DNA from: Sideroxydans sp.
GTDB lineage: Bacteria; Pseudomonadota; Gammaproteobacteria; Burkholderiales; Gallionellaceae
Assembly (NCBI GenBank): GCA_024636935.1
Contig: JAGXGC010000026.1
Coordinates: forward strand, 1 to 64,000
Direction: 5' to 3'
Length of the DNA stretch: 64,000 bases
Below, piece by piece: positions 1 through 64,000 of the stretch. The position numbers were made by a program, and so were the translations under genes. Positions within the stretch are counted from its first letter, which is position 1. The number at the start of each line of letters is the position of its first letter. The notes under the pieces are model-generated. The model did no database searches. It saw only the letters and a program-made list of their open reading frames with translations, and was not told the origin of the DNA.

Positions 1-84
1 ATGACCAGTCTTGCGACTTCCATGCCCCTTTGAAAGATGGTGCTTAACAACTTCTAACTTGAACTCCGTTGAATACTTGGCCAT
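1..84 (-). CDS. IS3-family transposase OrfA, N-terminal 28 codons (partial)
   Basis: The ATG is at 84-82 on the minus strand and the frame stays open to base 1. The protein begins MAKYSTEFKLEVVKHH, the usual start of IS150-group OrfA proteins, where this segment opens the helix-turn-helix that binds the element's ends. OrfA and OrfB are normally joined by programmed frameshifting to give the DDE transposase; neither the rest of OrfA nor OrfB is in view. Whether the copy is intact cannot be judged. Confidence 0.75.
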   Translation of the reverse strand, partial: MAKYSTEFKLEVVKHHLSKGHGSRKTGH

Positions 85-96
85 AAAAAAATACAC

Positions 97-138
97 CCCA
101 GTTGTTGGACTCTTGTCCAACTTCTGGGGTGCAGTTCA
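97..138 (-). repeat. IS terminal sequence with internal inverted repeat
   Basis: The outer tip reads TGAACTGCACCCC on the minus strand. The arms ACCCCAGttGTTGGAC and GTCCAACttCTGGGGT face each other across a three-base loop, giving a stem of about 16 bp with a central mismatch. This is the element's end and probably also a transcription-blocking hairpin in front of orfA. Confidence 0.6.
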
Positions 139-173
139 ATCGCCGGGCTTTTTGTTGGGAATCTGCTGAACCA

Positions 174-419
174 CTAGAGGGTCGGGTATTTCCCGCTAGG
201 ACTTTCTTGCTTGGCAAGAAATGTGTGGATGCCCTCGACGAAGGCATTCTGTCCTTTGTTGTCTGCCGGATGATGGTTGCATTCGCAGCTGAGTATTTCG
301 CAGTGACGGTACATCTGTTTCAGTTTGCGCTCTGCTTCTTCTTGATCTCTGGCGGAAATCATCAGTCGGGCGATCGGCAGGCCATCGCGAGTCTTTATTG
401 AAAAATAGAATTTATGCAT
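174..419 (-). CDS. Small conserved-type protein of unknown function (81 aa)
   Basis: The frame opens with ATG at 419 and ends with TAG 36 bp before the IS end. The first half (MHKFYFSIKTRDGLPIARLM) is a short beta-like stretch, followed by a charged helix rich in Glu, Lys and Arg and a Cys-containing segment (CEILSCEC). There is no signal peptide or membrane segment. I do not recognise the family. The last 30 residues look less ordered, so the IS insertion nearby may have changed the downstream context, but the stop lies outside the element. Call is moderate: start, length and helix pattern look like a real gene. Confidence 0.5.
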   Translation of the reverse strand: MHKFYFSIKTRDGLPIARLMISARDQEEAERKLKQMYRHCEILSCECNHHPADNKGQNAFVEGIHTFLAKQESPSGKYPTL

Positions 420-628
420 GCACCCCCCAGTTAAATTCTTTAACTAATGCGGCGATCATATTTAATATTTTTCAGCCCTCTAGCTGCTTCTACGATCAGT
501 CGCCCATTAACCTTAACATAAATATGTCATTGTATATGCCTAATTAAACAAGATGATGCATACAAAGCATCAGGGGGATGCATCGGTTTCGAATATCGCG
601 GTGCAAGCTATGCGCTCACCTACCCGCC
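420..628. other. AT-rich intergenic region with GATGCAT motifs
   Basis: About 209 bp between two minus-strand genes. The left part is AT-rich and probably holds the promoter of the 81-aa gene. Near 551-585 are GATGCAT, GCATC and GATGCATC repeats; GATGC-N7-GCATC can form a small hairpin. No reading frame of note and no clear terminator are seen. Confidence 0.3.
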
Positions 629-1027
629 TCATGACTGCCCTTGCGGCCCATAGAACTTGGCCGACTTGCGCGATCCTGCTTTGCGCTTCTGCGTGATCAC
701 ACCCTTGATGATCTCTAGTCCTGAGATGGCGGTGTCGGGATATGCGGGATTGAGCGCGTGCAGTTGCCAGCCGTCTTTTGCATCGCGCTTGAGCTGGCGG
801 AAGATGAAGTCTTCGGGTGCTACTTCGGCGATCACGTATGCGCCTTCCATCGGCTGCATACCCATCTCGATGACGATGATCTCACCGTCGTTGAATTCCG
901 GTTCCATGCTGACGCCAAGCACCATGAGTGCGACGATGGCTTTGTCGTCACAGTTGCTGCCGCCCTGCTCGTCTTCCGGAGCATCGGCGGAGACGACGGG
1001 GATGTTGATAGGCTTGCCGGTTTGCAT
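629..1027 (-). CDS. S24/LexA-like peptidase-fold protein with Arg in place of the catalytic Lys
   Basis: A 132-residue protein starting at the ATG at 1027 (MQTGKPINIP). A longer open frame reaches 1210, but its added N-terminus is atypical and overlaps the start of the next gene. Residues 35-54 carry the S24 core GVSMEPEFNDGEIIVIE with the nucleophile Ser40. Residues 64-99 match the beta-strand region ending in NPAYPD. In LexA and UmuD the general base is a Lys in a VKRL-type motif; here the aligned segment is FRQL with Arg77, so self-cleavage is doubtful. There is no DNA-binding helix-turn-helix in the chosen frame, unlike LexA or phage repressors. It may be a stand-alone S24 fold protein acting as a sensor or partner. 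Family clear, role unknown. Confidence 0.7.
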   Translation of the reverse strand: MQTGKPINIPVVSADAPEDEQGGSNCDDKAIVALMVLGVSMEPEFNDGEIIVIEMGMQPMEGAYVIAEVAPEDFIFRQLKRDAKDGWQLHALNPAYPDTAISGLEIIKGVITQKRKAGSRKSAKFYGPQGQS

Positions 1028-1196
1028 GGTTGGGCTTTCTGGTTGATGAGGCTGGATGATAGCGCCAAAGTATTTTGACCAATATTGCCCGATAGAGGGG
1101 GGGCCTCCCACCTTCGTTTGCAGCCATGGAGCAACATGGCTTGAGTTAAAATCCGCACCGCCCTGCCCCCCCAACAACTCATAGCCTATTCCCCAG

Positions 1197-2231
1197 ATGC
1201 GCATCTCCACTCTCCGTCAACGCCTGCGTGACCTGGGCTGCAAGCCCTGTCACGAAGACCGCCTGTTGCGCGGTTGGAGCCAGTTGAGTTCGTATGACCG
1301 CAAAGGCAGTCCTGCCGCGACCTTCTTCCCGCAAGCCTTGCGCGATAACTTGTCTGCCATCGAAGCTGAGTTGAACGGGCTGGCGCGCCTGCATGGCGAG
1401 TATCCCGCTGATGAGGAAGTGGCTCGCTTGCTGGTTGAACTGGCCGATGGACAGATGGTGGAGAGTGTGTTGCTGCCGCGTGGCGGTTTGTGCATCTCGA
1501 CGCAGGTGGGTTGTGCGGTGGGGTGTGTGTTCTGCATGAGCGGACGAGCCGGACTGATACGTCAGTTGGAGAGTGCAGAGATCGTGGCGCAGGTGGTGCT
1601 GGCGCGTAGACGCCGTGCGGTGAGCAAGGTGGTGTTCATGGGTATGGGTGAACCGGCACACAATCTGGACAACGTGCTGGAGGCGATCGATGTGCTGGGC
1701 ATGCAGGGCAACATCGCGCACAAGAATCTGGTGCTTTCTACGGTGGGGGATGTGCGGGTGTTTGAACGACTGCCGCTGGAAAGCGTGAAGCCCGCACTGG
1801 CACTCTCGCTGCATTCCACCGATGACGTTCTGCGTGCCGAACTGCTGCCACAGGCACCGCAGATACCCGTGGCCGAACTGGTGGAACGCTGCGAGACCTA
1901 TGCGCGCGCCACTGCTTATCCGACGCAATACCAGTGGACCTTGATCGAGGGTGTGAACGACAGCGATGCCGAAATGGAGCGCATCGCTGAACTACTCACC
2001 GGTAAGTACGCGATCATGAATTTCATCCCTTTCAACGCTGTGGATGGTCTGCCCTATCGCCGCCCAAGCTCCGAACACATGGCGCGCATCGTCGGCACAC
2101 TCAAACAGCGCGGCATCATCACCCAGTTGCGTGATTCGGCAGGTCAGGAAGTGGAAGGTGCTTGCGGACAGCTGCGTGCACGGAATGCCGATGCAAAGCA
2201 AAGCGTCGTGCGATTGGAAAAGCGGGGATAG
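1197..2231 (+). CDS. RlmN-like radical SAM 23S rRNA/tRNA (adenine-C2) methyltransferase
   Basis: 344 residues. The radical SAM cluster motif CxxxCxxC appears as CAVGCVFC after LCISTQVG, and the family signatures FMGMGEPAHNLDNV and a C-terminal CGQL (the methyl-carrying Cys in RlmN) are present. These enzymes methylate C2 of adenine in 23S rRNA A2503 and in some tRNAs, using two S-adenosylmethionine molecules and a [4Fe-4S] cluster. The N-terminal region is shorter and different from canonical RlmN, and the gene is not beside ndk or ispG, the usual neighbours of the main rlmN. I read it as the shorter RlmN-like paralogue; the target base is inferred. It is divergent from the S24 gene with a 169-bp gap. 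Confidence 0.8.
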   Translation: MRISTLRQRLRDLGCKPCHEDRLLRGWSQLSSYDRKGSPAATFFPQALRDNLSAIEAELNGLARLHGEYPADEEVARLLVELADGQMVESVLLPRGGLCISTQVGCAVGCVFCMSGRAGLIRQLESAEIVAQVVLARRRRAVSKVVFMGMGEPAHNLDNVLEAIDVLGMQGNIAHKNLVLSTVGDVRVFERLPLESVKPALALSLHSTDDVLRAELLPQAPQIPVAELVERCETYARATAYPTQYQWTLIEGVNDSDAEMERIAELLTGKYAIMNFIPFNAVDGLPYRRPSSEHMARIVGTLKQRGIITQLRDSAGQEVEGACGQLRARNADAKQSVVRLEKRG

Positions 2232-2250
2232 TGGCTGTTACAAGATCCGT

Positions 2251-2281
2251 GATCGGTGACCCGATCCGGTTCGGATCATTT
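2251..2281. terminator. Possible terminator between convergent genes
   Basis: Two overlapping hairpins: GATCGG-TGAC-CCGATC (2251-2266) and GATCC-GGTTC-GGATC (2263-2277), followed by ATTTTG on the plus strand. It lies between the 3' ends of the RlmN-like gene and the CZB gene, and overlaps the latter's stop. The T-run is short, so the call is tentative. Confidence 0.35.
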
Positions 2282-2851
2282 TGTAGTGAGCACGGTGTTC
2301 AATACGTTCAAAGTCCTTATGACATCATGGAAGGCCATCCTGAATTCCCCGTCCATGACCTTTTTCGCGGCAACAAGATCGTTATCCTGAATCTTCTTCA
2401 CAACGAAACCTGCCGCCGTATGGAGGCGGGAGTGCTGTTCGCTTAACTTTTCGATACCTTTATTGTTTGCCCCGAAATAGGCTTGTGCCGGGCCGTTGAG
2501 CCATTTTCCTAATCCGCATTGGTCGTCACGCATGATCTTGTCTAGCTTGAACTCGCCTGTCGATTTACCATCCAGATAATTCTGCAGGCCGACTTTCCAA
2601 GCGACGTGCGCCTCGATCTCGTCCATGACGTTGATCTCGTTCTTGATCACTTCTTTCTGGTCTTCTGTCAGACCGAAGAGTTTTATCAGCGCATCTTTCA
2701 ATAGCTTGACCGAGATAAGTATCACCAGACCCGATAGCGCGCTGGATATCAGCAATTGATCGGCATTGAGTTTGCCAAACAGAATCAGCACCAGCTCAAT
2801 GCCGATACCGATGACGATGACTAGATTAATAATTAAAGAAATATTCTTCAC
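2276..2851 (-). CDS. Membrane protein with C-terminal CZB (chemoreceptor zinc-binding) domain
   Basis: 191 residues. Two hydrophobic helices occupy about residues 6-26 and 32-51, joined by a short loop, so the rest faces the cytoplasm. Residues 78-150 match the CZB domain: His82 in AHVAWK, Cys112 in QCGLGKWL, and His140 and His144 in HSRLHTAA form the 3-His/1-Cys zinc site. CZB domains are usually C-terminal to methyl-accepting chemotaxis proteins or diguanylate cyclases such as DgcZ, where zinc switches activity. Here the domain stands alone on a membrane hairpin with no output module, so it may act on a partner protein. Start is ATG at 2851. Confidence 0.8.
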   Translation of the reverse strand: MKNISLIINLVIVIGIGIELVLILFGKLNADQLLISSALSGLVILISVKLLKDALIKLFGLTEDQKEVIKNEINVMDEIEAHVAWKVGLQNYLDGKSTGEFKLDKIMRDDQCGLGKWLNGPAQAYFGANNKGIEKLSEQHSRLHTAAGFVVKKIQDNDLVAAKKVMDGEFRMAFHDVIRTLNVLNTVLTTK

Positions 2852-3101
2852 TGTTGACCATTCTGATTGGTGATTTGATGCTGATAAAAAGTGCCAGATT
2901 CACACGTGCCTCAACAGACCTGTGAGACTAGATTGTATTCGCCTCCCTCTGCTTTAGCCATGCCCTTTCTAGGCAACGCCGGATGCAATGAACAAGAAAG
3001 CGCGCGTAGAATAGTCTTATCGGAACCGGGGCACTCGCTGCATAAGGTTGGCCTAGGTCACACACTCGGATAGCCGTGTCTCTTTTGAGGAGCGCCGCGA
3101 C

Positions 3102-5591
3102 ATGGATCACGCTGCTTTGCCCACCCCTGAACTTGTTGCAGTCGTTGTCGGACTGCTGTTGTTCGCCGCGCTAACCAAAGGTATGGCTGACAGGTTCCGC
3201 CTGCCCTTCACTGTGACATTGGTGCTAGTGGGTATCGCTCTGAAGGAACTGGGCGAAGTCGGCCCTGCCATCTTTCATCTATTCGCTAACGTCAGCGTCG
3301 AACCTGAAGTGATCCTGTTCGTGTTGTTGCCGACTTTGATATTCGAGTCAGCCTACAACATGGACTCCCGTTTGTTGTGGCGCAATCTGGCCCCGGTATT
3401 GACGCTGGCCGGGCCGGGCCTGATCGTATCCACCGGCATCATCGGGCTGATCGTTTGGGCAGCCACACCGTTCGATCTGGCTGCTTCTTTGTTGCTGGGC
3501 GCGATCCTCAGTGCGACCGACCCGGTGGCAGTGATCTCTTTGTTCAAACAGATGGGCGCACCCAAGCGGCTGGCGATATTGGTTGAAGGTGAGAGTCTGT
3601 TCAACGATGCCACTGCACTGGTGGCAGCCAAGATTTTGATCGGCGTGGTGTTGGCCGGTTTCTTCACTTGGGATGCGGCGATGTCCGGGGTAGGAGAATT
3701 CTTCAAGGTGTTCTTTGGCGGCATCATCGTCGGCTGGTTGCTGGCACTGGCCACCGGCTGGATGCTGGGCCGCATCTACACCGAACCGCATGTCGAGATA
3801 TCACTCACCACGATTCTGGCTTACCTCTCCTTCTTTATCGCAGAACACATGCTGCATGTCAGCGGGGTGATGGCGGTGGTCAGCGCGGGCAGCGTGATGG
3901 GCGGCTGGGGACGCACCAAGATTTCGCCGACGGTGGCGAATTACATGAACGATTTCTGGGAGTACATGGCCTTCGTCGCCAATGTGCTGATCTTCTTACT
4001 GGTCGGTCTTTCGGTCGACTTGCCTGCGTTGTGGCATTCGCTGCCTTGGTTGCCTTGGGTGGTGTTGGCGATGTTGGTGTCGCGCGCGGTACTGGTATAT
4101 GGCATGACACCGTTGGTAGGTCGCCTGCCCGGTTCGCAGCCTTTGGGACGTCCTTACCAGACGGTGATGTTCTGGGGCGGTTTGCGCGGTGCCATCGCGC
4201 TGGCCATCGTGTTGAGTCTGCCCGAGTTCGAGCATTCCGAACTGTTCATGCCACTGACCACGGGGGCGGCGTTATTCACCTTGTTGGTGCAGGGGCTGAC
4301 CATCGAGAAGCTGATGCGTTATTTACGACTCGACCGGCCGCCGCTGTCAGACCGGCTGGCACTATTGGAACGCGATCTGGCTGCGCAAAGCAAAACGCTG
4401 GAGCGAATTCCCGATCTGCTGCGCGGTGGGTTGTTTGCTCACCCCATCGCTGCGCATCTGGAGCGCAGATGCAAACGCAATGCCGAGCGCATTCGCGAGG
4501 AGATCGCGGGTTTGCGTAAAAAAGAGATGGGACATCAGGAAGAGTTGATGTTGCTCTACCTGCGCGCGTTCTCTGAAGAACAGGCCGATTACCAACGCAT
4601 GTATCACAATGGTCATATCAGTGAAGGTGCATACCGCGAGCTGGTCGCTGTGCTGGCATTGCAGATCGATTCAATTCGCTATGCGGGTGAACTGGTACAT
4701 GTGCGCACCCATCACTTTCACCGCCTGCTGGAGAACCGCTTCTACAAGCTGCTGGACATACTAGGCTGGGATTGGCTGGCAAAGTTCGGGGAACGCATGC
4801 GCACGCGGCGCATCGTGCGCAACTATGAAGAGGTGCTGGCACACTATCAGGCTAACGGTTGGATACTCGGCAGTTTGAATCGATTGGCAGCGGCAGAGAA
4901 CATCCCGGCCGATGTCGTTGAAGAGGTGCGTGGCCGCTACAGCAACTGGCATCGACTGGCACGCGAACAGCTTGATTTGATCAGCGCGCAATTCCCAGAA
5001 TTCGTCACCGTGATGCAGCAGCGATTGAGCCAGCGCATTGCCCTGCTGGCCGAGCGCGAAGCCACCGCCACGCAGATCGAGCACGGCCTGCTTCCCGCCG
5101 GCATAGGAGAAACTCAGATCGAGGAGTTGTCGCGCCAATTGGATGCATTGCGCACCCCGCAGCATGTGTATCTGAATGTCAGCCCGGATGAACTGCTGCG
5201 CAAGGTCCCATTCTTCCGCGAACTGACGCACGCAGATTTTGCCGAGATCACGCCTTCGCTCAAACAGCGCAGCGTTGAAAGCAACGACAATATCGTCACT
5301 CAGGGTGATCAGGGAGATTCCCTCTACTTGATCGCACGCGGCGTGGTGCGTGTGCTACGCAAAGAAGAGGACGGGGAGGACAAAGAAGAGCATGCGATCA
5401 GCACGTTGATCGCGGGCGACTTCTTTGGCGAACAGGCACTGTTGCACGATGAGCCGCGCAACGCCACCTGCCGCGCCGTCACGCCTTGCACCTTGTATCA
5501 ATTGAGTCGCAAAGATTTCGAACAGCTACGGAGCACCTGGCCCACGATAGACGCGGCGATGAAGGAAACGGATAAGGCTAGACAGGGATAA
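3102..5591 (+). CDS. Na+/H+ antiporter (CPA1/NhaP type) with C-terminal cyclic-nucleotide-binding domain
   Basis: 829 residues, ATG preceded by GAGG. Residues 10-410 hold about a dozen membrane segments with the CPA family hallmarks FNDATA in the fifth-sixth helix region and ATDPVA upstream, which carry the ion-binding Asp residues. Residues 410-690 form a long cytoplasmic, largely helical region. From about 705 a cNMP-binding fold appears (VPFFRELTHADF, then GDQGDSLYLIARG and FFGEQALLHDEPRNATCRA). The protein should exchange cytoplasmic cations for protons at the inner membrane. The phosphate-binding cassette has GEQALL and PRNAT where classic cAMP receptors have GELAL and RxAT, so nucleotide binding is plausible but not assured. 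Convergent with the small membrane gene at 5627. Confidence 0.85.
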   Translation: MDHAALPTPELVAVVVGLLLFAALTKGMADRFRLPFTVTLVLVGIALKELGEVGPAIFHLFANVSVEPEVILFVLLPTLIFESAYNMDSRLLWRNLAPVLTLAGPGLIVSTGIIGLIVWAATPFDLAASLLLGAILSATDPVAVISLFKQMGAPKRLAILVEGESLFNDATALVAAKILIGVVLAGFFTWDAAMSGVGEFFKVFFGGIIVGWLLALATGWMLGRIYTEPHVEISLTTILAYLSFFIAEHMLHVSGVMAVVSAGSVMGGWGRTKISPTVANYMNDFWEYMAFVANVLIFLLVGLSVDLPALWHSLPWLPWVVLAMLVSRAVLVYGMTPLVGRLPGSQPLGRPYQTVMFWGGLRGAIALAIVLSLPEFEHSELFMPLTTGAALFTLLVQGLTIEKLMRYLRLDRPPLSDRLALLERDLAAQSKTLERIPDLLRGGLFAHPIAAHLERRCKRNAERIREEIAGLRKKEMGHQEELMLLYLRAFSEEQADYQRMYHNGHISEGAYRELVAVLALQIDSIRYAGELVHVRTHHFHRLLENRFYKLLDILGWDWLAKFGERMRTRRIVRNYEEVLAHYQANGWILGSLNRLAAAENIPADVVEEVRGRYSNWHRLAREQLDLISAQFPEFVTVMQQRLSQRIALLAEREATATQIEHGLLPAGIGETQIEELSRQLDALRTPQHVYLNVSPDELLRKVPFFRELTHADFAEITPSLKQRSVESNDNIVTQGDQGDSLYLIARGVVRVLRKEEDGEDKEEHAISTLIAGDFFGEQALLHDEPRNATCRAVTPCTLYQLSRKDFEQLRSTWPTIDAAMKETDKARQG

Positions 5592-5606
5592 TTGCTAACG
5601 GCATCT

Positions 5607-5620
5607 TCATGCCATCAACC
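5607..5620. other. Short hairpin between convergent 3' ends
   Basis: GGCAT-CTTC-ATGCC sits in the 35-bp gap between the antiporter stop and the stop of the minus-strand gene. It has no T-run, so it may only be a weak 3' barrier. Confidence 0.25.
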
Positions 5621-5626
5621 ACAGCT

Positions 5627-5935
5627 TCACTTCTCGTCTTTAGGATCGACGACTCGAATCACTTCACCTTCGTACACTTCGTCGTTGCTGGCGCTTTGCT
5701 CGCGCATCACAGGCTGGTTCTGTGCCGCGAATTCACGCATCTGCTTGCGTACCTCACGCGTCTTCCACCATAGATAGCCCCATGCGATCAGGCCGACCAC
5801 GATGATGACAGCGAAGAACACGGCAGAGAACATCAATGCAACGATGGCGACCGCGATGGTGACGATCACCCCAACAACCCTGCCCAATATGCTGGGTGGG
5901 GTTTTGGGAGGCGGTATTTCGAATCTCACTTGCAT
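5627..5935 (-). CDS. Small membrane protein of unknown function (102 aa)
   Basis: A proline-rich start (FEIPPPKTPP) is followed by one long or two closely packed hydrophobic helices at about residues 17-55, ending WGYLWWKTREV. The remaining 45 residues are charged and probably cytoplasmic. AGGAAC stands before the ATG. It lies 32 bp downstream of clpB in the same direction and could be read from the clpB promoter. I do not recognise a named family; the layout resembles small envelope proteins linked to stress genes, but no function can be assigned. Confidence 0.65.
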   Translation of the reverse strand: MQVRFEIPPPKTPPSILGRVVGVIVTIAVAIVALMFSAVFFAVIIVVGLIAWGYLWWKTREVRKQMREFAAQNQPVMREQSASNDEVYEGEVIRVVDPKDEK

Positions 5936-5967
5936 GGGCGTTCCTATGTTGTGTGGATGAATTCAGC

Positions 5968-8550
5968 TTACTTGCTGAATTGCATGATGCCGCTCTGGCA
6001 ATCCACCTTGATGGTGTCCTTCGCGGCGAACTTTCCTTCGAGTATCGCCTTGGCCAACGGGTTCTCCAACTGCGCCTGGATCGCACGCTTCAATGGACGT
6101 GCACCATACACCGGATCGAAACCTGCGTTAGCGATCTCGGACAGTGCGGCTTCGCTGACCTCCAGTTTCATCTCCATCGCGGCAAGACGATTTTCCAGAT
6201 ACTGCAACTGGAAGCGTGCGATGGACTTGATGTTCTTCTCGTCCAGCGAATGGAACACCACGACTTCGTCGATACGGTTGATGAACTCGGGACGGAAATA
6301 GGTCTTCACCTCCGCCATCACGGCCAGCTTCACCACCTGATAATCGTCGCCTTGCATCTGTTGGATCATCTGGCTACCAAGGTTGGAAGTCATCACGATG
6401 ACGGTGTTCTTGAAGTCCACGGTGCGGCCTTGACCGTCGGTCATGCGTCCATCATCCAACGCTTGCAGCAACACGTTGAACACGTCCGGGTGTGCCTTCT
6501 CTACTTCGTCGAGCAGGATCACGCTGTACGGTTTGCGACGCACGGCTTCGGTGAGGCCGCCGCCTTCTTCATAGCCGACATAGCCCGGTGGCGCACCGAT
6601 CAGACGCGCGACGGAATGCTTCTCCATGTATTCGCTCATGTCGATGCGGATGAGATGGTCTTCCGAGTCGAACATGAAACCGGCCAGCGCTTTGCACAGT
6701 TCGGTTTTGCCCACGCCCGTGGGGCCGAGGAATAGGAAGGAACCATAGGGGCGATTCGGATCGGACAGGCCGGAACGTGAACGGCGGATGGCGTCAGACA
6801 CGAGGCGCACGGCTTCGTCCTGCCCCACTACACGTTCGTGCAGTTTCTCTTCCATCTTGAGCAGCTTGTCGCGCTCGCCTGTCATCATCTTGTTCACGGG
6901 AATGCCCGTGGCGCGGCTCACTACTTCGGCGATCTCTTCCGCGCCGACCTGCGTGCGCAGCAGGATATTCTTGGTGCCCGTACCTTCGGCTTCGCGTTGC
7001 GCGGCTTCTTTCAGCTTGGCTTCCAGTTGCGGCAGCTTGCCGTATTGCAGCTCGGCCACTTTCTCCAGCTTGCCTTCGCGCTGCAGACGCACGATCTCGG
7101 CGCGCACATGATCGATCTCTTCTTTCGAGCTGGCCGAATCTTGTGCCGCGCCCTTTTCCGATTTCCAGATCTCTTCCAGATCGGCGTATTCACGCTCCAG
7201 CTTCTTGATCTCGTCCTCGATCAGGCCCATGCGTTTGCGCGAGGCTTCATCCTTCTCTTTCTTCACCGCTTCACGCTCGATCTTGAGCTGGATCAATCGG
7301 CGCTCGAGTTTGTCCATAACTTCCGGCTTGGAGTCGATCTCCATCTTCATACGCGAGGCGGCCTCGTCGATCAGATCGATGGCCTTGTCCGGCAGGAAGC
7401 GGTCGGTGATGTAACGATGTGAGAGTTCAGCCGCCGCTACGATGGCCGGGTCGGTGATCTCCACGCCGTGGTGCACCTCATATTTTTCTTTCAGACCGCG
7501 CAGGATGGCGATGGTGGATTCCACGCTGGGTTCATCCACCAACACCTTCTGGAAGCGACGTTCCAGTGCGGCGTCTTTCTCGATGTACTTGCGGTATTCG
7601 TCCAGCGTGGTCGCGCCGACACAATGCAGCTCGCCGCGCGCCAGGGCGGGCTTGAGCATGTTGCCTGCATCCATCGCACCATCTGCCTTACCTGCGCCGA
7701 CCATGGTGTGCAGCTCATCGATGAACACGATGTTGTTGCCTTCATCTTGTGCCAACTCTTTGAGCACCGCTTTCAAACGCTCTTCGAATTCACCGCGATA
7801 CTTGGCACCCGCTACCAGTGCGGCCATATCCAGACTCAAGACTTTTTTTCCTTTGAGTGAATCCGGCACTTCACCGTTGATGATGCGCTGCGCCAAACCT
7901 TCAACGATGGCGGTCTTGCCCACACCGGGTTCGCCGATCAGCACGGGGTTGTTCTTGGTGCGGCGTTGCAGCACTTGAATGGCACGGCGGATCTCGTCGT
8001 CACGACCGATGACGGGATCGAGCTTGCCTTGCCGCGCGCGTTCGGTCAGGTCTACACAGAACTTCTTCAACGATTCGCGCTGGCCTTCCGCTTCCTGCGA
8101 ACCGACTGATTCACCACCTCGCACTGCGGCGATAGCGGTTTCCAATGGCGCACGGGTGACGCCATGTTGTTTGAGCAGGCGTCCTGCCTCACCTTTATCG
8201 TTGGTGAGCGCGAGCAGGAACATCTCGCTGGCGATGAATTGGTCGCCACGCTTCTGTGCTTCTTTGTCGGTGAGGTTGAATAGATTGCCCAGATCACGGC
8301 CGACCTGTACCTCGCCGCCGTGGCCTTCGATCTTAGGCAGGCGGGTCACTGCCTCATTGAGCGCGGTCTTGAGCGCGTTGGTGTTGCATCCGGCGCGGGC
8401 CAGCAGTGAGCCTGCCCCACTATCAGCATCATTAAGTAAAGCCAGCAGCAGATGCTGCGGCTCGATGAATTGGTTGTCGCTGCCGACAGCCAGACTTTGG
8501 GCATCAGACAGGGCTTGTTGCAGCTTGGTGGTGAATTTGTCGAAACGCAT
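5968..8550 (-). CDS. clpB: ClpB disaggregase
   Basis: 860 residues, the usual ClpB length. The N-terminal Clp repeat domain ([18 protein letters not shown]) is followed by AAA module 1 with Walker A GEPGVGKT (about 206), a long coiled-coil middle domain (about 410-525) and AAA module 2 with Walker [10 protein letters not shown] (about 605) and GYVGYEEGG pore loop. The hexamer threads aggregated proteins through its pore with DnaK's help after heat stress. GGAGAG precedes the ATG. A near-consensus sigma-32 promoter lies 37 bp upstream of the start codon. Confidence 0.97.
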
Positions 8551-8586
8551 GGTGTTCTCTCCGCAGGAAAGTTCGAATTGAACGAT

Positions 8587-8614
8587 ATATGGGGCGACCA
8601 GCTATAAATTCAAG
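8587..8614 (-). promoter_or_regulatory. Sigma-32 (heat-shock) promoter of clpB
   Basis: On the minus strand the sequence CTTGAA (8614-8609), a 14-base spacer and CCCCATAT (8594-8587) match the RpoH consensus CTTGAA-N(13-15)-CCCCATnT at nearly every position. Its place directly upstream of clpB fits the known heat-shock control of this gene. Confidence 0.85.
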
Positions 8615-8673
8615 GCCACTTCTATAAATCCAAACTTCGTCGCAATACTGCGTTGCTCAGAACCTTGAATTTA
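8605..8673. repeat. 11-bp inverted repeat flanking the clpB promoter -35 region
   Basis: TAAATTCAAGG (8605-8615) and CCTTGAATTTA (8663-8673) are perfect inverted copies. The left arm holds the clpB sigma-32 -35 element. The right arm gives a CTTGAA facing the divergent gene at 8731, but no CCCCAT-type -10 follows at the right distance (only CCCTAACG), so a second heat-shock promoter is possible but weak. Confidence 0.5.
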
Positions 8674-8730
8674 CAAAAGCGCCCTAACGTACCTATTGAC
8701 CGGGCACAGGCCGCGGGGTACGTTCCCATT

Positions 8731-9201
8731 ATGAACCTCGAAACCTGGGAATTGCTGAGTTATGTCGTCACCGTGATTGGTCTGCCGTTGGCCATCTCGG
8801 TGTTCATCTTCGAGCAACGCAAGGAGCGTGACAACGAGGATGAGGAGGTCTATCAGCTGTTATCGGACAACTATCAGGATTTTCTCAAAGTAGCTCTTGA
8901 AAATTCCGACCTGCGCCTGTTCTCGACGGAGAAGACTAGCGATCTGGATGAGATCCAGATCGAGCGCATGTATATCGTGTTCAGCATGCTGATCTCGCTG
9001 TTTGAACGTGCTTACCTTCTGTTGTATGAAGACGATATGACGCCCAAGCAATGGCGGCGCTGGCGCTCATGGGAGGACTATATGCGCGAGTGGTGCCAGC
9101 GCGAAGACTTCCGCACTGCGCTCACTACACAGATGGGCGGCGAGGATCCGGATTTCGGGGCCTATCTGAAGCGTCTGGCCGAGGAACACGCACCGTCATA
9201 A
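8731..9201 (+). CDS. Membrane-anchored protein of unknown function (156 aa)
   Basis: The start is taken at the ATG at 8731 (MNLETWELLSYVVTVIGLP); an upstream in-frame ATG at 8653 would add 26 residues that look untranslated and overlap the promoter region. One hydrophobic helix (about residues 8-28) is followed by a charged cytoplasmic region with a conserved-looking core YQLLSDNYQDFLKVALEN and W-rich segment PKQWRRWRSWEDYMREW. Proteins of this layout are common and uncharacterised in proteobacteria. Divergent from clpB. Confidence 0.7.
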   Translation: MNLETWELLSYVVTVIGLPLAISVFIFEQRKERDNEDEEVYQLLSDNYQDFLKVALENSDLRLFSTEKTSDLDEIQIERMYIVFSMLISLFERAYLLLYEDDMTPKQWRRWRSWEDYMREWCQREDFRTALTTQMGGEDPDFGAYLKRLAEEHAPS

Positions 9202-9311
9202 GCTAGATGTTGCCTGCTGTGATAGCCTTCGCGCCCTTATCCAAGCAATAGCTGTATCGGCATCCTACTGGCCGCCTAGTGACGGTCACGTCCGACACAC
9301 AAGGAGTGAAC

Positions 9312-10148
9312 ATGAGTCTTACCCCACATATCCGCGCCAATGTGAAAGCAGCGCTGGAAGAAGATATAGGCAGCGGCGATCTGACCGCGCAACTGATCCC
9401 CGAAGGGAACAAAGCCAAGGCCACCGTCATCACCCGAGAGGATGCGGTGCTGTGCGGCACGCTTTGGTTCGAGGAATGTTTCCTGACGCTTGACCCAGCC
9501 TGCCGTATCGAATGGAAGCTAAAGGAAGGTGAACGTGCTGAAGCAGGCCAAACACTGTGCGAGATACATGGTGATGCACGCGCGATGCTGTCAGCGGAAC
9601 GTCCGGCACTGAATTTTTTGCAGACACTGTCCGCTGTCGCCACCCTGACGCGGCGCTATGTCGATGCCGCACAAGGTCACAAAGCGAAGATCATGGATAC
9701 GCGAAAGACGCTGCCGGGCCTGCGCCATGCACAGAAATATGCAGTGACCACCGGCGGTGGACACAACCAGCGCGTGGGGCTATTCGACGGTGTGCTGATC
9801 AAGGAGAACCACATCGCGGCTGCAGGCGGCATCGGCAAGGTCATGGAGTTGGCCTTCCGCCTCACTCCGCCGCACCTCCCTATACAGATTGAAGTAGAGA
9901 GTATGGCTGAGCTGGACGAGGCCTTGCTGGCCGGTGCTAAGCTCGTCCTGCTGGACAACTTCACAGTGGCAGATATGAAGCTGGCTGTGAAACACTCCGC
10001 TGGGCGTGCCGAGCTGGAAGCCTCGGGCGGCATTACGCTGGAAAATATTCCGCTGATAGCCGCCACCGGTGTGGATCGCATCTCTATCGGTGCGCTGACC
10101 AAGGATGTCGTGGCCATCGATCTGTCGATGCGTCTGTCCCTCTCTTGA
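9312..10148 (+). CDS. nadC: Nicotinate-nucleotide pyrophosphorylase (quinolinate phosphoribosyltransferase)
   Basis: 278 residues, preceded by AAGGAG five bases before the ATG at 9312. It makes nicotinate mononucleotide from quinolinate and PRPP with release of CO2, the third step of de novo NAD synthesis. Family marks are DIGSGDLTAQL near the N-terminus, MDTRKTLPGLRHAQKYAV, GGGHNQRVGLFDGVLIKENH and EASGGITLENI in the C-terminal alpha/beta barrel, which carry the Arg and Lys residues that bind quinolinate and phosphate. Length is normal. The next gene, trxC, follows after about 50 bp. Confidence 0.96.
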   Translation: MSLTPHIRANVKAALEEDIGSGDLTAQLIPEGNKAKATVITREDAVLCGTLWFEECFLTLDPACRIEWKLKEGERAEAGQTLCEIHGDARAMLSAERPALNFLQTLSAVATLTRRYVDAAQGHKAKIMDTRKTLPGLRHAQKYAVTTGGGHNQRVGLFDGVLIKENHIAAAGGIGKVMELAFRLTPPHLPIQIEVESMAELDEALLAGAKLVLLDNFTVADMKLAVKHSAGRAELEASGGITLENIPLIAATGVDRISIGALTKDVVAIDLSMRLSLS

Positions 10149-10199
10149 AATTGGCAGAACGAACCATATATTAGAGTTCCCTGATTAATAGAGATCATC

Positions 10200-10634
10200 A
10201 TGAGCGACTCCAAACATATCGTCTGCCCGCATTGCGATGCGGTGAACCGTGTACCCGCCGACAAGCTGGCAGCTCAACCCACCTGTGGAAAATGCAAACA
10301 GGTGCTGTTCGATGCCCATCCTGTGGAACTCAATGAAGGCAACTTCATGCGTCATATCTCGAACAGCGATGTGCCCGTGCTGGTGGACTTTTGGGCGCCT
10401 TGGTGCGGCCCGTGCAAGATGATGGCCCCTGCCTATGCGCAAGCAGCGCAGCAGCTGGAGCCGCAGATGCGTGTGGTGAAGCTGGATACCGAACAGGCGC
10501 AGAACCTCGCCGCGCAGTTCAACATCCGTAGCATCCCGACACTGGCGCTATTCAAAGGCGGCCGTGAAGTGGCACGTCAGGCGGGCGCGATGGATGCGAA
10601 CAATATCGTGGCATGGGCACGCTCTAAAGCATGA
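10200..10634 (+). CDS. trxC: Thioredoxin 2 with N-terminal zinc ribbon
   Basis: 144 residues. An N-terminal zinc finger uses Cys9/Cys12 (CPHC) and Cys29/Cys32 (CGKC), and the thioredoxin fold carries the redox motif WCGPC at 68-72 and the cis-Pro loop SIPTL. It is a cytoplasmic disulfide reductase; in E. coli it is induced by oxidative stress, and the zinc ribbon tunes its redox behaviour. The stop overlaps the start of a small lipoprotein gene (ATGA), so the two are probably translated together. Confidence 0.95.
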   Translation: MSDSKHIVCPHCDAVNRVPADKLAAQPTCGKCKQVLFDAHPVELNEGNFMRHISNSDVPVLVDFWAPWCGPCKMMAPAYAQAAQQLEPQMRVVKLDTEQAQNLAAQFNIRSIPTLALFKGGREVARQAGAMDANNIVAWARSKA

Positions 10635-10813
10635 AAGAAATCGCGTTATTAGCTTTGCTGGTACTTGCCGGGTGTGCCGATCCTGCGCGCAATCTTTATG
10701 AAGGTATCAAGCAAAACAATGATGCACAGCGCACGCCCATGGAACGTGCGACGCAGCCTGCCCCGAGTTACGACACTTATCAAAGATCGATAGATAGCGA
10801 AGCTGCAAAGTAA
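10631..10813 (+). CDS. Small lipoprotein (60 aa)
   Basis: Begins MKEIALLALLVLAGC, a complete signal peptide with lipobox LAGC, so Cys15 would be lipidated and the mature part is about 46 residues. The rest is polar (NLYEGIKQNNDAQRTPMERA) with no recognised domain. It overlaps trxC by four bases and is followed at once by a strong terminator. Function unknown; entericidin-like or anchoring roles cannot be told apart. Confidence 0.7.
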   Translation: MKEIALLALLVLAGCADPARNLYEGIKQNNDAQRTPMERATQPAPSYDTYQRSIDSEAAK

Positions 10814-10840
10814 AACGGGAAGCCATCAGGCTTCCCGTTT
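10813..10840. terminator. Bidirectional rho-independent terminator
   Basis: AAACGGGAAGCC-atca-GGCTTCCCGTTT is a 12-bp perfect stem with A-run and T-run on either side. It ends the nadC/trxC/lipoprotein side and, read on the other strand, the TPS-FecR operon that stops at 10861. Confidence 0.85.
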
Positions 10841-10860
10841 CTATCCATACGACTTCAGGA

Positions 10861-12384
10861 TCAACGCACGACACAACCGTTGTCGCCACCGCCTCCACCG
10901 CCGTTCTCGATACTTTCCATATTGGCATCGCTGTCCATAAAGCCGGGGGTCGCTGCCAATCGAGTCATTATCTGATCGTTGCTGAAGCCACTCTGCCCCT
11001 TGCCTAGATCGACTTTCTGATCACCCTTCTCAAGGATGACTTGTCCATCGTGCACGGTGACATACAGGCCTGCACCCGACTCTGCACCTGCATCAGCCTC
11101 GTCGAACAACTTGTCGAGATCGAGCGGCATGCTGTCAGGGCGCGGTGCATTGTTCTGCAACACGCCCGCAGGGATGGTCATGATCCTTACCGGCTTGCCG
11201 GTCTGCTGAGCGATCATGGCCGCTTGGTTGACCGCCACGGTGAATGAACCACCTGGGCCGACCATCACCACTTCGCCCGACCAGACATAGACGCCTGCGC
11301 CATTCATCGGATCATCGGGACCTTCCGCCAATTGTGTATATTGGCCACTCACGGAAGTCTGCATCCCTGCATCGTTCAGGCGACCATCCACGCTCGCTTC
11401 GGCATATTGCGACCAAAGTATGTCGTGACTGTTCGCGGCTAGCAATGGGCCACCCAATGCAGAAACCGGGTTGCCATCACCTTCCGCACAAGAGCCGTTA
11501 CACCATGCATCGAATCCTGTACCGCGAATACCAATGGTCGCGCCGGACATCTGGAATTTGTAATTGTTTTTGTTGGCACGCCCGATGAGTCCCGTCACCA
11601 CGCGTACGCCCCCCTTGATAAGACGCAGTGCGATGTTCTCCTGCACGCCGCCTTTCTTTTCATATTTGAACGCTTCGACTTTGAAGATACTGCTCTCCTG
11701 CAGCGTGATACGGCCACCGTCACGGAATGCCACGACCGCATGCGACCCGCGATCACTCTGAAGTGAATCCCCTTCATACACAGCCGAACCGAGGGTGAGC
11801 TTTCTGATCTTTCCATCCGCCTGCTTGGCAACCGTCTGTCCGACGATACGCATCACGCGCCCAGCCGGCTTCGGCTTTGCCACCGGTGCTGCAGCTTCTG
11901 CATCATCCTCGCAATCTTTGGTGGCACACAGACGTGAAGAGAAGTCTGTTCCGCGGATACCGATGGTGGCACCTGATGCTCGCAATTTGTAGGCGTCTTT
12001 GTTGCCACGCTTGCCGATCAAGCCGGTCACGGTACGGAAACCACCCTTGAGTAAGCGGAATACGGCATTGTCAGCCTGTGGTGCGCTCTGTTTGAACTGA
12101 TAGGCTTCGATCTTGAGGTTGGAATCTGGACGCATGGTCATCTTGGTACCATCGTTCATCACCACCTGCGCATAGCTCTTCTTTCCGGTCACCAACAGAT
12201 CGCCGGGCTGCACTGTAGACTTTGGTGTCAACACGCGAACCGTGCCATCCGTACGTTGCGCCACCAGCGTGCCACTCATGTAACGGATCGTTCCCGCGGT
12301 ATCCGCCGCAAAAGCACCAAGGCTTGCAATCAGGCTGCATCCCAGCAACAGCGCTAACAGTATTTTTTTCACTTCACACCTCAC
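10861..12384 (-). CDS. Exported protein with two FecR domains
   Basis: 507 residues. A signal peptide (residues 1-27, ending GAFAA) sends it to the periplasm. Two FecR-type beta domains follow: first at about 30-150 (GDLLVTGKKSYAQVVMNDGTKMTMRPDS, then GATIGIRGTDF) and second at about 175-300 (GDSLQSDRGSHAVVAFRDGG, then GATIGIRGTGF). Both end with the same IGIRGT motif, so they arose by duplication. The C-terminal 200 residues hold a third beta-rich region and end in a Gly run and GCVVR. FecR in iron signalling is a sigma-factor regulator with a membrane helix; this type lacks that helix and is often found with two-partner secretion genes. It starts 2 bp after the TpsB stop, so it is the last gene of that operon. 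Confidence 0.8.
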   Translation of the reverse strand: MRCEVKKILLALLLGCSLIASLGAFAADTAGTIRYMSGTLVAQRTDGTVRVLTPKSTVQPGDLLVTGKKSYAQVVMNDGTKMTMRPDSNLKIEAYQFKQSAPQADNAVFRLLKGGFRTVTGLIGKRGNKDAYKLRASGATIGIRGTDFSSRLCATKDCEDDAEAAAPVAKPKPAGRVMRIVGQTVAKQADGKIRKLTLGSAVYEGDSLQSDRGSHAVVAFRDGGRITLQESSIFKVEAFKYEKKGGVQENIALRLIKGGVRVVTGLIGRANKNNYKFQMSGATIGIRGTGFDAWCNGSCAEGDGNPVSALGGPLLAANSHDILWSQYAEASVDGRLNDAGMQTSVSGQYTQLAEGPDDPMNGAGVYVWSGEVVMVGPGGSFTVAVNQAAMIAQQTGKPVRIMTIPAGVLQNNAPRPDSMPLDLDKLFDEADAGAESGAGLYVTVHDGQVILEKGDQKVDLGKGQSGFSNDQIMTRLAATPGFMDSDANMESIENGGGGGGDNGCVVR

Positions 12385-12386
12385 CT

Positions 12387-13982
12387 TCAGAACGTTCCCG
12401 CCAGTGTGGCGTGAATACGCCAGTCACCTTTGAGTTGAACGGGGTCGTTACCTTCTTTCATGATGCGTCCAGCATCCATACGCAGACTATAGTGTTCATC
12501 ATATCCGGCTCGCAAACCAAACCCAGCACCGGCGATACTGGTCGAGTTATTAGCACTAGAGGAACGCACATTGCCACCATCCAAGAACACCAAGCCGCGC
12601 ATGTTCATCCGCCCTCGTTCCCAAGCAGGAGAGTAGGTCTCAAAATTGAACTTAGCCCCCTTCTCTCCTGTTTCACTACCTTCAGAGAATCCACGAACGC
12701 CATCTGCACCACCAAGACGCATCTGTTCGCCTTGAATCAACTTGTCGCCACTCCACTGCCCATTGAACGCAGTGCGGAATTGCCAGTCACCACCGAATTG
12801 GGTGAAGAAGCCACCACCAAAATGCAGCACTTTGTAGGCCGGCGTCGGATCTGAAAAATTGATCAGATCATAGGATGCGAAATTCGCAGACTTTCCTTTA
12901 CTCGCCATAGGCACATTCGCCGCAAAGGAGATGTTCGCGTTTACATCGCTCTTTGCCAATTTCCCCTGTACGGCATAAGCCACACTCAAAGGTGTGACCA
13001 CTATGTCGTCGTACAACACGGTCGTGCTCGGGCTGGTCATCTGTATCTTGCTGAACTTTCGCCAATCGAATCCCAAAGTCAGCTTGGGGTCGAAGCTGCC
13101 TATTCGATCAAGGGGGATGTTATAGCGCGAACTGAGCATGAGGCCGCCCCCCTGAAAGTTCGACAACCCACCCACCAGTGAATTGATGTTGGAATAGCCC
13201 CCGAAAAACTCAAAGCTGTGTCCTAGACTATATAGCGGGATCTTGTAGCTACCACCGAACACTTTTACACGGCTCACATATTGCGGCGATACCTGCATCT
13301 GCACTTGCCCAACATGATCACGATTGAACATGCCGGCATCACGGAATGAAATACCCAGTCGCGAGACACCGGTCTCCTTCGATCCAGTGTTATCCAGTGT
13401 CAACACCCACTGCTTTGGATTTATGTCGCTGACCAATACGCTGGCATCGACTTCGTCATCATTCTCACCTGCCTTCAAGACGACATTGAGCTGGCGCGCG
13501 GGATTTTCATTAGCCAGACGTAACTGACGCGCAATGTCTTTCGATCGCGGCACGCCACCTACGCGAACCGCCGGCAAAGCATTCAGTACATGCGCCTTCC
13601 AGAAGAACTTATTGTTCTTTACTTCGACTTTCCCGAAGCGGCTCTCTATGACATCGAAGCGAACCGTGCCAGCCTCCAGCTCCTGCTCAGGCAACAAGAC
13701 GTGCACCGCAGAATAGCCTCGTTGCGCATACAGTTCTTCTACAGCCTCAAGCGCATATTGCACATCGGAGAAATCTTTTTCTTTGCCTACATAGGGTGCT
13801 ACCACGATGTCGAAATCTTCTTTCGTGAGCAACTTGGCCCCTTCCACCACATAACGCTCAATTGGGAATTTCAATACGGGAGGTGTTTCATCATCTGCTG
13901 ATACAGCGACTTGCGGCAGAGCCAGCATCAGCCCAGCCAGCAAAATACGTCCTGCTCTAGAAAATTTGGTACTGAGTCTCAT
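12387..13982 (-). CDS. Two-partner secretion outer-membrane transporter (TpsB, ShlB/FhaC family)
   Basis: 531 residues from the ATG at 13982, preceded by GGAG at five bases; the frame runs further upstream but overlaps the TpsA end. After a signal peptide (about 1-27, ending AVSA) come POTRA-type domains at about 35-190 (IERYVVEGAKLLTKEDF, RGYSAVHVLLPEQEL) and a 16-strand Omp85-type barrel to the end. The barrel has the VRGF motif (GADGVRGFSEG) that lines the pore and the VFLDGG motif. TpsB binds the N-terminal domain of its partner in the periplasm and threads it to the surface. The partner is the gene 10 bp upstream. Confidence 0.9.
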   Translation of the reverse strand: MRLSTKFSRAGRILLAGLMLALPQVAVSADDETPPVLKFPIERYVVEGAKLLTKEDFDIVVAPYVGKEKDFSDVQYALEAVEELYAQRGYSAVHVLLPEQELEAGTVRFDVIESRFGKVEVKNNKFFWKAHVLNALPAVRVGGVPRSKDIARQLRLANENPARQLNVVLKAGENDDEVDASVLVSDINPKQWVLTLDNTGSKETGVSRLGISFRDAGMFNRDHVGQVQMQVSPQYVSRVKVFGGSYKIPLYSLGHSFEFFGGYSNINSLVGGLSNFQGGGLMLSSRYNIPLDRIGSFDPKLTLGFDWRKFSKIQMTSPSTTVLYDDIVVTPLSVAYAVQGKLAKSDVNANISFAANVPMASKGKSANFASYDLINFSDPTPAYKVLHFGGGFFTQFGGDWQFRTAFNGQWSGDKLIQGEQMRLGGADGVRGFSEGSETGEKGAKFNFETYSPAWERGRMNMRGLVFLDGGNVRSSSANNSTSIAGAGFGLRAGYDEHYSLRMDAGRIMKEGNDPVQLKGDWRIHATLAGTF

Positions 13983-13992
13983 CGTCACTCCG

Positions 13993-16900
13993 TTAGCGGC
14001 AAACCGGCAGATTCTCAGGCAGACCACTACCCTGTCCACCGCCGATTTCGGCCTCAGCCAATATTTGTTGTTCTTTTTTCTTTTCTTCTTTCGTATCGTC
14101 TGCCGGAGTATTTGCCACAGGCAAGGTCTGTGTGATGTCTTGCGTCGCAATTAACAATACGTCCCCACACCCTGCCGCAGAAGAGTTAGTCAGACATCCT
14201 GTGAGCGTTGGAACAACCGTTGTGGTCGTTGTGACCGGTATCGGCATGGGAATAAAATTGTACGCGTCGCCTCCTACTAGGATCAGATTCACTGCCAATT
14301 CGGCAGGAAGCCCCCCCTGCAGGGGATCACCACCATAGAAGAACCCAGTGTTCCCGGAGGTCGTGGCGGCGGCCTGTGTGCCGTTGAAAAATGCTTTGGC
14401 GGTGGTATTACTAAAGGTCAAATGTGTCGTTACCGGTAGCTGTGAAGATACATAAGCATTAAAGCCACCGGATGTCACAAAGCTAATATCCCCGCCCAGG
14501 AAGAGATCAACATCGGGCGCCCCCATAATGTACGAATCAGCGCTGGTCGCATCGATCTTCAAACTACCTGCCGCAGTAAAAGTTGCGATACCGTAGGACG
14601 TCACCTGCGCGTTGTTGACGGCGATGCCGCCTCCATTGTTTGTGATATTGATGGCCCCCCAGGCCATCAGCTGGTCAACTATGGTGAAGGTGGGCACACT
14701 GGTGACCACATCAACAGTGGATGCCCCGTAGAGCGCCAGAGAGCTGATCCCAGTCGCCGTCACTGCACCCATAGAATTGCTCAGATCGACCAGATTCACT
14801 GAACCAGTTGTAGTCAGGCTCACTCCTTTGGCTCCGGCATCGATGGGGGCATTCTGCGTAATACCGGCGCTACCCGCATTCAAAATGACGGTCACGGCAT
14901 CCGGTTGCGAAAAACCGGTTTGAATGCCGGAAAACCCGTTAACAGTTGTCACAAAAATCGCGTTACTGCTTTTATAGCTGAAGATATCTCCGGTAGTCGC
15001 ACCGGTAGCACTGCCGGCAATCACTCCGACTGTGTTGGCTTCATTCAGAATCACCTTGCTGCCCTTTACATAGGCGGATGTGCTGTTCAGTGTTGCCCCC
15101 GCAGACTGGGTCAAGGCACCGGCGCTGGTCAGTGCGATCATGCCGGTTGCGGACACACCATTGATGAATTCGACATTGTTAGCCACCAGATTCAGGGCGG
15201 TCGAACTGTTGAAAATGAAATCGCCACTGCTGAACGCCGCCAGACTGCCAACCGCATTGGTTGAATCACTCAAATTGACAGAGGTGCCCGAATCAATCAC
15301 CAGCTCGGTGGCTGTGATGCCAGCCCCCGCACTCTGGGTGATCGCACCACCCGCTCCCAGCCCCAAAATCGAGACGCCTGCTGGTGCAATGGAAGTGCTG
15401 ACATTCAGGCTGCCGGTTTTCGACGGATCACCGACAAGCAAGGTGCCAGCAGTGATAAAACTCAACTCGGATGCCGACAGACCGAGAACACCCGTAACGT
15501 CGACACCGCCCACATCGACGTTTTGCGCAGCACTATAGGGCTCAAGGTTCACCTGGCCCGAACCAACGTTTATCGTCCCGCCGATTGCCATGGAATCACT
15601 AACTAACCTCACACTGCCTCCGGGATTTAAAAAACCCGGTGTGCCTGTAGTGATGATGCCGCTGGTCCATACCTCGAGATTCGCCGAGTTAGTGATGCTG
15701 ACGGCAGCCGCAGTTGCGATGTTAGCGGCAGAGGCGTAGTTGCCAAAAGTACTGTCCTTACCGACCACAATCGTACCGGCAGTGATAAGTGAGATACCCG
15801 CCCCTGTCAGATTGAAAGCATCAGCCCCTCCGATACTGATCGGATTAACAGTCGGGCTGATGGTGTAGGGAGAAAGGTAGACGGTATTGGCGCCTGCATT
15901 GATCGCACCGCCGATCGCCAGATTGTTCATCCTTAGCAGGATGTTCCCACCCGCCAACAAGCTGGTGATCGTGGTCGCATTCGTAGTGTCGAAAGAATCA
16001 ATACGAACCGAACCATTCGCATTACTCCCCGAGATGGTTCGTCCCGCCCCCACATTAGATAAGTTGTAGATATTCACAGCATTGCTGGTGGTGTTGGTGA
16101 AGCTGATCGCACCAGTCACATCCGCTTTGAAAATGGTGCCAGTCGAGGCGATACCGTTCACCGCGCTCATCACAAGCGTCGGCGCAGTCACATCGACAGC
16201 GGCTCCCGCAGTGTTCGCGACGATCGCATTGCCTGCATTCAGCGTCACCGTTCCATTCGCAGAGATCGATCCGTTATTGATGATCGAGCCAGTCGCATTC
16301 ATCGTGACGTTGCTTCCGCAAATGCTGAAACATGTGCCCGTGATCGCGGCATTAATCACGATGTCATTGTCCGCCTGAAGCGTCAATGTCGTACCAGTAC
16401 CAGAATTGGTCCAACTCACTGCGTCAGTGACGAATATGTCTCCATTCGCCGCACCGGTAGCAAGCGTTTGGATGGTGACATTGCTCGCGCTCAGACTAGT
16501 AGCTAATGTGGCGTTCGACATCCAGCTACTGCCGTTTGCGGGATCAGTCGCAGATATGGTGTAGTCAGTTGGGTCGATCAGCCAGTTACCGTTTTCCCCG
16601 CCTGCCGCCAAGGTGCTGATACTCACTCCGTCCAACACCTTCACATGTGCAGCTGAAGTATCTATAAATCCGCCGTTCCCACTCACCGGTGCTGAAGCAT
16701 CCAATGTGCCGCTGACTTGTACTGTGCCGGTCTGCATGTCGGACAGCACTTTGATCTCGCCACCACCTGCTCCACTTGCACTGGCTGTTCCGGTGATCTC
16801 GGTACGCTGACTCGACTTGAACACGATCTTGCCGCCTTGCATGGTGGCGCTGTCTGCGCTGACTAGACCGCTGTTCCTGACGATGGTGCCGAACAAACCA

Positions 16901-17733
16901 AGTCGGCCCGCACTGGCGACGAGTTGGCCGACGTTGGTGGCGTCACCCGCCGGTGCGGTGATGTTCACACGCAGGTTGGGATCGAGGCTATTGACCAGTT
17001 CTACGCTGCTGCCAGCAGCAAGGAGAATCTCGCCGTCTGGAGCAGTGATGACACCCGTGTTCTCAACGTTCGGCGCGATCAGCCATATCTCACCACCTTG
17101 TTGTGCGTTGATGTTGCCGGCATTGCTGACGGCTTGCGCGTTCGGATCGCTGGTGAAGCGATGGCGTCCGGACAGAAAGTCCGCATCGGAAAGATTCAAG
17201 GATGTAGCAACCAGACCAGCGACATCGACTGTCGAACCAGCACCGAATATGATGCCGTTAGGATTGACTAGAAATACGCGGCCGTTGGATTGCAGGCTGC
17301 CGAGTATCTGGCTGGTGTTACCGCCGACCACGCGATTGAGCACGGCGGACGAGGCGGACTGTTGCGCGAAACGGGTGATCTCGTTCTGCTGAATGGAGAA
17401 ATCCTGCCAGTGAATGATCGTGCCGGGCGTATTGGTAACAGTGAGAGTGTTGCCGCTGGTATTGAAACTGGCCTGACCGCTGACGACGTTTCCGTCTGCT
17501 GGATTGGCCTGGGCTCCCGATGCAAAACAAACAGCCAACACCAGAAGCAATGGCTTGATGACAGGCAACTGCTTACTGCCAAACACACCTGCCTTTGCAA
17601 CCGCGCCCAATTCTCGATGCATACTGGAGCCACCACGCTTACCTTTACCGCGCGCCAACTCGGACACTACGATCCATGTGCCAAGCACGTCCGACCAGAT
17701 GGTGCGGAAAATATGATTTAACGATGAATTCAT
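13993..17733 (-). CDS. Large exoprotein with filamentous-haemagglutinin N-terminal domain (TpsA)
   Basis: 1246 residues. The start carries an extended signal peptide region: MNSSLNHIFRTIW, then GTWIVVSELARGKGK (ESPR), then a hydrophobic core near 57-72 and a likely cleavage after AQA (76). Residues 77-330 match the secretion domain, with VNPNGIIFG and repeated GxI/N-rich beta-helix turns. The body is rich in Gly, Ala, Ser, Thr and Asn, has few charges, and should form a long beta-helix with repeated segments such as VNLxDxxNAVG and SIGGAD. The last 40 residues switch to a charged coil (KEEKKKEQQ) and a short tail ending NLPVCR. It should be a surface or released adhesin-type protein. Base composition resembles the neighbours. 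Confidence 0.88.
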   Translation of the reverse strand: MNSSLNHIFRTIWSDVLGTWIVVSELARGKGKRGGSSMHRELGAVAKAGVFGSKQLPVIKPLLLVLAVCFASGAQANPADGNVVSGQASFNTSGNTLTVTNTPGTIIHWQDFSIQQNEITRFAQQSASSAVLNRVVGGNTSQILGSLQSNGRVFLVNPNGIIFGAGSTVDVAGLVATSLNLSDADFLSGRHRFTSDPNAQAVSNAGNINAQQGGEIWLIAPNVENTGVITAPDGEILLAAGSSVELVNSLDPNLRVNITAPAGDATNVGQLVASAGRLGLFGTIVRNSGLVSADSATMQGGKIVFKSSQRTEITGTASASGAGGGEIKVLSDMQTGTVQVSGTLDASAPVSGNGGFIDTSAAHVKVLDGVSISTLAAGGENGNWLIDPTDYTISATDPANGSSWMSNATLATSLSASNVTIQTLATGAANGDIFVTDAVSWTNSGTGTTLTLQADNDIVINAAITGTCFSICGSNVTMNATGSIINNGSISANGTVTLNAGNAIVANTAGAAVDVTAPTLVMSAVNGIASTGTIFKADVTGAISFTNTTSNAVNIYNLSNVGAGRTISGSNANGSVRIDSFDTTNATTITSLLAGGNILLRMNNLAIGGAINAGANTVYLSPYTISPTVNPISIGGADAFNLTGAGISLITAGTIVVGKDSTFGNYASAANIATAAAVSITNSANLEVWTSGIITTGTPGFLNPGGSVRLVSDSMAIGGTINVGSGQVNLEPYSAAQNVDVGGVDVTGVLGLSASELSFITAGTLLVGDPSKTGSLNVSTSIAPAGVSILGLGAGGAITQSAGAGITATELVIDSGTSVNLSDSTNAVGSLAAFSSGDFIFNSSTALNLVANNVEFINGVSATGMIALTSAGALTQSAGATLNSTSAYVKGSKVILNEANTVGVIAGSATGATTGDIFSYKSSNAIFVTTVNGFSGIQTGFSQPDAVTVILNAGSAGITQNAPIDAGAKGVSLTTTGSVNLVDLSNSMGAVTATGISSLALYGASTVDVVTSVPTFTIVDQLMAWGAINITNNGGGIAVNNAQVTSYGIATFTAAGSLKIDATSADSYIMGAPDVDLFLGGDISFVTSGGFNAYVSSQLPVTTHLTFSNTTAKAFFNGTQAAATTSGNTGFFYGGDPLQGGLPAELAVNLILVGGDAYNFIPMPIPVTTTTTVVPTLTGCLTNSSAAGCGDVLLIATQDITQTLPVANTPADDTKEEKKKEQQILAEAEIGGGQGSGLPENLPVCR

Positions 17734-17755
17734 TTAACTACCCCGCAGCTTCGAA

Positions 17756-17779
17756 GGCGTGAACCACTGTTCATACGCC
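17756..17779 (-). promoter_or_regulatory. Hairpin in the TpsA leader
   Basis: On the minus strand GGCGT-at-GAAC-agtg-GTTC-ACGCC can fold into a bulged stem whose base lies about 23 bases before the TpsA ATG. It could affect translation of the operon's first gene. No known riboswitch consensus was recognised. Confidence 0.35.
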
Positions 17780-17822
17780 GAGCCTGTGCTTTATGAGACG
17801 CTTTAGTGGAAAAATCGTACAC

Positions 17823-17870
17823 GCTTCCGCTCTGGATAGCCAGAGGCCTGGGGAAGCTCCTCCTTTTTTT
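17823..17870 (+). terminator. Terminator-like nested hairpin with T-run, no plus-strand gene before it
   Basis: GCTTCC (17823-17828) pairs with GGAAGC (17852-17857), enclosing CTCTGG/CCAGAG. TCCTCC and seven T residues follow on the plus strand. No protein gene ends here on that strand, so it is either chance, part of the folded leader of the minus-strand TPS transcript, or the end of a short plus-strand RNA antisense to that leader. Confidence 0.35.
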
Positions 17871-17942
17871 CTCCAGTCCGATTTGCGGCAACGGAATACG
17901 ATGTCCTTCCCCTGCTGCCACCAGAGCATCTTGGCCGGTGAA

Positions 17943-18848
17943 TCATACCCCGCTCCACAGATACCACCAGGCACTGAGCGTGAAGAACGACAGGATCAGC
18001 CCCACTGCCACCATCAGATTCGCCAGCGGCGGGTCAAGATCATGTTCGCTGGCAACGATAGCCGCTGTGATCATGGACGGCATGGCCGCTTCGAACAGTG
18101 TGACTTGTATCGCCTGCCCGTGTGCTCCAAGCATTTGCACATAGAGCAGATAGATCGCCAATGGCGCAAGGATCAACTTGAAGCCCAATCCCAGCGCGAG
18201 ATTGCGCTTATGCTCAGCAATATGCCCCAAGCGCAACTGTAGACCTACTGACAACAGTGCCAATGGCGCCAATGTGTCGCCTAACCGTTTCAACAACACC
18301 GTGAACCAGTCCGCGTATTCCACCGGAATCAGCAGGAAGGCAATGACCATAGAGATGAACGGCGGGAATGTCGCGATGCGCTTCACGATCTGTTTGGCCG
18401 TTGGCCTTCCGGAAGAATAGATACCGGCTACGGTGATACCCAATACCGACAGTACAAAGAAAGAGCCGAGCTGATCGGCCACGATAGCCGTTGCCAGACC
18501 ATCCTTACCGTAAAAGGCATCGACCATAGGCAGGCCGAAGAAAGAGGTGTTGCCCAAGCCCCCGACCACGATCAACGCACCCGTCGTCTTGCGCGGCAGA
18601 TCCAGCCAGCGTCCTAGCGTCCAGAAGAAAGCTGCGGATAGCCCAAAAACGATCCACGCCATCAGCGCTGTCAGCACAACATCTCCGGACAGATGGATAT
18701 CGTGGATATAGAGTAGCGTCAGCGCCGGCAGCGAAACATGGATGATGAAACTATTGAGCGTAGCCGGCGCGTTGTCTGGCATGCGGCGTGATCTGCGCAG
18801 CAGCATACCCGCAACAAAACAAAGGATAAGCAGTATTAAATTCGACAT
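17943..18848 (-). CDS. AEC-family (auxin efflux carrier type) transporter
   Basis: 301 residues with ten predicted hydrophobic helices in two five-helix halves, the usual AEC plan. Marks include the start LILLILCFVAGMLLRR, NTSFFGLPM in the fourth helix region, the central loop and the C-terminal EAAMPSMITAAIVASEHD segment, where the family has its conserved Pro-Ser and Met residues. AEC proteins in bacteria export or take up carboxylates such as malate and malonate; the substrate here is unknown. It is divergent from the PilZ gene with a 50-bp gap. Confidence 0.85.
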   Translation of the reverse strand: MSNLILLILCFVAGMLLRRSRRMPDNAPATLNSFIIHVSLPALTLLYIHDIHLSGDVVLTALMAWIVFGLSAAFFWTLGRWLDLPRKTTGALIVVGGLGNTSFFGLPMVDAFYGKDGLATAIVADQLGSFFVLSVLGITVAGIYSSGRPTAKQIVKRIATFPPFISMVIAFLLIPVEYADWFTVLLKRLGDTLAPLALLSVGLQLRLGHIAEHKRNLALGLGFKLILAPLAIYLLYVQMLGAHGQAIQVTLFEAAMPSMITAAIVASEHDLDPPLANLMVAVGLILSFFTLSAWWYLWSGV

Positions 18849-18898
18849 TTGAGTAGCATATACTTCTGCCTAAATATATTTAGTACTGCACACGCCCC

Positions 18899-19372
18899 AT
18901 GGCCGATCAAGAGAACACCTCATCAACGGAAGAAGTCGCAACTGAAACCGTATCAGCCGAAGCAATATCATCTGAAGTGATAACAACCGACGTCCATTCA
19001 TCGCCATTCAATCCCGGCAATGAACAACGCCGCGAACCAAGGTTCCATGTCCACTGGCATGTCGCGACCGAGTTGGATAAACATGGCATCTGCCTCGGCT
19101 TCATCAAAGAGATATCCATCCAAGGGGCGACGCTCTATCTAGACCACGACCTCATAAAAGTGAAGAAGATCATTCTCGAGATCCAGGTTCCTGCGCTACA
19201 GCCACACACAGCGCCACATATCTTGGCTATCGACTGCCAAGTGATCTATGCGATACACGATAGCGACGAACAGATGTTCCGAACTGGCATCCACTTCGAC
19301 AAGTTCCAAGTCGAATCCGAAAAGGATTTTCTAGACCACCGACTCAAGAATTTTGAGATCGCAGCTCTCTGA
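18899..19372 (+). CDS. PilZ-domain protein (c-di-GMP receptor type)
   Basis: 157 residues. The first 40 residues are a low-complexity acidic stretch rich in Thr, Ser, Glu and Ala. From about residue 43 a PilZ domain follows: the RxxxR motif as RREPR, then a beta-barrel and EISIQGATLYL, which matches the DxSxxG motif with Glu in place of Asp. Binding of c-di-GMP uses the two Arg residues and the D/NxSxxG turn, so binding is likely but the first acidic position is changed. It is a cytoplasmic, single-domain receptor, a possible effector for the cyclases nearby. Confidence 0.8.
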   Translation: MADQENTSSTEEVATETVSAEAISSEVITTDVHSSPFNPGNEQRREPRFHVHWHVATELDKHGICLGFIKEISIQGATLYLDHDLIKVKKIILEIQVPALQPHTAPHILAIDCQVIYAIHDSDEQMFRTGIHFDKFQVESEKDFLDHRLKNFEIAAL

Positions 19373-19393
19373 CAACTTCAGCATCAAAAACTG

Positions 19394-20839
19394 TTACCCA
19401 AGATTGGCGCTGATATAGGATTTCAGCTTCACCACATCTGCATCCATCACCTCAACGCGCTGCGGCAGATCTTCGATGCCGACCATAGATTCCGGACGCT
19501 CCGGCTCTCGGCCCAATGCCTCGCGGATGGTCTCGGCGAACTTTGCGGGTAAAGCCGTCTCCAGACAGATCAACGGCAGGCTTGGGCGACGTTGCTCCAA
19601 TCCTACTTTCAGCCCATCGGCGGTATGTGTGTCGATCATCACGCCATATTCTTCCCATATCTCGCGGATGGTCTTCAAACGATCCTGATGCGAGCTCTTG
19701 CCGGAAGAAAAATGGAATTTCGGCAGCGCATCCCAATATGGCGTGTGCTTGATGTCAAAGGCTGGAGCGTCAGGTGTCGCGCCCGCATCCACCTTGCTCC
19801 AGAACTCGCGCACCTTTGCACCATCACGTCCAACCAAGTCGAACACGAAACGCTCGAAGTTGGAGGCTTTGGAGATATCCATCGACGGGCTGCTGGTCTC
19901 GTAAGTGTGTGCCGTGCCGCGCGGACGATAGATGCCGGTGCGGAAGAATTCGTCCAACACATCGTTTTCGTTGGTAGCGAGGATCAACTGACCGATAGGC
20001 AGGCCCATCATGCGCGCGATGTGTCCTGCGCAGATATTACCGAAGTTGCCGGACGGCACCGAAAACGCAACTTGCTCGTCGTTGCTTTTGGTCGCGGCGA
20101 AGTAGCCTTTGAAGTAGTACACGATCTGCGCCGACACACGCCCCCAGTTGATGGAGTTGACCGTACCGATCTTGTGCGCGGCTTTGTAAGCGTGGTCATT
20201 GGAGACTGCCTTCACCATATCCTGTGCATCATCGAAGAAACCATTGATGGCGATGTTATGGATGTTCGGGTCTTGCAGCGAATACATCTGCGCACGCTGG
20301 AAGGCACTCATCTTGCCGTTCGGTGACAACATGAACACGCGAATACCGCGCTTGCCACGCATCGCGTATTCGGCAGCGGAGCCGGTGTCGCCCGAGGTCG
20401 CGCCAAGGATGTTCAACTCTTCGTTCTGCTTCGCCAATGCGTATTCGAACAGATTGCCCAACAGCTGCATCGCCATGTCTTTGAACGCCAGTGTCGGGCC
20501 GTTGGACAGTTCTTGAATGAACACGCCCTCGCTCAGCTTGCGCAGCGGTGTGATGTCGGCAGCGTTGCTGTCGGGGCGACCGTTGCCATACACCTCGGCG
20601 GTGTAAGTCTTGCTGACGATGGCTTTCAGGTCGGCTGCCGGGATGTCGGTGGCGAACTTGGACAGCACCGCGAACGCCAGATCGGCATAAGAAAGATTGC
20701 GCCAAGCATCCAGCTCTTCGCGTGTCACTTGCGGATATTGTTCCGGCAGATACAGACCGCCGTCCGGCGCGAGACCGCCCAGCAGGATCTCGGTGAATGT
20801 TTTGGCGGGTGCGTTGCCTCGAGTGGAGATGTATTTCAT
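19394..20839 (-). CDS. thrC: Threonine synthase
   Basis: 481 residues. It converts O-phosphohomoserine to threonine with PLP in the cytoplasm. The start MKYISTRGNAPAKTFTEIL is typical of the proteobacterial form. The PLP lysine lies in the motif FKDMAMQLL, and the cofactor-phosphate loop is SGDTGSAA. Length is normal. It lies 4 bp downstream of hom, forming alaA-hom-thrC. Homoserine kinase, the step between the two, is not in this window. Confidence 0.96.
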   Translation of the reverse strand: MKYISTRGNAPAKTFTEILLGGLAPDGGLYLPEQYPQVTREELDAWRNLSYADLAFAVLSKFATDIPAADLKAIVSKTYTAEVYGNGRPDSNAADITPLRKLSEGVFIQELSNGPTLAFKDMAMQLLGNLFEYALAKQNEELNILGATSGDTGSAAEYAMRGKRGIRVFMLSPNGKMSAFQRAQMYSLQDPNIHNIAINGFFDDAQDMVKAVSNDHAYKAAHKIGTVNSINWGRVSAQIVYYFKGYFAATKSNDEQVAFSVPSGNFGNICAGHIARMMGLPIGQLILATNENDVLDEFFRTGIYRPRGTAHTYETSSPSMDISKASNFERFVFDLVGRDGAKVREFWSKVDAGATPDAPAFDIKHTPYWDALPKFHFSSGKSSHQDRLKTIREIWEEYGVMIDTHTADGLKVGLEQRRPSLPLICLETALPAKFAETIREALGREPERPESMVGIEDLPQRVEVMDADVVKLKSYISANLG

Positions 20840-20843
20840 AGCG

Positions 20844-22163
20844 TTACTTACCCAATTCTTCCATACGCAGTTTGGTCACCTTCCCAGCCACAACACCCAG
20901 CGCCTCGATCTTCACAATCGCCGCGTTGATACGTTTCTCACGTGTCTGGTGCGTCAACAAGATGAGGTCGGCCTGTGCTTCGCCTTCGCCCGGCTCTTTC
21001 TGGATCACTGCTCCGATGGATATCTGCTCGTCGGCGAGGAGACGCGTGATGTCGGCCAATGCGCCGGTCTTATCCTGCACGCGCAGTCTCAGGTAGTAGC
21101 TGGTCTGCACTTCGTCCATCGGCAATATCTTTAGATCGGACATCGCGTTCGGCTGGAAGGCCAGATGCGGCACGCGATTCTCGGGATCGGCGGTATGCAT
21201 ACGTGTCACATCCACCAGATCGGCGATCACAGCGCTTGCGGTCGGCTCTGCCCCCGCACCTTTGCCGTAGTAAAGCGTAGGGCCGACTGCATCGCCATGT
21301 ACCAGCACTGCATTCATCGCACCTTCTACATTAGCGATCAGTCGCTTGCTCGGGATCAGGGTCGGGTGCACGCGCAATTCGACGCCTTCTTCTGTGCGCT
21401 TGCTGATGCCCAGCAGCTTGATGCGATAGCCGAGTTGTTCGGCGTACTGGATATCGATGGCGTCCAGTTTGGAGATACCTTCGATGTGCGCTTTGTCGAA
21501 TTGCACCGGAATGCCGAATGCCAGCGATGCCAGCAAAGTGATCTTGTGTGCTGCGTCCACACCTTCGATGTCGAAGGTCGGATCGGCTTCGGCATAGCCC
21601 AGACGCTGCGCTTCTTTCAGCACGACATCGAAGTCCAATCCCTTGTCGCGCATCTCGGACAGGATGAAGTTGGTGGTGCCGTTGATGATGCCAGCGACCC
21701 ACTCGATACGGTTCGCAGTCAAACCTTCGCGTACCGCTTTGACGATGGGAATGCCGCCTGCAATCGCCGCTTCAAAGGCAACCATCACGCCCTGCTCCTG
21801 AGCTGCCTCGAAGATCTCGTTGCCATGTGTTGCGAGCAACGCCTTGTTGGCGGTGACCACATGCTTGCCATTCGAAATCGCTTTCATCACCAGCTCTTTG
21901 GCCACGCCATAACCACCGATCAGTTCGATGACGATATCCACTTCCGGATCGCTCACCACCGCAAAAGCATCGTCCGTCACGCGGCAAGTGCCTTCGGTGA
22001 TCTTTCGTGCCAAATCCAGATTGCGGTCAGCAACCATGGTGATTCGGATAGGGCGACCTGCGCGGCGGGTGATCTCTTCCGCGTTGCGTTGCAGCACAGT
22101 GAAGGTGCCGCCGCCGACAGTACCGATACCCAGAAGACCTACATTGATTGGCTTGATGCTCAT
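20844..22163 (-). CDS. hom: Homoserine dehydrogenase
   Basis: 439 residues from the ATG at 22163 (MSIKPINVGLLGIGTVGGG). The open frame begins earlier but overlaps the end of alaA. It reduces aspartate semialdehyde to homoserine. The Rossmann motif GIGTVGGGT is at the N-terminus, the catalytic region is around GIINGTTNFILS and AEADPTFDIEG, and a C-terminal ACT domain (YYLRLRVQDKTGALADIT) gives feedback control by threonine. Middle gene of the alaA-hom-thrC unit, 13 bp after alaA. Confidence 0.96.
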   Translation of the reverse strand: MSIKPINVGLLGIGTVGGGTFTVLQRNAEEITRRAGRPIRITMVADRNLDLARKITEGTCRVTDDAFAVVSDPEVDIVIELIGGYGVAKELVMKAISNGKHVVTANKALLATHGNEIFEAAQEQGVMVAFEAAIAGGIPIVKAVREGLTANRIEWVAGIINGTTNFILSEMRDKGLDFDVVLKEAQRLGYAEADPTFDIEGVDAAHKITLLASLAFGIPVQFDKAHIEGISKLDAIDIQYAEQLGYRIKLLGISKRTEEGVELRVHPTLIPSKRLIANVEGAMNAVLVHGDAVGPTLYYGKGAGAEPTASAVIADLVDVTRMHTADPENRVPHLAFQPNAMSDLKILPMDEVQTSYYLRLRVQDKTGALADITRLLADEQISIGAVIQKEPGEGEAQADLILLTHQTREKRINAAIVKIEALGVVAGKVTKLRMEELGK

Positions 22164-22176
22164 GGTTCTCTTTCTC

Positions 22177-23412
22177 TTAGTTGGTGCCGTGACGTTTGCG
22201 GTAATTCTCAAGGAAACGGGCGATACGATTGATGGATTCGACCAGATCATCTTCAATGGGCAGGAACACCACACGAATATGGTCCGGATGGATCCAATTG
22301 AAACCGGAACCCTGCACCACCAGCACCTTCTCCTCTTCTAGTAGCTCAAGGATGAATTGCTGATCGTTCTCGATCGGATATATCTTAGGATCGAATCGCG
22401 GAAACAGATATAGCGCCGCCTTAGGTTTGATACAAGTAACCCCAGGAATGGCGGTCAACATCCTGTACGCGATATCACGCTGCTTGGCTAAACGCCCACC
22501 CGGCGCCACCAGATCGTCGATGCTCTGGTAGCCGCCCAATGCTGTCTGGATCGCGAACTGTCCCGGCACGTTGGAACACAGGCGCATCGAGGCGAGAATG
22601 GTCAGGCCGTTGATGTAGTCCTGCGCATGCTTCTTCTCACCCGACAGCACCATCCAACCTGAGCGATAGCCGCAGGCACGGTAGTTCTTGGACAGGCCGT
22701 TCAGCGTGACGAACAACACGTCATCGGCCAGCGAGGCAATGGATGTGTGCTTGGCGCCGTCGTACAGCATCTTGTCGTAGATCTCATCGGCGAAGATCAC
22801 CAACTGGTGTTCGCGTGCGATCTGGATGATCTCTTTCAGGATGTCGTCCGAATACAGCGCACCGGTCGGATTGTTCGGGTTGATGATGACGATGGCGCGC
22901 GTGTTCTCGTTGATCTTGCTGCGCATGTCCTTGAGATCGGGATTCCACTCCTTGGCTTCATCACACAGATAGTGGTGCGGCGTACCGCCGGCCAGCGTCA
23001 CCGCTGCAGTCCACAAGGGATAGTCCGGTGCCGGCACCAATACTTCATCGCCGGTATTGAGCAGCCCCTGCATCGCCATCACGATCAGTTCGGAGGCACC
23101 GTTGCCGATGTAGATGTCATCCAGGCCTACGCCTTTGATCTTCTTGGACTGGCAGTAATGCATGATCGCCTTACGCGCGGCGAACATGCCTTTGGAATCG
23201 GAATAGCCCGATGAATTCGGCAGATTCAGGATCACGTCCTGCTGGATCTCTTCCGGCGCTTCGAAACCGAACGGCGCTAGGTTGCCGATGTTCAGCTTGA
23301 TGATGCGCTGGCCTTCTTCTTCCATCAGCTTGGCGCGCTCCATCACCGGCCCGCGAATGTCATAGCAGACGTTGGAAAGTTTGGACGACTTCAGTAAGGG
23401 TTTCACTATCAT
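22177..23412 (-). CDS. alaA: Alanine-synthesising aminotransferase (AlaA type)
   Basis: 411 residues, a fold-type I PLP aminotransferase. Marks are NIGNLAPFGFEAP near the start, the active-site lysine in GLSKNYRACGYRSGWM and the Arg in IRVVFLP that binds the substrate carboxylate. It uses glutamate and pyruvate to make alanine in E. coli. The order alaA-hom-thrC is common in betaproteobacteria. The start is an ATG at 23412; a 127-bp gap to the plus-strand gene holds the divergent promoters. Confidence 0.9.
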   Translation of the reverse strand: MIVKPLLKSSKLSNVCYDIRGPVMERAKLMEEEGQRIIKLNIGNLAPFGFEAPEEIQQDVILNLPNSSGYSDSKGMFAARKAIMHYCQSKKIKGVGLDDIYIGNGASELIVMAMQGLLNTGDEVLVPAPDYPLWTAAVTLAGGTPHHYLCDEAKEWNPDLKDMRSKINENTRAIVIINPNNPTGALYSDDILKEIIQIAREHQLVIFADEIYDKMLYDGAKHTSIASLADDVLFVTLNGLSKNYRACGYRSGWMVLSGEKKHAQDYINGLTILASMRLCSNVPGQFAIQTALGGYQSIDDLVAPGGRLAKQRDIAYRMLTAIPGVTCIKPKAALYLFPRFDPKIYPIENDQQFILELLEEEKVLVVQGSGFNWIHPDHIRVVFLPIEDDLVESINRIARFLENYRKRHGTN

Positions 23413-23539
23413 TCACTCAAATGGACCCGGAAACGCGAGCCACAGCCGATGGTAGAATCCGACGCAACCCCGCAATTTCCGCAAGGGACGGGATTTTACC
23501 TGCGCCAGCCCTGATGCGGCAAACGATTGGAGAGAAGAT

Positions 23540-23908
23540 TTGGCCCTGCACCTAGAGAAAGTCTCACACCTGAAGACCTTCACCGGACACGGCGATGGCT
23601 ACGTTGTCGTCAACGACAAGCGCTATGAACAGGCCGTTGTCGTCTCTGCCCGTACCGTACAGACCGACTGGCCAGCCACTGACTTCGCCAGTCTGACAGC
23701 CGAACATTTCGACTATTTCCTCGAAATGCAGCCTGAAGTGCTGCTGCTGGGCACCGGAAAACTACAACAATTCGCCCATCCCAAGCTGCTCCAGCAGCTG
23801 ATGAAAGCTGGTATCGGCATCGAATTCATGGACACCGCCGCCGCCTGCCGCACCTACAACATCCTCGTCGCTGAAGACCGCAAGGTAGTGGCGGCAGTAC
23901 TGCCATAA
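23540..23908 (+). CDS. Mth938-like (DUF498) domain protein
   Basis: 122 residues from a TTG codon with GGAGAG upstream; no ATG start is near. It has the small alpha/beta fold typical of this family, with PEVLLLGTGKLQQFAHPKLLQQLMKAGIG, the conserved core of Mth938/NDUFAF3 proteins. In mitochondria NDUFAF3 helps assemble complex I; the bacterial role is not known. It sits 9 bp before the MoxR gene and may share its transcript. Confidence 0.8.
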   Translation: MALHLEKVSHLKTFTGHGDGYVVVNDKRYEQAVVVSARTVQTDWPATDFASLTAEHFDYFLEMQPEVLLLGTGKLQQFAHPKLLQQLMKAGIGIEFMDTAAACRTYNILVAEDRKVVAAVLP

Positions 23909-23917
23909 GGAAACCTC

Positions 23918-24835
23918 ATGACTGAAGCTTTAAAGAATGTCATCAACCAGACCGAACAGGTCATCCTCGGTAAACCGCAGCAGATCCGCCTCGCGCTGAC
24001 CTGCCTGTTGGCGCGTGGCCATCTATTGATCGAAGACATGCCCGGTGTGGGCAAGACCACTTTGGCGCACGTACTATCGGCCACGCTGGGCCTGCAGTTC
24101 CAGCGCATCCAATTCACCAGCGACATGCTACCCGCCGATATCCTCGGGGTTTCCATCTATCAGCGTGAGAGTGGTGACTTCAAGTTCCATGCGGGACCGA
24201 TCTTTTCGCAGATGATCCTTGCCGATGAAGTGAACCGCGCCACACCCAAGACGCAGAGTGCTTTACTTGAAGCCATGGAAGAGCACCAAGTCACCAGTGA
24301 AGGCGAGACACGCCCATTGCCTTCACCGTTTTTCGTCATCGCCACGCAGAACCCGACCAACCAGATCGGCACCTTCCCGCTGCCGGAATCCCAGCTCGAC
24401 CGTTTCATGATGCGCATCCAGCTCGGCTATCCGGATGCCATCGCCGAGCGCGGCTTGCTGTCCGGCGTGGATAGGCGCGACCTGATCGCCGAACTCAAGC
24501 CGCAGATGCAGACCAGCGAACTATTCGAGTTGCAGGCGCAAGTACGCAAGGTGTTCGTTTCCCCTGCCCTGCTCGACTACGTGCAAGCCATCTTGCGCCA
24601 TACCCGCGAATCAGCACGCTTCGTGCACGGTCTGTCGCCGCGTGCCGGACTCTCGCTGTTAGCCGCCGCCCGTGCTTGGGCACTGCTCGCCGGACGCGAT
24701 GCCGTCATCCCCGAAGACGTGCAAGCCGTATTGCCCGGCGTCGCCAGCCACCGTTTGCAGAGCGTGCACGACACGCAAGCCTCCGATGGCGAAAAACTGG
24801 CGCGCGAACTGATTGAGGCGGTCGCCATCCCTTAA
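23918..24835 (+). CDS. MoxR-family AAA ATPase
   Basis: 305 residues. Walker A is MPGVGKTT (about 43-50), Walker B is MILADEVNRATPKTQSALLEAME, and sensor 1 is VIATQNPTNQIGTFPLPESQLDRF, the standard MoxR layout. These ATPases act as chaperones for von Willebrand-type or membrane partners. The gene is first of three, with a DUF58 protein 9 bp later and a transglutaminase protein overlapping that. Confidence 0.9.
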   Translation: MTEALKNVINQTEQVILGKPQQIRLALTCLLARGHLLIEDMPGVGKTTLAHVLSATLGLQFQRIQFTSDMLPADILGVSIYQRESGDFKFHAGPIFSQMILADEVNRATPKTQSALLEAMEEHQVTSEGETRPLPSPFFVIATQNPTNQIGTFPLPESQLDRFMMRIQLGYPDAIAERGLLSGVDRRDLIAELKPQMQTSELFELQAQVRKVFVSPALLDYVQAILRHTRESARFVHGLSPRAGLSLLAAARAWALLAGRDAVIPEDVQAVLPGVASHRLQSVHDTQASDGEKLARELIEAVAIP

Positions 24836-24844
24836 GGGAACGCG

Positions 24845-25813
24845 ATGAAGTTTCCAAATATTCGCAGCTCGCTAAAGCTGAAGTTCCGTAACTGGGCCTT
24901 CCGCCGCACGGTCGAGACCGGCACGGTGCAGCTCAATCAGCGTCGCATCTACATCCTGCCCACACGACAGTTCTTCGGCTTTGGTTTCGTGCTGATACTG
25001 ATGCTGCTGGGCGACATCAACTACAACCTTAGCTTGGGCTACGTGCTCACCTTTCTGCTGGCCACCACCGGCGGTCTTTCTATGCTGTACGCCTTCCGCA
25101 ACATGGCGCAGCTGGAGATACATGCCGGTTATGTGGAGCCGGTGTTCGCAGGGGAGCAGGCGCGCTTCGTATTCCACTTCAACAATCCCGGCACACTGCC
25201 CCGCCACCAGATACATCTGCACGATGATGATGGACACAAGACCGTGTTCGACCTTCCAGCGCAGACTTCCACGCCGATCGAATTGGCACTGCCTGCGACC
25301 CAGCGCAGCTGGCTGGACAGTGGCCGCCTGACGCTCTATACCCGCTTCCCGCTCGGCCTATTCAATGCTTGGAGCTACATCCATTTCGACGTGCGCGCAC
25401 TGGTCTATCCCAAACCGGCTTCACCTCAGCCATTGCCCATCGCCGCCGCACCGGATGGCAATGGCAAGACGACGATACGCGGCGATGAAGACTTCGCCGG
25501 TCTGCGCAACTATGTGCCGGGCGACGCCATGCCGCGCATCGCTTGGAAAGCGTTGGCTCGCGAGCAAGGCCTGCAGGTGAAAGAGTTCTCGGCACAGCAG
25601 GGTCAACAGTTGTGGCTGGATTGGTCGCAACTGCCGGACATCGCACTGGAGCGCAAACTGGAACTGCTCACGCGCTGGGTACTGGATGCGGACGCACAAG
25701 GATTTCAATACGGATTGCGAATGCCTGATGGGGAAGTGATCCCGCAGCACGGAGCGTCGCATCGCGCGGAATGTCTACGCAGACTGGCCTTGTTCGGTGT
25801 GCAGCCATCATGA
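24845..25813 (+). CDS. DUF58-domain membrane protein
   Basis: 322 residues. Two hydrophobic helices near 39-75 (FFGFGFVLILMLLG, LGYVLTFLLATTGGLSMLY) anchor it, with a beta domain in between and the DUF58 core GDEDFAGLRNYVPGDAMPRIAWKALARE at about 215-245. Its stop overlaps the next start (ATGA). DUF58 proteins are the usual partners of MoxR ATPases. Confidence 0.88.
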   Translation: MKFPNIRSSLKLKFRNWAFRRTVETGTVQLNQRRIYILPTRQFFGFGFVLILMLLGDINYNLSLGYVLTFLLATTGGLSMLYAFRNMAQLEIHAGYVEPVFAGEQARFVFHFNNPGTLPRHQIHLHDDDGHKTVFDLPAQTSTPIELALPATQRSWLDSGRLTLYTRFPLGLFNAWSYIHFDVRALVYPKPASPQPLPIAAAPDGNGKTTIRGDEDFAGLRNYVPGDAMPRIAWKALAREQGLQVKEFSAQQGQQLWLDWSQLPDIALERKLELLTRWVLDADAQGFQYGLRMPDGEVIPQHGASHRAECLRRLALFGVQPS

Positions 25814-27747
25814 AGCTCACAGCCCAACTCACCTACGGCCTGATCGCCTGCATATTGCTGGTGAGCGCACCGCATGCCGACCATCTTCCCATCTGGGTCA
25901 GCGCCGAATGCGGCGCACTGCTGCTGTGGCGCGCTTATCTGGCACGTAGTGGCAAAGCGCTGCCGCCACGCTGGCTGCTGTTGGGTATCACCGTGCTCAG
26001 CGTAATGGCGATCGCGGCGACCTTCCGCTCTCTGTTCGGACGCGAGGTCGGCGTCACCCTGCTCATCCTGCTCTCCACGCTGAAGCTGCTGGAACTTAAA
26101 GCAGTGCGCGATGCGACCATCGTGGTCTATCTGTCGTGCTTCATCATCATCACCAACTTCTTCTACTCGCAGAGCATCCCGACTGCACTGTTCATGCTGG
26201 CGACTTTGCTGGTCATCCTGGCAACATGGGTGCATCTGCAAACCGGCACTCTCGCTTTCAAACCCCGACTGCGCATCGGCGGCATACTTTTGTTGCAAGC
26301 GATTCCCCTGTCGCTCATCCTGTTCGTGCTGTTCCCGCGCGTGCAAGGCCCGCTGTGGGGGCTGCCGCAGGATGCCTATGCCAGTAGCGGCCTGTCCGAC
26401 ACCATGTCGCCGGGCACCATGAGTAAACTCTCGCTGAACGATGCGGTGGCGTTCCGCGTCACGTTCGATACTGCCGCGCCCTCCCGAGACCGCATGTATT
26501 GGCGAGGCCCTGTACTGTGGGATTTCGACGGTACGACTTGGAAACGCGGCCGCAACCCCACCACGCTCGAAGGTGTAGTGGAAGATACCGGTATGCCTCT
26601 CAGTTACGCCGTCACATTGGAACCGCACAACAAACGCTGGCTGTTCGCGCTCGATATGCCCAACAAGCTGTCCATCAAACATCGACTTACGCCTGACTTC
26701 CAATTGCTCAGCGACAAGCCGGTGAATGCGCGAATACGCTATCAGGCCGATTCCTTCCTCAGCTATCGAGCCAATCCAGATGAACTGCCACGGCAGTTAC
26801 AACGCGCACTCGCGCTACCGCGCGGCTTGAATCCGCAGACGCAAGAACTTGCCGAAAGCTGGCGCACATCGCATCCGAACGATGATGCTGCCATCGTGCG
26901 TGAGGTGTTGCGTCATTTCAACCAAGGTGGCTATGTCTATACGCTGGAGCCGCCTCTGCTCGGCGCAAACGGCATCGACGAGTTCCTGTTCCAAACTAAG
27001 CAAGGTTTCTGCGAACACTATGCCGGCAGCTTCGTTTACCTGTTGCGTGCAGCAGGTGTGCCCGCGCGCGTGGTCACCGGATATCAGGGCGGCGAATATA
27101 ACGCCTTGGGTGATTACTACATTCTGCGCCAAGCGGATGCGCATGCCTGGGCGGAAGTATGGTTGGGCGAACGCGGCTGGGTACGCTACGACCCGACTGC
27201 CGCGATCGCCCCGGCCCGCATCGAAAGCGGCCTTTCGGCCGCCGTCAGCAACCCGGCTTCTCTGCCCTTCATGGCACGCAACCCGCCCGCTTGGCTGCGC
27301 GAGTTGCGCTTCAACTGGGACGCCATGGCCAACCAATGGAACCAATGGGTACTGGGTTACGACAACGAAACTCAGTTCGCCTTCCTCACCCGCCTCGGCA
27401 TGGAAGACATCAGCTGGCAGAAGATGGCGCTCAACATGCTGGCCGGCATCTTCACTCTGGTCGGGGTGTTCACCTTGCTGTTGTTGCGCCGCCTCGTCGT
27501 ACGCCAGACAGACCCAGTGCAGACCGTCTGGCTCAAGCTGTGCCGCAAACTGGAAAAGGCCGGACTGCCGCGCAAAGTGCACGAAGGGCCGCAGGATTAC
27601 GCGGCACGGGTCATCGCAACACATCCGGAGATCGCGGCAGACATGAACGACCTCGCCACCCGTTATGTCGCTTTACGCTATCAGGCCAGCCATGACGACA
27701 CGGCACTGTCTGCCTTCAAGCATGCGGTCTCGGCATTCAAGCTATAA
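25810..27747 (+). CDS. Transglutaminase-domain membrane protein (TgpA type, DUF3488)
   Basis: 645 residues from the ATG at 25810. Five or six N-terminal membrane helices (residues 5-180) are followed by a periplasmic transglutaminase-like domain with the triad in GFCEHYAGSF (Cys), DAHAWAEV (His) and YDPTAA (Asp). A further helix (about 550-570) leads to a short cytoplasmic tail. TgpA in Pseudomonas is essential and thought to act on the cell envelope. With MoxR and DUF58 it forms the standard three-gene operon. Confidence 0.9.
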   Translation: MKLTAQLTYGLIACILLVSAPHADHLPIWVSAECGALLLWRAYLARSGKALPPRWLLLGITVLSVMAIAATFRSLFGREVGVTLLILLSTLKLLELKAVRDATIVVYLSCFIIITNFFYSQSIPTALFMLATLLVILATWVHLQTGTLAFKPRLRIGGILLLQAIPLSLILFVLFPRVQGPLWGLPQDAYASSGLSDTMSPGTMSKLSLNDAVAFRVTFDTAAPSRDRMYWRGPVLWDFDGTTWKRGRNPTTLEGVVEDTGMPLSYAVTLEPHNKRWLFALDMPNKLSIKHRLTPDFQLLSDKPVNARIRYQADSFLSYRANPDELPRQLQRALALPRGLNPQTQELAESWRTSHPNDDAAIVREVLRHFNQGGYVYTLEPPLLGANGIDEFLFQTKQGFCEHYAGSFVYLLRAAGVPARVVTGYQGGEYNALGDYYILRQADAHAWAEVWLGERGWVRYDPTAAIAPARIESGLSAAVSNPASLPFMARNPPAWLRELRFNWDAMANQWNQWVLGYDNETQFAFLTRLGMEDISWQKMALNMLAGIFTLVGVFTLLLLRRLVVRQTDPVQTVWLKLCRKLEKAGLPRKVHEGPQDYAARVIATHPEIAADMNDLATRYVALRYQASHDDTALSAFKHAVSAFKL

Positions 27748-27748
27748 T
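27743..27748 (+). promoter_or_regulatory. Possible -10 element for queD
   Basis: A perfect TATAAT lies 34 bases before the queD start, within the last codons of the transglutaminase gene. No good -35 is seen at 16-18 bp, so it is tentative. Confidence 0.3.
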
Positions 27749-27776
27749 CCGCGCCACTTTTCACGAGGCACGCATC

Positions 27777-28217
27777 ATGCAGATCACCCGCAGACTGGAA
27801 TTCGACGCCGGTCACCGCATCCCTAATCACAACAGTCAGTGCAAACATCTGCACGGACATCGTTATGCCATCGAGATCACCTTATCGGGTGATGTCATTA
27901 CGGATGAAGGCGTATCGGAACAGGGCATGGTGATGGACTTCTCGGATGTGAAGCGCATCGCCAAAGAGAAAGTGGTCGATGTATGGGATCACGCGTTCAT
28001 CGTGTATCGCAACGACAAGACAGTATTGGACTTCCTAAATACGATCCCGAACCACAAGACCGTAGTGCTGGACGTGGTGCCGACGGCGGAGAATCTGGCG
28101 CGCGTCGCGTTCGATCTGCTACAGGGGGCTTATCAAGACACCTACGGCAACCATCTGCAACTGGAGCGGGTGCGCCTGTTCGAGACACCCAATAACTGGG
28201 CCGACCACTCACGCTGA
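27777..28217 (+). CDS. queD: 6-carboxytetrahydropterin synthase
   Basis: 146 residues. It turns 7,8-dihydroneopterin triphosphate into 6-carboxytetrahydropterin, the second step toward queuosine in tRNA. The zinc ligands are in FDAGHR and HLHGHRY, with the catalytic Cys in QCKHLHGH and the Glu in RVRLFETP. Length and motif order match QueD of Betaproteobacteria. The start is ATG at 27777 after GAGGC. Convergent with the response-regulator gene. Confidence 0.93.
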   Translation: MQITRRLEFDAGHRIPNHNSQCKHLHGHRYAIEITLSGDVITDEGVSEQGMVMDFSDVKRIAKEKVVDVWDHAFIVYRNDKTVLDFLNTIPNHKTVVLDVVPTAENLARVAFDLLQGAYQDTYGNHLQLERVRLFETPNNWADHSR

Positions 28218-28226
28218 TCCACTGCG

Positions 28227-29198
28227 TTAGAACTTGCCGTATGTCCCCGCCACGACTCTGTCCCTGCCACTGCGCTTGGCTTGGTATAGGGCAGCATCAG
28301 CCGACTTGGTCAGCATCTCCAGCGATACATTCTCTTCCGGCAACACCGACACCACACCGCAACTGATAGACACGAACTTGCTGCCAGTCGCGTAGTGCGG
28401 CACTTTCAGTTCGGCCACCATCTGGCGCACACGTTCGGCGATCCACATCGCACCATCCTGATCGGTCTCCCCCAACACCAGTGTGAATTCCTCGCCACCA
28501 TAACGCGCAGCCAGATCGGTGGCGCGTGGGGCAGCACGTGCGATCTGATCAGCCACTTTCTTCAGGCAGTCATCACCCGCCTGATGGCCGTATTTGTCGT
28601 TGAACAGTTTGAAATAATCGATGTCGAGCATCACCAGTGAAAGTGGCTTCTTCATGCGCAGACAACGACGCCATTCACGCTCCAGAAAGTGATCCAGCGA
28701 TCTGCGGTTGGCGATGCCGGTCAAGGCGTCGGTGGTGGACAGGCGCAGCAATTCGGCATTGGCACCGTCCAATTTCTGCGTGACATCTACCAACTTGCGC
28801 TGCATCTCGATCAGCCGCTGCATGGCGCGCACCTTGGCATGGAACACGATCTCGCTGACCGGTTTGACCAGATAGTCGTCTCCACCGGCGGCGATGCCGT
28901 GCGCGAGGTCCTCATCGCTATTCATCGCAGTCAGGAAGATGATGGCCGCCCACTCATGCTCGCCTTCCATCATGCGTATCTTGCGTGCCACTTCAAAGCC
29001 GTCAATATCGGGCAGCTTGATATCTAGCAACACCACATCAGGTCGTTCGCGCTCATATATCTCCAGCGCCTGCGTACCGTTCTCGGCAACCAAGGGAGCA
29101 TTGACCTGCATGGCAGCCAGATAGTTGTTCAACACTTTGACTGTGACCTTACTGTCTTCCACCACCAAAATCTTGAGTGCTTCCACTTGCATATTCAT
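28227..29198 (-). CDS. Response regulator diguanylate cyclase (REC-GGDEF)
   Basis: 323 residues. Residues 8-125 form a receiver domain with acidic start VVEDS, phosphoacceptor Asp in VVLLDIKLPD and Lys in YLVKP. A helical linker of about 35 residues leads to a GGDEF domain with the active-site form GGEEF. The product-inhibition site is present: RATD five residues before GGEEF. It should make c-di-GMP when phosphorylated. The layout resembles PleD-like or WspR-like cyclases with one REC. No histidine kinase lies beside it; the neighbour is a membrane GGDEF-EAL protein 35 bp upstream in the same direction. Confidence 0.92.
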   Translation of the reverse strand: MNMQVEALKILVVEDSKVTVKVLNNYLAAMQVNAPLVAENGTQALEIYERERPDVVLLDIKLPDIDGFEVARKIRMMEGEHEWAAIIFLTAMNSDEDLAHGIAAGGDDYLVKPVSEIVFHAKVRAMQRLIEMQRKLVDVTQKLDGANAELLRLSTTDALTGIANRRSLDHFLEREWRRCLRMKKPLSLVMLDIDYFKLFNDKYGHQAGDDCLKKVADQIARAAPRATDLAARYGGEEFTLVLGETDQDGAMWIAERVRQMVAELKVPHYATGSKFVSISCGVVSVLPEENVSLEMLTKSADAALYQAKRSGRDRVVAGTYGKF

Positions 29199-29233
29199 AG
29201 ACGACCATTCTTGTTGTCAGTTGCGCTGCACGC

Positions 29234-32200
29234 TCAATCCGGCTTCCATTCCACCACCAGTTTTTCGAACTCCACCAGCGGCACTGGGCGGCTGAACAGA
29301 TACCCTTGGAACTTGCCACAACCGCGCGCCACCAGCGGCGCTATCTGCGCACTCTCCTCCACGCCTTCCGCGATGACGTCGAAGCCGAAGTTCTGCGCCA
29401 TTCCCGAGATGGTTTGCACCATCATGGCATCGCCCGGATCGGTAAGGATGTCACGCACGAATGATTGATCGATCTTAAGCAGATCGATAGGCAGGCGCTT
29501 GATATATTGCAGCGAAGAATAGCCCGTGCCGAAATCATCCATCGAGAAGCGCACACCGATCTCTTTCAGTGCGGTCATCTTACGCGTTGCTTCATCCACA
29601 TCTTCCAGTACCAGATTCTCTGTCAATTCCAATTCCAGATTGCGGGGATCGGCACCAGTCTGTTCCAAAATAGCTTTCACATCGCGCACGAAATCGGGCT
29701 GATGGAACTGCACCGGGCTGATATTCACCGCCAGATGCATACGCCCCAAGACGGGATGGTCTTCCCATATCTTGAGTTGGCTGCAGGCACTTTCCAGCAC
29801 CCAATGTCCGATGGGCAGGATCAATTTTGTCTGCTCGGCCATGGGGATGAACTGGGCTGGCGACACCATACCCAGTTCCGCACTACGCCAGCGCAACAAA
29901 ACCTCGGCACCCAGCAGCGATTTGGCTTCGTCGGTCTGCAATTGAAAGAACAACTCCAGTTCCCCCTTGGGCAAGGCCTGCCGCAATGCGTTCTCCAGCA
30001 AGGTGCGCGATTCCAACACCGCTTGCATAGACGCCTCGAAGAAGGTCACCTTGTTGCGTCCGCTTTCTTTGGACTGATACATGGCCAAGTCGGCACGCTT
30101 CAGCAATTCCTCGCTATTCACTTCGCCGCCCCGGAACAATACGACACCGATGCTGGGCGTGCTGCGATGCAATACGCTCTCCAACTGATAGGGCTGCGAC
30201 AGCGCCTCACGTATCTTCTCGGCGATACGTCCCGCTTGGGCGACCGCCTCTTCCTTGAACACGTTCATGCCCTCTAGCAACACCACGAACTCATCGCCTC
30301 CAAAACGAGAAAGGGTATCGGTATCCCGCACGCAGGTACCAAGACGGCGGGCAACTTCCACCAGCAACCTGTCGCCATATTCATGTCCTTTGGTATCGTT
30401 CAGCACTTTGAAGTGATCCAGATCGAGGAACATCAGCGCACCATATTGATCGTTACGCGCACTCTGACTCAAAGCGCGTTGCAAATGGTCTTGCAACAAA
30501 CGACGATTAGGCAAGGACGTGAGCGGATCGTAGAAGGCGAGATTCCTGATTTCTTCTTCGGCTTTTTTTCGTTCAGTAATATCCACGAATACCGCGACGA
30601 AATGGGTCACCTCATCCATGTGCTTCACGGCAGTGATGGTCAGCCACTTGGGATAGATCTCACCGCTCTTGCGTCGGTCCCAAACCTCACCCGACCAACG
30701 CCCCTCTTCGATGACGGACGCCCACATCTCCTCATAGAAATCCTTGCCATGGCGCCCCGAAGCCAGCATGCGCGGATTCTTGCCTAACACCTCTTCCTGT
30801 GAATAGCCGGTCGTTACCTCGAAGGCATGGTTCACCTTGATGATATTCGCATCACGATCTGTTACAAGAATCGCCTCCTGCGTCTCGAACGCCACGGAAG
30901 CGATACGTCCCTGCTCTGACAGGATCTCGCGCTCGGTCACATTCTGTACGGTACCGATAGAGCGTATCGGCTTACCGGATTCATCGAAGGTAGAAGAGCA
31001 ACGTTCTTCCACCCACTTGATACGGCCATCCGGCATCTGTAGACGATGCACGATCTGATAGGGTTTCTTGTCCGCTAGAGAATCGGTGTATGCCTGATTC
31101 ACCTTATCGCGATCTTCCGGATGGATACCCGCCAGAAAGGCTTCGTAGGATGCGCGAAACTGGGTTTTGTCGACCTCGAATATCTCAAATATCTGGTCAG
31201 ACCACACCAGCTTGCCGGATAACAGATCCAGTTCCCAGCTCCCAAAGTGGCCGACTTTCTGCGCTTCCTCCAGCAACTTGCGCTCGCGTTCCAGCGCGGC
31301 GGTTGCAATGACCCGATCCGTGATGTCGCGTACAAAGACAAAGAAACGATCCTCTTCTTTCCAGTAAGTGGTCGACACTTCCACCTCGATCTCACTACCG
31401 TCTTTGCAACGATGGCGGGAATCGAACACATCCCACCCCCGCTCAACTATCACTTTCATGTGCGCCTTCACATCTTCCGGCGACTGTTCCTTTGCTTCCA
31501 GCTGCGGGATGCACATCTCCAGCAATTCCTCGCGGGAATAGCCGGACATATTGCAGTAAGACTGGTTCACATCGAGCAAGCAGCCCTGCCCATCCAATAA
31601 CCAGTAGCCGTCAATATTGGTGTCCAACACATGTTGCAGATCGCTGACCGCCCGATTGCGTAGGCTAACGTTCTCGCTCACGCGCCGTGCCATATGATCG
31701 AAACGTTTGCCCAGCTCGGACAGTTCATCCTCACCGCGCAATCCCGTCTGTGTATCGAAGTCACCCGCTGCGAAACGATCTGCTGCCGCCACCAGCACAC
31801 CGACGCGACGACTGACCAATCGATGCAGGATATAAGCGATGACGATCGAAGCCAGCAAGGTGATCAGACCGAACACCAGCGCCTGCTCCAGAGAATCCCG
31901 ACGCGCGACCTGCACTTGTTCGCTGATATCCGCCTCGACATACAGCACGCCCATCTGCTTCTCCAGTCCACCATGGCGATAAGCCACGATCAAAGGGAAG
32001 TACCCTTGCAGTATTGTGGGCTGTTGCGTATTGAATGACAGCCGACTCTTTTCGCCCTGTCTGACCAGTCGCGCATCAGCTTCAGAATAGAGGGTGTGGC
32101 TGGCAACCGACTCGCCTTTCCACCTAAAGGAACTCGACAAAATCACACGGTGCTGACTATCTGCCAGCACCAGCGCGGAGATACCCGGGCGCATGGCCAC

Positions 32201-32419
32201 CAGTGAAATACTCAATAAGGCTTCAGCCTCATCACCTTCCGTCAAGCGGTTGTAGAGGATGTTCTGGAGCTGCCCCATCTCCAATCCGATCTCGCGCATC
32301 ATGTGCACTTCGATCACTCTCCGGTTCTCCCTGTTCTCCAGAAAATAGATGAGCAATGAACTGATGACGGAGATCGTCATCAAGAGCAAAGGAATGAGAA
32401 AGGAGAGACGACTTTTCAT
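29234..32419 (-). CDS. Membrane PAS-GGDEF-EAL protein
   Basis: 1061 residues. Two membrane helices (about 5-26 and 178-200) enclose a periplasmic region with no clear Cache motif. A HAMP segment (about 200-255) is followed by three PAS domains (about 265-375, 385-505, 510-625), a GGDEF domain (about 630-795) and an EAL domain (about 805-1055). GGDEF is intact with an RDTD inhibition site five residues before it. The EAL signature reads EVL, but other catalytic residues are kept: [17 protein letters not shown] and EGVEE. It could make or break c-di-GMP. It starts 11 bp after an orphan substrate-binding lipoprotein gene, which could feed it a ligand signal. Confidence 0.9.
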   Translation of the reverse strand: MKSRLSFLIPLLLMTISVISSLLIYFLENRENRRVIEVHMMREIGLEMGQLQNILYNRLTEGDEAEALLSISLVAMRPGISALVLADSQHRVILSSSFRWKGESVASHTLYSEADARLVRQGEKSRLSFNTQQPTILQGYFPLIVAYRHGGLEKQMGVLYVEADISEQVQVARRDSLEQALVFGLITLLASIVIAYILHRLVSRRVGVLVAAADRFAAGDFDTQTGLRGEDELSELGKRFDHMARRVSENVSLRNRAVSDLQHVLDTNIDGYWLLDGQGCLLDVNQSYCNMSGYSREELLEMCIPQLEAKEQSPEDVKAHMKVIVERGWDVFDSRHRCKDGSEIEVEVSTTYWKEEDRFFVFVRDITDRVIATAALERERKLLEEAQKVGHFGSWELDLLSGKLVWSDQIFEIFEVDKTQFRASYEAFLAGIHPEDRDKVNQAYTDSLADKKPYQIVHRLQMPDGRIKWVEERCSSTFDESGKPIRSIGTVQNVTEREILSEQGRIASVAFETQEAILVTDRDANIIKVNHAFEVTTGYSQEEVLGKNPRMLASGRHGKDFYEEMWASVIEEGRWSGEVWDRRKSGEIYPKWLTITAVKHMDEVTHFVAVFVDITERKKAEEEIRNLAFYDPLTSLPNRRLLQDHLQRALSQSARNDQYGALMFLDLDHFKVLNDTKGHEYGDRLLVEVARRLGTCVRDTDTLSRFGGDEFVVLLEGMNVFKEEAVAQAGRIAEKIREALSQPYQLESVLHRSTPSIGVVLFRGGEVNSEELLKRADLAMYQSKESGRNKVTFFEASMQAVLESRTLLENALRQALPKGELELFFQLQTDEAKSLLGAEVLLRWRSAELGMVSPAQFIPMAEQTKLILPIGHWVLESACSQLKIWEDHPVLGRMHLAVNISPVQFHQPDFVRDVKAILEQTGADPRNLELELTENLVLEDVDEATRKMTALKEIGVRFSMDDFGTGYSSLQYIKRLPIDLLKIDQSFVRDILTDPGDAMMVQTISGMAQNFGFDVIAEGVEESAQIAPLVARGCGKFQGYLFSRPVPLVEFEKLVVEWKPD

Positions 32420-32430
32420 CGGCTTGCGGT

Positions 32431-33408
32431 CTATTCAGTCACACAGGTCTGCAAATCGGAGACCAGCGCCGCATTGATATCGATGTCGCGATTGAGTTGG
32501 CCTTCGCTCTTCATCAAAACATTAAGGCGTTTGGCTGCATTCAGGATCCCCGGTGTCTTCCCGCCTAGAAGCGACAGGTTCTCTTGTAAGGTCGGTGTCT
32601 TGATCCCCTGCACCATGTTTAGATATTCCTGTGGTGTGACCCCCAATCGCTTGGCGATGGAAGCCGCTGCGGCATCAGGAGATTGGCGCATGTAGTGCAA
32701 AGTGCGCATCCATTGATGGGCGACGTTACAGACATCTTCTCGGCGCGCCTGAAAGACCTCCTCACGCACCAGCATCAGATCAAATATCTCATTCGGGATC
32801 ATACTGCTGTCGAACAGCACATGCGCCCCCCGTTTTGCCAGCGCAGTCTTGAAAGGGTCAAAGGTGATGAAGGCATCTGCCTTTCCAAGACGATACATCT
32901 CTTCATGTTTGCTCTCCGCACTGGGGATGACCGTAACATCCTTGCGGGTGAGTCCTGCCGCATCCAACGTGCGACTCAACATATAAACGCCCAGCGGGAT
33001 ATTGAGGATAGCGATGCGTTTACCTTTGAGGTCAGACAGTTTTTTTATCTTGGGACTGGCCATAACGGCATCCGCGCCGTGTGAGACATCCAGAGCCATC
33101 AGGATACGTAGCTTGACCCCGCTTTCCATCAGGTCCAAGGCCTCATCAAGCGTCAGCGTAGCGATATCGGCTGAATTGTTGCGGAAGGCTTCCAACGTGA
33201 TATCAGACGAGGGGAGTTCGAACAGTTTGGCTTTTTCAGGCGGCAGGTAACCGATCTCTTTCGCCAGATAGAGCGGCTCATAGCCCGGCCAAGGACTACT
33301 GGCGATCCTTAATGGCTGCTCAGGCTGGCTATCACAGGCAGATAGCAGCGGCAGAAGCAAAGACATTAGAAATAGTTTTAACCATGAGGCTTTGATACGA
33401 GACTCCAT
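32431..33408 (-). CDS. Orphan substrate-binding lipoprotein (NMT1/SsuA-like)
   Basis: 325 residues. The signal peptide ends in the lipobox LLSAC (Cys25), so it should be anchored on the periplasmic side. The body matches the type II binding fold of sulfonate/nitrate/thiamine-precursor ABC systems: PWPGYEPLYLAKEIGYL near the start, then DITLEAFRNNSADIATLTLDEAL and DLKGKRIAILN. No ABC permease or ATPase is near. The only close partner is the GGDEF-EAL membrane protein 11 bp downstream, which suggests a ligand-reporting role. The ligand is not known. Confidence 0.85.
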   Translation of the reverse strand: MESRIKASWLKLFLMSLLLPLLSACDSQPEQPLRIASSPWPGYEPLYLAKEIGYLPPEKAKLFELPSSDITLEAFRNNSADIATLTLDEALDLMESGVKLRILMALDVSHGADAVMASPKIKKLSDLKGKRIAILNIPLGVYMLSRTLDAAGLTRKDVTVIPSAESKHEEMYRLGKADAFITFDPFKTALAKRGAHVLFDSSMIPNEIFDLMLVREEVFQARREDVCNVAHQWMRTLHYMRQSPDAAAASIAKRLGVTPQEYLNMVQGIKTPTLQENLSLLGGKTPGILNAAKRLNVLMKSEGQLNRDIDINAALVSDLQTCVTE

Positions 33409-33506
33409 CCCCCCCCCTATAACTCACCGAGACTCTGCTGGCCTCTCACTGTGACATAGCATTCAAATAAACACTTCAACCATAGTCAATTATACGGACA
33501 ATTCTT

Positions 33507-36500
33507 TCAGTCTGATTTCCAATCCTTGATCAGTCGCTCCAATTCATCCAAGGGGATAGGCTTGCTGAAGAAATAGCCCTGATAAGCCATGCAAGCATTG
33601 TGCTTCAGAAAGCTCAGTTGGGCCTCAGTCTCCACACCCTCGGCGATGACGTCGTGCCTGAAGTTCTTCGCCATGTCGATGATGCTCTGCACCATGCCCG
33701 CATCACTCTGATCCACGGTGATATCACGCACGAAACTCCGATCGATCTTGAGCTGATCCAGTGGCAGTTTCTTCAGATAGGAAAGCGAAGAATAACCGGT
33801 TCCAAAATCGTCCAGCGACAGCTGCACGCCGAGATCCTTCAGCGCCTGCATCTTTTTCACCACGTCCGTGATGTCATTCAGAACCACGCCTTCGGTCAAT
33901 TCCAGCTTCAAGCGATTTGGCGCCACGCCATGACGTTGCAGAATGGAAGCCAGATGGGCCACGAAATCATGCGCAGCGAACTGATGCGCGCTGACGTTGA
34001 CCGCCATCGTCAAACCAGACTTGAGCGGATCTACTGACCACAGTGCCAACTGGGCACAAGCATGATGTAGCACCCAATCTCCCAACTCCACGATCAGCAT
34101 ACTCTCCTCGGCCACAGGGATGAACTTTGCAGGCGGAATCATGCCGCGCGTCGGATGCTGCCAACGCAAAAGCGCCTCGACACCCACCAGCTTGCGCTCG
34201 TTGTCCACCTGCACCTGATAGTGCAACTGTAGTTCGTCGTTCTCGATGGCACGACGCAGATCGTTCTCCAGCATGGCACGCGTATCCAGATCATGCTGCA
34301 AGCTCGGGTCGTAGAATCGAACAGTGTTTCGACCGGCGTTCTTCGCCTGATACATCGCCACATCCGCATGCTTGATCAGGTCATCCTGTGACTCAACTCC
34401 GTCGTGGAACAGCTCCACGCCGATACTGGGTGAGGTGTAATGCTCATGCTCTTTTAGCTGATAAGGGTGCGCCAGAGACTCCCTGATCTTTTCAGCCACC
34501 AGCCCAGCCTTGTGCGATGCCTCTTCCCGATGAGCGCCTATCCCCTCCAACACCACCACAAACTCATCGCCTCCCAGCCTAGCTACCGTATCGACTTCAC
34601 GCACGCATTGTCTGATACGTTCTGCCACCTCGATCAACAACAGATCACCATAATCATGGCCAAGCGTATCGTTCAACACTTTGAAACGATCTAGATCGAT
34701 GAACAGCAATGCACCAAAATCACCATTCCGCACTGAGGCGGCCATCGCATTCTGTATACGATCCATGAACAGACGACGATTGGGTAACTGCGTCAGCGCA
34801 TCGTAGAACGCCAAGCCGCGTATCTCTTCCTCGTTGCGCTTGCGCTCGGTGATGTCGCTGAAGAGAGCGACATAGTTGACCGTACGCCCTGCCTCATCCT
34901 TAACGGCAGTGATGGTCATCCACTTGGGATAAATCTCGCCGCTCTTGCGCCGGTCCCATATCTCGCCCGCCCAAGAGCCTTTCTCAAGCAGTTGCTGCCA
35001 CATCTCTTTATAGAACTCTTGGTCATGACGCCCTGAACTCATGATGCGAGGATTTAGCCCCTGCACTTCCCATGATTTAAAGCCGGTGATCTCGGTAAAG
35101 GCATTGTTGACACGAACGATGTTGGATTTTTCATCGGTGATCATGATCGCATCCTGTGTTTCAAAGGCCACCGCAGCCACGCGCAATTGTTCCTCGTATA
35201 ACTTGCGCGCCGTGATGTCATGCATAATTCCGACGGAGCGGACCGGTTTACCAGTCTCGTCATAGCTCGTGGTGCAATGCTCCCGCAACCACTTGATTCG
35301 ACCGTCAGGGAACACGAGTCGGTGCTCGATATCGTATGGGGAGCCTTCCTGCAGAGAACGTTGATAGGCTTCATCCAACTTTTCTCTGTCCTGCGGATGA
35401 ATAGCATTCAGGAACATCTCATAACTAGCTGTCACCTCCTCCTTGTCCAGCTCGAAGATATGGTAGGCCTCGTCCGACCAGATCAGCTCTCCGCTCAGCA
35501 AATCGAACTCCCAGCTCCCCAGCTTGCCTAGCCGCTGCGCCTCGTTCAGCGTCTGCTGCTGCTGAACGAGGCGCAGAGCATTCTGCTTACGCTCAGAGAT
35601 GTCGCGACAAAACACGAAGAAGTGTCCATCGCTGAAAGTCGTCGATATCTCGATATCGATCACGATTCCATCCTTGCGCCTGTGTTTCGTCTCGAACTGG
35701 TCATATCCGTTCGCAATGATCTTTTCGAGATGTGCCCCAACATCCTCAGGCTGCTCACTGGCTTCCAATTGACTGATATGCATCGCAACCAGTTCCTGCA
35801 CGGAATAGCCGGACATTTGCGCATAAGATTCATTCGCTTCCTGCAGAAAACCTTCGGCATTCGTCATCCAGTAACCGTCCAGTGCCGTCTCAATCACCTG
35901 ATGGTGGCGCAACAGCACTTCCTGCGTGCGCTTACGCTCGGTGATGTCGCGGCTGGATGCATACAGATAAACCTCTCCGTCTATCTCTACCCCCGTTGCA
36001 CACACTTCAACTTGGATCAACTGCCCATCCTTGTGCCGGTGCAGAGTTTCGAAGGTGGCGCTTTTTCCAACCATCTCTTGAAAGCGCTGTGTGAGCTGAT
36101 CCGAGGTAAATTGATCGTCCCAATCACGCACATTGAGGCGCATCGCCTCTTCTTGCGTATATCCAAGCATGCGACAGAACGCATCGTTCACTTCCAGCAC
36201 ATTGCCTTCGATGTCCATCACATGGATGCCTTCCATCGAATTCATTTTCAGCGCCTGATTGCGGTGCAACTGGGCTTCGATCAATTGCAGTTGCTCACGC
36301 CGACTGCCGACATCTAGACCCAGCCCGATCAGTACCGGTTCATCGTCGCGCAACACGCGCCGACCTGTGAATTGATAGGGAATTCGCTTGCCATCTACTG
36401 TGCACAAAGAGGCGTCAACTGTCACATCACCGTGCTCGAAAACTGCACCGATACTTTTAGCTATCAAAGCCTTGTCATCACCTTCGAACAGATCAAGCGG

Positions 36501-37868
36501 GTCGGTACCCACCAATGCTCCCTCTGACACGCCCACCGAGATCTCAAAGTTGCGGTTCACCATCATGAACCGACCATCCAACCCGATCATGTAGAACACG
36601 CCTGGCAGCGATTCGATTAACTCCTTGCGAAAGGCATTCTCATGCTCGATCACGTCATGACCCGACAAGGTATCCATCATGCTATTCAGTGCGAGCACCA
36701 GCTGCCCGACTTCACCGCCGTACATTTCGCGCAGATGCGGGATGCGTTTACGTTCCGCGATCTCGCTTGCCGCCAGAGTGATGCGATTGAGCGGACGCAG
36801 GATGACTCGCACGGCCAGCAGGAATGCCAGCGCGGCGAACAACGTCAGCAGCAAGGCCTTGACCAGACTGGGCTTGCGAATGCCCGCAGCATCCAAACCC
36901 AGCACCTGCTGTGGAACGTGATAGGCCAGCAGCAGAAAACGCTCAGGATGCACCGAATCGAAATGCACACGCTCTGCTGCCAGATAGCCTCCGGCACCAT
37001 CCGGCATCTGTCTCAAAGGTGCGCAATTACCCGCATGTGGCTCGAACTTCGTCTTCAGCGCAGGGAAGGTATTGCGAATATCGTTCTGCTGATGACCCGT
37101 CTCGGTCGAAAAGCTGCGCAACCCATCGGGAGACAGCAGATTGTGTCCTTGGTTGTCTGCAATGTAACCGCTAACACCTTTCGGCGCACCTACGGCGAGT
37201 GGTGCCAGCAGATGGTTCGCGTCCATATTCAGCACCAACATGCCAAATCGTTGCCCGCGTTCATCGAACACTGGCACGACGGCACGCAAAACCAGACGAT
37301 ACGGCACCTCGATGCGACCATGCACTTCGTTGAGCGTGAAATCGGACAGCTGGACATCCCCGGCAGACAGCGACTGACCTGCCTTGAAATAGTCCATATC
37401 GCCCTTGCGCTGTAAAGCGTTCTTCGGCACGACGACCAACCTGTCTCGGATTCGATCGACTCGCACCAGTTCACGCCCGCCATCGGCCAGCCCGATGTAG
37501 CGGGCCTGGAAGTATTCAGGATGCGCAGCAAGGTAAGCACTGAATATCTCCTGCAGACGACGTTCCCATACTTGCCGCGTATTGCGCTCACGCGGGTCTA
37601 AGCCGCCATTATGGATCGCCCGAGAGATGCCGCTGATCGGCGGGGTATTCGACAAGAACAGTACGTCGCGTCGCAAGGTCTCCATCTGCAACAGCAGGCG
37701 CTCTCGCTCGACATGCAATGCACCGTCCAGCGTGGACTCGCGTTCAGCCAAGAATTCTTCCTTGATGCGCTGGTTCTCCAACCAGGTCCACACCGCACCA
37801 CCCGCCACCACCAATAGCACGCCCAGCAAAGTGATCCTAGTCGAGAGGCTGATATTGGCGAGTTTCAT
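33507..37868 (-). CDS. Cache-HAMP-multi-PAS-GGDEF-EAL protein
   Basis: 1453 residues. A membrane helix (about 10-27), a long periplasmic double-Cache-like domain (about 35-330, QARYIGLADGGRELVRVDR), a second helix (about 335-356) and HAMP lead to five PAS-type domains (about 420-1025), then GGDEF and EAL. GGDEF is intact with an REVD inhibition site, and EAL is a full VEALLRW with [17 protein letters not shown] and EGVE. Both activities are possible. The gene starts 7 bp after the udg stop, so it is probably on the ispD-ispF-tsaB-rimI-udg transcript, an odd place for a signalling gene. Several PAS units match those of the genes at 29234 and 40934. Confidence 0.9.
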   Translation of the reverse strand: MKLANISLSTRITLLGVLLVVAGGAVWTWLENQRIKEEFLAERESTLDGALHVERERLLLQMETLRRDVLFLSNTPPISGISRAIHNGGLDPRERNTRQVWERRLQEIFSAYLAAHPEYFQARYIGLADGGRELVRVDRIRDRLVVVPKNALQRKGDMDYFKAGQSLSAGDVQLSDFTLNEVHGRIEVPYRLVLRAVVPVFDERGQRFGMLVLNMDANHLLAPLAVGAPKGVSGYIADNQGHNLLSPDGLRSFSTETGHQQNDIRNTFPALKTKFEPHAGNCAPLRQMPDGAGGYLAAERVHFDSVHPERFLLLAYHVPQQVLGLDAAGIRKPSLVKALLLTLFAALAFLLAVRVILRPLNRITLAASEIAERKRIPHLREMYGGEVGQLVLALNSMMDTLSGHDVIEHENAFRKELIESLPGVFYMIGLDGRFMMVNRNFEISVGVSEGALVGTDPLDLFEGDDKALIAKSIGAVFEHGDVTVDASLCTVDGKRIPYQFTGRRVLRDDEPVLIGLGLDVGSRREQLQLIEAQLHRNQALKMNSMEGIHVMDIEGNVLEVNDAFCRMLGYTQEEAMRLNVRDWDDQFTSDQLTQRFQEMVGKSATFETLHRHKDGQLIQVEVCATGVEIDGEVYLYASSRDITERKRTQEVLLRHHQVIETALDGYWMTNAEGFLQEANESYAQMSGYSVQELVAMHISQLEASEQPEDVGAHLEKIIANGYDQFETKHRRKDGIVIDIEISTTFSDGHFFVFCRDISERKQNALRLVQQQQTLNEAQRLGKLGSWEFDLLSGELIWSDEAYHIFELDKEEVTASYEMFLNAIHPQDREKLDEAYQRSLQEGSPYDIEHRLVFPDGRIKWLREHCTTSYDETGKPVRSVGIMHDITARKLYEEQLRVAAVAFETQDAIMITDEKSNIVRVNNAFTEITGFKSWEVQGLNPRIMSSGRHDQEFYKEMWQQLLEKGSWAGEIWDRRKSGEIYPKWMTITAVKDEAGRTVNYVALFSDITERKRNEEEIRGLAFYDALTQLPNRRLFMDRIQNAMAASVRNGDFGALLFIDLDRFKVLNDTLGHDYGDLLLIEVAERIRQCVREVDTVARLGGDEFVVVLEGIGAHREEASHKAGLVAEKIRESLAHPYQLKEHEHYTSPSIGVELFHDGVESQDDLIKHADVAMYQAKNAGRNTVRFYDPSLQHDLDTRAMLENDLRRAIENDELQLHYQVQVDNERKLVGVEALLRWQHPTRGMIPPAKFIPVAEESMLIVELGDWVLHHACAQLALWSVDPLKSGLTMAVNVSAHQFAAHDFVAHLASILQRHGVAPNRLKLELTEGVVLNDITDVVKKMQALKDLGVQLSLDDFGTGYSSLSYLKKLPLDQLKIDRSFVRDITVDQSDAGMVQSIIDMAKNFRHDVIAEGVETEAQLSFLKHNACMAYQGYFFSKPIPLDELERLIKDWKSD

Positions 37869-37875
37869 TCGGCGC

Positions 37876-38634
37876 TTACTCCATCAGAGAAACGGCGGAT
37901 TTCAGATCCTGCCAAGCCTTGGCCTTTTCTCCGGGGCTGCGCAGCAGGTAGGCGGGATGATAGGTAACAAGGAGCGGTATGCCGTGAAAGTCATGCGGTG
38001 TACCGCGCAGGGAACCCAATGGTGCATCGCGACCCAACAATGCAGTGGCCGCAGTCTTGCCGAGTGCAACGATGAGTTTCGGTTTGATGAGCGATATCTG
38101 TTGCTTCAGATATGGCAGGCAGGTTTTGATCTCAGCTGCTTCCGGCTTGCGGTCTGCGGGGGGCTGGCATTTGACAACATTGGCGATATACACATTTTCA
38201 CCGCGCTTGAGCCCGATGGAAAAAAGCATATTGTCGAGCAGCTTGCCCGCCTGTCCCACGAAGGGCTCGCCCTGCGCATCCTCTTCCGCGCCTGGCCCTT
38301 CGCCGACGAACAACCAATCTGCATTCTCGTCGCCGACACCGAACACCGTCTGCGTACAACTTACGCGTAGCTTGCAAGCATCACACGCACGTACTTTTTC
38401 TTTCAGTGCCGTCCAGTCCAGCGAGGCGACTTCTGGGGTTGATGCGACATCATGGATATCTGCAACTGACGGCGCTTTGGCGACAGGCGCTTCGGCCTTC
38501 ACTTCCGGGAGCACTTCAGGCGTTTCGATCACAATGGGAGCGGGAACGACATCTTCCTGCACGGGCATACCGCGCCGTACCCAGAGCGGATACAGGTTCA
38601 GTTCACGCAGCACCTGTTCATCCCGAACGTTCAC
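37876..38634 (-). CDS. Uracil-DNA glycosylase, family 4 type (Fe-S)
   Basis: 252 residues from a GTG that overlaps the rimI stop (GTGA); GGGGAGAGG precedes it. A variable N-terminal region of about 75 residues is followed by the glycosylase core with the cluster Cys residues in CDACKLRVSC, CQPP and CLPYL, motif A GEGPGAEEDAQGEPFVG and motif B HPAYLLR. It removes uracil from DNA. The run ispD-ispF-tsaB-rimI-udg is common in Betaproteobacteria. Confidence 0.9.
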   Translation of the reverse strand: MNVRDEQVLRELNLYPLWVRRGMPVQEDVVPAPIVIETPEVLPEVKAEAPVAKAPSVADIHDVASTPEVASLDWTALKEKVRACDACKLRVSCTQTVFGVGDENADWLFVGEGPGAEEDAQGEPFVGQAGKLLDNMLFSIGLKRGENVYIANVVKCQPPADRKPEAAEIKTCLPYLKQQISLIKPKLIVALGKTAATALLGRDAPLGSLRGTPHDFHGIPLLVTYHPAYLLRSPGEKAKAWQDLKSAVSLME

Positions 38635-39071
38635 AACCCTCTCCCCATCAATATCGCATCTTCACGACCACCATGTGCCGGATAGTAATCGCGGCGCAGC
38701 CCGATGTCACCAAAGCCCGCACTGCGATACAGGGCTATGGCGGAGATATTCGACGCGCGCACTTCCAACACCAAGCGCCGCATCTCGTGGTGTCTGGCCA
38801 GCGCCAGCATCTCGTTCAATAACTTCCTGCCCAGCCCTTTTCGCTGTTGCGAAGAGGCGATGGCGATATCCAGCAACTCTGCTTCATCCACAGCCAGCAT
38901 CATCACGGCATAGCCGATCAGTTCCTGTGCTGCCGACTCATACACTTTGCACTGATATTTGCTGCGCAATGCATCGCTGAAGTTGCCCAGTGTCCAGGGA
39001 TGCTCATGCACAGTGCGCTCAATAGCCAGCACGCCACCCAGATCAGCCTCAGTCATGTCGCGCAGGATCAT
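38631..39071 (-). CDS. rimI: Ribosomal-protein-S18-alanine N-acetyltransferase
   Basis: 146 residues from the ATG at 39071, which overlaps the tsaB stop (ATGA); the open frame goes 70 codons further up but is not needed. GNAT fold with the acetyl-CoA loop QQRKGLGRKLLNEM and C-terminal ALYRSAGF. It acetylates the N-terminus of S18 in E. coli. Placement after tsaB is standard. Confidence 0.93.
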   Translation of the reverse strand: MILRDMTEADLGGVLAIERTVHEHPWTLGNFSDALRSKYQCKVYESAAQELIGYAVMMLAVDEAELLDIAIASSQQRKGLGRKLLNEMLALARHHEMRRLVLEVRASNISAIALYRSAGFGDIGLRRDYYPAHGGREDAILMGRGL

Positions 39072-39742
39072 GCCGCGCGTTCGCGTGTGGTCAGGGCGAC
39101 CTTGTCGCGCAGATAGAGCGGCAAGGCCAGAGCGGCATCCACTGCATTCCCTTGTTCGAACTCGATTGCCGCAAGTCTCACAACCGCAGCGGCCAGCGGC
39201 ACAGCCTGCGCATCCACGCCCGTCATTTGCGCGGCATAGCGTTGCTGCAACAACTCGCTCACCGCGAAGCCGCTCCCGCAACCGAACCAGCCTTCACCGG
39301 CGATGACAGGTGAATCTTCGGCCTTGCACAGACAAGGCTCCACGACTGTCTGCCAGACATCGTCTTGCTTCTGATACGCAGCCAGATAAAGCTCCCCCAT
39401 GCGCGCATCCAGCGCGGCGATGACTTTGTCCTTACCGGCGGCCTCGGCCAGCGCCTGCAAAGTACACACGCCCACGACATTCACATCGACACCGAACGCC
39501 AAACCTTGAGCCACCCCGCAGGCGATACGCACACCGGTGAACGAACCCGGCCCTTTACCGAAAGCGATACCGTCCATTTCCTTGATTTTGCATCCAGCGT
39601 CCTTCAGCACGGCATCCACCATCGCCATCAACACTTCTGAATGTTTCTGCCCCACTTTCTCACTGCGTTCGCTGACAACGCCGTCCTGCCACAGGGCAAC
39701 GGAGCAATATTCGGTGGAGGTTTCTATAGCGAGGATGCGCAT
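39068..39742 (-). CDS. tsaB: tRNA threonylcarbamoyladenosine synthesis protein TsaB
   Basis: 224 residues. It is the dimerisation partner of TsaD in making t6A37 on tRNAs that read ANN codons. The ASKHA-fold start [18 protein letters not shown], the motif GKGPGSFTGVRIACGVAQGLA and the region FGVDVNVVGVCTLQALA are typical. It begins one base inside the ispF stop (TGATG). Confidence 0.94.
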   Translation of the reverse strand: MRILAIETSTEYCSVALWQDGVVSERSEKVGQKHSEVLMAMVDAVLKDAGCKIKEMDGIAFGKGPGSFTGVRIACGVAQGLAFGVDVNVVGVCTLQALAEAAGKDKVIAALDARMGELYLAAYQKQDDVWQTVVEPCLCKAEDSPVIAGEGWFGCGSGFAVSELLQQRYAAQMTGVDAQAVPLAAAVVRLAAIEFEQGNAVDAALALPLYLRDKVALTTRERAA

Positions 39743-40215
39743 CAGTCGGCCAGCAACAACACAATGGCCTGTGCCGCGATGCCTTCACCACGCCCGGTGT
39801 AGCCGAGCTTTTCAGTCGTGGTGGCCTTCACGTTGACGGCGCTCTTTTCCAAACGCAGATCAGCAGCGATATTCTCGACCATCGAAGGGATATGCAGCGC
39901 CATCTTGGGCGCCTGCGCGATGATGGTGGCGTCGACATTGGCTACGCGATAGCCCGCTTCACGCACCAGATGCAATGTCTCGCGCAGCAGGATGCGGCTG
40001 TCGATGTTCTTGAACTTGGCATCGGTGTCGGCAAAATGTCTGCCGATATCCCCCAATGCGGCCGCGCCCAGCAGGGCATCACAAATGGCATGCAACAACA
40101 CGTCTGCGTCGGAATGACCGAGCAGTCCCTTTTCATAAGGAATGTCCACGCCGCCGATGATGAGCTTGCGATCTGCAACCAGTTGATGGACGTCGAAACC
40201 TTGTCCGATACGCAT
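39742..40215 (-). CDS. ispF: 2-C-methyl-D-erythritol 2,4-cyclodiphosphate synthase
   Basis: 157 residues, fifth step of the MEP isoprenoid path. The divalent metal site is in GFDVHQL and the loop [19 protein letters not shown], followed by [10 protein letters not shown]. The C-terminal [19 protein letters not shown] is conserved. It starts 2 bp after the ispD stop. Confidence 0.97.
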
Positions 40216-40217
40216 GC

Positions 40218-40898
40218 TTATTTCCTTTTCTGTAGCAGAAGTTCTGCCAGTTCGATGTCTTGTGGATAGGTCACTTTGAAGTTACTGCTATCGCTGGCCA
40301 CCAGTTTCGGTTGCAAGCCCATCGCCTCGATGGCCGAGGCTTCATCGGTGACATTCACGCAATGTGCCAAAGATTCCGCCAGCAATCCAGCACGGAACAT
40401 CTGCGGTGTCTGTGCTTGCCATAGACCTTCGCGCGGTTCGGTGTGGGCGATGCGTTGCTGGGCATCGGCACGCTTGAGCGTATCCGCAACCGGCGCCGCA
40501 AGGATGCCGCCAACCGGGTCGTCGCGTAATTCGGAGATCATGCGCGCCAGCAGATGCTGAGTCAGGCAAGGACGTGCTGCATCATGCACCAGCACCCAAT
40601 CGTCCGGCTCCAACTCCGAAGCAAGCAGGCCGTTGGCAACGCTCTCGGCGCGTGTCGCGCCACCGCAATACAGCGGCTCCAACTTCGCGCCGCAGTGCGA
40701 CCAATCATAACGGGCGAAATATTCATCCTCCGGCGACAGCACAACGAACACCGTTTTGATCTGCGGACTGGCACACAAAATGGTCAGCGCATGCCAAATC
40801 ATCGGACGACCGGCGAGGTCGAGATATTGCTTGGGCAACTCGTGTCCCATACGGGCACCGAAGCCGGCGGCGGGGACTAGGGCGTGAAATTCTGACAT
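40218..40898 (-). CDS. ispD: 2-C-methyl-D-erythritol 4-phosphate cytidylyltransferase
   Basis: 226 residues, third step of the MEP path, coupling CTP to MEP. The nucleotide loop is [28 protein letters not shown], followed by [18 protein letters not shown] and the C-terminal [14 protein letters not shown] 35-bp gap parts it from the HD-GYP gene upstream in the same direction. Confidence 0.96.
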
Positions 40899-40933
40899 GG
40901 GCGCGAGTCTACCAAACTCTCATGCAGCATGAA

Positions 40934-43426
40934 TCAACTGAGCGTGAATCCGTCGTCTAGGGCCTGCAGGCAGGCATCGACCACTTGCGCGTCAAACTTG
41001 CTGCCGCGCCCTGCGACGATCTCTTCGCGCGCCGCTGGTATACCGAGCGCGGGACGATACGGACGATGCGTCGCCATCGATTCCACCACGTCGGCGACGG
41101 CCACGATGCGCGCCTCCAGCGAGATATCCTCACCCTTCAGCCCCTGCGGATAGCCGGAACCGTCCATGCGCTCGTGATGCTGATGGGCGATGCCAGCCAC
41201 CGGCCACGGGAAACGCACGTCCTTGAGGATGTCGTAGCCCATGCGCGCATGTTCCCGAACCATGCTCAGTTCAATGTCTGTCAAGCGCGAGGGCTTGCTC
41301 AGCACCTCGGCGGGGATACCGATCTTGCCGATGTCATGTATGGTCGCGCCGAGGCGAATACCGAGAATGCGCTCATCGTCCAATCCCATCTTGTGTGCGA
41401 TGGCGCAGGACAGCTCGGCCACCCGGCGCTGGTGTCCGGCTGTGTAGGGATCACGCAGTTCCACCGCCATCGACACGGTATGGATGGTGCCTTCCAGCGC
41501 CTGTTCCAGCACCTTCTGTTGTTCGCTCAGTGCTTTCTCCGCGAACATGGTCGTGGTCACGTCCTGCAAAGTGCCCAGCGAGCGCAGTGGCTTGCCGTCG
41601 GTATCGAAGGTGCTCTCGCATTTCTCCAGAACATATTTGACACGACCATCCTTCATCAATAGACGATGATAGATCTGGTAGGAAGCATGGTCCTTCAGTG
41701 AATTCGAGTAGGCTCGATTCACCTCGTCACGATCTTCAGGGTGAATGGCATCGAGAAAAGCTTCATAGGTCGCAGCAAAGCCTTTCGGGTCAATCTCGAA
41801 GATGCGGAATATCTCGTCAGACCATTTGAGCTCGTTCGTCACCAGATCGAGCTCCCAATGTCCAAGGTGGGCCATGCGTTGCGCTTCGGACAGCCGTTGC
41901 TGGCTGGCGCGCAACGCCTCTTCCATCGCGACACGGTCGGAAATATCGACCGAGATACCGAGCAGGTGAGTCGCCTGTCCCACATCGTCGTACAGACCGA
42001 TCTTAAAAGTATGCAACCAGCGTTCGCTGCCATCGGCGATCTTGATGGGCTCGGCGGGAACCTCCAGCAACTGACGACTTTCCAGCACCGCCCGGTCTTT
42101 CTGCGTGAAGAAATCCGCCTGCTCCTGCGGGAAGAAGTCATGATCATTCTTACCGATCAGATCTGCCCGCTTGTAACCGAGCATTTGCTCGCCGGCATGA
42201 TTGAACAGTTCAAAGCGCAATTCTTTCGCTTCTTTCAGGAACACCATCGCCGGCATGTTCTCGACGATAGAGCTCAGTAGTGATTGTGATCGCCTTAGTT
42301 CTTCCTTGATCTTCAAAGACTCGCGCATATCAAGGAAGGTGACCACTGCCCCCTGTGCCTGCCCATCCAGCAAGACTGGATAAGACCAGTATTCGACAGG
42401 CATGGCGCTACCGTCCTTACACCAGAACACTTCATCCTCCACATGGAAAGATTTTCTGTCGCGGAACGCATGAAAGATCGGACAGTCAGCTTGCACATAC
42501 CTTGAACCATCCGCATAGGAATGATGGATGAGGGTATGCATGTTCTTGCCCAACAGCTCGGACTTGTCTGAATAGCCCAGCAGCTTTACACAGCCTTCGT
42601 TGGCGAAGGTACATAGCCCTTCAGCATCTATGCCGTAGATCGCATGTGCGATCGAATTGGTAAGCAGGGTCACCTGTGCTTCGGCCCGTTCGACCTCTTC
42701 AAACGAACGCTGCTGGGCGCGAGCGTTACGCATCAATCCCAGCAAGCCCAGCACCCATATCAAGCCATGCGTCCCTACCTCGGCAAGCATCTCACGCGTG
42801 TTTTCAGCCTGTCGGACATCGACAGGGATGGAGATGCTGACGCCACCACGGATATCGCCCAGCTTGTCGCCATACTGGGCATGGCACTTCAGGCATGCCT
42901 CTTCCGTCACCATCGGCTTCATGTAGCGGTAGTAGGTCTTACCGTCTGCTTGCACGTCGTTCGATGCCCATTCGGGGACACCTCGAGAGAAAGCTTCAAG
43001 CGCTTTGCGCTCCCATGCATCTGCCTTATTGCTGTGATTGATCGGATTCAGACTGGCGATGTGGCCGCGCACGATACTGCCGCCTTCTGCCAGCCCTTCA
43101 TGCACCAGACGGACAACATAGGATGAATTCAACAAGGTCAACTTCTGACCGCCAGAGGTGGTCACGTCCCGTTCCGGCACATTGCTCAACCAGGGACTGG
43201 ATTGCACCTTGTCGGTGATCGGCACATAGACACCGCCACTGCGAATCACCCAATTTCGATACTCCATATCCATGGCATGGATAGCCGCTGCCTCGCCATG
43301 AAGACTTTTCACATAACTGGCTTGGTGGGAGTACAAAGTCAATCCCAGTGACAGCGCAACGACCACACTCCATAACAGCATCAGAATGCGCGTATTTTTT
43401 GTCATCAGCAATATCTTGGCAGGCAT
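40934..43426 (-). CDS. Haem-c-binding sensor with PAS domains and HD-GYP phosphodiesterase
   Basis: 830 residues with start ATG 43426; an ATG at 43405 is also possible. A membrane helix (about 12-32) leads to a periplasmic Tll0287-type (DUF3365) domain with one CxxCH haem-c site at residues 178-182 (CLKCH) in KPMVTEEACLKCHAQYGD. After a second helix (about 215-235) come three PAS domains (about 250-625) and an HD-GYP domain (about 640-820) with AGHQRRVAEL, HDIGKIG and HHERMDGSGYP. HD-GYP enzymes break c-di-GMP to GMP or pGpG. The haem could sense redox state, NO, CO or O2. Confidence 0.9.
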   Translation of the reverse strand: MPAKILLMTKNTRILMLLWSVVVALSLGLTLYSHQASYVKSLHGEAAAIHAMDMEYRNWVIRSGGVYVPITDKVQSSPWLSNVPERDVTTSGGQKLTLLNSSYVVRLVHEGLAEGGSIVRGHIASLNPINHSNKADAWERKALEAFSRGVPEWASNDVQADGKTYYRYMKPMVTEEACLKCHAQYGDKLGDIRGGVSISIPVDVRQAENTREMLAEVGTHGLIWVLGLLGLMRNARAQQRSFEEVERAEAQVTLLTNSIAHAIYGIDAEGLCTFANEGCVKLLGYSDKSELLGKNMHTLIHHSYADGSRYVQADCPIFHAFRDRKSFHVEDEVFWCKDGSAMPVEYWSYPVLLDGQAQGAVVTFLDMRESLKIKEELRRSQSLLSSIVENMPAMVFLKEAKELRFELFNHAGEQMLGYKRADLIGKNDHDFFPQEQADFFTQKDRAVLESRQLLEVPAEPIKIADGSERWLHTFKIGLYDDVGQATHLLGISVDISDRVAMEEALRASQQRLSEAQRMAHLGHWELDLVTNELKWSDEIFRIFEIDPKGFAATYEAFLDAIHPEDRDEVNRAYSNSLKDHASYQIYHRLLMKDGRVKYVLEKCESTFDTDGKPLRSLGTLQDVTTTMFAEKALSEQQKVLEQALEGTIHTVSMAVELRDPYTAGHQRRVAELSCAIAHKMGLDDERILGIRLGATIHDIGKIGIPAEVLSKPSRLTDIELSMVREHARMGYDILKDVRFPWPVAGIAHQHHERMDGSGYPQGLKGEDISLEARIVAVADVVESMATHRPYRPALGIPAAREEIVAGRGSKFDAQVVDACLQALDDGFTLS

Positions 43427-43518
43427 CGTGAGCAATGAATCTACAGCTAATTAAGAGAGGCTCTGATGATACAGCTTTGGCATCCTCGCCCAACGTCAAT
43501 CTGACCAAGCTGCAAGGG

Positions 43519-43524
43519 TATAAT
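43519..43524 (+). promoter_or_regulatory. Possible -10 element of mfd
   Basis: A perfect TATAAT preceded by GGG lies 27 bases before the mfd ATG. No good -35 is seen at the usual spacing, so the promoter call is moderate. Confidence 0.4.
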
Positions 43525-43551
43525 GCCCGCCCTTTATCGCAGACTGTTCCC

Positions 43552-46500
43552 ATGTTGTTCGATTCGAAGCACCCCTCTCCCCGTTACACCCGCCTCACCG
43601 GCTCTGCCGATGCGCTCGCGCTAGCCCAACTCGCCCTGCAGAAATCCCCGCTGGTGGTCATTGCCGCCAACGCACTGGAAGCGCAGCGATTGGTGGATGA
43701 GATACCGTTCTTCGATCCCAGCCTGAAAGTACACCTGCTGCCGGACTGGGAGACGCTGCCTTATGACCACTTCTCGCCGCATCAGGACTTGATCTCCGAA
43801 CGTCTGGCGACGCTGCACCACATCCGCACCAATGCCTGCAATGTTGTCATCGTGCCCATCACCACGGCGCTGTATCCGCTGCCGCCGGTGGGCTACATGG
43901 CGGCTTACACCTTTTTCCTGAAGAAAGGCGAAGCGCTGGCCCTCGATGCATTCCGCGAGCAGATGACGCTGGCCGGTTACACCCACGTGCAGCAGGTGCT
44001 GACGCCTGGCGAATACTGCGTGCGCGGTGGATTGATCGACCTGTTCCCCATGGGCAGCTTGCTGCCCTACCGTATCGACCTGTTCGACGACGAGATCGAG
44101 ACCATCTCCACCTTCGACGTGGATACCCAGCGCACCTTGTATCCGGTGCCGGAGATACGTCTGCTGCCTGCGCGCGAATTCCCGATGGACGAGAAAGGCC
44201 AAGCCACTTTCCGTCAGCGCTTCCGCGAGCGCTTCGAAGGCGACCCGTCCAAATCGCGTATCTATAAAGATGTGAGCAAAGGCATCGCCCCGGCCGGTAT
44301 CGAATATTACCTGCCGCTGTTCTTCGAGCAGACTGCCACCCTGTTCGACTACTTGCCACCGAATGCCACGCTTTGCCTGCATCACGATGTCGATGAAGCC
44401 ATCCATCAGTTCGCACAAGATTCCGCTTCGCGCTACAACTTGCTGCGCGGCGACCCGCAGCATCCCTTGCTGGAGACCAAAGAGCTTTTCCTGAATGCAG
44501 AGCAGTTCTTTGTGAAGGTGAAAGACTTTGCGCGCATGGATATCGCCCGCAATGACAGCGGCGCGAACGCCTCCGCCTGCCCCACTGCAGCCATCCCTCT
44601 CATCGCAGTAGATCGCCGCGCCGAAGTACCCACACAAAAGTTCGCCGACTTCCTGCGCGACTACAAAGGTCGCGTGCTGTTGCTGGCTGACAGTCTGGGT
44701 CGTCGCGAGATCATGTCCGGCGACCTGTTGGAATACGGGCTGGAGCCGGTGGTATGCGAAGACTATGCAAGTTTCCTCGCCAGCAAAGAGAAGTTCATGC
44801 TCGGTGTAGCCACGGTCGGCGGCGGCTTCATCCTAGAAAAAGACGAATTCGCCATCGTCACCGAGAGCGAGTTGTACGCCACACCTTCCCGCGCGCGCAT
44901 CACTCGCACCGCCAAGAAGAGCAACGTGGAAGGCATGTTGCGCGACCTGTCCGAGCTCAAGCCGGGCGATCCGGTGGTGCACGAGCAGCACGGCATCGCG
45001 CGCTATCACGGGCTGGTCAATCTGGACATGGGCGAAGGCGAGAACGAGTTCCTGCTGCTGGAATACGCCGACGAAGCAAAGCTCTATGTGCCCGTCTCGC
45101 AACTACACGTTATCAGCCGTTACAGCGGCGGCGCACCCGAGACAGCCCCGCTGCACAAGCTGGGCAGTGGTGCGTGGGACAAGGCCAAGCGCCGCGCCAT
45201 GCAGCAGGTGCGCGACACCGCCGCCGAGCTGCTGAACATCTATGCCCAGCGTGCGCTGCGCAAAGGTCATGCATTCAAGTTCAACTATCACGACTACGAA
45301 GCCTTCGCCGCCGGTTTCGGTTTCGAAGAGACCGCCGACCAAGCCGCCGCCATCGAAGCCGTCATCCTCGACCTGCAATCGGGCCAGCCCATGGACCGTC
45401 TGATCTGCGGCGACGTCGGATTCGGCAAGACCGAGGTCGCGTTGCGCGCCGCTTTCATCGCCGCCATGGAAGGCAAGCAAGTGGCCGTGCTGGCACCGAC
45501 CACGTTGCTGGTCGAGCAACACTTCCAGAACTTCTCCAATCGCTTCGCCGACTTCCCGATCAAGCTCGCCGAACTGTCGCGCTTCCGTTCCACCAAGGAG
45601 ACCACGCAGGCGCTAAAGGATCTGGCGGATGGCAGGCTGGATATCGTCATCGGCACACACAAGCTGATCCAAAAGGATGTGAAGTTCCACAATCTCGGCC
45701 TAGTCATCCTCGACGAAGAACACCGTTTCGGTGTGCAGCAGAAAGAACGCCTCAAGGCGTTGCGTGCCGAGGTGGACGTGCTCACGCTCACTGCCACACC
45801 GATCCCAAGAACCTTGGCAATGTCGCTGGAAGGTCTGCGCGATTTCTCGGTGATCGCCACCGCGCCGCAGCGCCGTCTTTCCATCAAGACCTTCGTCAGC
45901 AACTACAGCGCGGGAGTGATCCGCGAAGCCGTGCTGCGCGAACTGAAGCGTGGCGGACAGGTGTACTTCCTGCACAATGAAGTGGACACCATGCCCAATA
46001 TGCTGGAGAAGCTGATCGAGCTGCTGCCCGAAGCGCGCATCCGCATGGCGCACGGCCAGATGGGCGAACGCGATCTGGAAGCAGTGATGCGCGACTTCAC
46101 CCACCAGCGTTTCAACGTACTGCTCTGCTCCACCATCATCGAGACCGGCATCGACGTGCCGACCGCCAACACCATCATCATGAACCGCGCCGACCGCTTC
46201 GGCCTCGCGCAGTTGCACCAGTTGCGCGGCCGCGTCGGACGCTCGCACCACCAAGCCTATGCCTACCTGCTGGTGGATAACAAAGACGGCCTCACCGCGC
46301 AAGCTAAGAAACGTCTGGAAGCCATTCAGGCCATGGAACAACTAGGCAGCGGTTTCTACCTCGCCATGCACGACTTGGAGATTCGTGGTGCCGGTGAAGT
46401 GCTGGGCGAATCGCAGAGCGGCGAGATGCAAGAGATCGGTTTCAGCATGTACAACGACATGCTGAACGCCGCCATCAAATCGCTGAAGTCCGGCAAAGAG

Positions 46501-46956
46501 CCGGACATGGCGCACCCGCTGGGCGTCACCACCGAGATCAATCTGCACACGCCCGCGTTGCTGCCTGATGAATACTGCGGCGACATCCATCAACGCCTAG
46601 TCATCTACAAACGACTCGCCAACTGCGAATCGCAACAAGACATGGATGACATGCAGCAAGAACTCATCGACCGCTTCGGCTTGCTACCCGAACCCGCACA
46701 GACCCTGTTCGACTGCCACCGCCTGCGCATCCTCGCCAAGCCGCTGGGCATCAGCAAGGTGGATGCTTCAAGCGAAGCGATCCAGATCCAGTTCGTCCCC
46801 GAACCGCCCATCGACCCGATGAAGGTCATCACCATGATCCAGAGTAAGCGTCACATCAAGATGTCCGGGCAGGACAAGCTGCGCATCGAGTTGAAGTATG
46901 GGGAGTTGAAGCAGCGGGTGTTGGCGATCATGAATTTCTTTAAGGAATTGGCGTAA
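43552..46956 (+). CDS. mfd: Transcription-repair coupling factor Mfd
   Basis: 1134 residues from the ATG at 43552; the open frame begins 39 codons earlier over the promoter and was not used. It frees RNA polymerase stalled at DNA damage and recruits UvrA. Domains are the UvrB-homology module at the N-terminus (LLPDWETLPYDHFSPHQD), the polymerase-interacting CarD-type domain (GDPVVHEQHGIARYHGL), the RecG-like motor with Walker A GDVGFGKTEVALRA and DEEHRFG, and the C-terminal TRCF domain. Normal length. Confidence 0.97.
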   Translation: MLFDSKHPSPRYTRLTGSADALALAQLALQKSPLVVIAANALEAQRLVDEIPFFDPSLKVHLLPDWETLPYDHFSPHQDLISERLATLHHIRTNACNVVIVPITTALYPLPPVGYMAAYTFFLKKGEALALDAFREQMTLAGYTHVQQVLTPGEYCVRGGLIDLFPMGSLLPYRIDLFDDEIETISTFDVDTQRTLYPVPEIRLLPAREFPMDEKGQATFRQRFRERFEGDPSKSRIYKDVSKGIAPAGIEYYLPLFFEQTATLFDYLPPNATLCLHHDVDEAIHQFAQDSASRYNLLRGDPQHPLLETKELFLNAEQFFVKVKDFARMDIARNDSGANASACPTAAIPLIAVDRRAEVPTQKFADFLRDYKGRVLLLADSLGRREIMSGDLLEYGLEPVVCEDYASFLASKEKFMLGVATVGGGFILEKDEFAIVTESELYATPSRARITRTAKKSNVEGMLRDLSELKPGDPVVHEQHGIARYHGLVNLDMGEGENEFLLLEYADEAKLYVPVSQLHVISRYSGGAPETAPLHKLGSGAWDKAKRRAMQQVRDTAAELLNIYAQRALRKGHAFKFNYHDYEAFAAGFGFEETADQAAAIEAVILDLQSGQPMDRLICGDVGFGKTEVALRAAFIAAMEGKQVAVLAPTTLLVEQHFQNFSNRFADFPIKLAELSRFRSTKETTQALKDLADGRLDIVIGTHKLIQKDVKFHNLGLVILDEEHRFGVQQKERLKALRAEVDVLTLTATPIPRTLAMSLEGLRDFSVIATAPQRRLSIKTFVSNYSAGVIREAVLRELKRGGQVYFLHNEVDTMPNMLEKLIELLPEARIRMAHGQMGERDLEAVMRDFTHQRFNVLLCSTIIETGIDVPTANTIIMNRADRFGLAQLHQLRGRVGRSHHQAYAYLLVDNKDGLTAQAKKRLEAIQAMEQLGSGFYLAMHDLEIRGAGEVLGESQSGEMQEIGFSMYNDMLNAAIKSLKSGKEPDMAHPLGVTTEINLHTPALLPDEYCGDIHQRLVIYKRLANCESQQDMDDMQQELIDRFGLLPEPAQTLFDCHRLRILAKPLGISKVDASSEAIQIQFVPEPPIDPMKVITMIQSKRHIKMSGQDKLRIELKYGELKQRVLAIMNFFKELA

Positions 46957-46987
46957 AAAAACCGTCGGGGATTACCCGACGGTTTTT
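46957..46987. terminator. Bidirectional terminator between mfd and rlmF
   Basis: AACCGTCGGG-gatta-CCCGACGGTT is a 10-bp stem with A-run before and TTTTT after. It ends mfd on the plus strand and rlmF, which stops at 47005, on the minus strand. Confidence 0.85.
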
Positions 46988-47004
46988 ACTTTGACTTGTG
47001 CCCC

Positions 47005-47961
47005 TTACTTCTTCCCGTGCTTCTCCCACCACGCCTGCCGCTGCTTCTTATCCATAAACGTCCAAGCCAACAACCGACTCTTCTTCTGGCCCTGTGACAT
47101 CTCGATAGTGCGGCTATCCACCGCGCAATAATGTTGCAACGCATCGTAGGCCCGCGGCAGGCTGGCGGATTTTGAGATAAGGGTGGTGAACCACAGACAG
47201 TGGTCGCCACCATCTGCGCTTTCTTCAATCATGCGGGTGACGAAGGCTTCTTCACCCCCCTCGCAACACAGCTCCATACTTTGTCCGCCGAAGTTCAGCA
47301 CCGGTTTCTTATGTTTGTTGCTTTCTTTTCCCAGGTTCTGCCATTTACGTTGCGAGCCTCTTCTGGCTTCAGCGAGTGAGGCGTGGAACGGCGGGTTGCT
47401 CAGGGTGAGTGCAAAATATTCGTCGGCGTAGGTGACACCAGAGAAGACGTCGGCGGTCGAGGATTGCAGGCGCAGTTCGATGTCGTCACTCAATTTATTT
47501 GCATCGACAATATGCTGGGCGTTTGCCAGCGCGACCTCGTCAATATCCGTACCGACGAAATGCCAGCCGTAGCTGGCGTTGCCGATGAGCGGATAGATGC
47601 AGTTCGCACCTACACCGATGTCGAGCACGTGCACCGTATCACCACGTGGAATGTCTCCGCCATTGCTCTCGGCCAACAGGTCGGCGAGATAGTGGATGTA
47701 GTCGGCACGACCGGGAATGGGTGGACACAGGTATTGCTCGGGGACATCCCATTCGTTGATCTGGTAATACTGCTTCAGCAGTGCGCGGTTGAGCGCTTTC
47801 ACGGCTGCGGGGTCGACGAAATCGATGGAGTCGTTGCCGTATTTATTCACGGACACAAAGGCGGCCAACTCAGGACTACTCACGATGAGTTGCGCGAAGT
47901 CGTAACGTTCCCGATGCTGGTTGCGCGGGTGCAGATTGGTTTTGGTCGGGACTTGGGTCAT
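47005..47961 (-). CDS. rlmF: 23S rRNA (adenine-N6)-methyltransferase RlmF
   Basis: 318 residues. It methylates N6 of A1618 in 23S rRNA of E. coli. The start [17 protein letters not shown], the SAM site [16 protein letters not shown] and the catalytic motif NPPFHAS are typical. Single gene, convergent with mfd. Confidence 0.94.
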
Positions 47962-48140
47962 GACAGAAATGGCGAATATGTAAAAAATTGACGTCGGGCC
48001 ATTCTATACAACTGTGGAGATCACTCAGGCTATTTCATACCTGAAGTTAACTTCTCTTATCTCTCCGCTTGCCGATGAACTAAAATAAGCCCCCTTTGAA
48101 TTACGAACGACCACCCGTCCTCATTGGACGTTACTTGCAC

Positions 48141-48980
48141 ATGAACCTCATTATCCAAGCACTGCACGACATCCCTACTGTTCAAGTCGAGCACATCGCC
48201 AGCCTTGCAGCTGCACAGCGCATCGAACAGATCGCCCCGCATGCTTACCGCCTGCGCGACGCAGAACCGCACGACATCATCGGGGCTTATTGCTACGAAC
48301 ACCAGATCGATTGCGGTTACGTGCCAGAAGGCAAGCACCTAGGCGATTTCGGCTTGCTAGTGATGGACATGGATTCGACACTGATCTCCATCGAATGCAT
48401 CGATGAGATCGCTGATATGCAAGGTATCAAGCCGCAGGTGGCGGAGATAACCGAGGCCGCGATGCGTGGCGAGATCGATTTCGCCGAGAGCCTGCGCCGT
48501 CGTGTGGCCTTGTTGGCAGGACTGGATGAATCCGCCTTGCTGCGCGTGTACGACGAGAGATTGCAACTCAACCCCGGCGCCGAAAAGATGCTGGCCGCCA
48601 TGAAACAGCACGGCATAAAAACGATGCTGGTGTCCGGTGGATTCGTATTTTTCACCGATCGTTTGAAAGAACGGCTCGGCCTCGACTATGCACATGCCAA
48701 CACACTGGAGATCGTGGACGGCAAGCTCACCGGCAAAGTGCTGGGCGACATCGTGGATGCTCAGGCCAAGGCCGACTGGCTCAACCGCGTGCGCGAAGAG
48801 CTGGGCCTCAGCTGCGAACAGGTGTTCGCCATGGGCGACGGCGCAAACGACCTGAAGATGATGGCGCAGGCAGGCGTGAGCGTGGCCTACCACGCCAAGC
48901 CGGTGGTAAGAACGCAGGCGAGCCACGCACTGAATTTCGTCGGACTGGATGGGCTGGTTACATTGTTCGAACAGACATGA
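48141..48980 (+). CDS. serB: Phosphoserine phosphatase
   Basis: 279 residues from the ATG at 48141; a TTG at 48096 would add 15. It frees serine from phosphoserine, last step of serine synthesis. An N-terminal ACT-like region (1-75) is followed by the HAD fold with DMDSTLISIECIDE, VSGGF and GDGANDLKMM. It overlaps the start of the next gene by four bases. Confidence 0.95.
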   Translation: MNLIIQALHDIPTVQVEHIASLAAAQRIEQIAPHAYRLRDAEPHDIIGAYCYEHQIDCGYVPEGKHLGDFGLLVMDMDSTLISIECIDEIADMQGIKPQVAEITEAAMRGEIDFAESLRRRVALLAGLDESALLRVYDERLQLNPGAEKMLAAMKQHGIKTMLVSGGFVFFTDRLKERLGLDYAHANTLEIVDGKLTGKVLGDIVDAQAKADWLNRVREELGLSCEQVFAMGDGANDLKMMAQAGVSVAYHAKPVVRTQASHALNFVGLDGLVTLFEQT

Positions 48981-49477
48981 TGTTCGATTTGCGAACAGTC
49001 TGCTTCCTGATCGGACTGTCGTTCGCAGCAAACTGTTCAGCCGCCGATATGTTCGGCCCTTTCGACAGAGTGGAAGATTTACCGCGCTCAGAACTCTGGC
49101 TGAGTACTGGAATTGAGACTTGGCATTTCAAAAACGACCAAGGCTTAAACAGCCACAACCCTGGCTGGGGTATAGATTACCGATTCTCGACCACCACTTC
49201 TATTACCGGTGGGAAATTCTTTAATAGTGTCTGGCAAGATTCTAACTATCTGGGCATTAGCTGGCATCCACTAGCCGTCGGACCTTTTCGCTTCGGTATG
49301 TTCGCAGGGTTGTTGGATGGCTATCCCAGAATGGAGAGCGGCGGCACTTTCTTCGCAGCCGTCCCGGCGATCAGTGCTGAATATGGAAGACTCGGCGCCA
49401 ACCTTATCGTCATCCCGAGCATACGGGATAAAGTGTACGGTGGGATTTCACTCCAGCTCAAGCTCAAGCTATATTGA
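48977..49477 (+). CDS. Exported beta-barrel protein (PagP-like fold suspected)
   Basis: 166 residues. A signal peptide (about 1-22, ending SAA) is followed by alternating beta strands (RSELWLSTGIETWHF, NPGWGIDYRFS, SNYLGISWHPL, GGISLQLKLKLY) with aromatic girdles and a C-terminal strand ending in LY. The GYP-containing turn and strand order resemble small outer-membrane barrels such as PagP, but I cannot see its catalytic His-Asp-Ser set for certain, so the enzymatic role is not claimed. It overlaps serB at the start and the next gene at the end (convergent). Confidence 0.65.
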   Translation: MMFDLRTVCFLIGLSFAANCSAADMFGPFDRVEDLPRSELWLSTGIETWHFKNDQGLNSHNPGWGIDYRFSTTTSITGGKFFNSVWQDSNYLGISWHPLAVGPFRFGMFAGLLDGYPRMESGGTFFAAVPAISAEYGRLGANLIVIPSIRDKVYGGISLQLKLKLY

Positions 49478-50203
49478 CTCACTGCCACTTGGGCGCAGAC
49501 CGACTTCCGGCTTCTGTGCTGCTTCAAGAGATTTCCTAATATTCTTGTTGCGATACATCGCATCATCCGCAAAGTCGATCAGCTCGATTCCGCTCGAACC
49601 GTCCGCCGGGTAAAAGGCTATTCCAGCGCTGACACCCAGTTCCAGTTTATGACCGCGCACCTCGAAGGGGCGGGATAAGGTAGCAGTTATCTTGTTTATC
49701 ACACACTCTGCATCGGCAGTACTTTCCGCATCAGCAAGCAGAAGAGCGAACTCATCCCCGCCGATGCGCGCCACGGTATCGCTCTCTCGCAACTCGCTTT
49801 CGATTCGTACCGCCGCCAACTTCAGCACCACGTCACCGATACGATGGCCAAACTTATCGTTGATCGGTTTGAAGTTATCCAGATCGAGAAAGACCACGGC
49901 GAAGCTGCGCTTTTCTCGCCGGGCTACAACCAACGCATGATCCAGCCTGTCGTTGAACAACTGGCGGTTGGGCATGCCGGTCAGCGGATCGTGATAAGCC
50001 ATCTGCATCGGCCGCAACTGAAGATTCAGCATGAAAGGTACACAGATGAGCGTCAGCAGGCCTGCATCCGCCATGGCGCGTATCCACACCGGATAACCAT
50101 GCGCCTCCATCATGGGATCAATGGTCAGCATCAGCAGCAGTTCGGCTAATGCGATGAGACTCAACAACAGGAAGAAATAACGTATCGGGATATATTGATT
50201 CAA
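49469..50203 (-). CDS. Membrane diguanylate cyclase
   Basis: 244 residues from a TTG at 50203. A perfect GGAGGT lies four bases before it; the longer frame to 50254 also begins with TTG but lacks such a site. Two membrane helices (about 8-28 and 42-62) lead to a GGDEF domain with intact GGDEF, an RESD inhibition site five residues before it and DPLTGMPNRQLFNDRL at the start. It should make c-di-GMP. Its 3' end overlaps that of the beta-barrel gene by nine bases (convergent). Confidence 0.88.
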   Translation of the reverse strand: MNQYIPIRYFFLLLSLIALAELLLMLTIDPMMEAHGYPVWIRAMADAGLLTLICVPFMLNLQLRPMQMAYHDPLTGMPNRQLFNDRLDHALVVARREKRSFAVVFLDLDNFKPINDKFGHRIGDVVLKLAAVRIESELRESDTVARIGGDEFALLLADAESTADAECVINKITATLSRPFEVRGHKLELGVSAGIAFYPADGSSGIELIDFADDAMYRNKNIRKSLEAAQKPEVGLRPSGSESI

Positions 50204-50207
50204 ACTG

Positions 50208-50213
50208 ACCTCC
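50208..50213 (-). promoter_or_regulatory. Ribosome-binding site that fixes the TTG start of the diguanylate cyclase
   Basis: GGAGGT on the minus strand, four bases before TTG at 50203. This is the strongest translation signal near this gene and decides for the shorter form. Confidence 0.65.
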
Positions 50214-50300
50214 GAATGAATATGGAACTCTTTTGCGAACTCTATCCATATCAAACAGAGATAAACACCCCTACTTTTACTCGGGAATAATTTAGGGAAG

Positions 50301-50316
50301 CACTGACCAATCAGTG
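50301..50316. terminator. Hairpin downstream of the BLUF gene
   Basis: CACTGA-CCAA-TCAGTG is a perfect 6-bp stem five bases past the stop of the minus-strand gene. No T-run follows on the minus strand, so it may be a weak terminator or mRNA 3' end structure. Confidence 0.35.
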
Positions 50317-50320
50317 TTAG

Positions 50321-53300
50321 CTAGAAGTCTCCCCTGAACGCAGTGATAAAGCTGTAGCAGATGCGCGCATCCTCGGCGAGTTCGAGGAAGCTGATTGTTC
50401 TGCGGTTCCACTGGCTGAAGTCGGGCACCCCTGCAATACTGGACATATCGTGAAACTGCATATTCCAGTCCAGGAAGATGCGCTGCTGCTCGTGGCCTTC
50501 AATGACGATGTGCAAATTCTTGTGCCGTCTATCCGCTTGGATGTGCTCCATCAGTTTCAGCACATTCTCGCGGCTCCCCTCCAGCATCTGCATGAAGCAA
50601 CCATCCTGATACAGCATGCAACCGGTGATGCCCGCAGCTTGATTGTTCTGTTGCGACACCTTCATCACCTGTGCCAAACCGTCTTCGTCCATCTCATCGC
50701 CCGCCTGACTGACATACAACAGGAAATATAATGACGAATCGGCGCCCTTGCTTTCACTACTCAGTTCCTTGTCCACGGCATCGATGAAAGACTGCTCATC
50801 AAGCGGTCGATAGCAAAGGTAACCTTGGATGAAATCGCAACCGTTCGAACGCAACTCCAGTAACTGCGCCTCGTTCTCCACGCCCTCGGCCACCAGCTTC
50901 AGGCCCAACGAACGTCCCAGCCCGATGATGCCGCGGATGATGGTGCGGCTATCTGCCTGCTTGTCCACGCCGTCAACAAAAGCCTTGTCGATCTTCAGCA
51001 CGCTGACCGGCATGCGCGTCAATTGCGCCAGCGATGAATAGCCAGTACCGAAGTCATCCACCGCCACACGCAAGCCCAGTTCAGCCAATTCGCGCAGCAC
51101 ATGCAGATTGCTCTCCACATCTGCCATTAGCGATGTCTCGGTGATTTCGATCAGCAGGCGGGTCGGATCAGCACCGGTCTCGCGCAATATCTCGGCAAAA
51201 TCCTGCGCCAGTGTTGCTTCATTCAACTGGCGCGTGGAAACATTCACCGACACATAAGACGGCGCCTGCGCACCCCAGCGCTGGCGCCACTTGACCTCGG
51301 CCAAACAGCCTTGGCGGAACACCCACAGACCGATATCCACAATTGGGCCTGTCATCTCGGCGATGGGAATGAACACAGCGGGCGATATCTCGCCGCCCGA
51401 CGGATGCCAGCGCAGCAGCAATTCGGCACCAACGATGCGACGATTTTCCGCTGAGACTATGGGCTGGAAACGGCAGGAGAATTCGTTACGCGACAATGCT
51501 TGTCGCAGCCCCTCGGTCACCGACAAACGCTGGCGCACTTTCTCTTCCAGACTGTCGCTGAAAAAATGCCAGCCGTCGCGCCCCTTCTGCTTTGCCTCAT
51601 ACATGGCGGTATCGGCAGAACGCAGCAGATCATCGGCGGAATGCGTGCTGCCATGTCCCACTGCGATACCGATACTGGCAGTGACGAACAGCGGCGTACC
51701 GTCGAAGTCGACAGGTTGGCGCATGGCCTCGTTGATGCGCTCGGCCAGCGCAGAGATGGAAGTGGGTTGTTCCAGTTGTTCGCACAACACCACGAACTCG
51801 TCGCCCGCCAGACGCGCCACCGTATCGCCCGGACGCACCTGCTCGATCAATCGCGCGGACACCACTTTGAGCAAGGCATCACCCGCCTGATGCCCGTGGG
51901 TATCGTTCACCAGCTTGAATCCATCCAGATCCATGAACAACAAAGCGATACTCAATCCCTGCCGTTGCGAACGCTGCAGAGCATTCACCAGCCGTTCGCG
52001 GATCAATGCCCGATTGGGCAATTGCGTCAACACATCATGCGTCGCGCGCCACAGCATCTCATCCTCGGCGCGCTTGCGTTCGGAGATGTCGCGCATGGTG
52101 ACGACCAACATCCATTCGTCGTCATTCTTGAATTTGGCGATAGCTGCTTCCAGAGGGAAGAACGAACCGTCTTTGCGATAACCGGATATCTCGCCGCGCG
52201 ACGACATGCGCCGCTCCATCTCCTCGCCCTCGACAAATCCCCGCACCATGTCGACGTGCCTTTGGCGTATATGCGGCGGCAGCAGCAGGTGTATCGACAT
52301 GCCGACCATCTCAGTCAAGGTATAACCGAACAGCCCACAGGCACTGGGATTGGCTTCGGCGATGATGCCCTGATGGTTGGTGGCGATGACAGCCATGTCG
52401 GCGATGGACAATATCCGCTGTGCCGTGTTGAGTCTTTGCATGGCGACACTTGCTTCCGCCGCTATCCGCTCCAGCACCTGCGGCGAAGGCGGCGATTCGT
52501 GCAACTTAGCCACCTTGGCCTGCTCGCGATAGCGCTCAGGAATCTGCGGTGCGATGCGCCCGAACGATTCAACGATACTGAACGTACCGTCTGCGTTGCA
52601 GCGCGAAAGATAAGTATTCACGCTGGCATGGTGGGTATCAGCATCCATCACCACTTCACCCTGGGGCGAAGTCACGCGGATGTTTTCCAGCGCATCCACC
52701 ACTGCCTCCGGCTCGCTCGTGCCCGCAACCTCAACGGCCTTGGCAAAAGCCTTCACACACAGATAGGTCCCCTCGCCGAAATTGGTGAGAATGCCGTTGC
52801 CGTTCGGCCAGATACCGGTGATGTCGGGCAGTTGCGCCAAACGTTCAAGGTAGGCGCGGTTCTCCGGCGTCGCCACCGACATGAAGTAGCTGTTACTGGA
52901 ATAAAAACCCTCGCGCACCTGCGCCGGCAAGTGGCTGACCATCATCTCGTCGTAATGCCCCATCACCACTGCCATGCGCTTCTTCAACCCCATCGCGGTG
53001 AATTGCGTGAGCAGATGCACTTGGTCATCACCCGCAAAATAGGGAACGAAGACATCTGCACCGGAGCGGGCGACCTGCTCGAGTAAAGCATCGATCTCTT
53101 GCAGGCTCGCGCCTATGGGGAGGTACTCCTCGCCTAGGATGTCTCCACCTAGCGACAACAACGAACGCTTAGCCGCATCGATAGAACCGCGCGGCCATTC
53201 GTAGTTATTGCCTGCAAAGAACATCTTGAGACCGTGGTGTTTGGCCATGTAGGGGATCATCTTGTCGATCTGCTGGTTGGGCAGCGCGGCGAAGTGGAAG

Positions 53301-53656
53301 AAGTAGCGTCCGGAGATGCTGCCTTCGTAGAACGAGAAATTCAGGTAGGGAATGCGCTTCGGCTCGGCCACCTGTGCGGCGACAGCAATACGCGAGTTGG
53401 ACAACAGATTGCCGATGATGGCATCGCAATGATGCCGCTCGACCAAGCGCAAGGCGGCAGGCACAGCGGTATCTGGCAGGCTACCATCATCCTCGATGAT
53501 CAGCTCCAGCGGTCGCCCCAGCAAGCCACCGGCCCCATTGATCTCGCTGCAAGCGATCCTGGCGGCATTGCATATCTCGGTACCATACAGCCCGACCAAG
53601 CCTGTCAACGGCGGCATCAGACCCAAACGGATAGATTTCAATGTGTTATCACTCAT
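50321..53656 (-). CDS. PBP-fold-PAS-GGDEF-EAL-BLUF fusion protein
   Basis: 1111 residues from the ATG at 53656. Residues 8-385 match the type I periplasmic-binding fold used by branched-chain amino acid, urea and amide sensors (IRLGLMPPLTGLVGLYG, EINGAGGLLGRPLELIIEDDG, LPDITGIWPNGNGI), but there is no signal peptide and no membrane helix, so it should be cytoplasmic like AmiC. A PAS domain lies at about 410-525. The GGDEF domain (530-695) reads AGDEF at 617-621, with an inhibition site R608-D611. The EAL domain (705-955) keeps Glu745, Asn805, Glu837, Asp867-Asp868, Lys888 and Glu924. Residues 974-1070 are a BLUF domain with Tyr981, Asn1005, Gln1023, Trp1064 and Met1066 at the flavin-switch positions. 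It should join a small-molecule input and blue light to c-di-GMP turnover. Confidence 0.9.
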   Translation of the reverse strand: MSDNTLKSIRLGLMPPLTGLVGLYGTEICNAARIACSEINGAGGLLGRPLELIIEDDGSLPDTAVPAALRLVERHHCDAIIGNLLSNSRIAVAAQVAEPKRIPYLNFSFYEGSISGRYFFHFAALPNQQIDKMIPYMAKHHGLKMFFAGNNYEWPRGSIDAAKRSLLSLGGDILGEEYLPIGASLQEIDALLEQVARSGADVFVPYFAGDDQVHLLTQFTAMGLKKRMAVVMGHYDEMMVSHLPAQVREGFYSSNSYFMSVATPENRAYLERLAQLPDITGIWPNGNGILTNFGEGTYLCVKAFAKAVEVAGTSEPEAVVDALENIRVTSPQGEVVMDADTHHASVNTYLSRCNADGTFSIVESFGRIAPQIPERYREQAKVAKLHESPPSPQVLERIAAEASVAMQRLNTAQRILSIADMAVIATNHQGIIAEANPSACGLFGYTLTEMVGMSIHLLLPPHIRQRHVDMVRGFVEGEEMERRMSSRGEISGYRKDGSFFPLEAAIAKFKNDDEWMLVVTMRDISERKRAEDEMLWRATHDVLTQLPNRALIRERLVNALQRSQRQGLSIALLFMDLDGFKLVNDTHGHQAGDALLKVVSARLIEQVRPGDTVARLAGDEFVVLCEQLEQPTSISALAERINEAMRQPVDFDGTPLFVTASIGIAVGHGSTHSADDLLRSADTAMYEAKQKGRDGWHFFSDSLEEKVRQRLSVTEGLRQALSRNEFSCRFQPIVSAENRRIVGAELLLRWHPSGGEISPAVFIPIAEMTGPIVDIGLWVFRQGCLAEVKWRQRWGAQAPSYVSVNVSTRQLNEATLAQDFAEILRETGADPTRLLIEITETSLMADVESNLHVLRELAELGLRVAVDDFGTGYSSLAQLTRMPVSVLKIDKAFVDGVDKQADSRTIIRGIIGLGRSLGLKLVAEGVENEAQLLELRSNGCDFIQGYLCYRPLDEQSFIDAVDKELSSESKGADSSLYFLLYVSQAGDEMDEDGLAQVMKVSQQNNQAAGITGCMLYQDGCFMQMLEGSRENVLKLMEHIQADRRHKNLHIVIEGHEQQRIFLDWNMQFHDMSSIAGVPDFSQWNRRTISFLELAEDARICYSFITAFRGDF

Positions 53657-53753
53657 AAACAACGTTGCTGTCTAAATCTCCCTAACACAAACACTATGTA
53701 CATTACCGTATCCGCAACAAAATTGCGCCCTGTGTTTGCACGGCATCTGTCCG

Positions 53754-53759
53754 TATAAT
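53754..53759 (+). promoter_or_regulatory. Possible -10 element of nrdJ
   Basis: TATAAT 60 bases before the nrdJ start. A partial NrdR-box-like ACACTATGTACATT lies near 53691-53704, but no second box is seen, and I find no cobalamin riboswitch. Confidence 0.3.
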
Positions 53760-53819
53760 TACCATCCAGTTCACCCCTTCCCCTCCTCCATGGAAGGGAA
53801 GCAATCAGAAAGTCCAGAA

Positions 53820-56800
53820 ATGACGCAAGAGATCAGCACCGAAGTCCTTCTTGAGAAATACGCGGAAGCCGACGAGAACACGGTGCAAGACGTGCGCCGA
53901 CGCGTGGCTCGCGGCTTGGCGCAAGCAGAAAACCCCGAACAACGCGCGCAATGGGAAGAGACCTTCTTCCAAGCGCAAGAGAACGGCTTCGTTCCTGCCG
54001 GCCGCATCAACTCAGCCGCCGGATTGAAGATCCAAGCCACGCTCATCAACTGCTTCGTGCAGCCGGTGGGCGATGCCATCTCCGGTTTCAGCGACGGGCG
54101 CCCCGGCATCTACGACGCACTGCAACAAGCTGCCGAGACCATGCGCCGCGGTGGCGGTGTGGGTTATGACTTCTCCACCATCCGTCCCGAAGGTGCGCAC
54201 GTGAAAGGCACCAACTCGCGCGCCAGCGGCCCCATCTCCTATATGCGTGTGTTCGACCGCTCCTGCGAGACAGTGGAATCCGCCGGTGCACGACGCGGTG
54301 CGCAGATGGGCGTGCTGCGCTGCGACCACCCCGACATCGAAAAATTCATCAGCGCCAAGGACAAGGGCGATCTGCGCAACTTCAACATCTCAGTCGGCGT
54401 GACCGATGCGCTGATGCAAGCGGTAGAGAACGACGAAGAGTTCGAACTGGTACATATCGCCAAACCCTCAGATGCTCTTATGGAAGCCGGCGCAACGCAG
54501 CGCGCCGATGGCAAGTGGATATACCGAAAGGTACGTGCTACCGACCTGTGGAAACAGATCATCGAGAGCACCTACGACCATGCCGAACCGGGCGTGCTGT
54601 TCATCGACCTGATGAACCGCGACAACAATCTGTCGTATTGCGAAGTGATCGAGGCTACGAACCCTTGCGTCACTGCTGACACCTGGGTGATGACAGGTGA
54701 CGGTGCTCGACAGGTTCATGAACTGATCGGCCTGTCGTTCACCGCGATCGTGGATGGCAAACCCTACGCCACCGAATCGCAAGGATTCTTCTTCACCGGC
54801 AAAAAACCAGTGCTGCGTCTGAGTACCTCAGAAGGTCATACCTTGCGCCTCACCGCCGACCATCAAGTGCTACGCGTCTCCAGATTGACGCGCTACGTAC
54901 GCGAAACAGAATGGGTTAAAGCGGGCGAGCTAAAACCTGATGACCAGATCGTATTGAACGATCATCGCGCCCTGAATTCATGGGAAGGCTCGCACACTGA
55001 AAACGAGGGCTACTTGATCGGCCTGCTCATCGGCGACGGCACACTCAAGAACGACAAGGCCGTATTGAGCGTCTGGGATGCACGTGCACTCAAAACTGCC
55101 AACGGCACAGACATACAGCCCTCAGACGGTATCGCCAGCGTGATGCTGGCGGCAGAACAGGCAGCGCGCGCGCTGCCGCACCGTGCAGACTTCAAAGGCT
55201 GGCAAAAGCCGGTCGATGGTCGCGGCGAGTTCAGACTGGCGACCGGTTCATTGCGTTCATTGGCGCTGGAGCTGGGACTGACACCCGGCAACAAACGCTT
55301 CACTCCTGCAATGGAAAATGCATCGTCCGATTTCTATCGCGGCGTACTGCGCGGCATGTTCGATGCGGATGGTTCAGTGCAAGGTTCGCAGGAAAAAGGT
55401 ATCAGCGTGCGCCTGACACAGGTCGATCTCCGTAATCTGCAAGCTACACAGCGCATGTTGCAACGTCTCGGGATCATTGCCACCATCTATCAGAATCGCC
55501 GCCCGGCGGGCATGAAGATATTGCCTGACGGCAAAGGCAGCAGCAAAGAATATGCATGTCAGGCATTGCACGAACTCATCATCAGCGGCGACAACCTTGC
55601 TCGCTACGCCGAACGCATCGGCTTTTCAGACAGCGACAAGATGAATAAGCTCAATGCATCTCTGGCGTGTTATCGGCGCAAGCCGAATGCAGAACGCTTC
55701 ATCGCCACTGTTGCCGCTCTGGAAGAGGATGGCGTGGAAGATGTGTACGACGTGACCGTGGCCGAGGTGCATGCCTTCGATGCCAATGGCCTGTATGTTC
55801 ACAACTGCGCTGAGCAACCCCTGCCCCCTTACGGCTGCTGCTGCCTCGGCTCCATCGACCTGACGCGCATGGTGAAGAACCCGTTCTCCAACCATGCAGG
55901 CTTCGACCACGAGCCGTTCAAACAACTGGTGCGCACCTCGATCCGCATGTTGGACAACGTGCTGGACGTGACCGCGTGGCCACTACCGGAACAACAGGAA
56001 GAAGCGCGCAGCAAGCGCCGCGTCGGTCTCGGCTACACCGGACTGGGCGATGCGCTGATGATGCTGGGCCTGCGTTATGACACCGATGAGGCGCGCAATT
56101 TCGCTGCCGACATCACACGCATCATGCGCGACGAAGCCTATGCCGCATCGGTAGAGTTAGCCCAAGAACGCGGGGCGTTCCCGCTGCTGGAAGCCGACAA
56201 ATATCTGTCCGCTCCGCGCTTCGCTTCGCGCCTGCCGGACGAACTCAAGGACAAGATTCGCAAGCACGGCCTACGCAACAGCCACCTGCTTTCCATCGCA
56301 CCGACAGGCACCATCTCGCTGGCCTTCGCCGACAATGCCTCGAACGGTATCGAGCCCCCCTTCTCCTGGTTCTACACGCGCAAGAAGCGCATGCCGGACG
56401 GCACGACCAAGGACTATCAGGTGGAAGACCACGCTTGGCGCTTGTACAAAAAACTGGGCGGCGACATAAACAAGCTACCGGAATCGTTCGTCACCGCGCT
56501 GGAGATATCTGCCATCGACCATATGAAGATGGTCGCTGCCGTTGCGCCCTACATCGACACATCGATCAGCAAGACGGTGAACGTGCCCGCCGACTATCCG
56601 TATGAGGATTTCAAGCACCTGTACACGGAAGCATGGAAAGCAGGCCTGAAAGGTCTGGCGACCTACCGCCCAAACAGCGTGCTGGGCTCGGTGCTTTCGG
56701 TCACGCCAGAGAAGAAGGAAGAAGAACAACCACAAGATTTCGTGTTCGATCAGGACCGACGCATCGTGCTGGAGACCACACCCAAGCCCGCGCTAGCCTC

Positions 56801-57785
56801 ATTGCGCTGGCCGGGCCGACCCGATCTGCCAGCGGGTAGCGAAGGTTGGGTATCGCAAGTGGTGAAACATCCGCTGGGCAGTTTCGTGGCATTCGTGTCG
56901 CACACCACCAATGGTTGCAACCATCCCTTCGAAGTCTGGGTGAACGGTTCCGAACAGCCGCGCGGTCTGGGCGCACTGGCGAAGTCCTTGTCGATGGACA
57001 TGCGCACACGCGATCCGGTGTGGATACGCATGAAGCTGGAGATGCTGATGAAGTCGGCAGGTGACGATGGCTTCGACATGCCGATGCCGCCGGACGGCGA
57101 AGTGAAACGTATGCCGAGCTTGGTAGCCGCATTCGCCTACCTGCTGAAATACCGTATCGAACAACTTGGCGCGTTGGAGATCTGCGAAGACATCACCACA
57201 CCGATGATGGATGCGCTGTTTGCCAAAAAGGAACCCAAGACTGGCGTGGACGGCACCATGAGCTGGACGGTGGACATCTCCAACGCGGGCAGCGGCGACG
57301 ACTTCGTGCTGGGTCTGAAAGAACTGGTGCTGCCGGACGGCCAGCGTCGCCCCTACTCCATGTGGTTGTCAGGCGTTTATCCGCGCGCACTGGATGGGCT
57401 GTGCAAAGTATTGAGTCTGGACATGCGCGTGATCGATCCGGCTTGGATCGGCATGAAGTTGCGCAAGCTGCTCAACTTCGGCGAACCGCTGGGCGACTTC
57501 ATGGCGCGCGTGCCGGGCGGCGCGAAGATGGAGAGCTATCCCTCCACCGTGTCCTATGTGGCGCAACTCATCATCCACCGCTTCGCCATGCTCGGTATCC
57601 TCGACGAACATGGCTATCCGGTGCAGCAGATGGGCGTGTTGGAGATTCCCGAAGGCCAGATCAAACCCACCACCGTCAAACCGATGACCGGCAAGCACTG
57701 CAAGGAATGCGGTAATGCCACGTTGATCAAAAAGGACGGTTGCGAGTTCTGCACCAGTTGCGGCGCGATCGGTGCCTGCGGTTGA
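53820..57785 (+). CDS. nrdJ: Class II (adenosylcobalamin-dependent) ribonucleotide reductase with intein
   Basis: 1321 residues from the ATG at 53820 ([14 protein letters not shown]), with AGAAAG before it; 941 after removal of a 380-residue intein. It reduces ribonucleotides to deoxyribonucleotides with a B12-generated radical and works with or without O2. N-terminal part: [37 protein letters not shown]. The intein splits EATNP and [12 protein letters not shown], the catalytic loop with the active-site residues. The C-terminal half has [13 protein letters not shown], two TSCPD-type repeats and a zinc ribbon (CKECGN, CTSCG) as in other betaproteobacterial NrdJ. A partner NrdB is not required. 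Confidence 0.95.
54666..55805 (+). mobile_element. Intein with LAGLIDADG homing endonuclease in nrdJ
   Basis: 380 codons (residues 283-662 of the precursor). Block A starts with Cys ([15 protein letters not shown]), block B has TADH (intein residues 63-66), blocks C and E are LAGLIDADG helices at 115-127 ([11 protein letters not shown]) and 223-238 ([16 protein letters not shown]) with Asp at the catalytic places, and blocks F/G end [22 protein letters not shown]-type with His379 and Asn380 before extein Cys. All splice residues are present, so it should be active. Confidence 0.93.
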
Positions 57786-57937
57786 TGGTATAAACTCGGG
57801 GCAACTACACAAGAAAAGATGTGCGGGCGATCACCGATCGAACCGCACCGAGTCGGGGGAGAGAGGCAGTTTTATGTTTTGCAATTTTTTGCGGTTAATG
57901 GGCGTAGCCGCACCAATGCCGAGACACGCGGGGTGCC

Positions 57938-60751
57938 ATGAGCCATTCCATCCCCTCTGAGTCCACAAATTATTCAGGCATCGCTCGTGCGCTGACTTGG
58001 CGCTACTCGATTGCCCTGACGCTGGTGGCGACGCTGTCTACAGCGGCTTGGATAAGCCTTGATCTGGTTATCACGGAACAGCAGAGCACGGCAGCCGTGG
58101 TCAACGTCAGCGGACGCCAGCGCATGCTGAGCCAGCGCACCGCGTTGTTCTCCAACCTGCTGGCAGATGCGCGCAGGAACGAGCGAGCGGCCTTCCGTAC
58201 CAAGTTGCAGGAAGCGGTAGATCTGATGGACGTCTCACATCAAGGGCTTACCTTGGGCAACGAGGCCATGGGGCTGCCCGGCAGCATGTCTCCAGCCATG
58301 CGCGCCATGTACTACGATGGCCCTGATGCGCTCGACACTCAGGTAAAAACCTATATACGAACCGTGCGCGACCTGTTGCAACTGGACGACAGTGCATTGC
58401 GGCACGACCACCCCTTGTTGCAGTACATCACCGCTACGGCACCTGGACCGCTGGTCACCTCACTCGATCGCATGGTGCTCCAATATCAGCTGGAGGGAGA
58501 GGCTTCGGTCGCCAGCCTGCAGAAGGCAGAAAGTGCCTTCTGGTTGATAACTTTGCTGCTGCTGGCACTGGAAGCCGCACTGATATTCCATCCCTTCGTA
58601 CGACACGTGCGCACCATCATCAGGAAGCTGCAAAGTGTGAGCGAAGAACTCCGCTCGCATCGCGAGAACTTGGAACACTTGGTCAGGCAGCGCACCGCCG
58701 ACCTGCAACAACGCAGCAACGAACTGACGGAGAGCGAACACCGCTACCGCACACTGGTGGAACATTCGCCACTGTGCATCCACGAGCTGGATATGGCGGG
58801 TCGCCTGCTATCCATGAACTTGGCAGGTCTATCCATGATGGGGCTGGACAAGGAAAGTGAGATAAGCGGCAAGCCTTATCTGGATGCCGTCAGCGCAAAA
58901 GAATTCGATCGCATCCAGATGCTCATGCAGCAGGCCTTCGATGGCCAAGCCGCCCATTTCGAATTCACCGCTGCCGGCGAGAGCGCGCGCACTTTCAAGT
59001 CCTGCTTCATCCCCATCCGCGATAGCGACGGCAATGTGTGCAAACTCATGGGTCTGACGGAAGACATCACCGACCGCAAGCGATTCGAGGACGAGCTGCG
59101 CATCAATGCCAGCGTGTTCGACAAGAGCCAAGAGGCCATCCTGATCAGCGATGCGCGCAACGACATCATTGACGTCAACCCTGCCTTCCTGCAGATCACC
59201 GGTTACAGCCGTGAAGAGGTACTGGGCAAGAATCCGAGATTGCTCAGTTCAGGGCGCCACCCTCCGGATTTCTACGCCGCGATGTGGCAGTCCATCAAGA
59301 CCGAAAAAGGCTGGCGCGGCGAGATATGGAATCGGCGCAAGTCGGGCGATATCTATGCTGAGCTGCTTTCCATCTCCGCTATCTGCGACGAAGAAGACAG
59401 GGTGCAACGCTACGTCGGCGTATTCTCCGACATCAGCCATCTGAAGGAACACGAAGCAGAACTGAGCCGCATCGCGCACTACGACGCACTGACCGGCATC
59501 CCCAACCGTGTGTTGCTGGCCGACCGCATGAAACAAGCTATCGCGCAGACCGCACGCGAGCAGAACATGGTTGCGGTGTGCTATCTAGACCTCGACGGTT
59601 TCAAAGCCATCAACGACTCACTGGGGCACGAAGCGGGCGACCAAGTGCTGGTGGAGATCGCTGCGCGTATCAACCGCACCCTGCGCGGTGGCGATACCGT
59701 GTCCCGTCTGGGCGGCGACGAATTCGTGGTGGTGCTGCTTGGACTGGAGAGGGGTGAAGAATGCGTGACGACGCTGGAACGCCTGCTGCTAGCCATAGCA
59801 GAACCTATGCATATCAAGGATCAAGCGCTGACACTGAGCACCAGCATCGGCGTCAGCATCTATCCGCTGGACGACGAAGATCCGGACACACTCCTTCGCC
59901 ATGCCGACCAAGCTATGTACGTGGCCAAACAATCTGGTAAGAACCGCTTTCACATCTACGACCCCGCTCTGGATTTGCGCACCCGTAGCAAGCAAGCGTT
60001 CCTCAGCACCATCCGCGATGCGCTGGATGCACAGCAGTTCGAGCTTCACTACCAGCCAAAGATTGACCTGCACACGCGGCAAATGTCCGGTGTCGAGGCG
60101 CTGATACGCTGGCACCATCCGCAACGCGGCCTGCTACTCCCGGGTGAGTTCCTGCGCCCCATCGAAAATAGCGAGCTCGATATCAAGATCGGTGACTGGG
60201 TGATTGCCAGCGCGCTGACACAGCTCGAGCACTGGCGACAGGACGGCCTAGATATCGAGGTCAGCATCAACATCTCGGCCCACCATCTGGAATCACGCGG
60301 TTTCGCAGACAAACTCAGGCAGCAACTGGCGCGCCACCCCGACCTGCCGCAGGGCAGGCTGCAACTCGAGGTGCTGGAGACAACGGCGTTGAACGATATA
60401 GCCATCGTGCGAGATGTGATCGAAGCCTGCCGCATGTTCGGTGTGCGTTTCGCGCTGGACGATTTCGGTACGGGTTATTCGTCTTTGTCCTACCTGAGCG
60501 GACTGCCGGTGGATGTACTGAAGATCGACCAATCCTTCGTGCGAGATATGCTGGATGACAAGGGTGACATGGCGATCGTGCAAGGTATCATCGGCTTGGC
60601 TCATGCTTTCGGCCAACAGATAGTCGCCGAGGGCATAGAGACTGCTGCGCACTATCAGGCTCTGCTCGACATGGGCTGCAGCCACGGTCAGGGCTATCTG
60701 ATCGCACGGCCAATGCCGGCCGATGAATTGCGCAATTGGCATTTCGACTGA
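57938..60751 (+). CDS. PilJ-type sensor with PAS-GGDEF-EAL
   Basis: 937 residues. A membrane helix (about 24-45) and the PilJ/NarX-type start [20 protein letters not shown] are followed by a periplasmic four-helix region to about 198, a second helix (about 200-218) and a coiled coil (225-262). Two PAS domains (about 265-375, 385-500) lead to GGDEF (510-665) and EAL (675-930). GGDEF is intact with an RGGD inhibition site; EAL is VEALIRW with [17 protein letters not shown] and EGIE. Either activity is possible. The HDOD gene follows in the same direction. Confidence 0.9.
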
Positions 60752-60815
60752 TGCATACCGCCATGTACACATTTCATACCGCATGCCGCGCACAGTGCCA
60801 ACTGTTCGCCACCTT

Positions 60816-60822
60816 AGGAGAG
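60816..60822 (+). promoter_or_regulatory. Ribosome-binding site that fixes the TTG start of the HDOD gene
   Basis: AGGAGAG five bases before the TTG at 60828. No comparable site precedes the upstream ATG at 60723, which lies inside the previous gene. Confidence 0.65.
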
Positions 60823-60827
60823 ATCGC

Positions 60828-61688
60828 TTGAACGCAGCTACCGAACTACATCAGGCGCTGGAACGTATCGGTTCGCTGCCGCCCGTCCCGCTGGTTGCGC
60901 AGCGCATCTTGTCGCTAAAGATCAACTCCGACCAGAGCGATCGGGCACTGCTGCAATTGATCGAGCAGGACCCTCCCATCTTGGCCAGAGTGATTGGACT
61001 TGCCAACTCGCCGCTGTATGGCACCAACCGCAAAATCCTCACCCTGCATGATGCGACAGCGATACTCGGCAGCAAGCGCATCAAGATGATCGCCCTAAGC
61101 TTCGCCATGATGTCGTCCATGTCGCGCAAATCTGCCGGCCATCTGGATATCAACAAGTTATGGCAACACAGCCTGTCGGTCGCACTCACCATGGACACAC
61201 TGGCCCGGATGATGCCGAGTGACCGCCGTCCGACTGAGGATGAGATCTACCTAGCCGGCCTGTTGCACGACATCGGGTTCATGGTGCTGGACTATCTTGA
61301 TCCCGACCTCAGCGATCGCTTCCACGCACGCCTCTCCTCCGAACCGGGCTGCACCATGGAGGCACTCGAAACCGGGATGCTGGAGATCAGCCACGGCGAG
61401 TTGGGTGCTGAACTGGCGCACCACTGGAACCTACCAAAAAGCATCGCCACCGTGCTTCGCTATCACCACACCCCCAACGATCCATCTGCCGCCGATGGAC
61501 AACCACTGGTCAGCATGGCCGGTCTGGCAGAGAAACTGCTGCCCACCTTCGGCATCATGGAACCAGTCGTGCCAGAGATCGATAGTGAAACCTGGCTGAC
61601 ACTAGGTATCGATCCGACCAAGGCAGAAGAGATCAAAGCACTGGTGCAGGCGCGTACAGGGAACTTAACGGTCGAGCCGCCCCTCTGA
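60828..61688 (+). CDS. HDOD-domain protein
   Basis: 286 residues from a TTG with AGGAGAG five bases before it. The longer frame to 60723 overlaps the previous gene. The HDOD core is at about 15-215: LPPVPLVAQRILSLKIN, LIEQDPPILARVIGLANSPLYG and a helical HD-like half with AGLLHDIGFMVLDYL. HDOD proteins lack the full HD metal site and act as signalling or regulatory scaffolds; they often sit beside c-di-GMP genes, as here. Confidence 0.88.
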   Translation: MNAATELHQALERIGSLPPVPLVAQRILSLKINSDQSDRALLQLIEQDPPILARVIGLANSPLYGTNRKILTLHDATAILGSKRIKMIALSFAMMSSMSRKSAGHLDINKLWQHSLSVALTMDTLARMMPSDRRPTEDEIYLAGLLHDIGFMVLDYLDPDLSDRFHARLSSEPGCTMEALETGMLEISHGELGAELAHHWNLPKSIATVLRYHHTPNDPSAADGQPLVSMAGLAEKLLPTFGIMEPVVPEIDSETWLTLGIDPTKAEEIKALVQARTGNLTVEPPL

Positions 61689-61717
61689 CCCACCTCACGC
61701 ACACTTACCTTGCCCAT

Positions 61718-62551
61718 ATGATGTCTCTCATCCTCAAACTTTGCCTGCTGCTACTTGCCACCCCTTTAGTTGCTCATGCCAGCCTGCCGCAGGCGTCTAA
61801 TGTGCCCGGTGGAGTCGCACTCATTCCATTGGGTACAGTCATCGATAATGCGCAACCGAAAGCATGGATGGGCGAGCAACCCATCCTCGTGACAGCCGAT
61901 AAAGGCAAGTGGTTCGCAGTGGTCGGCCTTCCGTTGGACATGAAGCCCGGCTTGCATACACTGCGCGCCAAGTTGAATGAAGAATCGATGTCGATCGCAT
62001 TCAAGGTCACATCAAAAAAATATCCCGAGCAACACATCACCCTGAAAGACAAGGGCAAGGTGCAACTCTCAGATGAAGACCTGAAACGGGCTGTAGGTGA
62101 GATCGCACTTATCAAAAAACTCAAGCAGCACTGGCAGCCCAGTGCTGACACTGACCCCGCTTTCATCCTGCCCGCGAAAGGCCGGCTGTCAGGGAAATTT
62201 GGATCGCGCCGTGTCTTCAACGGACAACCACGTGCACCGCATGCTGGCATCGATGTCGCGGTAGGCACTGGCACACAGGTCGTCGCCAGCTCCCATGCCA
62301 AGGTGCTCGCAGTCGGCGACTATTTCTTCAACGGCAAGACAGTGTTTCTCGATCACGGTAATGGCCTCATCACCATGTACTGTCATTTGGATCGCATCGA
62401 CGTCAACGAAAACGAGACGGTTAGCAAAGGTCAGCAGATTGCCCTGTCCGGCAAGACGGGACGCGCCACCGGCCCGCATCTGCACTGGAGCGTCATCCTC
62501 AACGGTGCGATGGTGAACCCAAAACTGTTCCTCACACACCAAGCGAAGTGA
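61718..62551 (+). CDS. M23-family (LytM) peptidase
   Basis: 277 residues. A signal peptide (about 1-22, ending AHA) is followed by a beta-rich N-terminal domain and an M23 domain from about 150 with the zinc ligands in RAPHAGIDVAVG (His, Asp) and TGPHLHW (His). All ligands are present, so it should cut peptidoglycan cross-links in the periplasm. It overlaps the next gene by four bases. Confidence 0.9.
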   Translation: MMSLILKLCLLLLATPLVAHASLPQASNVPGGVALIPLGTVIDNAQPKAWMGEQPILVTADKGKWFAVVGLPLDMKPGLHTLRAKLNEESMSIAFKVTSKKYPEQHITLKDKGKVQLSDEDLKRAVGEIALIKKLKQHWQPSADTDPAFILPAKGRLSGKFGSRRVFNGQPRAPHAGIDVAVGTGTQVVASSHAKVLAVGDYFFNGKTVFLDHGNGLITMYCHLDRIDVNENETVSKGQQIALSGKTGRATGPHLHWSVILNGAMVNPKLFLTHQAK

Positions 62552-63084
62552 AACACGGCACCTCCCTGCCCTACCTCACCGGCTATCCCGCGCCGCTGAT
62601 TGAGCAGGTGCGGCAACTGATCGCACAAGACAAAGTCGCCGACCTGCTGCGCAATAAATATCCCGACTCGCACGACGTACGGACCGACAAAGCGTTGTAC
62701 GACTACGTACTGCAACTCAAGAACGAATACCTGCGCAACGCCGGCCAACTGAGCAAAGTGATGTTCGATAGCAAGCTGCACGTGCTGCGTAATGCACTCG
62801 GCACCCACACCACCATCTCGCGCGTACAAGGTCTGAACCTCAAAGCAAAAAAAGAGATACGCGTGGCGACGCTATTCAAAGACACCCCGCCCGAGTTCCT
62901 GCGCATGATCGTAGTGCACGAACTGGCACATATGAAACAACGCGAGCACGACAAAGCGTTCTACAAGCTATGCATGCACTTGGAGCCAACCTATGGGCAA
63001 CTTGAGTTCGATCTCAGGGTGTATCTGACTTATCGGGATGCGGGTGGTGCGAGGTTATGGGGCGGGGTTGATACAAACTTGTAA
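62548..63084 (+). CDS. YgjP-type metallopeptidase-domain protein
   Basis: 178 residues from a GTG overlapping the previous stop (GTGA). Zinc motif HELAHMKQREHDKAFYK at about 129-145 and the YgjP-like beta region RVATLFKDTPPEFLRMIVVHELA fit the DUF45/M48-related family. No signal peptide, so it is cytoplasmic. The substrate is unknown. Confidence 0.82.
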   Translation: MKHGTSLPYLTGYPAPLIEQVRQLIAQDKVADLLRNKYPDSHDVRTDKALYDYVLQLKNEYLRNAGQLSKVMFDSKLHVLRNALGTHTTISRVQGLNLKAKKEIRVATLFKDTPPEFLRMIVVHELAHMKQREHDKAFYKLCMHLEPTYGQLEFDLRVYLTYRDAGGARLWGGVDTNL

Positions 63085-63311
63085 TACCTAAAGTATTTCC
63101 CGAAAGCGGACTAAAGTGACTGTTGAATCTAACCCGAAGCCGTCACTGAATAATGCAAATTCGTTGCCGCGGTAGCGGCCGCTCTCTAAGCTCGATGAGC
63201 GAGAAAAAATAGCCGGCCTGGCTATGAATAGGCGAGCAATCTTGACTCTAATTAACGGAGTCAACTTCTATTGAAAAATTAGACTAGGTTGCATCGGACT
63301 TATAAATGCAA
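63085..63311. other. Intergenic region with several hairpins
   Basis: Three small inverted repeats: TAGCC-N5-GGCTA (63210-63224), TTGACTC-N9-GAGTCAA (63242-63264) and TTGCAT-N11-ATGCAA (about 63289-63311). None has a clear T-run. They lie between two convergent genes and may be transcript ends. Confidence 0.35.
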
Positions 63312-64000
63312 TTAATCTGGAATTTCAAACCCCTTTTCCCTGAATAATTTCAGGCAAACATCGACCACATTCATGTCATAGGCCGTGCCGCGACCTTGTT
63401 CGATCTCAGCCAGAGCTTTTTCAATACCAAGCCCCGCACGATAAGGTCGGTGCGATGACATCGCCTCGACGGTGTCAGCTACAGCCATGATCCTCGCTTC
63501 GATCAAGATGCTGTCACCCTTAAGCTGTTGCGGATAGCCAGAGCCATCCATGCGCTCATGATGTTGCAATGCGACTTCGGCAATAGGCCATGGAAAGCTC
63601 ACGCGATTGAGAACTTCATAACCCGATTGGGCATGCTCCTTGATCAGGTTGTATTCGTTTTCAGTTAGCTTTCCTGGCTTGGATAGAATTTCGGCAGGAA
63701 CCTTTATTTTCCCCACGTCATGAAGATAACCCGCCACACGCATGCCTTCTTGCCGGTTCTTATCAAATCCAAGATCTATACAGATGGCTACTGCTATTTC
63801 AGCGACGCGTCGCTCGTGGCCGGCAGTGTAGGGGTCGCGCATTTCACTTAAGACCATCGCAACGCGTACTGTATTCATTAAGGCGTCATGCAGTTCTTCG
63901 TTGATTATCACCAACTCTGCGGCACGCTTTTCCTTCTCATTATTCTGAAAGGCAAGTTCCTTGTTGGCTAAGACCAACTCTGCGGCACGTTTTTCCTTCT
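63312..64000 (-). CDS. HD-GYP phosphodiesterase, C-terminal part (cut by window edge)
   Basis: The frame stays open to base 64000 with no start in view, so at least 229 residues are present and the gene goes on. The visible N-terminal side is a coiled coil with a repeated unit (KEKRAAEL...NKELAFQNNE, then KEKRAAEL...INEEL). An HD-GYP domain follows with AGHERRVAEI, HDVGKIKVP and HHERMDGSGYP. It should break c-di-GMP. Sensor domains lie outside the window. Confidence 0.9.
   Translation of the reverse strand, partial: KEKRAAELVLANKELAFQNNEKEKRAAELVIINEELHDALMNTVRVAMVLSEMRDPYTAGHERRVAEIAVAICIDLGFDKNRQEGMRVAGYLHDVGKIKVPAEILSKPGKLTENEYNLIKEHAQSGYEVLNRVSFPWPIAEVALQHHERMDGSGYPQQLKGDSILIEARIMAVADTVEAMSSHRPYRAGLGIEKALAEIEQGRGTAYDMNVVDVCLKLFREKGFEIPD

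Follow-up and report, generated by a model that had tools for sequence, protein, structure and literature searches.

The window, a 64,000-nucleotide stretch of DNA from Sideroxydans sp., encodes a 1111-aa protein that is probably a soluble, blue-light-activated c-di-GMP phosphodiesterase of the BldP family with a second, cytosolic ligand-type input. The protein joins five domains in one chain (Table 1), its catalytic and photoreceptor sites are intact, an orthologue occurs in Magnetococcus marinus, and the pocket region of its N-terminal domain is conserved.

Gene and domain architecture

The open frame runs uninterrupted from an ATG at 53656 to a stop at 50321-50323, with zero internal stops; a TTG two codons upstream is a possible alternative start. 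By Pfam profile search, all five domains exceeded the curated cut-offs within this single frame, in agreement with the five-domain reading of a first-pass annotation. The N-terminal Peripla_BP_6 match has an E-value of 1.3e-71 for the whole protein. The C-terminal tail is modelled as two helices, which by their position may be the counterpart of the BLUF cap helices. The downstream gene for a 261-aa GGDEF protein is possibly co-transcribed with the 1111-aa gene, and a 76% identical copy of it also lies downstream in two of nine relatives examined.

Table 1. Features of the 1111-aa gene and its downstream neighbour (positions in the window)
Feature	Residues	Positions	Strand	Basis or remark
Whole gene, BldP-family PBP-PAS-GGDEF-EAL-BLUF protein		50321..53656	-	1111 aa + stop
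Peripla_BP_6, type I periplasmic-binding-protein (PBP) fold, without signal peptide	8-357	52586..53635	-	Pfam, 242.5 bits
Linker PBP/PAS, low-confidence	390-411	52424..52489	-	pLDDT below 50
PAS domain	421-526	52079..52396	-	PAS_9, E 2.4e-13
GGDEF domain	538-694	51575..52045	-	Pfam, E 2.9e-46
RxxD motif, presumed I-site (product inhibition)	608-611	51824..51835	-	R 54/57, D 57/57
AGDEF loop	617-621	51794..51808	-	sequence alignment
EAL phosphodiesterase domain	717-951	50804..51508	-	Pfam, E 1.3e-68; 11/11 checked residues present
BLUF domain, Y981 N1005 Q1023 W1064 M1066	976-1067	50456..50731	-	Pfam, E 3.4e-28
C-terminal tail behind BLUF, two predicted helices	1068-1111	50324..50455	-	model secondary structure
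Downstream 261-aa GGDEF protein gene		49469..50254	-	same strand as 1111-aa gene

By hydropathy, the sole basis of our signal-peptide and membrane-helix calls, the whole 1111-aa protein contains neither a signal-peptide-like nor a membrane-like stretch. The Kyte-Doolittle mean over 19 residues reaches at most 1.49 in the whole protein and 1.11 in the first 60 residues, in keeping with the missing signal peptide noted earlier, and membrane anchoring was rejected on these grounds. Three of the 88 relatives scanned (L100, L117 and L160) have a segment inside the chain whose mean over 19 residues lies at 1.93-1.96; in none of them is it at the N-terminus. Assignment as a periplasmic solute-binding protein of an ABC transporter was likewise rejected, as the export signal is absent and the PBP domain is fused to cytosolic domains.

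A frameshift that splits the gene, an objection that the first-pass annotation had itself raised, was rejected, since the five domains lie in one frame both here and in seven other genomes of the family and dN/dS is low. Set against four of these seven orthologues, the whole gene has a dN/dS of 0.10-0.14 and its BLUF part one of 0.12-0.22; judged from these comparisons of coding sequence, the gene is shown to be under purifying selection. G091, an additional relative, carries the gene split over two frames; judged by its coordinates, L088 is this gene again.

A C-terminal EAL-BLUF module, probably of the BldP type

To describe site conservation, we aligned 57 five-domain proteins, comprising 56 relatives and the window protein, with L162-L165, L222 and L224 removed beforehand. 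The BLUF tyrosine, asparagine, glutamine and tryptophan are invariant (57/57) and the methionine is kept in 56/57; all five are present in the window protein, as first described. Each of the eleven EAL positions checked is likewise fixed in 57/57, and the phosphodiesterase that had looked complete at first sight retains all eleven residues.

A defining layout of the BldP type is an EAL domain followed by a BLUF domain at the C-terminus, and the window protein has this arrangement at its C-terminal side together with the five BLUF residues. BlrP1 of Klebsiella pneumoniae (PDB 3gfx) also joins BLUF to an EAL phosphodiesterase; however, BLUF precedes EAL in BlrP1, which lacks PBP, PAS and GGDEF domains, whereas in the window protein BLUF follows EAL in the order PBP-PAS-GGDEF-EAL-BLUF. 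A BlrP1-type assignment, with BLUF directly N-terminal to EAL and no GGDEF, was therefore rejected. The BLUF sequence of the window protein matches AppA (3.6e-15) more closely than it does BlrP1 (best value 8.1e-7).

The genome G691 was identified as M. marinus MC-1, its sodium-channel fragment being identical at 218/218 positions to PDB 5hvx, which we take to be the channel of that organism. Its orthologue of the window protein shows 57.8% identity over residues 7-1074 and has all five domains in identical order, AGDEF loop included. The other two BLUF frames of this genome are just 168 and 144 aa long, so the orthologue, the only large BLUF frame, alone can carry the EAL-BLUF module. Table 1 of a 2022 review (PMC8846402) has an entry for BldP (Ryu et al. 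2017) of M. marinus and Allochromatium vinosum, which reads blue (+), BLUF, FAD, PDE. Given this listing and the single large BLUF frame, the M. marinus orthologue is almost certainly the characterised BldP, which then resembles the window protein in its five domains, their order and the AGDEF loop and differs in organism. Light activation of the window protein would be carried over by analogy from BldP as entered in that table.

The GGDEF domain: possible cyclase or GTP sensor

The GG(D/E)EF signature reads AGDEF in the window protein, with D619 and E620 kept. The loop had been correctly described as changed; as a sign of inactivity the change did not hold up. D619, E620, F621, N584, D593 and K689 are conserved in 57/57 and D576 in 55/57, and position 617 is alanine in 29, glycine in 17 and serine in 11 of the aligned proteins, the next position being glycine in 50, serine in 4 and alanine in 3. 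Vibrio cholerae VCA0965 is reported to make c-di-GMP with an AGDEF loop. An inactive cyclase concluded from AGDEF was thus rejected. The domain may also make c-di-GMP, which would leave the net output uncertain.

One possibility, to which we give somewhat less than an even chance, is that the GGDEF domain serves merely as a GTP sensor that activates EAL, the protein being a pure phosphodiesterase that sums GTP, ligand and light. The top structural matches of the middle part by E-value point this way, being the PAS-GGDEF-EAL protein PA0861 (5xgb, 5xgd with GTP, and 5xge) and the GGDEF-EAL of PA0575 with GTP, and PMC3989770 mentions GGDEF-EAL systems on which GTP acts allosterically. However, the GGDEF domains are degenerate in the systems named there, and D619, E620, N584 and D593 are conserved more strongly than GTP binding by itself would require. 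PA0861 (5xgb), the best match of the full window-protein model by E-value, has its PAS, GGDEF and EAL domains ordered as in the middle of the window protein, whereas its solved part contains neither PBP nor BLUF; as a single rigid unit the domains fail to superpose (TM 0.45 by target length, with an rmsd of 27.5).

Less likely, at perhaps one chance in a few, is a bifunctional switch, in which an active cyclase restrained by the I-site allows ligand and light to choose between making and breaking c-di-GMP. The near-invariant GGDEF residues, the mostly kept RxxD motif and the reported activity of VCA0965 are consistent with it, but the first two loop positions drift across the 57 proteins while none of the checked EAL positions varies, a sign that selection acts on hydrolysis.

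The N-terminal domain as a putative cytosolic ligand sensor

The modelled PBP domain superposes well with the urea-binding protein 8tg1 (TM 0.92 by target length, 0.85 by query length) and with AmiC 1pea (0.91 and 0.84, respectively), at 24-27% identity to the UrtA and AmiC structures. AmiC is itself cytosolic; unlike UrtA and AmiC, with which it has the fold in common, the window domain is fused to signalling domains. Among the presumed ligand-contact positions, S86, Y152 and E237 are shared with the templates, whereas W154 and H234-Y235-D236 differ: Y152-E-W154 replaces Y-I-Y of AmiC and Y-V-F of UrtA, and G233-H-Y-D-E237 replaces L-T-T-S-E of AmiC. The amide or branched-chain class proposed at first survives as a fold of the UrtA/AmiC type and is not transferable as a ligand.

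Among 71 sequences (the window domain and 70 of the best 80 loci, close relatives only, a choice that favours invariance), thirteen listed pocket positions are invariant; S86, N106, S108, Y152, W154, H234, D236 and E237 are 71/71 across BLUF, BLUF-less and histidine-kinase versions. In the wider five-domain set, which includes distant purple sulfur members, only W154, D236 and E237 of these pocket positions remain 57/57, with S86 and Y152 at 53/57, N106 at 56/57, S108 at 55/57, H234 at 54/57 and Y235 at 34/57 (phenylalanine in 22/57).

That the domain is a structural relic without ligand binding, leaving light alone to regulate the enzyme, is very unlikely: several pocket positions do vary in the most distant members, and EB1, which was made from BldP and presumably is its EAL-BLUF fragment without the N-terminal domains, is used as a light-switched optogenetic phosphodiesterase. 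Yet conservation of the domain is high (column identity averages 72% over the 71 sequences), its thirteen pocket positions are fixed there, and relatives that lack BLUF or have a histidine kinase as output retain it.

We clustered 1929 neighbouring frames around the relatives' loci and found among them neither a clue to the ligand nor a conserved neighbour gene supporting a role. Of the eight clusters present in at least five loci, two hold sensor-like proteins; the remaining six reflect synteny within a single purple sulfur family and include antisense shadows.

Proposed mechanism and its meaning

For the light-activated phosphodiesterase that we favour, absorption of blue light by the FAD of the BLUF domain at the C-terminus would alter EAL and raise c-di-GMP breakdown, which may favour motility or detachment. 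The cytosolic UrtA/AmiC-type domain would bind one conserved small molecule, and its signal, passing through PAS and the GGDEF-EAL tandem, could set both the activity level of the enzyme and its responsiveness to light; the 1111-aa protein is expected to dimerise. The two-input gate of ligand plus light suggested by the first-pass annotation fits this domain anatomy.

More tentatively, we speculate that a family of cytosolic PBP-fold receptors extends over several phyla, reading one metabolite through an almost invariant pocket and feeding light-gated phosphodiesterase, plain GGDEF-EAL or histidine kinase outputs; in the five-domain form, the ligand would decide whether blue light may lower c-di-GMP. 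Such a chemical-and-light gate would suit bacteria living at oxygen or redox boundaries. Should the N-terminal domain be a conserved sensor of a ligand, the natural enzyme behind EB1 would carry a second control, and identifying its ligand would bear on a receptor family present in bins from several phyla. Being cytosolic, the domain would also depart from the 2022 review, which places PBP-clan domains of c-di-GMP proteins in the periplasm. A literature search with subscription papers mostly outside it found no description of a second, ligand-based control of BldP-type enzymes.

Distribution of the architecture

The five-module combination, at first thought new, is present without interruption in 8 of the family's 150 genomes and in 42 of the best 80 of 145 relatives from a scan of 84,980 species, a tally of loci that includes four added ones, some duplicating others. 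It recurs in Gallionellaceae, Methylococcaceae, Rhodocyclaceae, purple sulfur bacteria, Magnetospirillum, Magnetococcia, Desulfamplus and others, and belongs to a widespread family, one member of which has very probably been studied. BLUF frames of at least 850 aa numbered 13; G561 (866 aa) was left out, as were G570 and G572 (589 and 606 aa).

Before tree building, the long-branched L221 and L223 were removed. The trees are unrooted, an outgroup root on a very long branch having been left aside, and by themselves do not separate gain from loss of BLUF. Assembly artefacts were rejected as the source of BLUF-less relatives: 14 of 16 such frames are stop-terminated with no BLUF remnant in the downstream DNA searched (up to 2500 bases; 202 for L086, 761 for L132 and 863 for L098), and the other two, L125 and L160, are cut by the contig end. 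Across the seven orthologues, BLUF has the lowest identity of the five domains (56-82%, against 80-89% for PBP), and it is missing from 14 GGDEF-EAL relatives, which argues that light is not an essential input everywhere.

Domain architecture and genomic background

The gene is a single unbroken reading frame of 1111 codons' worth of product (residues 1–1111), in which Pfam finds Peripla_BP_6 (the PBP domain, residues 8-357), PAS, GGDEF, EAL and BLUF in that order, all above curated cut-offs, as the first-pass annotation had read from the sequence. That reading also lacked a signal peptide, in agreement with a hydropathy scan in which no hydrophobic stretch resembled a signal peptide or a membrane anchor; on this evidence the binding-protein fold most likely sits in the cytosol. 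Among 25 of 40 NCBIfam matches listed, the protein-specific models all scored below their own cut-offs, and the general GGDEF domain model passed. The boundaries between domains are supported by a full-length structure model (mean pLDDT 86.7, pTM 0.66), in which residues 390-411 form a low-confidence linker.

The host genome comprises 2.7 Mb in 36 contigs. At E 0.001, 67 places resemble some part of the protein, the gene itself included; the other 66 match solely within residues 374-983, the PAS, GGDEF and EAL part, and BLUF is matched once. c-di-GMP enzymes are numerous for a genome of 2.7 Mb, and three further PAS-GGDEF-EAL-like places lie within the window (Table).

Table. Coordinates of the five-domain gene, other features of the window and kinase relatives
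Feature	Location	Position	Strand	Remark
Five-domain gene	window	50321-53656	-	
Small GGDEF protein	window	49469-50254	-	directly downstream of the five-domain gene, same strand
Ribonucleotide reductase gene, NrdJ-like	window	53736-57785	+	named by inspection
PAS-GGDEF-EAL-like	window	59120-60718	+	
PAS-GGDEF-EAL-like	window	29270-30916	-	
PAS-GGDEF-EAL-like	window	33501-35153	-	open stretch interrupted by in-frame TGA
PBP-PAS-histidine kinase	locus L079	8241-11273	+	
PBP-PAS-histidine kinase	locus L080	7471-11613	-	
PBP-PAS-histidine kinase	locus L081	6981-11285	-	

A widespread architecture with a probable link to BldP

The protein very probably belongs to a widespread family that is already known, and the combination of five modules, at first thought unfamiliar, is not new. 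A scan of the PBP alignment against 84,980 species gave 145 relatives. The best 80 of these divide into 42 intact PBP-PAS-GGDEF-EAL-BLUF proteins, 16 GGDEF-EAL proteins without a BLUF match (a contig end cuts two of them), 16 histidine kinases, and 6 loci that are incomplete, whether split, cut or for another reason. Domains in these 80 loci were called with profiles built from sequences gathered in this analysis, and Pfam confirmed all five domains in 8/8 chosen proteins. Hosts of the 42 include Simplicispira psychrophila, Azoarcus, Parazoarcus communis, Methylotuvimicrobium buryatense, Methylomonas, Thiorhodospira sibirica, Ectothiorhodospira magna, Magnetospirillum and Desulfamplus magnetovallimortis, together with bins labelled Nitrospirae and Myxococcota.

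Within the bacterial family of the source genome, 35/150 genomes carry a BLUF domain; of nine BLUF frames >600 aa listed there, eight (own genome included) hold all five domains in-frame, and in the ninth, from genome G091, the gene is divided over two frames. Related proteins end after EAL in genomes G144 and G149, and in G062, G145 and G090 the same PBP domain (70-73% identity) is joined to PAS and a histidine kinase. With any output, the PBP module occurs in 7/399 genomes of an even sample of the order (E 1e-60) and 18/398 of the phylum (E 1e-80), own genome counted in each. The family of G536 (Thiorhodovibrio, locus L137; 116 genomes) has 13 BLUF frames of at least 850 aa, and 12/12 examined are five-domain, including one with a divergent PBP domain (locus L221); in the class of G537 (Magnetococcales, 48 genomes) both large BLUF frames are five-domain. 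Six loci of one purple sulfur family (L214, L215, L217, L219, L220, L221) place the gene in a common neighbourhood, with one neighbour DNA topoisomerase subunit-like and another polyprenyl synthase-like by inspection. Each of the six copies also has an extended PBP-PAS linker.

According to a 2022 review, the BldP proteins of Allochromatium vinosum and Magnetococcus marinus are c-di-GMP phosphodiesterases activated by blue light, with a BLUF domain and FAD, and EB1 is a construct derived from BldP (PMC8846402). Genome G691 encodes a channel fragment 218/218 identical to PDB 5hvx. We take that channel to be from M. marinus MC-1, and G691 to be this strain. Its BLUF frames number three (168, 144 and 1122 aa); only the longest can hold an EAL domain, which points to it as BldP, and it is a five-domain protein with 57.8% identity to the window protein over residues 7-1074. 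The window protein is therefore very probably orthologous to one with demonstrated light activation. The original BldP paper reportedly describes C-terminal EAL-BLUF modules whose light activation depends on oxygen, and the M. marinus fragment EB1 is said to be activated >30-fold by light.

The accessible portions of PMC8846402, PMC3989770, PMC4053972, PMC4477167, PMC8892541, PMC8506656 and PMC6042787 contain no mention of a PBP-to-BLUF fusion. Nor did one turn up in searches of the BLUF, GGDEF, EAL, PBP and BldP literature, a silence that shows little because most subscription papers lie outside their scope. In the 2022 review, PBP-clan domains of c-di-GMP proteins are said to be periplasmic, with only SBP_bac_3 studied (PMC8846402).

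Conserved active sites

Active-site residues were counted in 57 five-domain proteins, the window's and 56 others. Their roles are presumed from the respective families. The photoreceptor and phosphodiesterase sites, read as complete in the first-pass annotation, held up: BLUF Y981, N1005, Q1023 and W1064 are each kept in 57/57 and M1066 in 56/57, and EAL E745, N805, E837, E840, D867, D868, K888, D890, E924, E927 and Q944, eleven residues, in 57/57 each. The GGDEF loop, AGDEF in the window protein, varies at position 617 (A 29, G 17, S 11) and less at 618 (G 50, S 4, A 3), followed by invariant D619, E620 and F621 (57/57 each); the I-site has R in 54/57 and D in 57/57. An AGDEF loop is not equivalent to inactivity, since VCA0965 of V. 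cholerae, which carries it, is reported to synthesise c-di-GMP. Against four orthologues every domain is under purifying selection (BLUF dN/dS 0.12-0.22), with the tail after BLUF reaching 0.52 in one comparison.

The putative ligand domain

The PBP-domain model (mean pLDDT 90.4) superposes on the urea-binding protein 8tg1 (TM 0.92 by target and 0.85 by query length; 26% identity) and on AmiC 1pea (0.91 and 0.84; 24%), so the fold proposed earlier, of amide/branched-chain type, stands. Pocket-lining residues were assigned by analogy with AmiC rather than from coordinates. In the window protein and 70 sequences drawn from its closest relatives, which span all three kinds of output, S86, R89, N106, F107, S108, F109, E111, Y152, E153, W154, H234, D236 and E237 are conserved in 71/71; across the 57 five-domain proteins, more distant ones included, W154, D236 and E237 remain at 57/57, with S86 in 53, N106 in 56, S108 in 55, Y152 in 53, H234 in 54 and Y235 in 34. 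AmiC and UrtA share S86, Y152 and E237 with the window protein but lack W154 and the H-Y-D stretch preceding E237. From this conserved pocket and its partial match, most members would be expected to recognise one putative ligand, which is probably something other than urea or a simple amide; the ligand class proposed earlier cannot be carried over from the fold. The acidic pair might, at a guess, suit a cation.

Proposed fusion and loss

In a quick BLUF tree (few columns, long-branch warning), all 57 five-domain BLUF domains lie on one side of a branch from 52 others (SH-aLRT 94), a grouping that would suit a single fusion. On the PBP tree, which has 87 rows, 8 changes of the BLUF label are needed (bootstrap range 7-9), and well supported branches force at least 3. 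All 16 histidine kinases group together there (support 100/96) as a candidate family of cytosolic ligand-sensing kinases (examples in the Table). Taken together, the trees suggest that BLUF was fused once and then lost several times, in which case the constant part would be the ligand domain rather than the light domain. Being unrooted, the trees do not establish this direction.

We propose that blue light on BLUF would raise EAL hydrolysis of c-di-GMP, and that the cytosolic ligand domain, via PAS and GGDEF, would set the gain of this response. Judging by their names, many hosts are redox-boundary dwellers, among them iron oxidisers, methanotrophs, magnetotactic bacteria and purple sulfur bacteria. 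Such habitats would be in keeping with cells that position themselves by light and chemistry.

Neighbouring genes

A 76% identical copy of the small GGDEF protein adjoins the orthologue in genomes G060 and G016, and none was found beside it in the other 7 relatives examined. The NrdJ-like gene has an apparent intein at about residues 312-690: genomes G035 and G016 align to it as two abutting pieces without these residues, and G060 and G095 align straight through. Its presence in some close kin and absence from others suggests that the putative intein is mobile.
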